A stretch of DNA of 64,000 nucleotides from Neofusicoccum parvum (Eukaryota; Ascomycota; Dothideomycetes; Botryosphaeriales; Botryosphaeriaceae): assembly GCA_020912385.1 (NCBI GenBank), contig CP087211.1, positions 2,480,001 through 2,544,000 of the forward strand, in the 5' to 3' direction. Made by a program: the position numbers and the translations under genes. Numbering within the stretch: the stretch's first letter is position 1; every line of letters starts with the position of its first letter. Under the pieces are notes generated by a model, which was not told the origin of the DNA, did no database searches, and saw only the letters and a list, made by a program, of their open reading frames with translations. Below, one piece after another: positions 1-64,000 of this stretch.

Positions 1-249
1 TTCGGTCGGAGAGTGTGCTCAGCTGCTTCTGCTGTCACCGCCAGCACGTCAAGATCCACAGTTTGATCTCCATACGGCGACCTAACGGAGTTATGGAGTT
101 TCGTGCGAGGCGGTACTCTCATCAGAGAGAGCCAGAATGTTGCGTATAAATGAAATCTTCACAGAAGCCGTTTTGTTACCATCCAGTTTCACCACGATAT
201 CTTCTCCTCACTCTTCCACTCAAATTCCGAGCTGTGGCTCTCGTCGAAA
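1..249 (+). promoter_or_regulatory. Upstream region of the PRISE-type reductase gene
   Basis: Non-coding stretch from the window edge to the ATG at 250. It presumably carries the promoter of the reductase gene. I see no convincing TATA box, CCAAT box or strong palindrome. Confidence 0.4.
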
Positions 250-1686
250 ATGAGTGACCTTTTTGTCCCAAGCACCGCCAAAGTGGCCTTTGTGAGCGGC
301 GCCAACGGCATCAGTGGCCACGCTATCGTCGAGCAATTGATTAGAAAGCCGAAGACGGAATGGTAATCTTACTCCCTGGCTTGGCAGCCATCTGTCAATC
401 ACGTTTTCGCTGATCACGTCCTTTTTATCCAGGCGCAAAATCGTCGTTTCGTCTCGCCGTGCTCTCCCGAACTACTGGATCGATCCCCGGGTCGAGTTCG
501 TGGCTGTCGATTTCCTTGATCCGAAGGAGGAGGTCGAAGCCAAACTGAAGCGCGTCTGCAAGGACGTGACCCATGCCTTCTACACCTCCTACATCCACGA
601 AGATGACTTCAAAAAGCTTAGGGATTGGAATGTTCCCCTTTTCAGGAGCTTCATCGATGTCATCGACAGTGTTTGCCCGAATCTTGAAAGGGTTTGCCTT
701 CAGACGGGCGGCAAGGTTGGTGACACCAACTCTACGCAAGTTGATCTCTCTTGATGACTGACGCTCCCTTCCTCTGTAGCACTACGGTGCCCACCTCGGA
801 CCCGTGAAGGTTCCCCTGACCGAGGATATTCCTCGCTACGACGACCAGGGCTACAACTTCTACTATAGCCAAGAAGACTATCTCTTTGAGGTCCAGAAGA
901 GGCGGGGAACTTGGTCCCACAACATCATCCGCCCCAACGGGATTGTCGGATTTACCCCTCACTGTAAGTGTCTGGCCCTTGATAGCTGATTTAGACGAAG
1001 CCCAGGCTTACAAAGGTGGTGTCTGTACGTTTTTAAAGCCAACGGCATGTCTGAAGCTTTGACCGTAGCCTTGTACTTCATCATCAGCCGTGAACTCGGT
1101 GAAGACGGAATGTTTCCGGGCAACAAGTTTTTCTACGACTCCATCGACGATATGTCGTACGCTCCCAGCATTGCCGACATGTCCATTTGGGCGGTGACGC
1201 AGGAGCACTGCAAGGATGAGGCCTTCAACCACTGCAACGGCGATGTCATTGTTTGGCGGTACTTTTGGCCGCAGTTGGGGAAGTATTTTGGTCTTGATGT
1301 GAGAGTTCCGTGGCAGATCCATCCGGCTGAACTGCACTGACGGAGAGTAGATTCCCGAGCCCAAATTCGCGAAGACCCAGGAGAGGTCCAACACGCTGGA
1401 CAACGAAGTCGACATGTATGAGTGGGCAAAGGACAAGAAGCCGGTTTGGGAGGCGATTGTGAAGAAGTACGGCGGTAACCCCAAGGCTATTGAATGGGGA
1501 ACCTGGGGCTTTTTCGGGTGGGCGACGGGAAAGAGCTGGCTGACTATCGGCACTACCCAAAAGGCTCGGAAGTTCGGTTGGACCAGGATGGATGATACGT
1601 ACGAATCTTGGAGGGAGACCTTCAGGTCTTTGGAGAATGCTGGCATCATTCCCAGGATGCCGGAGGTCAGTGATCTCAAGCAGTAG
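250..1686 (+). CDS. PRISE-type short-chain dehydrogenase/reductase (5-beta-reductase/iridoid-synthase-like)
   Basis: NAD(P)H-dependent reductase of the atypical SDR group related to progesterone 5-beta-reductase and iridoid synthase; these usually reduce enones in the cytosol. Exons by eye: 250-362, 433-715, 780-963, 1039-1298, 1351-1686, giving 391 residues, a usual family length. Residues 11-24 hold the Rossmann loop VSGANGISGHAIVE. The PRISE signatures follow: the Lys in QTGGKHYG and the Tyr in YNFYYSQED, then NIIRPNGIVGF. The third acceptor (1037-1038) was chosen because it gives HSNGMSEAL, matching the family. No signal peptide. The SMP-30-like gene follows on the same strand 368 bases later, but nothing ties the two functions together. 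Family call is firm; the substrate is unknown. Confidence 0.88.
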
Positions 1687-2054
1687 ATGCGGGATCTCCG
1701 AGTTATATCATCTTGCGGGCCTTTGTCTGAGTGTAGCAATGTTTCAGCCTTCCCATTTCGATCGTCGATTCCGGTAAATCCGGCATCAGGGATGAATGAT
1801 ATCACGAAATCTGATTACGCTTGGACCATAGAATACCCGAAGGCTAGGTCAAACGAAGTCTAGATGAATGAGTAGATTTTGCTCGGCTTGAATCAATCAT
1901 GTCCGTGAGCCGTCCCCCCAAGGAATGGATCCACCGCCCTTCCCGCGGTGTACAAGCTTGGGCCTTCCACCAAGCCCCACAGGTCGTCCTACATAAGGAG
2001 TCGGACCTTGCATCATTTGGTTCTTTCCAAGCAGCCACAGTTAGATCATCAAAC
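1687..2054. other. Intergenic region between reductase and lactonase genes
   Basis: Holds the 3' end of the reductase gene and the promoter of the lactonase gene. No further feature seen. Confidence 0.5.
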
Positions 2055-3393
2055 ATGCGGACGTCTCTCGTTGCTCCACTCCTGCTACTCCACGGTGCTC
2101 ACGGTACTCGCACATGGATCCCCAAGGCATGTGACGAGCCCAGTGCTTCAAACATAGCCTGCGTGGCTCGATATGACTCCGTCATGAGTTATCCCCTTCC
2201 TGCAGCGACGGACGATTTGGCCAGCACGCTGAACGCCACCACAACGAACTCAACGGACGCCTCGGATGCATCCTTCCTCGTTTTCGACCCCCGGGGGCGG
2301 AAGATCCTCGGCGCGGATCCTTCTTTGGAGCACATGTTCTCAACGACGCCGGGTGTGATCCAGGAGGCGCCTGTCTACGTGCCCGAGCTGGACGCCATCA
2401 TATTTTCGACCTTCACCCCGGACGTGTATCCTCAGTCGATCATCTACCTCAACGAGACGGAGCCAAGGCTGGGAACCTTCTACGCCGACCCTCCAGTTTG
2501 GGGTGTGAACGGCGGGCGCTATCGTGACGGCAAAATATATTGGGCTGTTGCCGGCTCTGGTGATTTCCGCGCATCCAATCAGACCGTTGGACAGACCACA
2601 GGAATCTACACGCTGGACCCTCTTACTATGAAAAGCACGGTTCTGGTGAACAACTACTTCGGCGTGCCATTCAACAGCCCGGACGATCTTGTTATTGATG
2701 ACCGTGGCGATATCTTCTTCACGGATCCGTGTAAGTCTTCAAGCTCCCAGAGTGAGTATGGATACACCGTCTGATCTCTGCTCCATATAGGGTATGGCTG
2801 GGCCATGGGATATGCCCCTGCACCGGTTTTGCACCCGTCAACGTGGCGCTTTCGCCCTTCTACCGGCGTCGTGACGGTCGTGGAGAACACTGTAGAGCAA
2901 CCCAACGGCATCGGAATTTCGCCCGACGGAGCCACGCTCTACCTCACCGATAGCGGTAACGATATCGTCAACGGATCGATTACCGGGATTGTCTACAACT
3001 CCACTAACACACACTGTGTCTGGGCATTCAACGTCAACCCAAGCCCTGCAGGTGGTTGGCTTAGCAATAGACGGCCATTGTGGTGCACAGAGGCGGTGGG
3101 TCATGACGGCTTCCATGTTGCAGCAAATGGATACTTGGTGGGGGCTGCCGGCTATGGGTGAGATTGTATCCTGCCGTTCGTTGACTCTTCGAACTCTTGA
3201 AAGCTAACTCAAGGTCTGTAGCGTTGACATTCTCAGCGAGTGGGGAGAGCTGCTTCTTCACATCCAGACTAACTATACGGTCAACAACGTCCAGTTTGCC
3301 GGGCCAAAGCTGGACGAGCTTTGGCTGTTCGGAATGGGTGGCATCTCTAGGGTTCGGTGGGATCTGGCTGGTCTCCCCCAGGCCAGGAGTTAG
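2055..3393 (+). CDS. Secreted SMP-30/gluconolactonase-like lactonohydrolase
   Basis: Predicted six-bladed beta-propeller hydrolase that opens lactones (SMP-30/gluconolactonase/LRE-like family), calcium-dependent in characterised members. Exons: 2055-2730, 2791-3157, 3222-3393, giving 404 residues. The ATG at 2055 was preferred over an earlier in-frame ATG at 1899 because it starts a good signal peptide (MRTSLVAPLLLLHGAHG). Family motifs seen are FNSPDDLVIDDRG followed by FFTDPWYG, which is completed exactly across the first intron, and PNGIGISPDGATLYLTD. Several NxT/NxS sites fit a secreted glycoprotein. The substrate cannot be read from sequence. Confidence 0.85.
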
Positions 3394-3756
3394 GTAAAGT
3401 AGTATATATATAATCGGAATCTACATTACGGCCCTGTCGGCTCGGCCTAGCTATCAAGGTACTATTGATGTGTTGGCTCTGGTGCCTGGACCACACACTG
3501 CTTCCTTTGAAGAACATGTGGTTTGATGTTTTACTCCGTTGCATCACAAGAAAGTAGTGGTCAAAAATAACGAGTCCGAAGCTTCTGTAAAGTCCAGTTG
3601 GTACCGTACCCACAAACGCGACTCGTAGACTGCCGATGAACTGCGGCATCGTGATACAAATACGGAAGCGAGGCTATTGGAAGCTTTGTGCTTGAGAATG
3701 GGCAAGTGATGTTTTAGGAGAATCTACATCAGCTTCCTCTCCCCAAGACCGCAAAC
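3394..3756. other. Intergenic region
   Basis: No coding signal. It separates the lactonase gene from the small peptide ORF and carries a short AT run (tatatata) near 3404. Confidence 0.4.
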
Positions 3757-3924
3757 ATGAGGCTCATCCCACCCGCCTTAGTGTTGTTTTCTCTTGCCGC
3801 CACTGGACTTGCTGTACGCTTCGCTCTGAGAGTTTGTAGTCGAAAATACTCACTGACGTGTAATCAGAATAATAATGTAGGCTGCTGCTCGGTCAGCAAG
3901 AAGATTGGAATTGCATGCCCGTAG
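3757..3924 (+). CDS. Possible small secreted cysteine-containing peptide
   Basis: Short ORF whose first 19 residues (MRLIPPALVLFSLAATGLA) form a textbook signal peptide. The mature part contains CCSVSKKIGIACP. Read straight through it is 55 residues with five cysteines. A 54-base in-frame intron (3814-3867, GTACGC donor, CTGAC branch at 3853-3857, CAG acceptor) would give 37 residues with three cysteines. The CC pair followed by a lone C recalls hydrophobins and small effectors, but the length is far below a hydrophobin, so it could be a truncated relic. No neighbour explains it. Existence as a gene is uncertain. Confidence 0.4.
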   Translation: MRLIPPALVLFSLAATGLAVRFALRVCSRKYSLTCNQNNNVGCCSVSKKIGIACP

Positions 3925-4842
3925 CGCCGCAGATCCCCAGGATTGAGATGTTGAGGCGGACGGCTCTGATTTAAGAAAAAGAACTAGAAGTAACGCCAAT
4001 GCGCTATGTTTAAAAATATCTGAGCTCGTGGGGCAGCGAATGATGCTTTGCAAAATGCCCCAGCACTCCCTGTCCGGCTAGCGACTGTATGACGCACTTG
4101 ATGTAAGCTTCTTGGCTCTGCGCCGAGTACGAATACGTACAGGGTACCCTTCAGTAACACTCTTGAAAAGTCTTGGCCTACGTACGAGTACGTGGTAAGA
4201 TGGGGTTCTGTTTGTTGTTTTCCTCCGCATGCGGCCGATAGCAGCGGCATTGTCGTCCGCTCAACCGCAGATTCGAAATCCAAGCCGAGGCTTTGCAGAG
4301 TCTCGCTACACTGCGAGCAGTGACTAGTATCGATGATTTAATCACGGCATATGAAGAATCATACGACGCACCAAACGTTCTAACGACTGGTGATTGATCT
4401 CCCGTATACGCAACAGCGAAGTAACGTGTCGCACAGGCGGGGAGCGGAGGTGCTTCCCAAACAGTCCACCCCAGCCGCCCATTCACCCAATCGGGCGCGA
4501 GAGAAAACCCCAGCCCAGTAATGTTGCCGCGGAATCACAAATATTTGATAAGGCACGTTGTCAGCATGAAACAAAGCTAAAGGATTAAAGTTTTCGGAGC
4601 TGTGCCGATGGGTGCGATCGTCATCGCTTCGCGATTTGCGCATTACATGGGATGGCTGCTACAACTATCGTACAGTACAGGCCGCGAGGCGGTGGTTGTC
4701 GTCATCGACGAGGTATCTACAGTGCCATCCCCTATTACTTCCTCCTCCACCCCATCGTGCAAAGAAAAACGGCGTCAACGAGCGCGTGTGAAAATGCCCG
4801 GGTGCGGAGCGGGGATATCCAAACGAAATGCCGCATGCTGAT
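3925..4842. other. Intergenic region, no gene seen
   Basis: About 0.9 kb without a supported gene. Short repeated TACGAGTACG-like words occur around 4125-4195. ORFs here are short and overlap on both strands without family resemblance. Confidence 0.5.
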
Positions 4843-6185
4843 TTAAACGTTACGCTCACCAAACTCTAAGCCCCTCCGCTTGTTCTCGCCGAGCGTGTCC
4901 TCCACGCTCTGGATATCGATGGTTTGCTGCACAAGAATGCCGTACTGAGGCGCGAAATCCGGCACGTCGGCAACGGGCTCGGGCGCCTGGATGATCTGCT
5001 CCGTGCTGCTGGTGTCTGTCTCCGCCTTCTTGGCGCCGAATTCGTTCTTGTAGCTGTGCTGCGTGGACGAGTACGCTCTGGATCCCAGTTCCACGGATCC
5101 GCCAGGATAGGTGTGGGTGAGCTCGCCGTCCTTGTACCCGCCGTTCCACATCTTCTTGGTGAAGAGCGGGCGGATCTGGGGTGCGTTCGTCACGAAGATG
5201 GCCACGACGCACTCTCGAACTCCCCAGATGGCAGGAGTGGCTGGATCGGCATTCTGCAATGCCCGTCAGTCTCTGGACATCATGCAACAATCTTCTCTGG
5301 CTCTTACCTTGAAGACGAACATCACCCGCAGGACTGCGGCAACCATGACAAATATACTGGCACCCAGAAGGATGATCAAGTGCATCTTTTTGTAGAAAGA
5401 AATCCGTGCAGCAAAGATGAGCTGGGCTTCTCGTCAGCGTTCCCTCACGTCCCAGATGGCCGTTCGCAACCTACCGGCATGGGGATGCAGATAATGGTGG
5501 CATCTGTGAAAACATTGAGAACAACCTGCACGAGATACCAGACGGGACTCTCGTGGTTGCAGATTGCTGCGAGCCGTCAGCACATGTCTCATTTCAACCG
5601 AGCTCAACACCACTCACGTCCCGGATTGGGCTGAAGCTGCCAGTTGCGGTTGAACGGGCGGCAAGTGCACATGATGACAAGGAACTCAACAAGCCAGGTC
5701 CCCACGACGAGCGCAAGCACAGGCTTGATGAAGTGGGCGGCGGGGAGGCCGCGCGTAATTCGTTCGAGGAAGAAGACCATGCACAACTTCATGGTCCAGA
5801 TGGCGCCGGTGTAGGTGACGTGGCCGACGACGAAGCACTTCGAACCGATGACCTTCCTAGCCGCCTCCGCCGGGATCAGGTTGTCTCGCCATTCCTGCGT
5901 TAAATTGCTGTTGTCGCCATGCGTGCTGACCACGTGCGCCATTCCGGCCATGACGAGGAACAGACTCTGCGGTGTTCAGTCAGCGCCACGTCCTCAATGC
6001 AGCGCGAGAGAAGGACGAACCAGGGCAACCATCATCAGGTAGTCGTCTTTGTGGAGCTGCCGCAGGCCCACCAGCTTCGCCTGCGTCAGTATGCGGAGGA
6101 AGACGATGGTGATGGCCACAGAAGCCTCCGCCCAGGTCTCCGAGATGACCTGGGTGGTCGGGGTGATGTTGGTGTTTGAAGCCAT
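4843..6185 (-). CDS. PTH11-like integral membrane protein with fungal rhodopsin domain
   Basis: Seven-helix membrane protein of the fungal rhodopsin-domain family that includes PTH11-like receptor candidates; probably plasma membrane. Exons on the minus strand: 6185-6021, 5966-5618, 5566-5475, 5421-5308, 5253-4843, giving 376 residues. Family landmarks are LHKDDYLMMVAL near residue 45-55, CRPFNRNW, the NxxTD motif in VLNVFTDATIICIPMP, and VRECVVAIFVTNAPQIRPLF before a polar cytoplasmic tail. The extracellular CFEM domain of classical PTH11 is absent. The tail is rich in Thr, Ser and acidic residues, which fits a signalling or regulated tail. Ligand unknown. Confidence 0.85.
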
Positions 6186-9100
6186 AAGGGCGGCGAGGGA
6201 CCGGTGCGGGCGTCTGCATGTAATGTAAAGAGGGGCAACCCAGGTGGCTATGCAGCGGTCCGAGAAGCCAAGCGTGGAGTACTGTGCTCATGGGAGAAAA
6301 AGAAAAGACGGCGCTTGGAAGGCCGAGTGGGCGAGACTTATGCTTAAATGCCTCGCTGCGCATCGACGTGCGCTGCAGTGACGGCCTGGGGCCCCCGGAC
6401 GGCCGCTTTGGGAGTAGACATGGCGGTTGCAAATCATCTGCGATGTTCTTCAGGGACGAGGGGCTCTGCGGAACCGCTGCCGAAGGCGCACAGTGGAGGA
6501 GCGTGGCCGGCAGGGGACCGCAAAGACACCCGATGAGATCTGCGGAGGCCCCTGGTGCCCAAGCGCGACGAGAAATGCGGTTATCGTGGTGTTCCTGGCG
6601 ACTGTCCGCTCAGACGCCGAGGAGCACTCCCGATGCGCGGCCTCACAGGCTGGTGTTGCGCCACAACGCCGCACTAGCTACGCGCTTGGCTTAGATGCTG
6701 ACGCCCTCCCGCGGTGGGTGCCTGACGTCTCACCTCGCCCTGGGGCCTTAGTCAAGTTTTCTGGGCCGAAAACAAGCTGAGAAGCCTCGTGTCAGAGACA
6801 TGACTCGATGCCAGCGCGATCAGCACCATGCGCTGCTGGCTCTGGCCATCCGGAGCAGGAATACATGCTGTGCAAGTGCCGCCCAGGTGAGCGCCGATCT
6901 TTGCTGCACTCGTCCTTGTGTAGGAGACAGATTGGTTGTGATAGAAACCGGAAACACCACGCGGCCGGTGGGAGACGGCCGGAGCGCACGATAGACTTCC
7001 ACGATGCGCCTGAGCTGTGCATGCTCCCGATCCGGGACGCATCTCGGCCGTCTGCTGCTGCCCCGAAAATCATGCAGATCTTCCGCCGTACCTGACTGCC
7101 TCTCGGCCAATGCCACCGCGCTCTGCTGGGACCCCTTCGCTACCTGATCGCCGCACCACCACGAACCCCGGGATTGGGCTCGCACGATACGGACGCTGTC
7201 AGCTCGTCGCAGCTGCACGCACCTCAACACCGAGTCAGGCGCCGATCCAGGCCAATTTGAGATCTTTCGCAGTGACGTAGGCGACAGGCCAGCAGAGCAG
7301 CCGGCTTCCAAGGCACGGCCAGCAGGGGCAGTGTCGGCTCTCCTCAGTCTCATTGTCGCAAAGGGTTCAAAGCATAACTCAATGGCATGCACACTGCCGC
7401 CGTATGACATCAGAGCGACAGGTTTGCCACGCGGATTAAGGTTCGAGGAACCGTGGTCCGACTCCCGCACGCGCAGGCCGCTGCCGCGAACTCTCGCGGG
7501 GAAGCGGACGAACGCGCCCGGGGTCGCGCTGATCGAGGCTCATATTTGAGAAACCCGTCACCCATATCAGAGGCCTCTTTCAACACCTCCCTGGACCTGC
7601 CCACACCTCCACCGGCTGGCGGTGCGGGGCAGTGTGCCGGAGAGTGCCCCACCCGGTTCGTACCCCTCATGTGTTGGTGGCTGCATACGGCTTTCCTCTT
7701 TCAGCCAATGCCGCGAGCGTGCTCGTCGCCCTCACACTATCACAGTGCGTCCGAAGGCCAGGCTGGCTGTGTGCTCTTCGAATGTGCGTCTCGACACTCC
7801 GACCGTACGAATACCGCACAGGGAAGAAAACGAGCCACCATCGGATCGAAGCTGCCGACTGCGAGTGCCGATCTGATCTGCACTCTCCCGAGTGTCTAGT
7901 CTTTTGTGTTTTCATTCTTTAAATCATGTGCTTTGATAAAGTTCAATCAGCCGCCAGAATCGTCTTTCCAGCTGATTGCCACCGCAAACATCGAAAGTTT
8001 GTTAAAGAGCGCCAAGCCACCATATCGTATGAATTTGGAGTGCACTTTGGCATTTAAGCAAGTCGTTCTATATCTCCAATATTCTATCTTACAGCTATGA
8101 TGATATCATTTCCAGCCTGAATCTTGAGACGCGCATTGTGCCACGGCAAACAACTTCGCTGGTGCAACGTGCATGAATCGATGCGGGATGCGGTGGTCGT
8201 AGATCTAAGGAAAAACCACCTCGGCACCTTTAGAGCGTGCTTAGCTATAGTAAAGGTACGATATACTCAGCTCGTCGGTGCCTATTGGCATGGTATGGTA
8301 GCAAATCGACGGTATCAAGCCGACCCGAGATGAAACCTCGATTGGGTTTCTGGAGATAACCGTTATCTATTCCTTGTAAAAGCGGAGGCTTAATTGATTA
8401 GCAGAGCGGGTGTGGAGGGACCCCGAGGTACTATAGCCCATGTATTAGAGTAGTTGGCCTCTACTGAAGAATCAGCTAACAATCGGGGGCTAGATTTCGG
8501 CCCTCGCACCGAAAGAGGTATAAGCAGTTGATGTTACTGCCCAGCTTTCATCTGCTCCCGCTGCTGCAGGCATCTTAGCGTGCTGTGCTGAGACAATCCC
8601 CTGGCCAACATGGTTGCTGCCCAAGGCTGCCGTAGTTGGGAAATGATGCAATGCGGCTCTATCTTGCAGTGCAGAACGCCAAGAATTTCACTCTGCGGAG
8701 GTCTACCGAGAAGCTTGGGAAATTTCAAAAAGCTTGGGGAGACGTCATAAAGATTCTAGGATAGTCGTGAGTCTGTGTATTGGCGAACCAAGTTGCGTGT
8801 ATGCTAACGACTATGATATTCATATGAGATGCGAGAGCGCAAACTAAAAGCAGGCACAGGTGTGACTCTGGTCCTGATACGGACACCGTAGATGTAGAAA
8901 GGTATCAATGTAGCTGACAGTTTTAAGCTACGTTGTCAACTCGGAATTTTCTCGTGAGGGAGGTGCTTCACTTGGGATTTGGGCCGCTGCCATCCGGCTC
9001 ACTCAGTGCATTCACTCTCACCATCGCAATGGCGTCAAGCTGTAGCTTTTGTCGAATTCATTTGCATATGAAACCTCGGAACCTTGCAAACTGTTGCCGA

Positions 9101-9920
9101 TGAATCTCTTCGATCGGTCTCGGAAGCAGGATTAAGTATACTGCAATCGGCGCAGTAGCGTGGATTCCAAGACGAACGACGAGAAGAATATCATGGAAGG
9201 AGACTCGAGAGAATTCAAACTGTTCTGGAGTCGTCTGATTAAATCATTTACATGCTCTCATTTACATTTGCGGCTTGAAAGGTTCGGCCTAAGATTTCGC
9301 AACAAAACTCACGAACTCATATATTCTTTCCAGACCAAGATAAAATAACGACTCTCTCTGATGCGGCGAGTTGGTTTCTAGAGATTCTAGCTTTCTTTCT
9401 GGTCTGGAGAGAGGTAGGTCTGCTGGACAGGTCTGAACAAAGATCCTGCTAATGACGCAGCATCGGATTATACCTCTAGTTAAACAAAAAGAAGCCTTTG
9501 GATTCCGATCAGCTCCTCGAGGCCCTGAAAGACTGAGGGAAGCGGTTTCAAAACTGTCTCTCAAATTCGTTTCACTGATTGAGCCATTCCACGGTTCCAC
9601 GATACTGTTAAGCGGTGTCAAGGTCTCAATATTCCTGGATTACTACATAAGAGATGATAAACATTTGTAGTGGGCAGACGTGATGCCATATTATTCAATC
9701 TGAAAAAAAGACACGCTCCAGAGTGGCTGATAATTGCAACATGAATGCGTCCAGGCATCCGGCTCAGAACTCGTTACTCATAGTGGGCACACTCCCAAAT
9801 AACACGCTCCACAACTGATCGTAAAAATACTCCACTAGAAACTGGAGAGCCCAACCATGATCCTCTGCGCCTTGGTCTCGGTCAGACAGGAGCAATAGAG
9901 GAGGCGATCTTTAAGTTATC
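6186..9920. other. 3.7-kb gene-poor region
   Basis: No gene can be supported. 6.3-7.6 kb is GC-rich with many overlapping ORFs on both strands that match no family I recognise and look like chance openings. From about 7.9 kb it becomes AT-richer with stops in every frame. No tRNA or clear mobile element was seen. Confidence 0.5.
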
Positions 9921-10617
9921 TCAAGCGGCAGCGGCTCCAGCTTTGGCGTTCTGGGAAATGAAGTCAGCAGCCTCACCCGCGTCGGAGCCGTAGCTCAAGT
10001 GCGGGGCTAGGATGACGGCTTGGCCGGCACAAATAAGGTCTCCATTGGCACAGATGACCTTCTGGTTCGCGATCTGGGCGACGGGATCTGGGTTGTCGGG
10101 GTCGCCGAAGATGACAGCGGACGAGACCTTCGCCGCCGTGGCGGCGTCAAGCTGCTTGGCAGCGTTGTGCACCAGCTGGCCTCCTTGACTGTCGGTTCTG
10201 TTAGCGCAAAAGTGATACATCGACATGGAGATAGACATACCTGTAGCCGACCATGACGACATCAGAGTTGGGGCAGTCCGCAACCGCCTGGGTCACCATC
10301 TGAGCCATGTTCTTGCTTCCACCTGCATCCCCACCAGCCAAGAACCCAGCCACGTCGGCGGGATAGTCAACACCCTGGAAGTCGAGGTTGCCGGCTCCCA
10401 CCTTCCCCTGCAGGGCAGTCTGAAGCGGCGGGCCGGCGATGAGACCAATTGGCGCGGGCTCCGTGGTTCCGCGGGCAAAGACGACCATCATCTGCTTGCA
10501 GTTGGCAGCACCACCAGCCTGGCGGCTGATCATGCCGAGCTTGAGATCACCGTCAAATGGGGCAGCGGCCACCAGGGCCAGCAGGGTGAAAAGAGGGATG
10601 GACGTAAGGTGGACCAT
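9921..10617 (-). CDS. Secreted cutinase
   Basis: Serine esterase of the cutinase family, which hydrolyses the ester bonds of plant cutin and short-chain esters outside the cell. Exons: 10617-10241 and 10188-9921, giving 214 residues, the usual size. A signal peptide (MVHLTSIPLFTLLALVAAAP) and a short propeptide precede the core. The active-site Ser lies in GYSQGG, a motif completed only by splicing at the acceptor ending at 10189. The catalytic Asp is in NGDLICAG and the His in APHLSYG. Cysteines of the two usual disulfides are present (NCK, DCP, ICA, ICAG). The start was chosen at the signal-peptide Met, not at the longer upstream opening. It stands alone, with no linked regulator. Confidence 0.93.
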
Positions 10618-13116
10618 TGTTGGAACGATTGTGGTGTCTTTGGTCGGGGGATAGATTGGAAGTGAGCGGTGGTATAGTGCCAGGTGATGGACATATGCCG
10701 TTATATGTATAGGCCTGCGTTTGCTGTTTGACGGGCGCAGCTTGCATCTACAAGTCCGGCTGCCAAGTGCGTGCATTACAGAGCCGGGCAGACTGAAACT
10801 CGATAAAAGTCCAAGCTGCAGACCGAGGAGGCTACCGGTGCGGAGTCCATCGCTCTGGCGCGTGGCAGTGCAGGCGAGAGCGTTGGGGTTAGGTGGTAGG
10901 AATGAAGTGCAGAGCAGTAGTTGGTATTGCAGAAGCACCGAGGTGCGGGAGCTAGCTGGAGACCTGGAACGGGAGGTGAAGTCAACCAGGTCGCAGGTCG
11001 CCGATCATGAAACGGTGTGCGGCCTGCACAGCTTCTTCGCCCACCAAAAAGAGACCTCGGCATGACGAAAACGGCTCGATGCGGTTTCATTGTCGAGACG
11101 AGTCTGGAAGCAAGTCAGAGATTTGGAAAGCTCGCAGCGCGTCAACGACCAATGCTTTTCCTCGTCGGAGAGCCGCTTCCTCGGTCTGAGCCCAATGATA
11201 CGGTTTACGGCCCGCAGATCTGGAACAAAGCAAGGGCCAAGGCGATGCCGGAAATCCGAAATGCATGGCATCGAGAAGACCGTCTGGTTTCTGCGCGGAC
11301 TTGTGTGGAGATGTTAACGTAGTCAGCACGAGAGACGCACCGTAGAACAGTGCTAAAGGAGCTTCCACCAACGCTTTACAAATCCAACGCGCGTGCTACC
11401 ACCGCAGCTAATGTGGCCGTGCAAAGTTCTTTTCAGTTCTGATGCAAGTTGTGCGATGGATTAACTTCGTACAACAATGACAAGCCTTTAAGCCGAGGCA
11501 CTCGTTGTACGAATACGACGGAACCCAGGTACTACACTTGGACAATGACTTTGAGAGTGGTTCGAATTAGTTATCCCATGCTTTACGATCTATAGCTTGT
11601 GCAAGACCTACCGAAGATTTGAATATCCCTCCGCAAAAGCGTCAAACGTGCGCTGAAAGCCTAATATTTCTATCACCATATCTGAAGTATGCTACAAGCC
11701 GAGGTCGAGGCAGCCGGATAAGTCCAGGGTGTTGGGGGTATATAGGCAGTTCTTTCGGAATCTCTATCTTAGGAGACTTTTCAACGGGACATTATGCGAT
11801 CCTTCTGACGGCTCTCATTCGGAGACTCGGATCAGTTTTAGGACCACCGAGAGACATGATTTCGATTTCCCCACAGTACAGCCAACGTGTAGTGCACCAA
11901 GTCTGCCAGACGACACAGCACTTCGTCTGGGGTGAAAAACTAGAGAACGGGCTTTTAGTCGACGTCAACTCCGTTCTAACCTCTGCATTATGGACACAGA
12001 GTGCTCGTATCGTCGTAACGCGAGACACGTACGGGCTGAATCTTTCAGCTTCGGAATCTATACCAAAGTCATCAGCGTGTCGTTTACAACTCTAAGCACG
12101 CCAGGTGAGATTAATTTCTTCCACCACACTTTTTTTACATTTAGGATTTTGCTAAACTGTTGAAGTATGACTCTCTGGTTACCCCGTTGAACCATCTACT
12201 TGAACGCGTGGGAAGCGAGATGATGCGCACGCTTATTCGATTTCTAGAGTATGACTATACAAGATAGTGTGTGTGTTGACTGGAGAAACCTTTTCCTTGG
12301 ACCTGATGGATGATATAATCAGTATATCGCATTGAGTTGACGCTAAGCTTCACGGATGATCTTCTCAAAGATGACTAATTAGAAGGTTTGGATTTGTGTT
12401 CTATCACGCCAGCCGCTGCTTCTGGAACCCGTGAAGAACCTCTTAGCTGTTCTCGAACACCCGAGGAATGCCCGTCTCAGTGTTCGCGCATGTAAATTCA
12501 TCAGCCCAATCAGGTCATCATAAACACACGAAATGTTCAGTGCTAAGGAGCGACCTTAGTGGGCGTTTCTCGCCGGATTCAGAAGTCGATCGTGATGATT
12601 GTGGTGGTGGTCAGGCCCGGCGATTTCACCTATGTACATCTCGGACTCAAATTGGTATAAAATTTTATCGCTTTGGTCTCCTGGGCGTGGCTCTAGATTC
12701 CATGAATGTACGCTCGGTTGAACTGTTGATCTCTTCCGGCGCGGCTAAGCAGCTACCCGGCGTTTGTCAAGTCTGGTGCTGACCAGATGCATTTTTCCAC
12801 TGGGTCTCCATACCGGAGACTGCACTTTGGTCCATGGAAGAGAACGAGGATAGGTGAAGCTACTATTTCTCTTGTCCTATCCTGTTCAAGACCTCTGTGT
12901 CCGTTTCCTAAGATATTGCGACGATATGGTGAGTTTTGCCCAGCAATAAAGCAAAAACCTGGCGGCTGAATTGCGCTTCACAAAACACAGAGACATGTCC
13001 ATCGATGTTAAATCTAGTGACAGGGCAAACATGCCGTAGGGCTCACAAACAGAGACAACAGATCCCGGAAGCCGTGATGATACTGGGCTGCTGGGTCACG
13101 TGCCCGACGCTGGTGT
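10618..13116. other. 2.5-kb intergenic region, no gene seen
   Basis: Between the cutinase and F-box genes. The first part is the cutinase promoter. The remainder has only short, overlapping ORFs without domain resemblance and AT-rich stretches near 12.1-12.4 kb. Confidence 0.5.
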
Positions 13117-14592
13117 TTGACAAGCATTCTGGAGCCTAAACTAACGTTGTTGAATCGTCTGCCCAAGTACCCGAGCGCATCCGGCGACCTCCACAGCCCG
13201 ACCACTCACGAACAGTGCCTCGGGGACGCTGCGCAGCTGACGATGCCGTTGAGACCGAGAGCCAGTCTTGCTGGCTTGTCGGAAGAGCTCATCGAGCGCA
13301 TTTTCAGCTCTCTCCAACGACCGGACTTTCTTGCATTGGCTTGCGTCTGCCGCCCTTTCCACCGCATCGTAGAGCCCTTGCTCTACCGGAACGTGGTCCT
13401 CGCGACCGCTCCGAACCCGGATTTGATGGCCCTGGTAGACCACCCTCACCACACTGCGGACGTTCACCATGCGACTGTTGAAGTTTTGCAGGAGTGGAAA
13501 ATACCCCACGTGTCAGGCGCCATCAACATCAGCCAAATAAGACGAACAGTGCGTCTGTGGGAGAGCTCTGATTACACTTTCCCTCAAGCACGGTTCTCGG
13601 ACCTGGTCAGTCTTGCACTTCAGCAAATGCCGGCGTTGCAGAGCCTCGACTTGCGCTTTCACACAAGGGGCGCTCTGTGGGGTCTTCTGCATGGCATCCC
13701 CCGCATACGTCACGAGATTCAGTTATCTAGAATCTTCCCGAGGCTGCAATGCCTTCGCGTGCGGCCCTTCAACGAAGACGAAGAGGAACTCGAAGGGCTA
13801 CTTCTTGAGACCATGGGGCCCTATCTCGGATTGCCGCGGATAGCAGAGATCTCGATGCAGAACATTGTTTTCCATGCGGCTTCGAAACAAAACTTGGCAC
13901 CGCACAAGGCAACATCACTGCGCATGCTGGTTCTCAAAGAATGCCAGTTGGAGCCTGAATCAGTCGCGGAATTCATAAAAGCATCCCCACAACTCCGAAA
14001 GCTCGAATGCAGCATCATGATCAATGCTAAGCATGCTTCTGGGTGGTATGACATCGGCCTGATCCGCGACACTCTAGCAGTGTTGCAGGAAACCCTCGAA
14101 CACCTCCAGATCTCCATCATTCTCTTCACATCTACCGCCATCGACATTGGCAATCCCGGTCCTTGGGGGATTCAAGCATCCTTGGGAGACAGTCTCAGGC
14201 TCTTCTCCAAACTCCGCAAGCTTGAGATCAGCCTTCCGGTGCTTCTCGGATGGAACCCGGATGGCTCAGCCAAACTCGCAGATATCCTGCCTGATTGCCT
14301 CGAGGAGCTTGTTATAGGCCGAGAGATGGATCTCTGGTACGGCTACAAGTGGGATGATCAGTCTGCCTGGGGTTTCGATGCTGCGGACTGTCTTGCAGGA
14401 AGTGCTGTGTCACATGCAGAGCTAAAGGTGAGGCAATATCTACAGTCCAAGCCAACCGGATTGCGGAAAATCACCATCATCATGGAGGATGGCCTGTCGG
14501 AAGAAGATGATATGCGTTTCAAGAACTCAATCACGCAGGAGGCAGAAAAGGTGGGCGTTGATGTTGAATTCAACGAGGATTCTTCTGCTTGA
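13117..14592 (+). CDS. F-box protein with leucine-rich C-terminal region
   Basis: Putative SCF ubiquitin-ligase substrate adaptor. The F-box core is LSEELIERIFSSLQRPDFLALACVCRPFHRIVEPLLYR-like (start LSEELIERIF, middle LALACVCRPF), which would bind Skp1. The rest has leucine-rich-repeat-like segments such as LQSLDLRF, LRMLVLKECQ and LRKLEISLPVL that would bind the target. Intronless; 491 residues from 13117, or 449 from the ATG at 13243 (MPLRPRAS), which puts the F-box closer to the N-terminus and may be the real start. The target is unknown and there is no functional link to neighbours. Confidence 0.85.
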   Translation: MTSILEPKLTLLNRLPKYPSASGDLHSPTTHEQCLGDAAQLTMPLRPRASLAGLSEELIERIFSSLQRPDFLALACVCRPFHRIVEPLLYRNVVLATAPNPDLMALVDHPHHTADVHHATVEVLQEWKIPHVSGAINISQIRRTVRLWESSDYTFPQARFSDLVSLALQQMPALQSLDLRFHTRGALWGLLHGIPRIRHEIQLSRIFPRLQCLRVRPFNEDEEELEGLLLETMGPYLGLPRIAEISMQNIVFHAASKQNLAPHKATSLRMLVLKECQLEPESVAEFIKASPQLRKLECSIMINAKHASGWYDIGLIRDTLAVLQETLEHLQISIILFTSTAIDIGNPGPWGIQASLGDSLRLFSKLRKLEISLPVLLGWNPDGSAKLADILPDCLEELVIGREMDLWYGYKWDDQSAWGFDAADCLAGSAVSHAELKVRQYLQSKPTGLRKITIIMEDGLSEEDDMRFKNSITQEAEKVGVDVEFNEDSSA

Positions 14593-15793
14593 AGGAAGAC
14601 CTGGAAGGAGCTACCAATCTACTTCTTCTCTTTCGACAGCACCCCAAATTTCATACAAACAGCAGCAGGGGGAATTGGGAGTGGAAAAAGTATCAAACAC
14701 GACGATCGAAAGTACTTTTCCGTTAGGAAATGCTTTTTCCTTTGGCTAAGTAGCGAGTAGGGAAGTGCATGATAGCAAAGACTTCAATTGTGTTCCAGCG
14801 CTTAAGATCGAGGAACAGAGATTGTAGATTTAAGTGCAATTACCACCCAGCCTCACCAGCTCTAGATGTGGTTCCCCGAATCCACAGTCAGACCCATTGG
14901 AACTTTCCGGCTCAGGTAGTGCACCGGAATGAGACTCACATGAGATGTTAAAAGCTCACAAGTCCAGCACAATGGCCTTGCTGCTCACTGCCTCCTTGTA
15001 AGCTGATATGTTACAAAAGTTCTAAGGCACTAACCTCATGCAAGACTAATGTTTAAGTACTGTCGTTCCCGTGCTGCTGTTGCTGCGCATCTGTCTACTC
15101 GCTTTACACAGATATTTATGATCCAGATCAAAACATCATTCGCAACCCTGCAGACTTGGCATGGGGCGCTAAAGAGAGCTATTCCATTGTCAAGATATCT
15201 CACTTCACTATCGAACGTGCCGCAAATTTACAGGAGATTCGTGCAGGGTGGGGAAGGTAGCGGAGAGGCAGGGATGACGAAGTTCAAGGGGCATGTGGCG
15301 AGGAGGTTTTTGGGAAGGTCCAGCTGCCGAGGATTACGCGGTTGAGTATCGAGCTCGGGAGGTCGGGGACAGATGATGGGAGGGTCGCGCTATGACCGAG
15401 GGCTCGGGAGATGGGTGGGAGGGTGTGGCGTGGATGGAGTGAAATCGGAATGTACAGTGAACTAGGGCCCATGAAGCAGGAAAGTTAATTGTAGGCTGAT
15501 TGGATCTTGGTTGGTGGCGCTCGAATTGCAAACTGTACTGGCTTTCCATTGAGACCAAGTATCATTAGTCGCGCTTGCATGACATCTGGTTCCTGTCACA
15601 TTGGTCTGTAACGAGAAACTTCTCAGGGAACAGCCTGGAGCTTATTCGGACATCGAGGATCAAGCAACACGGGAGATTTCCGAGAGCTATTCAAGGACTT
15701 CGGAAGCAAATTCGGTTTCAATAGATGCAACCCTCAAGGATAAATGTCTTGATTCTGTGTAAGAAGAAAATGCAAGGTGTAGAGTCACGCCAC
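14593..15793. other. 1.2-kb intergenic region
   Basis: No gene supported. It contains a purine-rich, G-rich tract around 15.24-15.43 kb with a G-quadruplex-type motif, listed separately. Confidence 0.5.
15400..15423 (+). other. G-quadruplex-type motif
   Basis: Five GGG runs separated by 3, 4, 1 and 1 bases in a purine-rich strand. It lies about 370 bases past the stop of the SGNH lipase gene. Folding is not shown. Confidence 0.5.
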
Positions 15794-17252
15794 TCAAATC
15801 CGTTGATTGACCTGCACGGTCGATGTTGGCGCAGCGGGCTCGTTGACCGGTAGCGTACACCCCTCATTCGCTGCCGGCCCCACTTCATCCTTGTAGCCAC
15901 CTGGGCCGTCTGGTGAGTTTGCTTGCTGGCTTGCGAGATTCCAGATGAGAAGGTTGGCGATGAGCGCGTGTCCACCGGGCCGAGGATGGAACACTCTGAG
16001 AATGGAGTCCGACACAAAATCACTCTTGCTGAGGGTGGTGCGGCCGCGGTACACAGGATCTGCACCACTGTGGTCTGGCAGTGCGATGAGGAGGGATGTG
16101 TTGTCTGTCTTCGTTTGGATGATCATGTCCATGATGGTGTCTTCGAATGAGGTGACGTTGCCGGAGCTTGCCTGGCGGGCCACAAGCTCCGCATCATCGT
16201 CCTCAACGTCGCGTGGCTGGTAGACGTTCTCGAGATAGCTGTCGTCAAGCTCCAGGTAGTCGATGTCCCGCTTGGACGGAAGTGTGGTGTCATCGTCATT
16301 GGTGCCCCACTCGAAGAACAGGAGGCCCTGGCGGTTCCCGTCTGGCTCCTTGACACCCGACTCACAGAAGCGGCCACCGAGGTCATCGTAGTACTGATCA
16401 TAGTCGACAAAGACGAAGTCTGACCCAGCACGACCCACGGCGTCTCGGATTGCGGCGTTGACTGCGACCGTGAGATCGTTCATTCGCTTGCGTCTCGCTT
16501 GCGTGAGGTATTGCTTCTGGAACACCGGACCAAGGTTGTAGAAGAATGACCAAGTGACCTGGTCGCAATCGGGTGTGGCCTCGTCAAAGAATCTCGCGTA
16601 GCCAGTCCAGAAGACCTTGCGGAGGCTGGCAGTTTTACCCTTGAGGCCGGCGGCCAGGGCATCCAAGTTCTTGGGCAACGTATTCTTGACCAGGTCTTCC
16701 GTCTTGGCCAGCTGGTCGTCGCAGTTCTTGTCTCGGCCAGGCATCCACTGGAAGATGCAGTGGTTCAAGACATCCGCCAGCCCGACATCGTTCCCGCCCG
16801 CGCTCACAGTGATGAGATCGTATCCAGTACCCAGCTTGGACACTTGTTGGTCCAGTATCTGGGGAGCTGTAGCACCAGAACATGACAGATACTCCATCGC
16901 TGGTGCAGGGCTCGGCATCTCCTCGTAGGTCTGGAGGAGCATAGGATAGGAGTTATCGTAGCGGCTGCAGCTGCCGGAGTCCGAGAGCTTCTTGCCCGCG
17001 CCTATGCCCGCAGAGCTTCACACCTCGTCAGCGTTGTTCGTTCTGTCGGAGGTAGGTATTCACTGCTGCTTACTATGAGTCTCCGATTGCTGCCCACTTC
17101 TGAACCCACTCCAAGTCCTTCACATCCAAGCCGGACAGCGGCCCCTGTCTGCTGTGCAGACGGTCGCCGCCGAGCAGTCTTCCTGGGAAGGCGTGGGCAA
17201 CCGAAAGTTGCCATGCTGCAAGGGCAGTTGCAGTTGTGAAGGATAGTCTCAT
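15794..17252 (-). CDS. Secreted SGNH/GDSL-type lipase or esterase
   Basis: Extracellular ester hydrolase of the SGNH fold. Exons: 17252-17074 and 17015-15794, giving 466 residues. A signal peptide (MRLSFTTATALAAWQLSVAHA) leads into a basic propeptide-like segment (LHSRQGPL). The nucleophile Ser is in GDSYSAG, split by the intron and restored exactly on splicing. The oxyanion Asn is in GGNDVG. A VFHPRPGGH block near the end supplies the His. The Asp expected three residues before that His is not there; some SGNH esterases use a backbone carbonyl instead. The acidic segment around DVEDDDAE is a likely surface loop. Substrate unknown. Confidence 0.85.
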
Positions 17253-18637
17253 CGTAATTTCACCTTATTCATATACTGCCTTTGGTGGTACGAAGATTGT
17301 ACAATTTTGTTGCGGTGGACGATAAGGTCACCGGCACGAGGGTGCGCCACGTGGAACTTAGCAGCAGTCAGCGCTCTGACTTCACACTACTAAAGGCTTG
17401 TCAGGTTTGTTTACGGGGTAGATAGGTTGAGCTCTTCACTCACCTCTCGGGACACGTAGAGGGCGATTGATCTCACGGTCGAGTGGAGTTCCGCGGCAGG
17501 CAGTAGGCAGCTCTCGACGAGGCGGAAGGATTGCGACTACGCGATATGACCAATCTAAGGAGAAGAAGGCCTATGGGAGCGAGCACCAGTTGCGGTCGCG
17601 TGACAACACTGGAAGCGGACAACCAGTACGACTGTACGATCAACCAAGCACCCAAAGACGGATAGAAAGCTGGCTGAAGAACGCTGGTGATCGGTGCTGA
17701 AACATCGATCTTAAATGTGTATACCAGAAATATCGTGTCTGATGTCCAATCATTCGGCACTTCGGCGCTCTCTTGGCTCGGTGAGAGTTATCTCAAATTC
17801 CACATGAACAGCGCTTGGCGAAGGTCAGCCTCTCACGCGTTCAAATTATTTTCAGGAGCGTTTTAAAGCTTAAGCACATCGCTGCGAGATGCTGCGCCTG
17901 CTTTAGCCGGCGATAAGATCCTCGCCGGAGCCAATCATGGCAGGTGTCGGGATGCGTGCTAGCACTCCATTCGTCGGCTAAATTTTAGGACGTCAGGAAC
18001 AGATCCCCCCATGTCGATGCCAGTGCTCGTACTCGTCTCCCTAAACATTCTGGAATCCTACCAAGCTTCTAGCGTCAAGCCCTCAAGGTGCATGAATGTA
18101 GGCATCCCCAGAGACACCATGCGAAAACATCGGCCGATGGCCGATCCGAAGCTTCCGCCGAACGCCACCCGTATAGCTGTCGTATTATAGCTCCCGCAAA
18201 TAGCAGACGGACACTTCCGGAGCCCGGGATCAGCCTTATGAGGTAGGTGTTTCATGACTTTTGCGATTCGATTGTCGGATGATCACCTTGCGAAACTTCA
18301 GGGCCAAGGACTACGAGTAGAGTGCCAATGCAGTCGGTAGTTTGTAGCGGAGTCGTAAGGAGCCGCTACCATGCTTCGCGCGCAACAACAGCTGCGCAGG
18401 GCCTTCGTGTGCAATATATTAAACTACGAACTACTTGACTTGATCTATGATTGCTGGGCTTGGTCGTTTACTAACCAAACTCCTTCGGTGCGAGGTCTCT
18501 CGAGGCACATCCGAAGCCTTGCAACTTAATATACTCTTTTCATTCCTGCCCTCGTTTCTTCGACCTTTAACTGCATTATATTGTTCCTATCATCCTGCAA
18601 GGTCGGAGCACATTGTTGCACGACGGCATCTTTCACC
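17253..18637. other. 1.4-kb intergenic region between divergent secreted-protein genes
   Basis: Divergent upstream regions of the SGNH lipase (minus) and the deaminase-like protein (plus). No gene or strong regulatory motif identified. Confidence 0.5.
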
Positions 18638-19442
18638 ATGCGGTTGAACAACTTCTCTCTCCTTGTTCTTTTATCCTTCATTGTCTCCGTCTTTGGGCAA
18701 CTTCCATCCCTGGGCATAAAGCAGGACCAGGCAGCCAAATCTCAAAGCCGGTTCCTCTGGTCATCCGTAGCGACATACGACTCTCCCACATACGACCTCT
18801 TCACGGGCGATGAGCTCTACGGCCTTGCACGGCAAGCATGGCAAGAGATGGCCGCCGACTGGGAAGTCCAGAAATCAGTGCGGGGCAACCGTCCGGGAAT
18901 GATGGGCGCGCTGACAGTGGACAACTCGGTCTACTTCTCCAGCAGCGCCAAAGGTGACAACTTCATGTACAACTACGTGGCCCCGGACGAGCAGCCACTC
19001 GAGGTGCAGGCCGCACTCAAGCGGTGCGAGACCAGCATGGCGAGCCTGACAGGCGATGACGGCAAGCCGCACCGGACCATGGCAAGCTGTGCTGAGATCA
19101 TGGCACTGCATCAATTCTATCAGGACCCGGATGTGGATGCAGCTACCAAAGCGAATCCAGGAAAGATGCGAGTGGTTGCCTTTGGGCAGGGCAGAAAGAA
19201 CAAAGAAGGGAGGCGTAAGTGCCATTGCTTCCTCTTGCATGGTTTTCCTCTAAGCTAATTTACTTCTACAACTAGCATTTCCACCTTGCGGGGACGAGAA
19301 TGCTTGGGGATGCGATCAGTTCACGAAGAACCAGGGCATCGAGGTTCCGCCGATACCCAGTACTGTGCCCGACAAAGACCCGGCAGTCACTCCTGTCAGT
19401 ACGAAGCAGGTCATCATCTGTGCGGGTGGGGCTCCTGCTTGA
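18638..19442 (+). CDS. Secreted protein with deaminase-like zinc motifs (function uncertain)
   Basis: Not assignable to a named family with certainty. Exons: 18638-19214 and 19276-19442, giving 247 residues with a clear signal peptide (MRLNNFSLLVLLSFIVSVFG). Two segments resemble the zinc site of the cytidine-deaminase fold: ASCAEIMALHQFY (C-A-E on a helix) and PPCGDENAWGCDQF (P-C then C eight residues on). They flank a strand-like MRVVAFGQ. A hairpin-like GALTVDNSVYFSSS precedes them, as in the deaminase fold. The second motif spans the intron and appears only after splicing, which supports the gene model. The spacing of the second cysteine pair differs from the classic PCxxC. Could be an extracellular deaminase-fold enzyme or effector; activity is inference. 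Confidence 0.6.
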
Positions 19443-20179
19443 CCGTTTAGTCATATGGCTAGTAGAGATATGGGCATGAAAGGTCTATCTGTATATGAAC
19501 ACAAGCTCCAGGGTTAGCACTGCATGCGACCGAGTGGTATTGGTGAGGAGCTTAACGCCGCACCGCAATTCATGGAATTATTCCCTTGGCAGGTTCGCAT
19601 GGAATACGCTCTGAGCATGGCTATTTATTTTTTGTCTAGAATAGGACGTGGAATCTTTGCTGCTCCTTCCTGTCTCCTTTGAGCAGGTCGAGAAGAGGCG
19701 ATTGCTGGGAAGCTCGGGTTCGCCGGGTAATTGCGGCGTGCGGGGGTTCTGATTGGCCTGTCGCTTTGCCATGCCTTTGGCCCGATTTACGCCGCTGGGG
19801 CCTAAACCATAGATCTTACCCCCTAGTCCAACTCTTGAGAGACCTACGTACTCGTTCCTGGTGTTTATGGGATAGAACAGCGAAATAGCAGCAGCCCAAG
19901 GGAAGCGGACGGCAGCAGAATAGGTGGTACATACTTGGGAGTCCTCGTAAATTTGACGCTGTTACGTTGCAAAGCGTGGACGATTGCTGTTTTGACCGAG
20001 AAACTGCTGTCTTACTTGCTCTCCAAGTAAAGCTGGCGAATGTGCTCAAGCGCGCTTCGACTATTGTGGCAGGATGATGGCTCCATTTCGGGAAGTCCTC
20101 GGCCTTGTTCCCGGTTGAGATTAGCGTCCACAGGCACTCGTCTTAAAATCAGCGAGCCCCTCCTCGCCGTCTCGCAAGC
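19443..20179. promoter_or_regulatory. Intergenic region with promoter of the Zn2Cys6 regulator
   Basis: Downstream of the deaminase-like gene and upstream of the regulator start at 20180. No gene supported; no TATA box that I would stand on. Confidence 0.4.
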
Positions 20180-22765
20180 ATGACTCCGGCATCCTCCACC
20201 GTGCGAACATCTCAACGGCAACCACTTGCGTGCCAGGGTCAGTTGCTGTGCCCGGAGACGACCTGCTTCTCCTCTAACGATCTGCAGAATGTACCCGGAG
20301 AAAGGTGAAATGCGACAAGAGATTGCCTTGCTCGCGCTGCCAGCGACTGGGACATGTCTGCGCGCGGGAGGTTGTGAGGGTGACCAACGCATTGTCCAAG
20401 AATCGGAATGAGATCAACTTCCTGAAGAGGCTGGAGCGGCAGCTCACGCAATCCGGCAACGAAGCAGTGCTCGGAGAGGTGCGAAGTCGCGTTGAGCTGC
20501 TGGAGAGCGGAGAGCCGCAGACCGTATCGACCTCGTGCAGCAATCAGCCGATGGATGGAAGCACTAACAGCGCTGTGATCAAAGCTGAAAGTGCCGAGGT
20601 GGCCAAGTCTGATGAAGACAAGGAGACGACGACATCGGTCAAGATTCTCGAGCAGCTGGCATGGGGACGGCACTACGGAACTTGCTACCCGCACCGCGCA
20701 TGCACCTGCCATGCCCGGCGAAGTGACTCGGAGCTCATCTCCATCAACACGGACTTCACTGGCGTTGTCGGCCAGAGCCCAGCAGCAGTTGTCAGCGATT
20801 GGTCTGTTCTTCCGTCCGCGCAGGATGCGGAGAGGATGATTCGCTTCCACATCGAGCACCTCGCCTGGCATCACAATTGCCTTCATGCGCCGACCTTTCT
20901 GCTACAGTGCGAGGCCTTTTGGACATTAGGGACATGTGACCATCCGCTGTGGATGGCGCTGTACCTTTCTGTCCTCAGTGTGCGTTGCTCCGCCGGCCGG
21001 GAAATGTGCACTGTCTGATTCGCGCAAACACAGGTCACGGTCTGGTGCACCCAGAACAGCAGGAAATACAGGGCGATGTTGGAATTGGGTCAGGGAACCT
21101 ACTGCAAAAACAGAATCCTGTTTTCATGAAGCTGACATCTGTCCAGAGTCGGACCATTACTCGGCCAGAAATCTTCATCACGCTATGGTGGGAGTACTCA
21201 ATGCTGGGAACTTTCTCGAACACTTCTCTCGTACGCCATGGGCCCTCAGAGGTGAGAGCAGGCGCTGATTGTGCTCCCAGTATACTCGATCCAGGCAATT
21301 GTAATCTCAACAGAGGTCGCACACAACCTCGGCATGAGCAACCTGAACGCCACGCTCTCCAGTGCTGCAATCCGCATCGCACAGAGCATTGGACTACATA
21401 AGATTGCTGGGCAGCCAGCCTCGGCTGCTGGAAGTGCGGAAAGACGGCACGAGACGATTGAGATCGAGCTGGGAAAACGCGTCTGGTGGCAGATGACCAT
21501 TCAAGACCATTTCGCCATACCCTTCACAGATTCGTATTGTATTGAGGCTGGCACTGTTCCTCTTCGTGTTGCACACAGCTGACACTACTATAGCTATCAA
21601 TCCGGCACATTTCACTACAGATATCCCGTCCAACTGCGACGATGTTGATCTCGCTGCGAGGGAAGACCATTTCCCGACAGTCTCTTCGTATGTACGGACT
21701 CTCGCTTCGAGTAAGTGTAGAACCCTTCCCGCTCGAAAGTATGGGACAGCTGTAAGACTAAAGATGGCGACCAGTGGCCCGTCTGATGCCTTCCCTGCTG
21801 GACAAGCTCGGCCCTATCCGATGGCGCGAACCTACGCTGGAGCAGTACCGTACCGTCATTGACTTCGACCACTCCATGCGGCAGCTCGTCAGCAACATAC
21901 CGACGTTTCTTCTCCGCGACGAAGGCCAGGGCACGCCATCTCCATCATGGCTAAGCATCGCGAGACGGAGCCTGGCAATCACCGCCGCAGACAAGGTATG
22001 CCTGTAGCTAACGAGCACTCGCCATGCACAGACGGCGTTCGGGCTGACGGGGCAACGCAGATTATCATGATTCACCGCCCGTTCTTGTTCCAGTCCTTCC
22101 AGTCCCGATCGTTCACCCACACCCGATCGACCTGCGTTGCGGCAGCTATCACTATATTGCGCGAACACGACAAAATCGTACTGGAGGATGATGTCTCGAT
22201 CTGGACACACTCGGCATTCTGCGTCACTGCAATCATTGTACTCTGTCTGGAAATGCTCTATTGCCGACATGCCGCACACGAGACAGATGAGCCGCAGATC
22301 CCCACAGATGCCTCCGACCACAGAACCGGATCAGATACGGGTGCTAAGGAAAGGCTGTACGAAGAGCTTGTGCGGTCGGCAAGGGAAAGGCTTGCGGCAC
22401 GCCAAGATGACGTCCTTGCCGAGCGTGGCGTCCGATTGGCAGACCTTATCCTGTCTGAAGCAGAAACGGGGCAGGCGGTGGACGTGACGGACGGACAAAT
22501 CGGAAGGTCGAGACCTGGAGTGGGTCCAGCCAATGTCATCAACTTTGGTAGGATCATGGCCAGGTATGTTCAACAGGAAAACCTGGCTCGTGGAAGCAGC
22601 ATCGGAACTAGTGAGCCTGATCAGTTCTCGTTCGGCGGCCTTATACCTGGATCTTCTCCTGGAGAAGAGGGGCTGGCTGGATTTTTCCCGGGTGCATTGG
22701 ACACATCTGTACAGAGCTTCGACGTCTGGTTTAACGAAATCTTTGGTTACGAGCGTGGAATTTAA
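20180..22765 (+). CDS. Zn2Cys6 transcription factor with fungal_trans domain
   Basis: Nuclear regulator with an N-terminal binuclear zinc cluster. Eight exons by eye: 20180-20237, 20288-20979, 21034-21088, 21132-21230, 21281-21538, 21594-21710, 21775-21995, 22061-22765; the frame closes at 734 residues. The first intron splits the zinc cluster. Splicing yields ACQECTRRKVKCDKRLPCSRC, with the sixth Cys in GHVCA. The middle region carries the fungal_trans signature (SIQAIVISTEVAHNLGMSN, AAIRIAQSIGLHK, GKRVWWQM). The intron at 21089-21131 is only 43 bases and is the least certain. The gene ends 62 bases from the converging dioxygenase gene, so it is a likely local regulator of the two dioxygenases. 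Upstream acidic and Ser-rich segments follow the linker region. Confidence 0.87.
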
Positions 22766-22827
22766 TAAAGGATGGTACCACAGCCAGCAATACAACCACT
22801 CCCTCCACCCGCACTCTTCACTCGAGA

Positions 22828-24263
22828 CTAGGTCCTGTACGGGATGGGCTTCTGGGTGGTGCTCATGGTACACTGCCACATCAGCCTTTTCTTTTCCTCC
22901 TCCTCCTTGTACTTGGAAAGCTGCCCTGTGATTGAATGCATCACACCCTTGTTGTGAAAGATGACCACATCCCCCTCCCGCCAGCGGTGTGCGTAGATGT
23001 TTTCCGCCGCGTAGACCTTCCTCTGCATCGCGTAGACGATTTTCCGCACCGTCGGCACATCGTCAACGACCGTCACCTCTCCTGTTGCGTGATTCTTGGT
23101 CGTCAACTTATAAACACAGCAGCCATGGACTTGGAAATGTGGTTGGCCGTTCCCCGGGTTCTTCCATACCATCTGCAGTGAGGCTTCTGTCAGCTGACGC
23201 ACCCAAGCATTCTGCGTATCGTGTCACAATACGTACCGGATACTCAGCAACATGCTCCTGCGTCCACTCTGACAGCTCTTCCAGCGGTGTTTCTTTTCCG
23301 AAGGTCGGAATCGTCAATCCGTCCGCCGAACACTTGCAGTTGCGGATATATTCATACGCCTGAGGAGCGTACGTCACCGTCGTGTTCATCGCGAACTCCT
23401 TTTCCTCTGGTGTTAATAAGTTGAACACCCGAGCACCGGAGAAGACTGTTGACAATCAGTATACTTGCAGTGCACCTTCATTCCCTACTGTGGGGGACTT
23501 ACACGCCGTTGAGCCAGCGGCAATTGTCTTCTCCTCGCCGTTCTCGAATTTGATCTTCTGATCGGGCACCTTTGGAATCTGCACGCCGTGCAAAATTGTG
23601 ACCTCTCCCGGAAGACGCTCGTACAGCGGTGTGTCCATGTGCCACCGATAAGGCCGCGTGTAGTTCTTGTCGAGCTCCTCGGGGCTTAGTGGCGACTCGT
23701 GGAACAGAGTGTGGTCCTAATCTTCGGTCAGATTGATGTTTTTCGACTTCACACTTGGAATACTCACCAGATGAACAACTTCAAGCTCGGAAATTCCCTC
23801 ATAATCGGTGAACTTCCCCGAGCCAATAACAGAGACCTGCACAGATTCAGGTCCGTTAGTAACCACACGCCCACACGTTGCCGGAGTTCTAGGATTCCGG
23901 GGGGCGACTTCTACTGACCTGCGGCGCAGCTGGTAGCCGGCCAGCTCTATAGCTGGACAGGATGTTCCGTGGATCACTAACGGCCTTCTTGCCAGCGGAA
24001 TGCTCATTGGTAGCGTGTGGGTCGAAGACTGCAGCGAGCTTTGGTAGAGTCTGTGGGTTGATTCCCTGCTGGTTGCGGATAACGACGACGGAGTTGTCGA
24101 AGAGCGCCTGCCGGAGCGTCTGCTTGTCTTCCTCGGTAAGCTTGTCGAGGTCGAGGATTGGAGTCTCGTCCGGAAGATTGATCTCGGCACCGATCATGGA
24201 CTCTCGGCGCTCGTCCTCCGGCAGGAGGGAAGCGGTGAGAGATGAGTTCGTCCTTGAGGGCAT
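22828..24263 (-). CDS. TauD/TfdA Fe(II)/2-oxoglutarate dioxygenase, XanA paralogue
   Basis: Non-haem iron oxygenase that would couple 2-oxoglutarate decarboxylation to hydroxylation of a small substrate. Exons: 24263-23919, 23836-23768, 23716-23503, 23445-23237, 23172-22828, giving 393 residues. The iron ligands are H and D in YRWHMDTPLY and the distal H in GVMHSITG; the 2-oxoglutarate Arg lies in KKRLMWQC. It resembles fungal xanthine dioxygenase (XanA) throughout. However, the position that is Asn in the QCN motif of the neighbouring copy is Thr here (WQCT), in a place reported to contact purine in XanA, so the substrate may differ. It shares a promoter with the plus-strand dioxygenase and ends beside the regulator. 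Confidence 0.85.
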
Positions 24264-24334
24264 AGTGGATAGTTTTCGTGTGTGATTGCGAAGGTGGTGT
24301 GCATCTTTCCACCTCGTTCTCGATATGTTGTGAG

Positions 24335-24342
24335 TATTTATA
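24335..24342 (-). promoter_or_regulatory. TATA-like box for the minus-strand dioxygenase
   Basis: TATAAATA on the minus strand, about 72-80 bases before the ATG at 24263. Confidence 0.5.
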
Positions 24343-24534
24343 TTTGCATCTAGGTGATCTGCTGTCTTGCAGCGCTAGTACCAGGCCCACCAATTGGCTA
24401 CAGTGAGGGGTGGACATGGCCGAAAGCGCAGCATCATTTGGGGCGGAGCAGCTTCAAACTCACCCGCTCTACCCTATCATGTGAGAGATGATGCGGATCG
24501 CGGAGAGCCCCGACATTTCCTGTACATCCGCATT

Positions 24535-24545
24535 CTCCGTCGGAG
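24535..24545. promoter_or_regulatory. CCG-N1-CGG palindrome
   Basis: CTCCGTCGGAG, a perfect inverted repeat with a one-base centre. Zn2Cys6 dimers bind CGG triplets, so this is a candidate operator for the regulator at 20180-22765. Binding is inference. Confidence 0.45.
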
Positions 24546-24586
24546 GAACCCCTGGCGCGGATGAGTTGTTAACTCGCCCGCCCGAG

Positions 24587-24591
24587 CCAAT
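24587..24591 (+). promoter_or_regulatory. CCAAT box
   Basis: GAGCCAATCA about 200 bases before the plus-strand dioxygenase start, a candidate site for the HAP/CBC complex. Confidence 0.4.
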
Positions 24592-24707
24592 CACGGAAGC
24601 GGTGATGCGAAGCGGGGCGTATCGCCCGAGCGGCCGAGTTGGCGACTCATCCGCTCCTGCCCCAGATCTCCGCCATCGTTGACAAATGAGACGGACTGGC
24701 TTTCAAA

Positions 24708-24714
24708 TATAAAA
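24708..24714 (+). promoter_or_regulatory. TATA box for the plus-strand dioxygenase
   Basis: TATAAAA about 75-80 bases before the ATG at 24789, a good core-promoter position. Confidence 0.6.
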
Positions 24715-24788
24715 GCCCCTCAACGGGTCCATCGAGCTCATACGTAAAGACGTCCATTTCCAGAAAAGTCCATTATACACCTTCAAAC

Positions 24789-25961
24789 ATGGGCAGCCTT
24801 GCAACATTTTCCGTGAAGGCACTTCCGAAATCGACCATCTCCGACGTTGACTTTGGAGCTGAGGTACTGGGAGTCGACGTTGAGAACCTTACCGGTAAGA
24901 CTCCAAAAGCACAACAACTACCAAATACTCACATTGGTCGTTTTTCCACTGTAGATGATGCATTTGCCTTTCTTCGCACCGCTCTCTACACGCACAATGT
25001 TGTCCTCATCAAAGGACAGAACAGCCTTTCTCCGAAAGCTCAGTACGAGCTGACTCGCCGCTTCGACCCGGCTGCCGACACATACAGCCATGGAAAATCA
25101 ATCGACAAGCGCAGTATCCTTCACGCCGACCTCAAGACCATTCCGCACCAGCCACAAGTCCAGGTCATTGGCAGCGGCTTTGTCAAATCATATGAAGGCC
25201 TCGAAAATATTACCCTTGTTCATCCCCACCATCGCAAGTTTCACCGTGACCCCATTCCGGAGGAGGAGGACCATGACTACACACACTTCTACCGCTGGCA
25301 TATTGACTCGGCGATGTATGAACTCGACCCCCCGCGGGTCACATCGTTAGCCGCAGTCCAAGTGCCGCAAGGACGCCGCCAGATCTGCCGGTATGATGAT
25401 GGCTCTGGGGAGGAGCTGGATGTTCCACTCGGGACAACTGCGTTCATCAGCGGCTACAGGATGTACGAGCTACTCTCGGAAGAGGACAAGGAGTTCGTTC
25501 GCACGAGCGAGATCGAATACGGTCCCCATCCGTACATCTGGATGAGCGAGGCGCGGTCCCGCCCCAACGGCCTTGGCCTCTTCTCCGAGGGACGTGAATT
25601 GCCGGATGATCGGCTTCCTCCGGTGGATCCAGGGAAGATTAGGCGGTATCCAATGGTATGGAAAAATCCGCTTACCGGAAATCTGGCATTGATGGTGTAC
25701 CCGACCCCTGCGCGGAGGATCTGGCGCATGGATGGTTCCGTGATTGAGGATTTGGAGGCGGTGAGGGCTACCGTATACAGGCTGCAGAGGCAAGGTATAA
25801 GCCCGAGGTTTGTCTATCCGCATGATTGGCAGGAGGGAGACCTCATTCTCTTCAATAATCATGGCGTGATGCACTCTATCGTCGGATCTTTCAGGGAAGA
25901 TGAGGTCAGAATTTTCAAGCAGTGCAACATGGCTGCAAGCAGCGCTCCTGCTGGGCCATAG
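24789..25961 (+). CDS. XanA-like 2-oxoglutarate-dependent xanthine dioxygenase
   Basis: Predicted to hydroxylate xanthine to uric acid using Fe(II), 2-oxoglutarate and O2, the fungal alternative to xanthine dehydrogenase in purine use. The ORF is open throughout, but 24895-24954 looks like a 60-base in-frame intron (GTAAGA donor, TAG acceptor). Removing it joins ENLTDDAFAF in line with the family and gives 370 residues, the length I recall for Aspergillus nidulans XanA. Iron ligands are H and D in YRWHIDSAMY and the H of GVMHSIVG. The C-terminal RIFKQCNMA keeps the Arg, Gln and Asn reported for co-substrate and purine contact. A close homologue with a different purine-like substrate is possible. 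Confidence 0.85.
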   Translation: MGSLATFSVKALPKSTISDVDFGAEVLGVDVENLTGKTPKAQQLPNTHIGRFSTVDDAFAFLRTALYTHNVVLIKGQNSLSPKAQYELTRRFDPAADTYSHGKSIDKRSILHADLKTIPHQPQVQVIGSGFVKSYEGLENITLVHPHHRKFHRDPIPEEEDHDYTHFYRWHIDSAMYELDPPRVTSLAAVQVPQGRRQICRYDDGSGEELDVPLGTTAFISGYRMYELLSEEDKEFVRTSEIEYGPHPYIWMSEARSRPNGLGLFSEGRELPDDRLPPVDPGKIRRYPMVWKNPLTGNLALMVYPTPARRIWRMDGSVIEDLEAVRATVYRLQRQGISPRFVYPHDWQEGDLILFNNHGVMHSIVGSFREDEVRIFKQCNMAASSAPAGP

Positions 25962-26611
25962 TCCTAGAAAAATCTGACGAGTTACGGAAGAGATCTGGCC
26001 AGTCAAATGAACCTGTACGCACTGACGAAGACTGGTATGTGATACAGCATGGGCAACACCACAAGGTCTCCGGTGTATGAGCCATAAAAGAAGCACCGCA
26101 TTAAAACTCACTAGGACCCAGATGTTTCAATCCCCTAAATTCAACTCGGTCGTTGTGATACCTATCCTCTTCCCCTTTTGATCGCTACTTCTGGAAGTCG
26201 GGCCGACACGTAGTTTTCCGACTTTGGCTCTACCTCCCGCAAACTTTCGCTTCCACAGTAAAAGACAATCCACTACCGCCCGTACCACCGGACAATAGCC
26301 CCCCAACAACACCAATCAGCGATAGTAGAGGTGCTCAAATTCCGGTTGCGTTGCCAGAAACGAACCCATCTCGTTGCCTCGATTCTCAGAATCATATCAT
26401 TAGTTTAGATTTACATAAGAATTCTTCTTTTTGAGTGTCCAGGTCTTAAGCAAGTTCAGAGTGGACATGTGTTATGGAAATTATCTATGATCCATGTACG
26501 GCTATTCACTGAAAGCAAAGGTTACGATACTGTAAAATAACCTGCAATATCTTTGAGCAGCATTGAAGCCATAATTTGAGTCTCCGAAACGCGAAGTAGT
26601 CTTCATGCTGG
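25962..26611. other. Intergenic region
   Basis: 650 bases between the converging dioxygenase and NO VEIN-like genes. AT-rich in its second half; no gene seen. Confidence 0.5.
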
Positions 26612-29600
26612 CTAACTTGAACCGGATTGCATGAGACGCTCCCAAAGGGGAGGCGGATTGTTCTGCTTTACTCTCCATGTATCAACGCTGAACTCAAGCC
26701 TTCCAGCATTTCTCTGGTGTTCCGGGTCGACAAAAACCCGTAACCCCACGCTTTCCTGCTCAAGGTTGAAAACCCGAATCAAGACATAGATCTCTGATGC
26801 GGGCTTTCCAGGCTTCAGGGTCAGGCGTTGCATCTGTGCAGGTTCGAGTTTGGTTGTCAGATGGCGCCATCTCAAGATTGTGGAGCAGAGCACTTACGCG
26901 TTTGAACTGTGAGCTACTCATGAAGAAGGGTTCATCACAGTCTCTGGTGGTTGTTTTGACCTCGATGTAGTACGTGGGATGCTCGGAAACCGATGTAACG
27001 GCGTTATCAAAGTACCCACTTCGGGACAGTTGGCTTGTAAGCTCTCCTCGTAAATCATGATAAACGAAATCGGACGTTTCAGCCCCATTCCAAGGATCAA
27101 GATCAGAGTATTTGTCGCAAACGCGCACTTCTTTACGGATCGTGCTTCTCCAATTTGCAGCACTGAGCCCAGGAAGGCTAATGTTGTGAAGAAGCTCGAA
27201 GATCTGGGTATTGTGTAAATTTAAAGGAGGTGCTGAGTATGCGTCAGACTTACGAATAACTCTCCTGCGGCACCAACTTTTCTGTCACGATCTTGGGACC
27301 GGATTGTGAAGATGGATGGGTACTCGATGTGATACTCCGAGCATCTGAATGTGTGAAAAATGGATGTGCGATCGCAGAAACAATGAGAGGCATCTCCTTC
27401 AACAGGAAGGTAAGCCTTGTTTCCGAAATTGATCAAACGATCGAGGAGTGCAGCGTATATAGCGTTCCCGAGTGGCGCTTCCATTGTTGATACCACTGGC
27501 AGGTTGTCCAACGGTGGGGTGGAAGACATCGTCATCGAATGGACAAGTTCTGTATCCTGGCTCTCGAAGTCAGACTGTGGCAGTGCCGTTATTGCTTCTC
27601 TAGTAGCTGGCAACCCTGGCTGCTTTCTGTGAACATCAATCTCGCCTGATAGATGCAAAACCTGGAGGTCAGCTTCAGCTGGCCGATTGACCCCAGCCAC
27701 CTCAACGACTCCGGCGTTTTCGAGTATGTCGTCAACGCTGTCAAGACTGCTGCTCCCCAAAATCTTGACAAGAAGGTTCTCTGCCTCTGGATCCGCGAGT
27801 CCCAGGAACTCTAGAATACGCTTAGGCAATTCTTGGAGGTAGCAAACTTCTCTTCCTTGCTTGTCCATTGGAATATAGACGTTGAGTTGACCATCGGTAA
27901 AATCAAGATGAGATTTGGCTCTAGAACTCTCGACTGTGCAAATTGAGGATCCCTGAATCAAGTGCAAGGATTTGGAGATGCTGTTGCTCGTATGCACTAT
28001 CGAATTCTGTAAGATGCTGAGCAAGGATCTGTCTTTCCCTTTAGCTTTGGAGCTGCGGAAATGGACGGCGCAACTAATGATTTATTAGCATTAGAGAACA
28101 TTTGATATCGAATGGTTCCAGTGTTGCTTTGGTATACCGGTATAGAGCGTAGGATTTACGGCGGAAGTCCTTCGTATATCCAGGGGTCAGAATGCCTTCT
28201 TTGACCATTGTTTTCACATCCACTGTTTTCGACGTGTGCAAATTCGATAACTCTAGAGCCGAAAAGAAACTTTCACAAGTGTGAATCTCGGTTGGCGTGA
28301 AGTCGAGGACGTTGATCTTTCCCTCGAAAGCTTCGCAATGCTCCTTTCTGTCGACGATAGCGAAAGCGAAGCTGGGTTTGGCCAGCCTTATATCGCCACT
28401 CGGTAGCTTGATAGGTAAGCATTGTGAAGATCGCAAGCTTACTAGATCCATAGGAGTCGGGTCCATTGCGCTAATGGCTGTGATGAGTCGTTTGATGTGA
28501 AGCAAGAGCGGAGGGGTTGACTTGGCGATCTCTTGAAGAGCCTGACTAAGTAATGCAATAGTAGGCTTCCTGACTCCCAACACGTCGCAGAAAAAGGATT
28601 CCGAGGACTTATATGGTGTACTTATCGACGTGAATCGAGGAATCCGAAGGCTGGTGTTGGCCCACACGCAAGCGGTTGGTGGGACCCATTTATCGAGAAA
28701 CGGAACGAACACCAAGCTGAGTTCCTCAAACATCGCACTGGAGGATTGAAAAAGTCAGCGCTCTGAGGGTCACGGCTGAGGTGCTGGGAAAATATACCGC
28801 ATCGCGTCTGAATCCACGTTTGCTTGGCCAGCTTGCTGGAGATAATGATATATCTTGGCTGTTCTTTCTCCGTCGCTTCTTTTACCCTTACGCATTTCAG
28901 CCAGCTCATTGACGAAGTCAGTCCATTCAATGTCGCGTAGTTTCAGGATCCCTTTGAATAGGTGCCTGACGTCCGCATATCCACTGCGAGCGCTGAGGCT
29001 GGTGGTGGACTTGAGCCATTCTGGTCCGTCCCAGACGCATCTCTGCAATCTTCTCCATGATGACCGGGTAGTTGCGGTAGCTGGGATGTAGACGGATATC
29101 TGTGCTCGGAATGTTGTCCTGATTACCGTTTAGGTCAATCAAAGAAGCCGCAGGGAGGTGCGTTCGCGGAGAAAAACTTACCGGACTCGCGCAACTTCCT
29201 CGTCTGTGACGCATTTTCTCATGATACCCTTGTAGATCTTGAAGATGGACTCTGGGGTCGATGGGTTGTTCCAGTTGGCCGTGTTAAATGGGCGAAGTCG
29301 AACCGCTTTGAGATAAATCTCTAAGTCATCCGTGAATCGGACTCCAATGCGCTTGAGAAAGATCCATTTCCCCTCGTCTTCATCATGTAGTTGTCTCACG
29401 GGCATGCGGAGGAAGATTGGTCCATCAATTTGGAGTTCATCCACCAGGGCCTTCAGTATCGGCAGTGGGATGTAGAGCTCATGCAGAGGAACCAGAGAGT
29501 CCGTTTCTGAGGGGATCTTGCAGTGTCGTAGCTCCTCACAGACCAGATGCACATTTGGCTCGTATAGAGACCAGAATCTCTGTAAAAGTCCAACAACTCG

Positions 29601-31917
29601 CTCCGGACGATGTGACAGTATGTATCGAAAGTCCTCGGAGAGTTCTCCGTTCTCGAGAAAGCGTGGATATGATTGTACGCCAAGTACTTTTTCAAGCCAC
29701 GTTCTCCAAGATCTTCCGTGACTGAGTGCGTCCTCGGCCATGGCCATGATGTATTCCGAGGGGAGAAAATTGGTGCTGAAACCAGGGGTACCATCATCTA
29801 TCTTTGCAAAGAGCTCTGAGGGGCTGTATCCATCAGCGGATTCCAAGAAATAAATCTCGTCTGGACGTAGAAGCAATCCGTGTGGGCCAATGAGACGGAT
29901 ATTCCAGCCAAGGGAATCCTGGCCGGGAGGAGAGATCCAGAACAGATACTGGAGGTGTGAAATGGATTGTTCAATGGTTATACTATCCCTTGATGCTTCG
30001 TACCTTTCGCGGATCCATGGTACAACTTGCTCCGGGCTGCACTCTCTGACGCCAAGGTGCGAGAAGAATGTTCTACGAACTTCATCTGCAACAGCATCAC
30101 AAACAACAATGTTCCGTCCAAGATCCATGGGGATTGATGCGCCTCCAGCAGTGGGGAAATAAACTGCTTCCGAACCGGATATCCAGTCATTATTTCCCGT
30201 TGGGACGAGGCGTAAAGCTCTCAGACGAAGACGAACCGATTCGGATTTGGGGCCGTTGCTCTCGAAAGGCTTTGAAAGAACCGTTGCAGCTCTCTTGTGC
30301 CAGTCGTCATTCGTTGTGGGTGCTTTCATCGTTGAATCCGGGCGATCAAGGTCCGCCTCCACTCGGTCTATGACATCAACCCATTTGAGCAAGGTGGTTC
30401 CGAGTGATTTGAGTGTCTGAAAGTCCTTCCATGAGTAGCGGCCGTTCAGGTACTTTTCATTGTCGAGATCTGGAAAAAGCGGGTCGTAGTTCCGATCTCT
30501 GAAATCTGGCGGAATGTAACAAAGCTGGAGAGGTCTATAAAGTCCTCCACTCAGTGACCTGAGTATCGGCTCCTTACTCAGGAGATTCAAGATTTTAGGC
30601 CTGAGACCGTTCCAGAATTTGTCGAAAATTGGATTTGGTGGCAGGTAGCGCATCCACTGGTACTGAAGAGACTCGTGCTCGCAGAATGTCAGGACAGCGT
30701 CTCGAAAAGTCTCTGCAACACCCTGAAGAAGCGCTTGATTTCGTGCAGTGTCGAAAATATCCTCGCGATTTGCTTGCGTGACAAAATCGGACTGGATTAA
30801 GAACTGTGAGACAGGTGAGAGATATTCTACCCTTTGGTAAACGATCAATCTTACCGGAAAGCCAACCTGGCGAAGGGGCAAATAAGCGTACACGTGCTGT
30901 TGTTTGATCACAGGACACTCCTCACCGTCAACTGGAAATGCCAAAATCACGTCTGCCTGATGTATGTCTGCGCGTGATGGGTCGTGCGGCAAATTGGTTA
31001 CCGTACGCTTGGCAATGCGGAATGCGTTCACCTCCTCAGTCCATTCGCCGTGATCGATCCGCTGCCTTTTCACAATTGTGTCCAGTTTTCGAGTGGTATT
31101 GCGGTCACAAGAGTACGTGACTTCGGACGAGTTTCCGGTCGGACGGCGGATAGTTACATGCAACTTCCGAAGGGTCTTCAAAAACAGAAGCAGAGTATCG
31201 GGGATATTTTCCAGGTCTTTCGCCCGTTTCTCGAAATCCGACTGTGCAAGCAGCGTGAGAGTACACCTCGTTTGAACGTTCGGAGGAAGGTCTTCGTATT
31301 CCTCTTGGATCGGAGTCACCATCCCGAGTCCGTTGTCATCTAAGCTGAGCGAGTATTCGAATGCAAACGAGTAAGGCTCTGATTGGATGTGGACACGTTT
31401 GGCGACTTTGAAAACTGATTTGAAGCCAATTCCTTTCTCTCCAATGTAGCCCTGCATTTTTTTGCCGCTTTGGTCTTTCTTCTTGCTCTTCCTGATGCTA
31501 CACATTGCATGGAAATCGGATTCGGTGAAGCCATCTCCGTTCGAGTCGATGACGATACGTCCTGGGTAGAGAGTGAAACTGAGGAAAGGTTCCTGACCAT
31601 CCGCGCAGATACGAGTGTAATGGTTGTCCTCGGCGTTCTGAATCAACTCATAAATAAAGCGCATATCCTTCGAGTAAATGTCGATGGCAAGCCTGCATGA
31701 TCTGAGCCATACGCACCACCGCAATATACGAAGACGCATACGTTTTGGTAATATCACCGTAATCCTGTATAAAGTACTCGAAGGCCGACTTAAGAGCGGG
31801 GTCTCCTTCTCCAAACTTCTCGATCCTCTCTGCTGGGACCGCAAAATATCGCACTCGGGTCTGCTCCACTAACTCAGCGGCACGCTGTCGTTCATCTTCC
31901 CTATTGCGTCCGGTCAT
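26612..31917 (-). CDS. NO VEIN-like protein: sacsin/GHKL-type ATPase with C-terminal EVK nuclease-like domain
   Basis: Large protein of the NO VEIN/sacsin-like family; the role in fungi is unknown. Exons: 31917-31742, 31701-29182, 29118-28798, 28737-28138, 28073-27254, 27203-26898, 26833-26612; about 1654 residues. The N-terminal Hsp90-type ATPase has FIYELIQNAEDN, DSNGDGF and GYIGEKGIGFKSVFK. The middle holds the family's SVYIPATATTRSSW...CVWDGPEWL block and YALYRCAVHF, the latter restored by splicing. The C-terminal domain (DUF3883 type) has SDFVYHD and YYIEVKTTTRD, matching a PD-(D/E)xK nuclease pattern. The first intron is the weak point: a 40- or 49-base intron is needed to join two frames, with no clear branch point. 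If that is wrong, a frameshift lies near 31.7 kb. Confidence 0.8.
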
Positions 31918-33145
31918 TCTGTCATTTAAAATGTTTTCATGTTAAGGGAAAGAGTGAATGAAACGGATTCAAAGTTTCAAGACCTTCTCACGTTCACAGG
32001 ACTTATGTATCAATATGTGCGGCACAGCAGGCGGTTACGGTTAACTGCCATTGGCTGCTACGTGTGACAGCCCCCACGATCTACCCCAGCTCACAAGTCC
32101 CCAAACTCTATTTTTGGTTTGCTATCGCCGCCACAATTCTGCATTCTCCCTTAATCTGTTTCATGTGAACTGCGCCGCAAGGGCTTTGTTATTCCTTGGC
32201 GAAGCACCTCCCAGCAAACGCAGTCTTATTGAAATCTTCCTAACGCACCCTCGGCTCAGAGCCAGTCCACTGCACCACGTATAAGTGCACCTGGTAATTG
32301 AATTTCCGTACTTTTCCCTTTTAGATGGTGTTCTGCTATTTAGTTATACAAAGGATGGGGTTAGACTATGCGAGGCGTAGAAAACGTCGTACGATACGTT
32401 GCTATGTTGTAGTTCATGAACACACTCGATTAAATGATATTGCTAGTCATGTTTACCTCCTAAGTGTTTTGGTTATTAGCGCGTGAAGTTTAAGATGGTT
32501 GAATTGTTAATAATATTAGTTAGCGTTTTTCTATCGCTCTAGCGACGCAAATTCGGAGATCAGCCGTGGGTCCGAGTAGACGTTGTGGACGACGTTTGGG
32601 CTCACACGCGTAAGAACTGGGTTATTTAGGCGTTCCTAATACAAGGTTTTCTAGCATTAGCAGGCCTACACGATGAGATTAATGCTTGACTCGTATTGTT
32701 TTACAGTGCCCCGTGATCAGTGCGATTTCTACTAACACCCCATCATCATAGTAATAGCTATCACTACTTCCACTCGTGTTTTTAATTGGCTTTTTATAAA
32801 GGTCGCAATGCGTTCGCGTGCCTTGTGATTTACCCATTGATAATAGTTTAGTAGGATGACTAAGGCGTTTCACGTCGGCGACCGGCACAAGGCGGCGCCA
32901 TATAAGTGTTTCTAGACCAGCTTTTATATAAGAGTCTAGATCTCTTTATTGAGAAAGACATCTTCGTGCTTTGCGTCATAGATCCTTTTTTCCTAAATTA
33001 AACTCTTCGTTGATAAAGGACGTTCAGTATAACTTATTGTAATTTTTTATGTACAAAAATAGATTTGCAACATCAAGCCTAACAAAATATCAATGACAAG
33101 AAATGATTTCCTAAATAACAAGTACCAGCCATTGCATGTGGAGCT
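31918..33145. other. 1.2-kb AT-rich region without genes
   Basis: After the NO VEIN-like promoter the composition turns AT-rich from about 32.3 kb, with stops in all frames. It looks like decayed repeat sequence, though no element can be named. Confidence 0.45.
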
Positions 33146-34144
33146 TTAAACCGATTCGGCACCCGGGTTTTGCAGGGTGAGCACACCGGGCCGGTAAGGC
33201 AACAGGTCGTAACCGGTATTAACGTTGGGGTCGCGTCCTTGGTAGAGGAGTTGCAGGTTGCACGGATCAACAGTGAAGGTCTGATCCGGGTTGCTGCGAA
33301 CCAAATCACCGTGCGAGATGTCGTTGGTCCAGGTGGCGCCGCTGTTGGCCTTGCCGGCGAAGGGATTGCTTTCGGTTGCGGCCTGAGCTGTCCACGAACC
33401 GCTCAGGCTGGTGGCCGTGAAGGAGCGGAAGTATCGTCCGTTGGCACCCATAGCCTCGACGATCATGAGGTATTTGTTCTGGCCCTGTAGAGTATAAACC
33501 TGGACTGCTTCGAACAAGTTACTGGTTGTGTCGCTCATGATTACGGTCGACGCCGTTCCGAAGTTTCCTGGGAAGTTCCCGATGGGCATGCTGGCCCGGT
33601 AGATTTTGCCGTTGTCTCCTGCAAAGAAGAGGTACATGTTCTGGCTGTCGCCGATAACCGTCTGGTCGATGGCGCCAGTGCTTGAGTCCGAGATGGTTCC
33701 AGAGAACAGCGGCTGTGGCGATGACCATCCGTTCGCATTGGTGGGATCGCTGGACGTCCGGTAGGAGAATGTTGTCGGGCCCCATTGATGGGCGAGAATC
33801 CAGACACTCTTTGGTGCGAAGTAGAAGAGCGTGGGCGCAACGGCACTCTGGCTCATGGCGTTCTGGCTTGCTGATGCCATCTGAGACCAGTCGGAGAAGA
33901 GGCCGAAATTCATTGAACCGTAGCTGGAGGAGCTATGGTCCGAGGCATACACAAGATGCTTTCCTTGGTAGACGACGTTGGTGAAGTCCTTGAGCGCTAC
34001 CCAACCATTTTTCGGCTGTGTCAGTGCGCCCGTCGATGACCATTTGTACGACGATGGAAGAGCGCAGGTTGCTGCGTCCGTCGTCGATGTGAGCAACGAG
34101 ATGGCAGTCGACACCAGGCCGGCGTTGGCGAGCGAAAGCTTCAT
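33146..34144 (-). CDS. GH62 alpha-L-arabinofuranosidase, secreted
   Basis: Inverting glycoside hydrolase that removes arabinose side chains from arabinoxylan outside the cell. Intronless, 332 residues. A signal peptide ([24 protein letters not shown]) is followed directly by the catalytic five-bladed propeller, without a carbohydrate-binding module. Candidate catalytic carboxylates are the Asp in [14 protein letters not shown], the Asp in [10 protein letters not shown] and the Glu in [23 protein letters not shown] and [16 protein letters not shown] are further family segments. The ATG at 34144 was chosen over the longer opening because it begins the signal peptide. It is isolated between AT-rich stretches. 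Confidence 0.93.
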
Positions 34145-36007
34145 TTTAGGGTTTGTTATTGACAAAGACAGGTAGAAAGGATGGTGTCCCGTGCATGTAG
34201 AGTTCAAGAAGTGCAGGGCCACTGTATTTATATAACGTAGAGACTGACCATTGTCGTTATTGACTGATAAATAACAAGGACCGAGTCGCCCACAACTTCG
34301 CGTTTTTCATGGATCTTTCTGCTCGCTTCGGGGGTTGGTGTGGGAGCTTATTAAACCAGTTTCACGGAGACTTCAATCGCCTGGCAAATCCACTAACCGG
34401 AGCGTAGAACGCTGTTTCACGCATTCCCTAAGTGGAAACGAACCGCTCGTTCCGTAGATGAGGCACCCGCCCCGCATTACTTAGATTAGCCTTCGGTTCC
34501 CGTATAGCGTATAGCGTAAAGTATGCTGCTATAAGCTAGACTTAGCTAATCCAATGGCAGGCGTGCACCACTCCGGGCCGAAAGACCATTAGCCAGGACT
34601 GCGCACATTGTGCCTAAACTCAAGTGGATCAATTACACCGGACCGGCGGCCCAGAAATTCTTACGTCCCAGCTCCGGTGGGAGGGACATTTTTAGGATTG
34701 CATCTTTCGCACCTTCTCTCCTGATCATCCCGTAACATCAATTCGATATTCTCTAACAATGCATTTGCTTGGTGAGGCTAATCATATGTGCCTAACAGTC
34801 CAACAGCGTATTATTTGCTTTTGTTCCTGTCTCCACGAAGCCTCTCAACACGCTGTACAATGAAGAATGAGCCGCTACTACTAGGTGAAACTGGATCAGC
34901 TCAGGTCAAACCGGCATAAACCTATAGGCGACTCGTTATGCGCCCCTCAATGCCAATTAATGAGGTTTGAGGTGTTGACTGCTCAATACCTGGGCCGAAA
35001 ATAAGAGGCTGAACCAGCCGCGCCTCAACGTACTGTGCGATGAAATAGACATGGTGATAGAAAGGATAGCATTACATGGTCTAGGGCCACAGCGTTTTGA
35101 CGGGAGGATAGAATGGTTATTATAGCGGTTGTATGGCGAAAAAGGTCTTGTATCGCTTCTTCTCTCCGAAAAAAGCTAAGAAGAATTATTAGGGGGCTCT
35201 TATGTATATTTATTACCGAGAGCTAGATTGTGAGATTCTCTACGGTTGACGTAGCTCACTGCTGCAGCTATCATTTTGCACACGTTATATAGTCTTTATC
35301 GACCAGCGGCGTAGTGCTAGAGTACGTGCGCGCGCCTAAAGTGATCGCAAAGGTGTGGATGATGCTAATACCGCACGGGCTGAGGACGGACCTACGAAAG
35401 TGGAAGCTGCGCTAGCCCCGGGGTGCGCGCAGCAGTGGTGCTATTGGTTGTCAGGAAGGAATCGGGAACAGTTGGAGCTTACATGTGATTTATTGGAGGT
35501 GATAGCAGGTGTCGGCCTCTAATGTGTTCGTAGCACGCCCAACGCTACCTCCTGTTTGCTGATTCGAATCGGGCGCGGTATTAGGAGAAGGCCGGCCGGG
35601 GCCGTGGCTGGCATTTCTTGAACGTCGACGTTCGTACTTGCGAAAGAAGCATGGTTCAGACTTCAGAGCATTTATATACACCAGGCCATAGTTTAAAGAT
35701 GCGTACACGACTTGGTTTATGCCACACGTCTCGAATAACGCATTCACTCAACAGTCCATTACAAGCTACCAACGGGGTCGGTTTGGTAAGTTAAAGGAGA
35801 TCGTAGGTGCGATGGGACTCTGCCCTATAAGGATGCTACCTATATCATGGGAGCCTCCCTATCCGTTGACCGTCGTTTTACTACTCAATAAAAACCTCAG
35901 CTTGGCAGTTTCATAAAAGAATATTTAATAATATACTGTTGCAAATACATATGTATTAACATTTCAATTAGAAATCCTTTTATCTTTCTTTTGGTCTATT
36001 GAAATAT
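34145..36007. other. 1.9-kb AT-rich, repeat-like region
   Basis: GH62 promoter followed by AT-rich sequence with short repeats such as CGTATAGCGTATAGCG near 34.5 kb. A minus-strand opening at 35490-35747 has no recognisable family. Probably decayed repeat sequence bordering the biosynthetic cluster. Confidence 0.45.
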
Positions 36008-37933
36008 CTATAACTTGGCGCCTAGTTCTTTCGTGGCGCGTTCTCGTAGGATTCTCTTAAGAATCTTTCCACTCGGGCTTTTTGGAATTTCTTGTAGAAA
36101 AACAACACCTCCTTCTAACCTTTTGTACGATGCAAGTCTCTCTTCTACGTAAGCTCTCACCTCTTTCTCCGTCAATTTCTCTCCTTCTTTCCCCGGACGC
36201 CTAACTACATATGCACGGGGTAGCTCGGAGCCGCTCTTGGTCGGCGTAACACCAATTACGGCTGCGTCAATGATTTGTGGATGGCTGGTAAGAACACCTT
36301 CGAGCTCTGGCGGTGCAACTTGGAAGCCACGAACTTTGATAAGCTCCTGGGCAGTATAGTCGGATTAGCTGAGATGTTGCGAGAATCGTACAAGTTGAGA
36401 CAATCGTAGGATTGTAGATGCCAAACAACTGCCACGGCGCTTACCTTCTTCCGGTCAACGATAAACCATTTCTTCGTCCTCTCACTGCAGTGGACTATGT
36501 CGCCCGTACGGAAGTACCCTTCATTATCGAAATCATTGTTGTTTGCGTCCGGCTGATTCCAGTACCCCATGAAGACAATTGGACCACGAACGCACAACTC
36601 ACCACGAACGTCGTAGCCTGTGATATCGTCCCCTTTCTCATCAATGATCTTCAGATCAAGGTTCGGCATTGGGTATCCAACGCTCCCCTCATCGTCGTCT
36701 TCCGGGTACCGTATGCCCATGGCTTGGCAAGTCATCTCCGTCATTCCCCATGTCCTGAAGTAAGAAAAGAGGAGGCTTAGCTCAGGCTCAATGCAACGAT
36801 GGATCCACTCTTCTCGGAGATACTTACTGCGTCACTGGAGTTCCCGGTAGTAGAAGTGTCTTCATTCTGGCAAGTGTCCCTTTATCCAGAGGTGCTGCTG
36901 CCGTCAGACCGTACTTGACGCTTGCCAGACTGTATTTCCTCGCAGCCGGTGTCTCGAGAATTGCCCTGATCATTGGAGGCGCTCCAACAAGTTCATTGAT
37001 TTGATACCTCTCCATATTCAACATGTACGTCTCAAGGTCAAACCTTTTCATCATGTAGAGAGGGGATCTTATCTTCAACGATGCGAAGTGCACGTTCGGC
37101 ACCATTCCTGCATGAAACAGCGGCATAATGATAAGTCTCCGGACCTGTTCCACGGAAGAGTCAGCTGAAGGCCTTATAGGGGAACTGTTATCCAGACTGA
37201 CTTCAAATGGACGCTTCTCGATGGTCAAGTGGTGCTGAGCGATGATATTGTGGTGCGAGATTCTCGCTGCCTTCGGCAACCCAGTGGTTCCGCTGCTGAA
37301 AAGTCTCACAGCCTCCGTGGCTTTCGCCTGCTTAAGACCCTCGAAGCGCTCCCAATCACTTTCGCCGTTCTTCAGTAGATTTCTCCAGCTTGCGATTCCC
37401 TCTGCGAGCTTCTCGTCACTTGTGCGGTCGAACGCCCAGATTCTCGAGACCGGCAGATTCGTCTCTGCTGCCGCAGTCAAGACGTTTGCCAAAAGACCAG
37501 GCTCAGCGATGAAGGCTGAGATGCTGCCGACGCGGATGGCATGGGCGATTTCGTGGGAGGTGTAAGCAGGGTTGGTGCCTGAGAAAATGCCACCAAATGC
37601 GATGATCCCATTGACAATTATCGGATAGTCAATCTACGCAGGCGGTCTCATTAGAAAGAATATGCCTTGGGAAGTGGCAATGATGTTCAGGGAGTCGCTC
37701 ACGCTATTAAAAGTATGCATGCAAACCACGTCACCTTTCTTCAGGCCTGCAGCCTTGAATCCGGCGCAAAGCTTACGTATCACATCTTTCGATTGTCGAG
37801 CCGAGTATGACTGTGAAGGGTCGGCTGCATCAATGTAGATGGGTTTGTCAATGTCGACCTCGGCCTCTTCGTAACACCACGACAGGATGTCTTTGGCAGG
37901 GATGTCCACATGTTGCGTGGCGAGAAAAGGCAT
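36008..37933 (-). CDS. Acyl-CoA ligase (4-coumarate-CoA-ligase-like) with peroxisomal AKL tail
   Basis: Adenylate-forming enzyme that would activate a carboxylic acid with ATP and load it on CoA. Exons: 37933-37703, 37633-36828, 36754-36445, 36346-36008, giving 561 residues. ANL motifs in order: FSSGTTGLPKAARISHHN, YGLTAAAPLDKG, QTWGMTEMT (joined by splicing), GYFRTGD, RKKELIKVRGFQVAPPELE and the catalytic Lys in SPSGKILKR. The protein ends AKL, a type 1 peroxisomal targeting signal. It is divergent from the thioesterase gene, which also ends AKL, with a 435-base promoter between. It is the left member of the isocyanide cluster and probably activates a fatty or aryl acid; substrate unknown. 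Confidence 0.9.
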
Positions 37934-38368
37934 CGTGATTGTGGTGCTGACCGGGAATGCTCGGACAGAGTTCTAGATCGGCGAGGCCTTTATACGCGTA
38001 TTCGCATTTCTGAGACCGGAAGTACATTCAGATCACAGCCAGCATGCAGACTGCCGAAAAACTCCGCTGTCGGGTATTGGTGAAACATAGATTGATCTCG
38101 AATCGCTTCTTTTCGGGCTGCGAGCGAACTTATCAGCGAAAAGCAGTGGTCGGCATTTTCCTACCTTCGCTCCACGACTTGCTGGACATAACTAGCCAAT
38201 TGTGTGATTGGTTTTCGGTGATGCGAATACGGAGCTTCGTCTTTTCAACATTTTGTTCATTGGAGGCAGTGTTGTGCGAATCCTCAGTCTCTCCCTTCGT
38301 TACATACTGCCGGCTGTGGAGCTGCCCAATCCCAACCCGGTGCTCGCCCTGCGTCAATTGGCTGCTTG
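37934..38368. promoter_or_regulatory. Divergent promoter of the ligase and thioesterase genes
   Basis: 435 bases between opposite start codons. An ORF at 38044-38445 on the plus strand overlaps the thioesterase start and matches nothing. Shared control of the two peroxisomal enzymes is likely. Confidence 0.5.
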
Positions 38369-39107
38369 ATGCCTTCCCACGCAAATTTCAAGACGCGTCT
38401 CGATGCCTCGTCTTACCACGCTCCTGGCGGCGGCAAAGCATATGACTCCCTTCGTGCTGCCATCGTGTCGCAAGCAACTGCCATGGGATGCGACACGGCC
38501 ACGATGACCGAGCATGGAGTCACGTGGGCGGATGACCAAGACCCATTCGGCCACATCAAGTTCCACGCCTTCCCGCACTTCTCTGCGGTGACCAACGTCC
38601 GGCTCTTCGAAAGCTTCGAGCAGCAGTTGGGCGACAAGTGCGATGATCTGTTGAAGGCAAGGGGCATCGGTGTTATTGGAAAGAATTTGAATGTGGAGTT
38701 CAAGCGACCCGTATCGTATCCCGACGCGGTGAGTCTTATTTATCTCGATTCATTTCAGGCAGCAGTAATGAAGTCAGAACATTTCTTGCTGGTCGATTCC
38801 GATTGCCGCTAATTTCCCATGTATGCAGATTCTTGTGGCTCTCCGAATCACAGAAGTGAAGCCGGACCGGTACTGCGTTACAACATCAATGTGGTCGATG
38901 CGTGACCAGGCTCTTGTTGCAGAGATTTCGGGGTGTGTTGTGTTCTTCGACTATCGTACCGCTAAAGTAGCCAACTTAATTCAGGCTGGAGGTGTTTACC
39001 GCGACCTCTACAACGCTCTCAGTGCAAAGGCGGAGCGAAGCAATGCTCTCTTTCAGAAGTGGAAGCAAGACGACCTGGAAAAGAAGAAGAGCAACGCAAA
39101 ACTGTAG
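38369..39107 (+). CDS. Hot-dog-fold thioesterase with peroxisomal AKL tail
   Basis: Acyl-CoA thioesterase of the 4HBT type. Exons: 38369-38728 and 38829-39107, giving 212 residues. The usual catalytic start of these enzymes is seen in TWADDQDPFGHIKFHAF (Asp then GH), followed by a helix (LFESFEQQL) and strands VEFKRPVSYPDA and RYCVTTSMWSMRDQALVAEI. The chain ends NAKL, a PTS1 signal matching that of the divergent CoA ligase. Its stop lies 101 bases from the stop of the convergent A-T-R gene, showing a tight cluster. It could release or proofread the acyl group made by the ligase. Confidence 0.85.
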
Positions 39108-39208
39108 CTAGAATCACTGCAGGTGGCCTGAATGAGTAGATGATCAATCGAATCTTGATATTGTTGCCATTCTGGTGAAGAAAGTGATCCCTGCGTTTGG
39201 TTCACTAA

Positions 39209-42200
39209 CTAAATCCAATGCCTCAGCCACTTCTTCAATAAGGCTTCATCCACCGGTCGTGATTCTGCAAGGCTCTTGCTGTACTTTACAGTCTTTTGTA
39301 TGTCTACAACTGGAAATAAGCCAGCCATGGACTCGTAAAAGCCGATTAGCTTCAAGCCAGGTTTAATTTCCACCTGTTCCCTGGTGAGCGGTACTCTTTT
39401 CAACGCCGCGACCCAGTCATCAAACGCCACCGCTTCTAGTACTATCCCTTGCTCCCGGCGGTAGAGTTCTTGGATGACGGGTACCAAGCCCCTCCACGAG
39501 CCAGTCTTCGGATTGATGATATGAAAGACGTCTGGAGACTGTGCTTCAGACCGTCCTACATTGCTTAGGGTGCACTCCACGATAGCCTGAGCGGCTGAAT
39601 CCACCGGCAGCCAGTCAATGTCATCAGTGTCTCCAAGGCTAAGAGGTATAGCGCCCATGCTTGCCGATGTTAGCACCAACGAAGGGAACCATTCTTGCCG
39701 GTTCCAACAGCCTTCATGGTACTGAGGACCGGCAATCTGGCCGCAACGGAATATCGAGACGGGAACCTCCACCGCTGCCGCTGCCCCGAGAATTCTTTCA
39801 GCAACATACTTGGACGCGCCATATCCCTGATTCGCGGCTGCGGAGGGTCTCTCGACGATAGCTTCAGGAACGATACCGCTGTAGCCTGCTACGGATGCGA
39901 TAGATGAAATGAATGAGATATGACACCTATGCTTCGACTGGAGGCTAAAATCAACGACATGGCGCGTACCAGTGATGTGAGTGGGCACAAAAGATTCCAG
40001 GGAATGGTTGAAGTTAACGGCCCACGCGTTGTGGATGAAGATGGTGGCTGAGAAAACCAGCTCATCGTAAGCTTCTAAAGAAAGACCAAAGCGTGGAAGG
40101 CTGAAATCGGCGTGCAGAAAAGAGACTTTACTCAGTTCGGCATGAATACCGCGTTCAGCAAAACTCTGCTTCTGTCGTCTGCCAGCGTCCTCAGATCTGT
40201 TAAGGCAGTAAACCTTTTGAACCTGGTCAGACTCGATGAGCTTCTCGAGAATATAGCTTCCCAAAGATCCAGTAGATCCGGTAAGGATAGCTGTATGGAG
40301 TTCTGGGGGATCTGCGAGAGATACGCTTGCTCCGGCGAGGCCAGCCGTGTACTTCTCAACAAGATGAAGAATGAGACTCTCTCGCTCACGTGGCTCTACA
40401 TCGTGTTCGTCACTCGTCAGCTTCCGATGAATTGAGGAAGCAAGTGTGTTGATGGTAGGGTTCGTGTAGATGTCAGCAACAGGTACAACGACCTGGTTAC
40501 CCTCGAATGTAAGGCCGTTTCGGAGAAGCTTCGATAGTGCCAAGACGTTTTGAGAGTCCATTTTCAACTTGAAAAGGTCATCGTCATCGGAGTGGATTTC
40601 TGGAAGATCCCCGAGCAAAAGCCTGAGAGCCTGACGCAGATAATTACGCAGCTCTGTGAGGTTGGCCTTCACGTCTAGCTTGCCAAGCTGCACACTCAGT
40701 TGCTGGTCTACTCGATTTGGAGAATACAGAGCTTCAATCTCGGGTGCGTATAAGTCCAGAGTAGCACGCTTTGCGATTGAGTGCTTTGCGGTACGTGCAA
40801 ACGGCTTGTCTTTGTTTGCAAAGGCGATCATGCTCTTCTCGATCCGAGCATGGGTAGAGCTCGGCTTATTTGCCATCTCCACGATGGGCCAGACATGTTC
40901 CAGGAAAGAGAGCTGGTCGGTAGGAATCCTTCCTTCGTCAACTTCGACGATCAACCCTGGCTGGAATCGATCATGGCCAACGACAATGGCACCTGTGACG
41001 AAAGGGTGATCCTCGACCGTCTTTTCGAACATGATCGGATCGAACTTGAGTCCATTGCTGAGCACAAGAAGGTCATCGCGGCGACACTTGAACCGCCATA
41101 AACCCGTCTTTGCCGGATGCTCTTCAAATAGGTCATTGGTTCTCCACTCGGATATTCCTGGAAAATTGTAGAAAACAGGTTGTTGACGGAGGTCTCCGAG
41201 AGGTCTGATAATCATTTCAGCCAAGTTGTCTTCAACATGCTCCATGGTCACACCAGCGTATGGGTGAAACTCGAAATAGTCCCAATCGGCGCGGTCGAGA
41301 GGCGCAAGAGCAGGTAGGCAACATGTCTCAACGGACCCGATAATAGAGCTAAGACGAGTAACGCTATTGATCAGATTACCTGCAGATCTGGACAGAGGAG
41401 CACCGCCGTAGAAGACCTCGTCCAGAGTAGAAAGTGCTTGAAGTCCACGTGTGGTTGCGCTCAAATCCGCGATAATCGATGGAGGAAACATCCCGCAGGT
41501 AGCGAATCCCCGCTCAATAGCCTCCATAACAATTTCCGCGCTGATTGGGAGTCCAGCTGGGAGTACAACCAACGGACCGGTAAAAATGCTGCGTAGGTAT
41601 AGAAGAAGGGCCATGCCGTGGTACATAGGCGCAGAGGTAATTAGGGCCTTGCCGTCTGTACTCGGGCCAAGCCAACCTTCAGATCTATTGCGGCGGCCAG
41701 GTGGTGGAACCAAATGCTTTTGTCGTAGAAGATTCGATATCCAGACGTTGTCCACGTATATTGGTTTGGGTACTCCAGTGCTCCCTGAGGAGTGCATCAC
41801 GACGACTTTCTCTTCCAAACTAACCCCGCCGTAACACGGAAAGGGCCCCGGTCCTTGTTCACCAAGAGCAATCATCTCCTGGAGTGTAGGCACTTGGAAA
41901 CCGTAAAACTCGTCCGGCCGGGCTCTGAAAACTTCCAGGTTCGAAGTGACTCCCTCAGTATAGAGGTAGCGGGTGCAGTCTGTTGTCCGCATAATATGAA
42001 TTTGGGCTAAGTTTGAATTCCGCCGTGAAAGGATGAGGGCCTAGGTGTAAAGCAATTAGTGCGGTACTAAACTACCTGGTAAAGTATACCCACCCGGTGG
42101 TTTGTTTTCATAAGAGCAAACATGATGATCCCATATCGAACATCGTGGAGACTGGGTGATAATTCAGCAAGTGAAGACTGGGAGAAGGATGGGCGCGCTC

Positions 42201-42480
42201 ACCCCAAGTATCCAACGGTCTCACGTTGACTTTCCGGGATTCCAATGGTTTTCTCGACCCATCGCGATGCACCGTCGACTGCTTTTGCCAGTTCAGCAAA
42301 ATCGATCGTCCGCCATTTGCCTTTCACATCTGATGTTTCAGGCACTACCATCCATGGTCGGTGCGGCGACGCTGTGGCAATTTGATCAATGAGATATGGA
42401 AGATGAGCGTGATCAATGTTTGTAGGGAATTCCATGGTTCTTTCGGTCGTTGTTGAATCCTGAACTGAATTCGTCGCCAT
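39209..42480 (-). CDS. NRPS-like A-T-R enzyme (carboxylic acid reductase architecture)
   Basis: Would adenylate a carboxylic or amino acid, tether it to a phosphopantetheine carrier, and release it as aldehyde or alcohol with NADPH. Exons: 42480-42203, 42151-42094, 42040-39209, giving 1055 residues, normal for the class; an in-frame ATG at 42498 is an alternative start. Adenylation motifs are MHSSGSTGVPKP, SVETCCLPAL and CRRDDLLVLSNG. The thiolation site is LKMDSQNVLALSKLL, with Ser kept but Lys where Gly is usual. The thioester-reductase domain has LTGSTGSLGSYILEKL and YGASKYVAERIL. No condensation domain. It lies between thioesterase and isocyanide synthase genes; it may take an isocyanide amino acid or supply a partner. 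Confidence 0.9.
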
Positions 42481-42970
42481 GTACGTATACATAATCACCT
42501 AGTTTGCTGCGGTTATAAGCATGCGAAGAGAAACATATCATAACCGCTTGATGACCCCCATACTCGCTAAACATGTCTTGAAGTGATGTAGATCAGCGAG
42601 ACAAGATTCGGTGGTTCTGACCAAGTGGATCAGCGGACCGATATTTTCCACAAAAGCCGATCAAGCAAGTCCTAGAGGAACAGGTTCGGTCTCCAACCTT
42701 CGCAAATTTTCGCTTCCGTGCCGTTCGGAAGTCTTCGCTCCCACGGTCCTCGCAGAGTGTCGGTCTAGCTAGTAGATACGCAACTATGCCGATTTCGCTA
42801 ACGGTACGAATCGTGGAATTACAGTCGCAGTAAACATACAAGGTACGTTAAGTAAGACGTGTTAGAATTTTGAACAAAGAATCTCATAGACTGCCTCTCC
42901 GAGGCTTCATCGCCTTTGAATAGAACGCCTCTCGTTTCCATCTTCTTGTATCATTCAAGATCTAATCTAA
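42481..42970. promoter_or_regulatory. Promoter of the A-T-R gene and 3' region of isocyanide synthase 1
   Basis: 490 bases between two minus-strand genes; no further gene seen. Confidence 0.45.
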
Positions 42971-44035
42971 CTACCTTTCGCTCCTTTCCTTGAAAAAATA
43001 CGGCTGTCCGTCTTGTTCCACAAGATCATACTCTTGAGAAAACTCCTTGGCATATCCACTGCGGATTTCACCATTTGCCATGACCAAAATGCAGCAGTTC
43101 CAGGGGTTCATCCTAGAGAAGGCTTTTCCCGAAAGAAGTGGAATGTAGATTTTCTTTTGTCCGGTAGACAGGTGAATAGAGAGGCGTATGCTGTTAGCGA
43201 ACTTTTCATATAGTAAGCGTTCGTATGCCTGGGTAAATCAGTGAAAGAAGCTGTCTTTTTACACTTGTAGCAACTTACAATAAGACGCTTGACCATGCAT
43301 TCTGCAAGTTTTTTGACTTCCTGATTATACCTCCGCTCATCTTGAAGGAGATTCTTATCGAAATCATCCCGCCAAGGCATGTCCTTTGCAAGTAATGCAA
43401 CGAAGCTTTGGTAAGTGAGCATTGTATCTTCGTTTCCATCAATCTCATTTTCGATGTTGATGTGCGGATTGAGAAATGTCTCAAGTTGTTTGCGAAGGTA
43501 TGGAACCGCGGTTAGATAGGCATCTCTTGACGTTGTGGGCCCCGATTCCTGGCTGAGGATTTCAGGTACGCGAAGAAACGTAATATAACGAAACCTCTTT
43601 CGTGCGGCTAGGCTGCGTAAGCTCTCGCCATATTGGAAAGAATCTGAATCAGCTACACCCATCAAGTCTCTCTGAGCGTCAGCACGCAGATCATTTTATC
43701 GGTCCGCTTAGCCGCTTACCTCCATACACAAGCCCATCAGAAACGATGGAGATCCGGGCACCGTATTCGTATACCTGACTAATTTCCGAGCAGAGGCGGT
43801 CAAGGCGGGCCAATGCCAGCTCCTCCCCGAGATCTGGGAGTGGGCCCAACGTTTTGTCTCTGTTTGGGTTTTTCAGGGGGAACGCCGGCAGGACGAGGAG
43901 GATCGGAGTTTTGTCCGCGATTTGTTTGGTAATTTTCTGGCAGACCTGCTGCCACGCAGCTTTCTGGACGTCATGTTCTTCCTGATACGAGAACCTTTTG
44001 ATAATTTGGACCATTTGCCCGGCTACGGAACACAT
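42971..44035 (-). CDS. Isocyanide synthase, DIT1/PvcA family (copy 1, short form)
   Basis: PvcA-type enzymes convert the amino group of an amino acid to an isocyanide using ribulose-5-phosphate as carbon donor; Dit1 of yeast is a relative. Exons: 44035-43720, 43667-43279, 43228-42971, giving 320 residues. Family signatures are [26 protein letters not shown] and SIVSDGLVYG, then IRLSIHLSTGQKKIYIPL and NPWNCC. Compared with the neighbouring copy it lacks about 43 residues at the N-terminus and about 45 at the C-terminus, stopping just after FFKERSER. It may be a natural short form or a partly degraded copy. It is divergent from copy 2 across a 450-base promoter. Confidence 0.88.
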
Positions 44036-44485
44036 CGTATCTTAACGTAGGAGATGACCTGTATTATTGGGGTCAGCCTTGCTGGAGCCTCGAAGGACGG
44101 AGAGCAGTGAAGAGTTCTGGCGCCCTTTTCTTGAGATCATGACGAAGGAAAATGAAGAAACAAGGAACTTGTGCCGAAATAAAAACATACAGGTGACGGC
44201 CAACATTGTACTACGTAGGTAGGTGAAGGGCTAAAATGTGGCGGCCATGTGGAGCTATTGTCTAAGACTTTATGCGAGCAATAGATCACACTGTTGGCGC
44301 CTAAATCGTCCGTCGGCCGCGGTTCTTAATACCGATCACAACTCACGGAATTTTTCGGTAGATGACTGAGATGATGTCGTGCCCCAGTGCTTCCGATCTC
44401 TTCGGAAGAACTCGCACACGGTAGGAATAAATACAACGATGATAAATAACATCGACCACGCTCGCATAAGCAAGCGCATAGCACG
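44036..44485. promoter_or_regulatory. Bidirectional promoter between the two isocyanide synthases
   Basis: 450-base region between head-to-head start codons. It contains a perfect 7-base inverted repeat, listed separately, and an AT-rich block just before copy 2. No exact copy of the copper-starvation element I remember for MacA (TGTGCTCA) is present. Confidence 0.6.
44390..44408. promoter_or_regulatory. Inverted repeat CTTCCGA-N5-TCGGAAG
   Basis: Perfect 7-base arms around a 5-base spacer, placing CCG and CGG triplets 7 bases apart. It lies 78 bases before copy 2 and about 355 bases before copy 1. Candidate Zn2Cys6 site; binding not shown. Confidence 0.5.
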
Positions 44486-45843
44486 ATGGCATCCACCATG
44501 GCTCTAAGTCAAGCAAATATTCTTTCTCCCCAGTCTCTTGTTCATGTGCGGGACTCTTACTCTAGTCGAGGTGGCGAGAAGGCGTCTTCTTTCGTCAACA
44601 ACTCTTCTAGCGAGACCACGCTCAAGGTCCTTCATATTTTGGGGAAATACTCCACGGGTGAAAGCAGTAATGATGCTGCTGCAACAGTCTCGGCCTTCTT
44701 CCATCTGGTTATGAGGCATGTTGAAGCGAGGCGACCTATACCAATGGTGTTACCGGCATTCCCGTACAAGAGTCTGAACCGACTTGACAAAGTGCTCGGC
44801 GTTGAGCCTGACCTGGGCGAGGAACTTGCTCTTGCAAGGCTTGAGAACCTCTGTCGAGACATTAGGAAAATCTACACCCCGGGCGCGAGTGTTGCAATTG
44901 TCAATGACGGACTCGGCTACAATGGTAAGGTCAATGCCTGTTTCTAATCGTGCGAGCTCTTGGCTGACCTTAAAATCTAGACATCACTTGGATACAAGAT
45001 GAGGACGTCTGGATATACGAATCCTTGCTCCGGGATATGGCTGTCCGTGAAGGCTTCTCAAGCTTGAGATTCCATAGCATGATCAGCGTCCTCGATCTGT
45101 GCGACGAGTCGCAAATCACCAGAGATGTCTTTCTTCAGCTCTGCGAACCCACAAGACAATGTCTCGTATCAAAATACGGAGATTTAGATTTTGACGTCGA
45201 AAAACTTCTCGAAACCAATCAAGACTACCTTATGACGTACCGTGGATACGTAAAGTTCTTCGAGAAGGAGCTGGAACATCGACCTGAGATCAAAAAGGAG
45301 CCTGTCAAACGACGACAGAGAGCAATCGTCAAAGGGATTGCCAAGAGGCTTATTGAGCGCGGATTCGTAAGTCAATTTTAGCGTCTCGTCCAATGTGTCT
45401 ACCTAACAAAATTGCGTCAGACGTTCGCGAAAGTAATTCGCGAAAGGTTCCCCGAGCACGTCCGGTTGTCCATTCATCCATCTTCTGGGAAAGAGAAAAT
45501 ATACATTCCTTTGATCCCACAGGAATCGTTCTCTATGACCCCATGGCATGCAACTGTTGCTGTCGACGTTCGTGGCAACTTTAAGATAGCTCATGTGGCG
45601 GAATTTCGCGCGAGTCACGACCTCGTCATGAAAGATGGAAAGCCTGCTTTCTTCAGAGAAAGGTCTCCCCTGTTTAAGTGGAGTATAGAAGTTGAATTTA
45701 CCCATCGCTACGGAAGGTCTCTTCTAATAACGAGGCGCAACCCCGGCAAGTCGCTCATGAGTGTTTCGGATCAGGCGAAACTCATGACGCTGGCAATGAC
45801 GCACAAGGTGGTGGAGCTGAAGGGATTTGACTCGGATGCGTAG
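44486..45843 (+). CDS. Isocyanide synthase, DIT1/PvcA family (copy 2, full form)
   Basis: Predicted to install an isocyanide on an amino acid substrate with ribulose-5-phosphate. Exons: 44486-44924, 44981-45366, 45421-45843, giving 415 residues. Signatures parallel copy 1: [38 protein letters not shown], then [18 protein letters not shown] and [10 protein letters not shown]. The C-terminus continues past [11 protein letters not shown] to a complete end. No oxygenase or NRPS domain is fused, unlike several known fungal isocyanide synthases. Copies 1 and 2 are clearly diverged, so they may act on different amino acids or form a pair. Confidence 0.9.
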
Positions 45844-46242
45844 TATTGCACTATAGTTGTTTGAATCATTCCATTATAATGCATTTCCATCGTTACTATT
45901 TGTCTTTAGTCATTACGACGTCTAAGGCCAGTGAATATAAGGGTATTTCTTATGAACAACGTAGGATAACAGTGTCCTCGACGCTTTTGAGGTTCGTCAT
46001 GGTTATCGGCATTGAGATAACGGACTTACCCAATGTCCGAACATGGTATGAGTCGTGCTTAACTTAGACTATCGCTGAACGTCGGAGTTCTTCGGACTTT
46101 GAACGATGAAGGTACGATATTAAGGGCGCAAGTTGAGGATAGTGGACGCCATTCAGAAAGTATTAAAGTACGGTTAACGGACCTTTCTTGGACAAATATC
46201 CCATTCCTAAAAGAGATTCAACAATATTTACTACTTTGCACG
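45844..46242. other. Intergenic region before the BAHD gene
   Basis: About 400 bases carrying the promoter of the BAHD gene. The frame is open back to 46099 but has no ATG before 46243. Confidence 0.5.
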
Positions 46243-47801
46243 ATGCCATCCTTCAGAGTCGGGAAACAGGACGTTCTTCACGTTCGTCCACAGGGATACG
46301 AGAATCACGACCCCGAGGAGATCTTCGAGCTCTGCGACCTAGACCACACTTTACCAAAGATCTATAGTGTTCTTACTGTGCGTCGGAAACATCATATTAC
46401 CACTTTAAAATCTTAGCTATCACTAACGCTTCGCAGTTGACATACCAGCTCGATGAATCCATCGACCGGATCGCACTCGCGGCCCAGCTCAAAGATGGCT
46501 TGGAAGTAACTCTGAGCCAATATCGGATTCTTGCAGGCGAGCTTGCTACTGAATCCGCCACTGGGAAAATGTGGGTCAAGAAAAAAAGAGACAACACAGT
46601 CCGCTTCATTCTCAACTGGCTCAATGAGCCAGAGGACGACACGTTCCCCACTTTTGAGGAACTGAGGTGCACCGGTTTCCCTCCAGTCAAGATGGATGGT
46701 GATCTTCTTCTTCCAACGGTGGTGACTCAAAAGCAGCCGCTGACGCCGATGGGCGACCACCGAGAGGATCAGACACCAATCCTTGTGGTTCAAGCGAATT
46801 TCATTCGCGGCGGTGTGATCATGGCTGCTGCAATCTACCATCCCACGACAGACGGTAAGCACAAATTTGAGGCTAGATGCGGCACATAGTAATCGATATC
46901 CATAGCCACCGGTGTTGACGGTTTCTGGGCAAGCTGGTCCGCCAACACGAAGGCCCTGGCGAACGGGCTACCTCTCCCACCTTTCGTCGACACCATCTTC
47001 CAAAACAAGTCCCTAATCTCCCAAGCGACCCCGGCCACCGCTCAGACCAGTATCGCCCAACACTCTCTCCAGCTCAACAAGACCCCACCGACTCCCTCAC
47101 CCGGCTTTAAGATGCCAGCGCTCCGCCCCGTCTTGCTCCACTTCCCCGCAACGCGCATCGCCCAGCTCAAGGTCGATGCCCGTCCCCACAAGCCCGGCGC
47201 CTGGATATCGACCTATGATGGCATCATGGCGCTGATTTGGCGTGCTATGGCGCGCTGCCGGCTGGACTTACTCAAACCCGACCCCATCTCCTCGTCCCAC
47301 CTGCTGCACTGTGCTGGCGTGCGGAAATCTATGAATCTCCCCACCCACTTTTTTGGCAACGCCATGACAATGCCCAAGACGGGGCTTCCAGTTGCAAGAC
47401 TTGTCGCGCCGGACATGCTACCAGAGGTCGCAGGCCTAGTACGGGCCTCGATCGAGGAGTATAAGACGGCCGAAATGGCGCGAGACTTCTGCGACTGGGT
47501 CGCGAAAGCTGAACAAAGATCATGGATCGGCATCAAGCTGAACTCTTTTCTGGGCATGGACACGGTGGCCACCTCGATAGGCACGATGACAGTTTATGAT
47601 GTCGCGGATTTCGGGTTTGGGCTACCGAAGGCGCTGCGTAGGCCGAAGCCAACTGTAGATGGCTATGTTATTGTGTATCCGCGTAGGCCAACGGAAATTC
47701 CTAATGAGGGTATCGAGGTTTGTGTGTGCTTAGAGGTGGGCTGCATGGAGAGGATGTTAAAAGACCCTGAGTTGATATCCTACGCAGAGTTACGGTGTTA
47801 A
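46243..47801 (+). CDS. BAHD-family acyltransferase
   Basis: Transfers an acyl group from a CoA donor to an alcohol or amine; fungal relatives include trichothecene 3-O-acetyltransferase-type enzymes and the C-terminal transferase of isocyanide synthase/NRPS-like fusions such as CrmA. Exons: 46243-46377, 46437-46854, 46906-47801, giving 482 residues. The catalytic HxxxD is IYHPTTDATGVDGFW, restored by the second splice. The structural DFGxG motif is VADFGFGLPKAL. WISTYDGIMALIWRAMARCR and FFGNAM are further family blocks. It is the right edge of the cluster and would esterify the alcohol or amine released by the reductase or synthases; the acyl donor may come from the CoA ligase. Confidence 0.9.
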
Positions 47802-49238
47802 CATGTATTGAATAGAGGAAGAATTATTGATACTATGAACTGAGAAGTGGAATATGTACTTATTGTGATACAACTAGGTCTCCAACCCGTGGTAGACATC
47901 TATTATTTCTGGCATGGTCTCGTCATATATTAGTGTGGTAGGTTCTTGTGATAAGCATGTCCATAGGAAAAGTAAAGGGCCATCTCCGGGATCCCCTTCA
48001 AAGCGTAGTTCTTTTAAATTCCTCTCGAGGTCTGGCTCGGCCGTTATAGACCGAGGACTAGATCCGGAGCGCGGTAAGTCTCAGTTGGCTCTACTGTCTA
48101 GCTGGAAAATGTCTATCTAAAAGAGCGTACTCTTAGGCTCGCTCAAGTAGTTTAAGCCTAACGCAGGCTTGCGTAAGTGGCCTAAGTCCAACGTAGGCTC
48201 GTTTAAGAGACTTTGCATAATGGACATGGTTTGGGCCGGGCTGGCCAGCACTTCAATTCACTCACTTACCCATCCCCAAGTGATTGAAGTGCCAAGACTT
48301 ACCTTATCGGCCGAATTGAGTAAGTAAAAGTGGTCAATTTAGCCTCCTAAATGATTAAAGTAACAAAAAGTAAGTAACGAAAATATCGTAAGTGTAACGG
48401 CGGGCCTCTGCCTCTAAGGATCCAAACACCAAAGAGGGTGGTAAGCCGTGTTTAGGGGTTTACCTTGAGTGGGTACAAGAGAGGGTGAGAGAGAATGAGG
48501 TGACGAATACACGTGACTGAGCACTGCGTGCGAAGGCCTTGTTACCAATAGAGTCCAAATTCTATTGTGCAAGTCGGGTTGCGAAGTTGACCACGAAGGT
48601 CAAAGCTATGCTAATGAGTGTGGTTTATATACGTAGGAGAGTCTATACAATCTGATAGTTCATGGGTTCATTCCGCCAAGCGGTTGAATGTCTGAACTCC
48701 TGCGGGTCAGGAGTTCAGAGTGCCAAGGCTTCGAACGGCTGAACCGGGAGTCACGTGACTTCCCGCCGGTGGATCTTCTTTTGCGGGCGCGTAGGCGCCC
48801 CGCTTGTCCTTCCTTTCCTTCTACCCAGGTTCTGTGTAGGCTGCGCCGTAACATGAACAAACTGGCAACTCTTCTCCCGGACTGTAACCGGCCCGCACTA
48901 TTAGCACCCTCGTACGGGGGAAAAACTGTCACGACTCAAGAAGAACAAGTCAGATTCTCGAAATTGACTAAAGTTTCTAAGCTAAAGAAAAGAAAAAGAA
49001 AAGGAAAGGAATAGGGGAGGAAGAGGGGAGTTTATATACATGGTCCAGGTGCTAGTCAAAAGTTAAACGGCCGGGCCTAGGCTTCCCTTTCTAGTACGTT
49101 CTGGCCAAGTGTCTTCCCTCAGTAAACAGGCCACGGTTCGGCGTTCCTAGTCCAAAGTCGAAGCTTCTCCTCCCTTCACCTCCCTGTTACCTGGAGAATG
49201 AGATGTTGACGGTCTAAATCGTCACAAAAACCGAGACC
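47802..49238. other. Repeat-bearing region right of the cluster
   Basis: No supported gene. It contains degenerate tandem units at 48.13-48.21 kb and sequence leading into the LINE relic. An ORF at 48688-49014 shows no family. Confidence 0.45.
48131..48210. repeat. Three degenerate tandem units of about 20-30 bases
   Basis: Variants of CCTAACGCAGGCTTGCGTAAG recur, partly in mirror order (TTAGGCTCGCTCAAG, CCTAACGCAGGCTTGCG, CCAACGTAGGCTCG). Origin unknown, perhaps part of the adjacent retroelement. Confidence 0.45.
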
Positions 49239-50485
49239 ATGAGAAACACTCCCCAGCTAGGAGATATCCTCCTGTTTACAGATGGCTCCCAGAATGCAAT
49301 AGGATCAATGGGATACGGATTTATCGGCTATCAAGGCCACAGGATAATCCTTAAAGGAAACGGAAGTCTAGGTAACGCCACAGAAGTCTACGATGCCGAA
49401 GTTATAGCAATCGAGCGAGCTTTGGAAAGGCTCCTTACCAAGCCTGAGACTAGTATTGCAACGAACGTCCATATCTACACAGACAATAGTACAGCAGCCA
49501 AGGCCCTTGACGGACAGCCAACAGACTCGAGCCAAGGCATGATCCTAAGAATCCGTCTACTAGCTAAACAATGGCCGCATAGACAGCGCCCAATCTACAT
49601 CCAACCCGGCTCAGTCCAGATCCACTGGATCCCCAGCCACAAAGGCATCCGAGGCAACGAAGAGGCGGATCAATTAGCTAAACAAGGTGCAGCGCAGCCC
49701 TCACCACCAACAACAGCAACGCTTGCCAAGATTAGCAGGATGGCGAGGGCAAAGGAGCACGAGCTCTTTGAAGAATGGTGGAAGACTAATATACCGGAAT
49801 CCTACCAAAGCCTTAGCATCGCGCTATCAAAGGGCCCCCCTCTAGAGCTAAGTCTCTCAAGAAGGACACTTGGCCACCTCATCGCAGCAAGAACTGGACA
49901 CGGCGACTTCAAAGCCTACCATGAATGGCTCAACCATACGGACGCGGATCTTAGCTGCAGCTGCGGACAACCTAAGAGTCCGTCCCACCTATTCTCGTGC
50001 AGGATCTCTAGAAGACGATTTAAAGGGCAACTAGGACTCTCGCCAAGCGAGATACTCGGCACCCCAAAGGGAGCATTACTATACGCTAAGTACGTGGAAG
50101 AGACAGGCCACTTTCGGGAGACCTGCCCCACGCACCAGAGAGCCCTGCCGCCACCGGTGCAGGAAATAGAACAACAATAGCTTAAAGCACAGAAACACTC
50201 CCCCACCCTATCTTACTCACCCACTCTCTCTACTCCTACCGTAACATTCAGATACTTCAGGCAGATGCCCCACACCTCTAGAGCAGCAGCCCACCAGGCT
50301 AGCTGTGACGTATGACATCAGAGACGTATGTCCCAGATAGGCCACCTAGATAGCCGACGGCTGCCTAGCAGCTGGCCCGTCCTATGCCCCCAGGGAGGCT
50401 CTAGGGCACGTGGAAGCTCTAATTAGGGACAGCCACGAACCCGCCGGACGTTAAATAGTCAATCAAATCAAATCAAATCAAATCA
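49239..50485 (+). mobile_element. 3' end of a Tad-like LINE retrotransposon (RNase H and zinc knuckle)
   Basis: A 313-residue opening (49239-50180) encodes the C-terminal part of a LINE ORF2. RNase H catalytic residues are all present: D in FTDGS, E in YDAEVIAIE, D in YTDNSTA and the H/D of PSHKGIRGNEEAD. A terminal zinc knuckle (CSCGQPKSPSHLFSC) follows. Reverse transcriptase and endonuclease are absent, so this is a 5'-truncated copy. It ends in five AATCA units (50461-50485), the simple-repeat tail typical of this group. Confidence 0.8.
50461..50485 (+). repeat. (AATCA)5 LINE tail
   Basis: Five exact AATCA units closing the first LINE fragment. Confidence 0.85.
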
Positions 50486-51469
50486 AGCCTCCCCCACCTC
50501 CCTCACCTCTTTGCCAAGAATCCACTCATTTGACTGCCTTCATCAATATTTCAACAGATTTCCTGCCGGACCAGGGAAGGACCAGCAACGGCAGTAGTTG
50601 AAGCAACATGCAGGGACATCAAGGCAGCAGCCAGAGCAGCATTCAGTACAAAGGGAATAGCTGGCCCAGCTAGAGGGAAGCTGCTTAAAGGGAGAGTGAA
50701 CTCCCTCCTTAGCAGCTGCCCATCCAATACACAGAAACTACCACAGAGGACCCAACTCCGCATGGCAATGAGGGAGCAGTGGAAAAAGAGGTGGGCGGAG
50801 CAAACCAGGCAGGAGGGGAGGCCAGTGGCCCAGAGTTCACCCTGGAACCCAAAGATCAGGCAACTACACAGTAACCTGCCTAAACCACAGAGCACACTCC
50901 TTACCCTGCTGAGGACAGAACATATTGGGCTGGAGGACTACCTCTCTAGGCGCAAGGTGCCAGACCATCCAAGCCCTGCCTGCCCATGTGGCTGGCATAG
51001 ACAAACTCCAAAGCACATCCTCTTGTTCTGTCCTCACTTCCAAGCAGGCAGAGCCCGGATGCTCCACACAGCTCAAACTACAGATTACCGCACTCTGCTG
51101 ACAACAAAAAAAGGAGTCCATGCGGCCACAAAGTGGTTTCTAAAGCTGGGGCTGCTAGGCCAATTTAACCTGGCAAAGGAAATGGACCGGGAAAACCAAG
51201 AGGACCAGGAGAACCCAGTGGACCAAAGAGACTAGGATGGAATGAGAGAGCTAGAAATCAACACCTGGTGTAATTATAGGACTGCCACAGCAGCCACTAC
51301 TGGTAAGCAGAAAAACGGGAAAAGAAGGGGTAACGCACCCAACATAAAGAGAGGAGGGGTTTTCTACCTAGGGAAGGTTTTCCCCCTCGTGTAAACTACT
51401 ATAGATAGCCTACCCCGCATGGACCCGTAAGGGAGCTAAATCGGGAAGAAAATGAATTATCTATCTATC
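50486..51469 (+). mobile_element. 3' end of a second, different LINE retrotransposon
   Basis: The opening 50696-51235 encodes the tail of another LINE ORF2: a basic region, LRTEHIGLEDYLSRRKV, then a zinc knuckle CPCGWHRQTPKHILLFC. Its sequence differs from the first fragment, so it is a separate family. A 3' untranslated part ends in a TATC repeat (51458-51469). It begins directly after the first element's AATCA tail, suggesting insertion at that tail. Confidence 0.7.
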
Positions 51470-52600
51470 TACTTATTATTATCTCTCTTTAAATATTTCG
51501 TCTAATAGTCTCTTTTTTTTTTCTTACTTATCCATATTTATTACAGTAGCTTATTGCTCTCGTGTTTCTCTCGCAAAGCTCCAGTACTATGATTAACTAA
51601 CCCAATATCCAATGGCTTCTCAGCCTTGCACTATGTTTCCTACCCATTCGGAAAACGACGTTATTTATGAAAATATCTCCACAGACTCTCAGCGTCCCAA
51701 CATAACTGTCATGCTCCCACCTCGACCCGTGGCTACATGAACATTAGCATACATATAAGGTCTCTGTGTTCGATCAAGGTCAGATCGAAAATTGTCGTCT
51801 TTTTGGCGCTGTGGCTGGTTGGTTCTGAGACCCTGACCCGGGCCTCACAGTAGGAATCTGTTACAATATCAGTCCACATGGTGTGATTCATGTAGATTGG
51901 TCACCAAACTGGAGCATAAAAGGGTCACCGCCTACCGGGCTCTCTGCTCCTGATGCCACTCATTCAACCCATTATTCAGACCAAACAATTGCAACAACTT
52001 GTTACACAGCTTTTCCCGGCAACAGTGGAATCGGGTCTTATTTGACAATATTAATGTACAAACATAGGTCGTGAAAAAAGGGGAAATGCATGGCAGCCAT
52101 AATGTCGTTAATTTTTCTGTGCCCAGACAATCACGGTGAACTCATTGCGACAGAGCTGTCGTTCCCACCACAATGTCGAGGCATAGGCGGAGCAAAAGCA
52201 CGCTTGAGCAACTCAGGCCATTTTCAACTCCATAGGCTCCAACTCCGAAGGCTTCCGTCAGGTCTATCAGGATCCTCAGCCAGTTACCATCCAGACCGCC
52301 TATTAGCTCACCGAACGCCTATCAGCTCGCCGAGATTTTCCTGCTTTACTTTAGCTTGAGTTTCTGGCCGTCACTGTTAGGTCTCCCCGTTGGAAGAGGG
52401 AATAGGTGGAAAGTGGCTACACAGCGGCAGATTCCTGTGGTTACGGGTGCTCTTTGTTTACGATGCCAGAGCTGTAATCACTAACAATTTTCATGCGGAG
52501 GCGAAAAGAGCGTAAGGCAACCCAAGCCAGCTACTCAACTCTTTCGTCCTTACTCATCATATAACATTACAAATGCAAGATCCCTTCCTTCCCCTCCCTT
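51470..52600. other. 1.1-kb intergenic region
   Basis: AT-rich start, no gene supported. It ends at the 3' region of the multidomain gene. Confidence 0.5.
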
Positions 52601-55600
52601 CTAAACACCATCAAATACCAAAAGACTTTGAACACTAGTCCCGCCAAACCCCCGCCGGCGCAACAACTCCCGACCACGATGCACAGGAAACTCCGCCACA
52701 ACCACAACGCCCACATTCTCAGCCGCAACGCCCGCCTTCCCCAACAGCTCCAGCACCGCACACAACGTCCTCCCTGTCGAAAGCACATCGTCCACAACCA
52801 CGACCCTCGTCTGCACGCCCACAGGCAGCGCATCCCTCTCCATCTCAACCCGCCGCGCCTCCTCCTCGCCTTCCGCCGCCATCCCCACCCGCGACGAGAT
52901 ATACGACAGCGGCTTCCCAACGGCCAGCGTCGGCGGCGGCAGCTTCCCCGCTTCTCGAACCAGCAGCAGCGGCACGCCAGCCCGCAGCGCCAGCGCCGCC
53001 GCGAAGACGAAACCGCCGGCCTCGCAGCAAGCCACGGCGTCGAAGTTTGCCCAGTTCGCGGCGCAGCACGCCCGCTGCAGCAGCGCCGTGCAAAGCGCCA
53101 ATCCGCCCGCCTGCTGCGCGACGCCCAGCACGTGGCGGAAGGTGACGCCGGGGAAGTGATCGGGGACGCGGCGCACCATGGCGGCGAGCCGCGGCAGGTC
53201 GACATCGACAAGGGGGAGGAGGTGGCGCTGGGCGAAGGCGGTTGCCGCGGCGGCGCCAGGGGTGTCGTTGGTGAAGGTAAGGCTGGGGCAGGCCGTCGAG
53301 GCTGCCTGCATGCTGGCCCTGCTAGCGCTATTGCTGGCGTCGTTGTCGTGGCATTCTCGCCGCATGCGCCGCGTCTGCTCGTTGGCGCGCACGCGCACCT
53401 CGAGGAGTCTGCTGTCGGGCACCAGATGCGCGAAGGCGGCGACGGGAGCCTCGTCACGGACGCCGGTGACGAGCAGCACGTCAGCGTCTGCGGCAGCCTG
53501 GACGACGTTCAGAAAATACTCTTCCGGTAGCTGGGGCCGTTGGCGGATCTGATCACGGTAGAAGGCCGACAGTGCGGGCCGGTGCTGCTCCTTGTAGGCG
53601 CGGTCGGATAGCAGGCGGCTGAAGTCGGCGCCGGTGGCTGCTGCGTATTCTTGCTTGGTGGCGTGGCTGATGCTGGCCGCGCGCACCGCGAGGCCTCTGT
53701 GGGAGCAGTGTCTGTTGAAGAAGGAGACCCAGATGGCGGCGCTGTAGTCTTTGCCCGCGCCGCTTTCACCCGTGACGAGGATGATGAGCTTCTGGCATAC
53801 CGGCGCCTGTGGGAGAGGGCAGGCGTAGGCCAGCACGTTGTGCGGGTCGAAACAGCGTTTGAGACTGGCCAGGCGCTTGCGGTTCAGGCCAAAAGCCCTA
53901 GCAGCGAGGGCGGCGTCTCTAGTGTCTGGCCCAAGGTCGGCGCCGTAGGCTCCGCTGCTCAACGGCAACAGGTCCTCAACGACATTGTAAACCCACTGCA
54001 CGGCCGATTGAGCGGCTTCGCTGGTGTTGCTGTCTTGGTCGCGCGGCCAGACGCCGGTTATCACGCAGGCAAAGTCCCAGTCTCGACAGCCAAACGCCGT
54101 GGCTTCGGCCGCAACGTCGCCCACCGCACCGCCTCCTTGCAGCAGATGGAGATAGCAGCGCGGCGAGGGACAAGTCTCGATAGCCGTGATCAAGCGGTCG
54201 GTGACGTCGGCCTCTCCGATGCATTTTAAGAACAGACAGCGCTTAAACGACGACGTCTTCCCACCACCGTGCCCACCGTGCAGCCCAGACATGTACATGT
54301 CCATCTCAAACAACCCGACGCCATCCACGACCTTGAATTCCTTTTCTGGGCCCCAAATAGTATCGATCGGTGTGGCATCGGGCAGCGTGCCAGCCATGCA
54401 AGACTCAAACGTTGTCACGCCCAGATGCAGCCGGCCGGCCTCGCGGTACAGATACGCGTCAGCAGCGCAGTTGCGGGGGAGCATCCCAGCAACGACACGA
54501 TCAAAGTACCTGAGCCTACGCCTTGCCTCGCGCCCGTCATTCAGCGGGATGGCCCAGTTCCGCACCACGTACGTCGGCGCCGCACATGCCCTGAACGTCA
54601 CGCTAACCACGACGCCGACATTGGTCCCGGCGCCCCTTATCGCCCACAGCAGCTCGCTTTCATTCTCAGGGCGTACCGCGCCGTCTGGTTGGTGTTGGGC
54701 CGGGACGCGCCCGACGCAGAGGACTTCGCCGGAGCCGACGCTGACCACCACGGCGCCCACGATGGCGTCGCTGGCCAGCCCGTGCTGCCGCGCCAGGTGC
54801 CCGATGCCGCCCTGCAGCCACAAGCCGGCGCCAACACTTGGCCGAGCTCCCAGGGGCACTGTTACCCCTGCCGCCATGGCCACGCGGACGATGTCGCCAG
54901 TCTTGCAGCCGGCCTCGGCGACAACCAAGGAAGCGGAGCCGCCATCTCCACCTCCTTCTCCTCCTTCTCCTCCTTCTCCTCCTCTTTCTCCTTCTTCTAC
55001 TCCTCCTCCAACATTATCCTCCCCCTCTTCCGGGACAACATGCACCCGATCAAACGCCCCCATATCGACCGCAACAACGCCCGGCCTCACACAGTGCCCG
55101 CTATGCCCCCCGCTAACAACAGTCAGCCCAACACCGCACCGCAGCGCCCAACGCACGCACAGCTGCACGTGCTGGACGTCCGTCGGCCTGACCATTGCCG
55201 CTGGGCGGTGCCGGCGCGCCTCCCAGTTCTTAACCACCTTGTCGTGCGCCACCCCCTTTGCCAACGGCACTTGCGCCGTTAACTCCGACAACGCGCCGGA
55301 CGCTTGCGGCGTGAACGTTACCATGGTTTCGGGTGCGCTGAAGGCGAGGTGATGCTGGGCTGTGTCCTGAATGTCTTCCTCGCGGCGACCCAGGGCGCGG
55401 CACACCTTACGCCACGCAGCGCGGATGGCATTGTTTGCGGGTGCGTCGGGCAGGGTGAAGCCCGCGATGAAAGCGGCGAAGGTGTCTAGTGCTTCATTGG
55501 TGTCGGGCACGTGGATGACGCCGGCGGGGAAGGATGCCGTGCGGTGGTAGAGCAGGGTGGCGAGGTCGTTTTGCAGGGCGCCGGAGTCGCGGTGGAAGAC

Positions 55601-56218
55601 TACCACCGTTCCGCCTTGCTGCTTGTCGTCGATCATCTCCAGCGCCCGCCGGATGAAACCGTGTTTGTGCGTCATGCCGTACATGCTGTGGCAGAACAGG
55701 ACGACGTCGTATTTGGCATCGGCGATGTCGTCGCTGCCGGCAGCATCGGTGGTGCTGGCGAACGGAGCTTGACGGATGTCGGGTGGGCTTTGTAGACAGG
55801 GCAATGGTCGGGACTCGTCCCCCTCCATATCGGCGGATGTGGTAGAGCAGAGCCAGTCCTCCAACCTTGCGGCGAATAAGCCGTTAGGCTCGTATGCGGC
55901 GTATCTCCCGATCTTCCGTGCCAGGTGCTTGGGAAGGCGTCCAAGAATGCTCTTCGGGCCAGGTCCGATTTCTAAGACCGAGATGTGGATGCGCGAGCTG
56001 ATCAGAGGGGATAGCAGCTGGGGTAGTTGGGGGATGATGAAGTCTTGGTACGTCGCCCATCCTGAGCCCTGCACCATGATGTCGAAGCCGGCGCTGTACT
56101 GTACGTCGGACAGCGGTTGCGTGGGGCATGGTACCGTTCTCGTGGCTTTCTGCCTGAGCGCTCGTTTGAGGGAGTCTAGCGTGGCCATGTTACTTTGGCG
56201 TGAGGTTGTATCTGGCAT
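52601..56218 (-). CDS. Four-domain fusion: SAM methyltransferase, FAD oxidase, PMVK-like kinase, phosphoribosyltransferase
   Basis: Single intronless ORF of 1205 residues (alternative start MATLDSL, 10 residues in). Domains in order: a class I methyltransferase (about 1-290; SVLEIGPGPKSILGRLP, VVLFCHSMYGM); a berberine-bridge-type FAD oxidase (about 320-800; the His in VVSGGHSGHC for covalent flavin, GAGTNVGVVVSVTF); a P-loop kinase like animal phosphomevalonate kinase (about 810-1000; LVTGESGAGKDYSA, RAYKEQHRPAL); and a type I phosphoribosyltransferase (about 1010-1205; PRPP loop VVVVDDVLSTGRTL), adenine-PRTase-like. A Gly/Glu low-complexity insert sits in the FAD domain, from a CTC/TCC-rich tract at 54.95-55.02 kb. 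It is divergent from GTP cyclohydrolase I. The combination suggests making or modifying a base or nucleotide; the real reaction is unknown. Confidence 0.85.
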   Translation of the reverse strand: MPDTTSRQSNMATLDSLKRALRQKATRTVPCPTQPLSDVQYSAGFDIMVQGSGWATYQDFIIPQLPQLLSPLISSRIHISVLEIGPGPKSILGRLPKHLARKIGRYAAYEPNGLFAARLEDWLCSTTSADMEGDESRPLPCLQSPPDIRQAPFASTTDAAGSDDIADAKYDVVLFCHSMYGMTHKHGFIRRALEMIDDKQQGGTVVVFHRDSGALQNDLATLLYHRTASFPAGVIHVPDTNEALDTFAAFIAGFTLPDAPANNAIRAAWRKVCRALGRREEDIQDTAQHHLAFSAPETMVTFTPQASGALSELTAQVPLAKGVAHDKVVKNWEARRHRPAAMVRPTDVQHVQLCVRWALRCGVGLTVVSGGHSGHCVRPGVVAVDMGAFDRVHVVPEEGEDNVGGGVEEGERGGEGGEGGEGGGDGGSASLVVAEAGCKTGDIVRVAMAAGVTVPLGARPSVGAGLWLQGGIGHLARQHGLASDAIVGAVVVSVGSGEVLCVGRVPAQHQPDGAVRPENESELLWAIRGAGTNVGVVVSVTFRACAAPTYVVRNWAIPLNDGREARRRLRYFDRVVAGMLPRNCAADAYLYREAGRLHLGVTTFESCMAGTLPDATPIDTIWGPEKEFKVVDGVGLFEMDMYMSGLHGGHGGGKTSSFKRCLFLKCIGEADVTDRLITAIETCPSPRCYLHLLQGGGAVGDVAAEATAFGCRDWDFACVITGVWPRDQDSNTSEAAQSAVQWVYNVVEDLLPLSSGAYGADLGPDTRDAALAARAFGLNRKRLASLKRCFDPHNVLAYACPLPQAPVCQKLIILVTGESGAGKDYSAAIWVSFFNRHCSHRGLAVRAASISHATKQEYAAATGADFSRLLSDRAYKEQHRPALSAFYRDQIRQRPQLPEEYFLNVVQAAADADVLLVTGVRDEAPVAAFAHLVPDSRLLEVRVRANEQTRRMRRECHDNDASNSASRASMQAASTACPSLTFTNDTPGAAAATAFAQRHLLPLVDVDLPRLAAMVRRVPDHFPGVTFRHVLGVAQQAGGLALCTALLQRACCAANWANFDAVACCEAGGFVFAAALALRAGVPLLLVREAGKLPPPTLAVGKPLSYISSRVGMAAEGEEEARRVEMERDALPVGVQTRVVVVDDVLSTGRTLCAVLELLGKAGVAAENVGVVVVAEFPVHRGRELLRRRGFGGTSVQSLLVFDGV

Positions 56219-56892
56219 CAGTGGTTGCGATGGTGGTTGATGCGGGCCTTAACGAGGTTAGCAGTTGTACAGTGATTTGAATTGTAGATGACAAAAGCTC
56301 TGCTGCACATACTCTTATAGCTCCCGGACTAGATACACGTTCCCTTAGAATGCCGGGACAGGTGAGTGTTGGGAGTGGGAAGAAAAACGAGGGGAGGCTG
56401 TGCCTTGGTAAAATACGGGTAGCGCTTCTTGTTTGCTCTGCTTGCATATCATTGTAGCAGCTGCTTGTCTTACCATTTATCACAAGCGCATGACTGTGTG
56501 TATCACAGTGCGGATAATCAAAGAACGCAGCAAGCTGGAGTTAAGGTGACCAACAGTTTATGCTGGAGCAAATACCCAAAGCGAATTCGCGCAAACTTTT
56601 GGCCTGTGATTGTAACAAGCAGTCCTCCCGGAATGCTTTGCCTTAAGGCCAACGGCTTGCTTGTAGTTGCTATTACGTTTGTCACCAACCCTTTGTTTCT
56701 TCCCAATTAGGACAAATTTAGCTCTTATGGTAGTGGTATATCTTTACTATTCTGCGCAGTCTCTAATCGATCATCCTTCGCATTCCTCAGCTATTTCACC
56801 GGCGCTGCCTTTATTTTACTCTGGATTTGAAGTCCGTGCAAATTTTTTGTTCCTTGGCTTTAGCAGCGGCCCTTATTCTATTCATAGCGAAC
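56219..56892. promoter_or_regulatory. Divergent promoter between the fusion gene and GTP cyclohydrolase I
   Basis: 674 bases between opposite start codons. The cyclohydrolase frame is open upstream to about 56827 but lacks an ATG before 56893. No clear TATA box or palindrome. Confidence 0.5.
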
Positions 56893-57762
56893 ATGGACGG
56901 CCAGAGCAGCCAAGATAAACGCCACGAAGTCCGCACTGAGATTGATTTCGATAAGTCCAACAAGGATGGTCCCACGACAACTTTAGTGGCTACAAGCCGT
57001 ACTCAAAGCCCACACACCCAACAATTAGCTATCGATATAGATGGCTTGAGCTGGCCTAGTAAGTAGCATGTTTGCATACAGGCAGTGTGGCTAATAAATA
57101 GCAGGCAAGGGAACACGGAAGAGAATGGAAGCTACCGAGCAGGAGAAAGAGGAGCGGCTGGCAAAACTTTCCGGTGCCGTAAGGACAATTTTAGAGTGCA
57201 CTGGCGAAGACTCCGACCGTGAAGGTCTACTAGATACCCCAGATCGCTACGCGAAAGCGCTCCTCTTCTTTACAAAAGGCTATGAAGAGAGCCTGGAGGA
57301 AATCGTGAACGGGGCTATATTCCACGAGGACCACGACGAGCTCGTAGTCGTGAAGGATATCGAGATCTTCTCCCTTTGTGAGCATCATCTGGTGCCCTTC
57401 ACTGGAAAAGTATGTAAAAGACAACCCTTTGTTTGCGCTAGCATGTTAACTCCAAGCAGATTCATATTGGCTACATCCCTAACCACCGAGTGATTGGGCT
57501 TTCCAAGCTCGCCAGAATCGCCGAGATGTTTTCACGTCGGCTCCAGGTGCAAGAGCGGCTCACAAAACAAGTAGCCCTAGCCCTTTCCAAGATTCTTCAG
57601 CCGCAAGGCATCGCCGTCATTGTAGAGTCTAGGCATCTTTGCATGGTAATGCGTGGCGTCCAGAAGACTTGCGCAACCACGACAACCAGCTGCATGCTCG
57701 GCTGCATGCAATCGACGCCAAAAATCCGAAAAGAGTTTTTGGATCTCATCAGCCGGAAATAG
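56893..57762 (+). CDS. GTP cyclohydrolase I
   Basis: Zinc enzyme converting GTP to 7,8-dihydroneopterin triphosphate, the first step to folate and pterins and also the entry to 7-deazapurines in bacteria. Exons: 56893-57058, 57105-57409, 57460-57762, giving 257 residues. Zinc ligands are C and H in [10 protein letters not shown] and C in [46 protein letters not shown] and TTTTSCMLG are intact, so it should be active. The N-terminal 45 residues are polar and variable as in fungal homologues. Fungi need one copy for folate. Whether this is that copy or a pathway-specific duplicate cannot be told from the window; its pairing with the fusion gene favours the latter. Confidence 0.93.
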
Positions 57763-60734
57763 ATTGTGAAAGGACGTGTCACGACCCTGTATTCCAGGGT
57801 GACGGTTTCCCACTTCGCCGGGAGACTCAATGGTGTTGGAATTCAGGTGAACAGTTTTTCCTTATTTAGTCTTGGCGTCGGGTGGTATCAAAACCTGGCT
57901 GGACGGGCGGCGTGGGGCGGTGCTGTTCGGTAGTGTGCTACGACGCTTGTGCTGGTGGGTTGTGGGTGGACAGCGGGGGGATACCGGCGCAGCTGAGGGC
58001 GGGGTACTCGTCGCCGCCGACGCAGGCAGTAGAGTAGTGCAGGCCAGGCGGCGTTGGCGTTGAGTGCCCGCAGAACTATTATGCCGCGCATGGGATCTGG
58101 GCAGACTTCATGGGTCTAGATCTGGGCGGCGCTAGAGGAGCAGGAGGAAGAAGAAGAAGAGGTAGTGGTGGTAGAGGTGCGGATCAAAGAGCCCGCGGAG
58201 ATATAAGACGAATAGACCACGGAGCTATCAAGCAAACGTATCATTTCCATAGGTTAAATTTAATCCGCGCTACGAGCGAGTCAGTTCCAAATCAGTGCCA
58301 CGCCAGCCACCCGTTGGAGGCCAAGACGCACTGCGGCGTAACCTCCAAGGTATGCCTCGGCGTAAAAAGTTGCTACCATTAGTGCATTACCGTTTCTATA
58401 GTGGAAGGACGGACTCGTTCGTGCCTGCCAAGAGCGGTCACAGTGGGACAGTGGTGAATGTACGTATAGGCCTACTTTTCTCCGTCCGCTCCGTGACAGC
58501 CACGACGTCTTACGTTAAAACTAGTAATTTAGGGGATGGCCTCGCGGGATCACGAACACGTGGGCACTACACTCCAAACTTAGCGGATCCCGCGTTTAGC
58601 ATCACAACGCAAGCAAAGGTTAGCGCGTACTTACTGGGGGAAATTCCTCGTCAAGGGAGTGCGATAGAAATGTAGAGAGGCGAGCTGCTTAAACCGACCG
58701 TTAAATTTTAATCATAACAAGAGTCGCCAGTAAGACGCAAGCGTTGAGTGACGAGAAGAAGTACGGGTCGATGCTAGCTTACTCGGATCACCGCCGTTGT
58801 AGCACCTCCTTCCTATTAAGTACACCTCGAACATGTACTTCGGCCCTCCATCATACACGCTAGCTGAGATGCCTGTCTTTAAGAGTACCCCGGTTAAGCG
58901 TGTTGTAGTATTTGCCTAGCCATCCCCGCCGCCTTAGAGACATCTCGAACGACGGACGGACTGACGCTTACTAGAAAACACGAACCCGTATACTTGTTCC
59001 ATCTCGTTTATCCTCCCTCCTTCCCTCTCTTCTTCCCTTACCACCCCTTACCCATGGCCGTAGAATGGCCGGATCAAACAGTAGCTGCGGCTTGTGCGCC
59101 TCGGGTCGTGCACGTGGTATAGTAGACCCGAGCGAGGAGGACGTCGAGGTTAGTGGGATGGCTGTGCCGTGCACGAGGTGATGGCTTTTCAAGTAGGCGG
59201 TGGATTGCGCGCTCGACCCGAGCGAGATGGGAGGGGGGAGGACGGAGGGGTTCCTACCCGGTTGTCCGACTTACAGCGGCAGACTCGCCTGGCCGTAGAG
59301 CGGTTCGGATCGATGTTATCAAGCGAACCACTAGCTGGCCCAGATGTAGCTGCGCCCACTATCACTGGTCGCGTTACCACTACATTACCATATCGCCGTG
59401 TGCCGCCGTAATCAACTCCCATCACCTCGCGCGACGTCGGCGGGAGGGCCGGGGCCAGCCGGTACGGGCGAGCTGGACGTCGGCATAGCGCTGGTTGCCA
59501 AGTCATCGGAGCGGCCTGCGGCCCTGAGCTAGTGACGGTGGGGATGGAAACGCGGAGGGCGACGTACTATGTGGAAGCTCGGGTGGCGGGTGCACTTACT
59601 ATTTCGGGCGTTTTGTGTGCGCGACACAAAACGCCCGGAAGCGCAGGCGCAGGCGCAGACGCTGCAGGGGCAATGCGCTCCAGCTCGCCTCGCCCTCCGC
59701 ATACTCACCCTCATACAGTGCGTCGTACCTAGGCCGTGCCTAGGCTGGATGGGGGTGTCGCAGGGCGTGCTGTGAGCGGGCTGCCCGCGGTGCGTGAATG
59801 ACGACCTCGTCGCGAAAGAAAAAAAGCGGCACGACGCGCCATCACGTGATCGCAGCTAAGCGCCCGGCCATCGCATTTCCCCGCGCAACGCCAGCGTCAA
59901 CGCCACCACCACCGATCCTCCGTCCCCAGACGCTCCCATCCACCATCGCCATTCGTCATCCACCACCCGCCGTCCGCCATCCACCACCCGCCGTCCGTCA
60001 TCCGCCGCTCCCTCCGCCGCCCGCCATCTCCGTCTCCTCAGACAACGGACCATGTAAGGACGGTGCAACACCCACACATACCAGGGCCAGGGCTGCCCGC
60101 ATCTTGCAAAGCCCGGTTGGGTGGACGGGGTAGGTCGCGGCGCGCTGCGGTAGCAGTAGCGCGTGTCATCGGCTCCGGCCTGAAGAGGGGCCCGCGCCAT
60201 GATTGCCATGTGCCGGGCTGCCTGGCGCCCCAGCGGACAGCGCGGCGTTGAGGGGCGCGGACTTCGGAAGCAGGCCATGCTGCGCGCACCTCTCCCCGGG
60301 GGGTCTGAAACGGGGCCGCGGATGCGTCCGCGGCTGCCGGTATTCGAATCGGCCTCTCGCGCCTCTGTCGCGGCATGGCGGTGCCAGGCCGGGCTGCTTG
60401 ACACAGAGCCAGGGCTGCTCGGAACCTCAACGTTCGCAAAGCCCGGGTGGGCGGGTATCTTCTTGTTGGAGGGTATCGTCCCCGTCGTCCCCGTTCTCCC
60501 TTCTCTGTGCGACGCTGACGCCGTGTGCTGCACTAGATCCAATAGCGGACCCCGCCGCCTGGTACATCGCCCAAAACACGCCTGCGCTGATCCAATGGGA
60601 CGATGGTGCTGGCCGTGTCGCCTGTCTCGGGCTCCGCCACCCCTCACCGTAAAGCACTGTCACTGCTGACGTCGGCCTCGACACCTCGCAACGTACCGCG
60701 CTCCTCCGCTTCTGTGTCCCCGTCGGCTTGAGGA
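57763..60734. other. 3-kb decayed, GC-rich region
   Basis: No intact gene. Low-complexity GGA/GAA repeats occur near 58.12-58.18 kb. Many GC-driven openings overlap on both strands (for example 59798-60133 and 59856-60647) and match no family. It looks like degraded repeat-rich, perhaps subtelomeric, DNA; telomere repeats were not seen. Confidence 0.45.
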
Positions 60735-61899
60735 ATGCTACCTAGAAAAAGGTGTTGCTGTACGTCGTGGTCCGCCCCGACAACATCTAGAGTGTCGCAA
60801 CGCAATCCATTGAAGACACGGCCCCCGACGCCATCTCGGCCTTCCTCTCCGCCGCCCCGCAGTGCTCCACCGCCGCTGATATCGTGTCCTTCCGGATCTC
60901 TCTTACCCAGCCCGCTATAATCGTAGGGCCCGCCGGTCTTACGGATCTATACCCTACTAAAGGAGGCTTCGGCAGGATTCTGGACGCTTTGTACTCGCTT
61001 TCCCGCGCCACCGACCTTGCTATCTACATACCAAGCGGACACGATACTGCCCTTCGTATTAATGCACTTGGTACAGTCGCTGCGACGGGTACCCTTCAGC
61101 CAAGTGCGAGAAAGCATGCATTGAACACGCTGTACGGCGGCGGTGGTGGCGTAGACATTGGTCATCTTCTTCAGACTACTCACAAGTCCCCTCCCGCCTA
61201 CCATGAGCCCACCCCATCCCCTCCGTTGCATTCGGAATCAGCGACAACACGAAAACGTGGGTATCCTCCCTTCATCTCCCATGCCACGTCTGAGCGCTTC
61301 AGTTATCTAATACTTGACCGGGCATAGGTCTGCTATCCCGCGGTGGCCGCTCGCCTTCGCCGAAGAAGAGAGACACCGGATCCAGCCCTATCGCGGCAGA
61401 GGCACCATCGTGGCAGGGCCGCCTGCTTGCCTTGGAGCTCGAGGTTTCGACGCTCCACCGGCGCCTGGCTACGCAAGAGGGCGCTTCCAGTGAGACCGAG
61501 GACATTTCTATCGCCGATCATCTCGGCCGGCTGGACGAAGACGTCCGCCAAATGCGCATATAGATGGATCGGATCGAGGCGTTACTCCAGTAGGGCGACT
61601 CGGGCTCGGAGACACCCACGTCCGAGACTGGCATTATGGCCAGAGTCAGGGATATGGTCGACGATCGGCTGTGGGAGGTCCAGGAGACGGAGTCGGTCAT
61701 CGAGGAAATGGTTGATGACAAGTTTCTTCTATGGAAGATCGACTTCCAGGACTGGCTCGAGGACCAGAGCCGTGAAGACATCCCCCGCCATATACGTAAG
61801 GCGGTCCGGCTAATAGTACCCGACATTTTATCCCGACTTACTTTTACCCCACACTTCTCGAGCTTCCTTAGACGAAGGCATAATAAAACACCACTATGA
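60735..61899 (+). pseudogene. Decayed gene for a coiled-coil protein of a fungal repeat family
   Basis: A long frame can be followed with interruptions: a segment with ISAFLSAAPQ and GFGRILDALYSLSRATDLAIY, then SPPAYHEPTPSPP, and after a frame change WQGRLLALELEVSTLHRRLA, IADHLGRLDEDVRQM and MVDDRLWEVQETESVIEEMV. In-frame TAG stops lie at 60788, 61561 and 61591; a frame change lies between 61325 and 61345. The heptad-like, acidic C-terminal part resembles multicopy hypothetical proteins of fungal genomes. Function unknown; clearly not intact. Confidence 0.55.
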
Positions 61900-62285
61900 C
61901 GAGGTGATTATTCCCGCCCGCTGCTGCTTCCTCACGCCTTGACGTCATCCAATCCGTCGCCCATCGACGGATCCTCTTTCGAATTTTAACCTCCATACGG
62001 CCTCCTTACCGCTCCATATCCACCGAACAGCGCAGTCTGCCGCCGTCCTCCCTCTAACCAATTGCTCCCGGGCTATTCTTTGCCCGCAGGAGCAGTAACA
62101 GCAGCCGGGCTGGCCCTACCCGCACGCTAGACTGCCACACCCACCGCCTGCGCGGCCAGACCAGCACTCCAGCCCACACCTACACCATCGCCACTCAGTA
62201 GCAGCCTATATGTACACTCTAAAATTCAACAGCCCCACGTTCCCGGCACCGCCATGACATCCGCCCGGCCTCCTCGGCCCACCAG
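61900..62285. other. Short non-coding stretch between relics
   Basis: No supported feature; possible remnant of the 5' region of the following pseudogene. Confidence 0.4.
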
Positions 62286-63350
62286 GTGGTCGGCGCTCCC
62301 GCTGTCCACTCGCCCCACATCGCTACAGGCCAACCTACTCCGGCTTCGCCTTTCTACTGCCCGCCGTGCTCTCCTCCAGCCACAGCCGGCCAGCCCACCA
62401 ACGCAGCTCTAACCACACCCGCCTCGGCCATCAGCACAGTCGCGCTAGCAGACCCGGTCACACCCGCGCCCTCCACATGCTCACCCTTATGCAGTGCGTT
62501 CAGCCGCTGAACATCGACGACCCAGCCGCCGGATTGGAGCTCGTCCGATTCTGCCGTGCTCGAGGACATGGCAGCAGCGACCGACCCGGCACCTCTAGAG
62601 TTCGAAGCCTTCGACTTCGGCGCACCGCTCAGCAACCACCGCGCGCAGGCAGAAGACGTGGCCGGGATCGAGGCTCTATGGCTCATCAAACTCACCGAGG
62701 TTAACGTGCGGCTGTGTATACATTCGAAAACAGTGCCGCATGTACAGATGCGCAGCCATCGCCGCTCTTCGCCAGCGAGCGAGGGAATTCACACCGAACC
62801 TCTTGCAGTCGACGAGACCTTCAGGCTCTCCGGTCAGCTGATCGACCTGCTCAAAGAGATACACTGTAAGGGACGCCGGGACTCGTTGACGTTCGCCAGC
62901 CCAGCCTCGGCCAACCCGCCACCCCTAGGACGAGTAAAGCGGATCCTCGACTCGGGCTCGAGCATCCTAGTGCTGTCCTGCTACGTCAGGATGCTTGAAG
63001 TCTACGCGCGGATGCACGTAGAGAGCCCGCTAGGCAACACGCAGCTCCCCGGCCTCACCATCGGGTCCTTCTCACTGCACTCGCGCCCGGCCATGCAGAT
63101 CACGCTCGTCACTCAGCTGGCTGAGTAGATGCTAGAGCGCCTCCGCCGCTTCATCCACATCGTCGGCCAGGACTCGAGGGGCTGGTGGGTAGCAGAGGAA
63201 GACGACACCGAGTCCGACTGCGCATTCAGCGGCGTCGTGCAGGTCTCGCTGCAGGCCATCCGCACGCGCGAGGCCAGGATCGTCAAGGCCATGGGCGAGG
63301 TGAGACGCAAGGTGCACGAGTTCCCGTACATATTTGGCTGGAGCGGCTAG
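62286..63350 (+). pseudogene. Broken secondary-metabolism-type transcription factor (C-terminal part)
   Basis: One frame runs from 62286 to 63350, interrupted by TGA at 62508 and TAG at 63126. The readable part has DPAPLEFEAFDFG, a Leu-rich helix DETFRLSGQLIDLL, and ILVLSCYVRMLEVYARM, resembling the C-terminal half of Zn2Cys6 regulators found in secondary-metabolite clusters. Both stops differ from a sense codon (CGA, CAG) by one C-to-T change. No zinc cluster is readable upstream. It is followed by a broken MFS gene, as in a dead metabolite cluster. Identity is moderately sure, breakage sure. Confidence 0.6.
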
Positions 63351-63472
63351 AAAATAGAACAGATCAACCCCACATGCTGTGCTTGCATTTGCCGTTTGTG
63401 GATTGCGTGACGGGCGAGAGAGGCTTGTAAGGCAACCGACCAGGCACAGCTGCGTGTGCATTTCAACGCTGA

Positions 63473-63967
63473 ATGGCGCCAGCAAAAAGTACCGCTTTGT
63501 CTTCGCTTTTCTCGCAGGCCCGTACAGCTCGCCACTTGCGCACCCCCGCCCAAAATGTCCCAGGCGCCAGCTCCAGCGGGCGGAAATGCCCAGCCGGCAC
63601 CGCAAGCGCCTCCAGCCACTATGCCGTCCAGGTCCCGCCTCAGCTTCCCCAGCCGGCGGCGCGTGGCTGGAGATTCTGGCTTGTCTTTGCGCCTCTCTGC
63701 ATCGGCACGCTCTTCTAAGAAAGTAGGTGTGTAACTTGCTAACTTATCCTCCATAGCACGGCGTTCAAACTATTCTATAGCCAGTTTGTAGGAGACCTCG
63801 ACCACGATGCTGATTGCTGGACGCATCGTGCAAGGTATTAGAGGAGGAGGAGTGAGCATCATAACGCAGCTAGTTATCGGTGACCTCGTCTCCGTCCGTA
63901 AGAGAGTGAAATACATAGGCATCGTGTTCGCCGTCTTCGGTGCGGGCACTACCATTGGCCCTGTCAT
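63473..63967 (+). pseudogene. Decayed MFS transporter (DHA-type), runs off the right edge
   Basis: Three pieces in different frames fit one drug-efflux MFS protein: a first membrane helix WRFWLVFAPLCIGTLF ending in TAA near 63718; STAFKLFYSQF at about 63757-63790; and, from 63793, TMLIAGRIVQGIRGGG, QLVIGDLVSVRKRVKYIG and GAGTTIGPVIGGVI (the GPxxGG motif C). About 50-60 residues expected between the second and third pieces are missing, so a deletion is likely rather than splicing. The third piece stays open to the window edge. Confidence 0.6.
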
Positions 63968-64000
63968 CGGCGGTGTGATCGTCCAACGCGCCTTATGGAC

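What the first reader, a model, noticed from the sequence alone, without database searches (positions are those of the whole stretch)
36008..47801. Compact six-gene cluster that looks like an undescribed isocyanide pathway built from separate enzymes
Seen: CoA ligase, thioesterase, A-T-R NRPS-like enzyme, two DIT1/PvcA isocyanide synthases and a BAHD acyltransferase within 11.8 kb, with short gaps and two divergent promoters. Known: fungal isocyanide synthases are often fused to NRPS-like and transferase parts (CrmA) or oxygenase parts (xanthocillin type); bacterial isonitrile lipopeptide clusters combine an acyl ligase, thioesterase, A-T-R NRPS and a different isonitrile-forming enzyme. Inference: here the parts are split, and the ligase/thioesterase/reductase set parallels the bacterial design but with PvcA-type synthases, so the product may be an acylated or reduced isocyanide with metal-binding ability.
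Basis: partly seen in the sequence, partly recalled or inferred. Interest (0 to 1): 0.88.

Follow-up and report, generated by a model that had tools for sequence, protein, structure and literature searches.

The report
Fungal isocyanide cluster with paired synthases
A Neofusicoccum fungus carries a small gene cluster in which two different isocyanide-making enzymes sit beside an acid-activating A-T-R enzyme, and a second copy of this three-gene core elsewhere in the genome suggests it is a real working unit whose product is still unknown.

Summary
In detail: six intact, intron-containing genes lie at 36008-47801 (CoA ligase, 4HBT thioesterase, A-T-R, two DIT1/PvcA proteins, BAHD acyltransferase). 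The genome is a Neofusicoccum close to N. parvum/N. ribis. The reading needs revising. The unit that recurs is three genes, not six. A paralogous locus on contig C1 has the same order and orientation, A-T-R(-) ICS1(-) | ICS2(+), with no match to the other three genes in the 40 kb compared. ICS1 and ICS2 fall in two separate well-supported clades, and one of each is kept at three loci, with broken relatives at a fourth. The two ICS-linked A-T-Rs share their A domain (66%) far more than their R domain (55%), as expected if they activate the same acid. Against simple acid reduction: the window's A-T-R has Leu where the reductase NcCAR needs Glu433 (PMC5826065). The thioesterase occurs in many fungi without an ICS1-type hit. 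Two-ICS families (GCF 1) and an unfused ICS beside an NRPS (GCF 8) are in print (PMC10153163). Verdict: new variant of a known kind; product and expression untested.

The parts
36008..37933 (-). CoA ligase (4CL-like, ANL family), 542 aa after removal of the 57-nt intron 37201-37145; exons 37933-37703, 37633-37202, 37144-36828, 36754-36445, 36346-36008
   Evidence: 98.7% identical to N. parvum P0080
37934..38368 (.). divergent promoter, CoA ligase | thioesterase; no TTCGGA motif
38369..39107 (+). hotdog-fold thioesterase (4HBT_2), 212 aa; exons 38369-38728, 38829-39107; candidate acid residues D56/D58 in DDQDPFGH
39209..42435 (-). A-T-R enzyme (fungal carboxylate-reductase architecture), 1040 aa; exons 42435-42203, 42151-42094, 42040-39209
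41048..41050 (-). codon CTC for Leu428, the position of NcCAR Glu433 (essential there)
   Evidence: PMC5826065
42436..42970 (.). A-T-R promoter; one TTCGGA (42724)
42971..44035 (-). ICS1, short single-domain DIT1/PvcA isocyanide synthase, 320 aa; exons 44035-43720, 43667-43279, 43228-42971
44036..44485 (.). divergent promoter ICS1 | ICS2; one TTCGGA (44401) within an imperfect palindrome 44378-44420
44486..45843 (+). ICS2, DIT1/PvcA isocyanide synthase with C-terminal tail ending in LKGFDSDA, 415 aa; exons 44486-44924, 44981-45366, 45421-45843
45844..46242 (.). BAHD promoter; TCCGAA (46036) and TTCGGA (46091)
46243..47801 (+). BAHD / trichothecene-3-O-acetyltransferase-like acyltransferase, 482 aa; exons 46243-46377, 46437-46854, 46906-47801; HxxxD = H180..D184, DFGFG from D419

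Best explanation
This is an isocyanide-synthase (ICS) cluster of Neofusicoccum with a three-gene core, A-T-R + ICS1 + ICS2, and at least one likely accessory gene (BAHD); the CoA ligase and thioesterase are attached less surely. Most likely mechanism (inferred): ICS1 and ICS2, as a conserved non-identical pair, convert amino-acid amino groups to isocyanides with ribulose-5-phosphate, giving alpha-isocyano acid(s). The A-T-R adenylates the isocyano acid, loads it on its phosphopantetheine and either reduces it to aldehyde/alcohol or, if Leu428 has crippled the reductive cycle, only holds it as a thioester. The BAHD enzyme then makes an ester with an acyl-CoA that the CoA ligase may supply, the thioesterase trimming wrong or surplus acyl-CoA. 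Shown: intact genes, domains, most catalytic residues, recurrence of the core, domain-specific conservation of the A domain. Inferred: every chemical step, the substrates, the product, and membership of ligase, thioesterase and BAHD.
For: Same block A-T-R(-) ICS1(-) | ICS2(+) at C1, 59.5%, 56% and 62% identical. Separate ICS1-type (100/100) and ICS2-type (99/97) clades, one of each at C1, C5 and C6, the spliced models having no internal stop. Of 54 columns conserved in at least 80% of 20 other ICS sequences, ICS1 keeps 52 and ICS2 50. The Macrophomina ICS1 relative is modelled as a PvcA/PIsnA fold over 307-314 alignment columns of 320 residues. A-domain identity C6-C1 is 66.2% against a mean of 50.7% to the two A-T-Rs without ICS; R domain 54.6% against 52.6%; difference of excess 13.5 points, bootstrap 95% interval 7.5-19.7. 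No ICS match beside the C14 and C16 A-T-Rs in the 30 kb and 13 kb read. BAHD keeps HxxxD. Weak lead: TTCGGA occurs 4 times in the A-T-R, ICS and BAHD promoters against 0.93 expected (Poisson 0.015; 0.036 if all four promoters are counted), none in the ligase | thioesterase promoter; chosen after looking at many motifs.
Against: A-T-R Leu428 replaces the Glu essential in NcCAR; C1, C14 and C16 keep Glu. No match to ligase, thioesterase or BAHD in 40 kb around the C1 copy. In N. ribis the thioesterase (249-kb contig) and ICS1 (19-kb contig) are on different contigs, from an assembly break or true separation. Ligase and thioesterase have broad distributions of their own. The ICS pair on C5 has no A-T-R match in 30 kb, so the pair can do without it. 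No expression, mutant or metabolite data. The C1 ICS promoter has no TTCGGA.
Confidence: 0.5

Rival explanations
1. Composite neighbourhood: only A-T-R, ICS1 and ICS2 are one pathway; CoA ligase, thioesterase and BAHD are ordinary neighbours.
For: C1 repeats only the three-gene core, beside a P450, a transcription-factor-domain protein and an amine oxidase instead. The thioesterase is found in many fungi without an ICS1-type hit. N. ribis contigs differ. No TTCGGA in the ligase | thioesterase promoter.
Against: Six metabolic enzymes packed in 11.8 kb with gaps of about 0.1-0.54 kb. The ten flanking frames scanned include a GH62 enzyme, an RNase H frame, a Zn-cluster protein and a stand-alone TauD dioxygenase about 10 kb away, with no obvious continuation of a pathway next to the six.
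Confidence: 0.27
2. The A-T-R no longer reduces; it is an adenylating loader (or inactive), so the product is an unreduced isocyano acid, ester or amide.
For: Leu428 at the position of NcCAR Glu433, whose Ala variant is inactive. By eye, C6 and C1 also have GSVET where C14 and C16 have GSTEA, i.e. Val at what I take to be NcCAR T336, a residue whose loss lowers activity there.
Against: H238, S593, Y837 and K841 are kept, as is TGxxGxxG at 684. Other ANL enzymes carry non-Glu residues at this place by eye (the window's CoA ligase has F in RGFQVAP), so Leu may be tolerated.
Confidence: 0.18
3. One reading: all six genes form one pathway analogous to bacterial isonitrile lipopeptides, with ligase, thioesterase and A-T-R as the lipid-handling set.
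For: The enzyme classes are all present.
Against: No condensation domain, no free acyl carrier protein and no Fe/2OG enzyme among the six. The A-T-R goes with the ICS pair and not with ligase and thioesterase at C1.
Confidence: 0.08

Closest known systems
Fungal ICS gene-cluster family GCF 1 (Nickles et al., PMC10153163; abstract, sections 18, 20, 21, 31 and passages read)
   Same: Two single-domain ICS proteins in one cluster, forming two clades from an old duplication.
   Different: The text read does not list the other GCF 1 genes (figures and supplements not held), so whether an A-T-R belongs is unknown. Here a defined A-T-R/ICS1/ICS2 block is duplicated within one genome.
crm cluster / CrmA (PMC9381783; abstract, sections 6 and 13 read)
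   Same: ICS joined in function to adenylation and thiolation domains; a predicted alcohol-O-acetyltransferase gene in the cluster (crmB).
   Different: CrmA is one fused protein with a transferase domain; here ICS, A-T-R and BAHD are separate proteins, with a reductase domain and two ICSs.
Fusarium GCF 8 (PMC10153163)
   Same: Single-domain ICS beside an unfused NRPS gene.
   Different: Its NRPS has the crm-type domain, and most of the ICS clusters with both NRPS-like and terpene synthase genes are of this family; the text names one ICS backbone, not a pair.
xan / xanthocillin and ICS-TauD fusions (PMC5974471 passages; PMC10153163)
   Same: PvcA-type ICS chemistry. ICS2 and the C5 copies end near the LxGF where TauD begins in fusions, so they look like fusions that lost TauD.
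   Different: No TauD domain on either ICS and no P450 among the six genes.
Fungal carboxylate reductases, NcCAR type (PMC5826065 passages and section 21; PMC9605436 passages; PMC10168641 search listing only)
   Same: A-T-R architecture; the R domain matches 8aep (E 2.3e-78), which I recall to be NcCAR; 4 of 5 essential residues kept.
   Different: Essential Glu433 is Leu428; genomic partner is an ICS pair.
Bacterial isonitrile lipopeptide clusters, ScoA-E type (composition recalled; PMC7949033 search listing only)
   Same: Ligase, thioesterase and a reductase-ending enzyme beside an isonitrile-forming enzyme.
   Different: Different isonitrile chemistry, and no condensation domain or free carrier protein here.

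Membership tests
DIT1/PvcA isocyanide synthase | PF05141 over the curated cut-off | tested here: met
   ICS1 258.1 and ICS2 272.7 bits against 26.4
DIT1/PvcA isocyanide synthase | Conserved residues retained | tested here: met
   54 columns conserved in at least 80% of 20 other sequences: ICS1 keeps 52, ICS2 50
DIT1/PvcA isocyanide synthase | PvcA fold | tested here: met
   Tested on the Macrophomina ICS1 relative P0002, not the window protein: mean pLDDT 85.2; 3e59, 9dh4, 9dhm best, TM 0.76-0.79 by query; both window proteins match 3e59 by sequence
DIT1/PvcA isocyanide synthase | Isocyanide formation | not testable with these tools
   needs enzyme assay
Fungal carboxylate reductase (CAR) | A-T-R domain order | tested here: met
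Fungal carboxylate reductase (CAR) | NcCAR essential residues H237, S595, Y844, K848 | tested here: met
   H238, S593, Y837, K841, placed by motif, no NcCAR sequence at hand
Fungal carboxylate reductase (CAR) | NcCAR essential residue E433 | tested here: not met
   Leu428; Glu in C1, C14, C16. Not filed as a proven CAR.
CrmA-type ICS-NRPS | ICS fused to A and T domains | tested here: not met
   separate genes
ICS-TauD / xan type | TauD domain on the ICS protein | tested here: not met
   tail stops where TauD would begin
GCF 1 of PMC10153163 | Two single-domain ICS proteins in the cluster | tested here: met
GCF 1 of PMC10153163 | Remaining core genes of GCF 1 | not testable with these tools
   shown only in figures/supplements that are not held
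BAHD acyltransferase | HxxxD and DFGWG motifs | tested here: met
   H180..D184; DFGFG variant at 419; best PDB match trichothecene 3-O-acetyltransferase 2zba
Bacterial isonitrile lipopeptide cluster | Fe/2OG isonitrile-forming enzyme and condensation domain | tested here: not met
   absent from the six proteins

The most novel reading that the evidence does not exclude
ICS1 and ICS2 are an obligate hetero-pair: two PvcA-type subunits that divided labour (two amino acids, or one catalytic and one helper) before the loci duplicated. The A-T-R is their dedicated acceptor, so the core makes and joins two different isocyano acids into a mixed di-isocyanide ester, a fungal bidentate copper ligand made by a route unlike xanthocillin, crm or the bacterial lipopeptides.
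Probability: 0.15. Interest if true: 0.8.

Novelty: new variant of a known kind. Interest (0 to 1): 0.5.

Why it matters
Fungal isocyanides bind copper and act as antimicrobials, yet few pathways are solved. A core that occurs twice in one genome, with a specifically conserved A domain and one synthase of each type at three loci, gives a small system in which to ask why fungi keep two isocyanide synthases side by side and what happens to the isocyano acid after it is made.

Tried and rejected
Ligase/thioesterase/A-T-R as one module: rejected on the C1 copy and on distributions. ICS1 as a truncated, dead copy: not supported; its relative matches PvcA over nearly the whole length and its conserved residues are kept. 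Recent duplication of the CoA ligase from the mating-type-linked C3 copy: not supported (55.7% identity, no closer than to Botryosphaeria, 55.2%, or Saccharata, 56.4%). Promoter motifs recalled for copper regulators and XanC: none in the four window promoters; one TGTGCTCA in the C1 A-T-R promoter; one bZIP-like TTAGTCA in the BAHD promoter. A shared 10-mer, one mismatch allowed, in all four window promoters: none. Gene order in other fungi could not be read, as no fungal genome collection is held. All three searches of the large protein collection were used for ICS1, thioesterase and CoA ligase, so A-T-R, ICS2 and BAHD were compared outside this genome only with Pfam and the PDB. Paper searches listed no description of this cluster; only open-licence papers are held, so this is weak evidence of absence. 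A first count of five TTCGGA motifs was wrong; the recount gives four.
Full report
OBSERVATION. The window lies at G000:C6:2480001-2544000 of a 44-Mb assembly in 18 contigs. ICS1 is identical at 211 of 213 residues, 67% of its length, to Neofusicoccum ribis SLS56_011962. The CoA ligase is 98.7% identical to an N. parvum protein and the C1 copy of ICS1 is 240/240 identical to another, so the genome is a Neofusicoccum of the N. parvum/N. ribis group; I did not settle the species. Hand-made splice models for the six genes are intact. One intron of 57 nt in the CoA ligase was missed at first and is supplied by the N. parvum protein. Pfam confirms all six classes.

THE CORE. A genome-wide search with the A-T-R finds its closest relative on contig C1, directly beside a divergent ICS pair that one search had already listed. 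tblastn and spliced alignment show the order A-T-R(-), ICS1(-), ICS2(+) at both loci, with identities of 59.5% (A-T-R), 56% (ICS1) and 62% (ICS2). CoA ligase, thioesterase and BAHD match nothing at E 1e-4 in the eight stretches compared. Their nearest relatives elsewhere in the genome are on C3 (ligase, near a mating-type gene) and C10 (BAHD), and for the thioesterase none was found. Beside the C1 core lie a P450, a fungal transcription-factor-domain protein and an amine oxidase.

TWO DIFFERENT SYNTHASES. In a maximum-likelihood tree of 22 ICS proteins, C6 ICS1, C1 ICS1, a Macrophomina protein and one C5 protein form a clade (100/100); C6 ICS2, C1 ICS2 and the other C5 protein form another (99/97). 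Whether the two clades are sisters is not resolved. The simplest reading is that the pair existed before the loci multiplied; one of each type is kept at C1, C5 and C6, with no internal stop in the C1 and C5 models or the window genes. Contig C18 holds broken relatives: by score one leans to ICS1 and two to ICS2; they were left out of the tree. The A-T-R accompanies the pair at C1 and C6; at C5 no A-T-R match was found in the 30 kb compared. Both window ICS proteins match PvcA of known structure, and the model of the Macrophomina ICS1 relative matches PvcA and PIsnA over 307-314 alignment columns, so the short ICS1 type looks like a complete PvcA-type enzyme. ICS2 and the C5 copies have a tail that aligns to fungal ICS-TauD fusions and stops near the LxGF where TauD begins. 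This fits the proposal in PMC10153163 that single-domain ICSs came from fusions by loss; the tail reading is mine.

WHY THE A-T-R BELONGS. I compared four A-T-Rs of this genome: two beside ICS pairs (C6, C1) and two without ICS in the stretches read (C14 in 30 kb, C16 in 13 kb to the contig end). The ICS-linked pair share 66.2% of A-domain positions against a mean of 50.7% to the other two, and 70.3% against 44.0% in residues 220-360, which I take from the motifs to be the substrate-binding half. In the R domain the figures are 54.6% and 52.6%. The excess in A over R is 13.5 points (bootstrap 95% interval 7.5-19.7). A shared substrate is the simplest reason, and the ICS product is the obvious candidate because the only other shared genes found are the two ICSs. 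This is inference.

RESULTS AGAINST. PMC5826065 (passages and section 21 read) reports that NcCAR loses all activity when H237, E433, S595, Y844 or K848 becomes Ala. The window enzyme has H238, L428, S593, Y837 and K841; the C1, C14 and C16 enzymes have all five residues (placed by motif). The Leu codon is CTC at 41050-41048. Reduction by the window enzyme is therefore doubtful, and I do not file it as a proven carboxylate reductase. The thioesterase search gave 57 proteins, among them many at 47-62% identity in Stachybotrys, Hypoxylon, Xylaria, Colletotrichum and Mycena. The ICS1 search gave 22 proteins, with Xylaria only as an ICS-TauD fusion at 34% that falls outside the ICS1 clade. These searches need shared five-residue words, so misses are possible. 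In N. ribis the thioesterase and ICS1 lie on contigs of 249 kb and 19 kb. The Neofusicoccum thioesterase also departs from its relatives in a motif (GHIKFHAF where the nearest have GHIMNAGF), so its activity is open. The TTCGGA motif (4 in 1384 bp of the A-T-R, ICS and BAHD promoters; 0.93 expected; Poisson 0.015, or 0.036 over all four promoters; none in the ligase | thioesterase promoter) was picked after looking at many motifs and is only a lead.

COMPARISON. PMC10153163 (abstract, sections 18, 20, 21, 31 and passages read) describes GCF 1 with two ICSs and GCF 8 with an ICS beside an NRPS. PMC9381783 (abstract, sections 6, 13) describes CrmA, a fused ICS-A-T-transferase. PMC9605436 (passages) groups 84 fungal A-T-R enzymes by substrate, and the word isocyanide was not found in its main text. 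Of the 9 papers listed (at least 4 of 6 terms), none holds 'isocyanide synthase' together with 'carboxylate reductase' or 'A-T-R'. [quoted passage not shown] I found no description of the A-T-R/ICS1/ICS2 core in the listings.

VERDICT. A real ICS cluster whose repeated unit is three genes; a new variant of a known kind. The six-gene pathway, the reduction step and metal binding remain hypotheses.

Noticed in passing
G000 contigs C1, C2, C5, C6, C7, C15, C17, C18: 27 exon-level DIT1/PvcA matches over eight contigs, including three ICS1/ICS2 pairs without internal stops and broken copies on C18: an ICS-rich genome (not compared with others here).
   Followed up: partly
L029 (C3:2946001-2956000): A CoA-ligase paralog (55.7% identical) lies about 2.6 kb from a mating-type alpha-1 HMG-box gene.
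   Followed up: partly
window 49218-50177: An RNase H frame, probably of a retroelement, lies about 1.4 kb to the right of the cluster.
   Followed up: no
window 38369-39107: The Neofusicoccum thioesterase has GHIKFHAF where its nearest relatives have GHIMNAGF.
   Followed up: partly
window 24690-25958: Stand-alone TauD-family dioxygenase about 10 kb left of the cluster; no link to the ICS genes shown.
   Followed up: no
C14:1785770-1789020 and C16:1310744-1314078: Two further A-T-Rs of the same subfamily (53% and 46% identical) without ICS in the stretches read; the C16 one ends within 1 kb of its contig end.
   Followed up: partly
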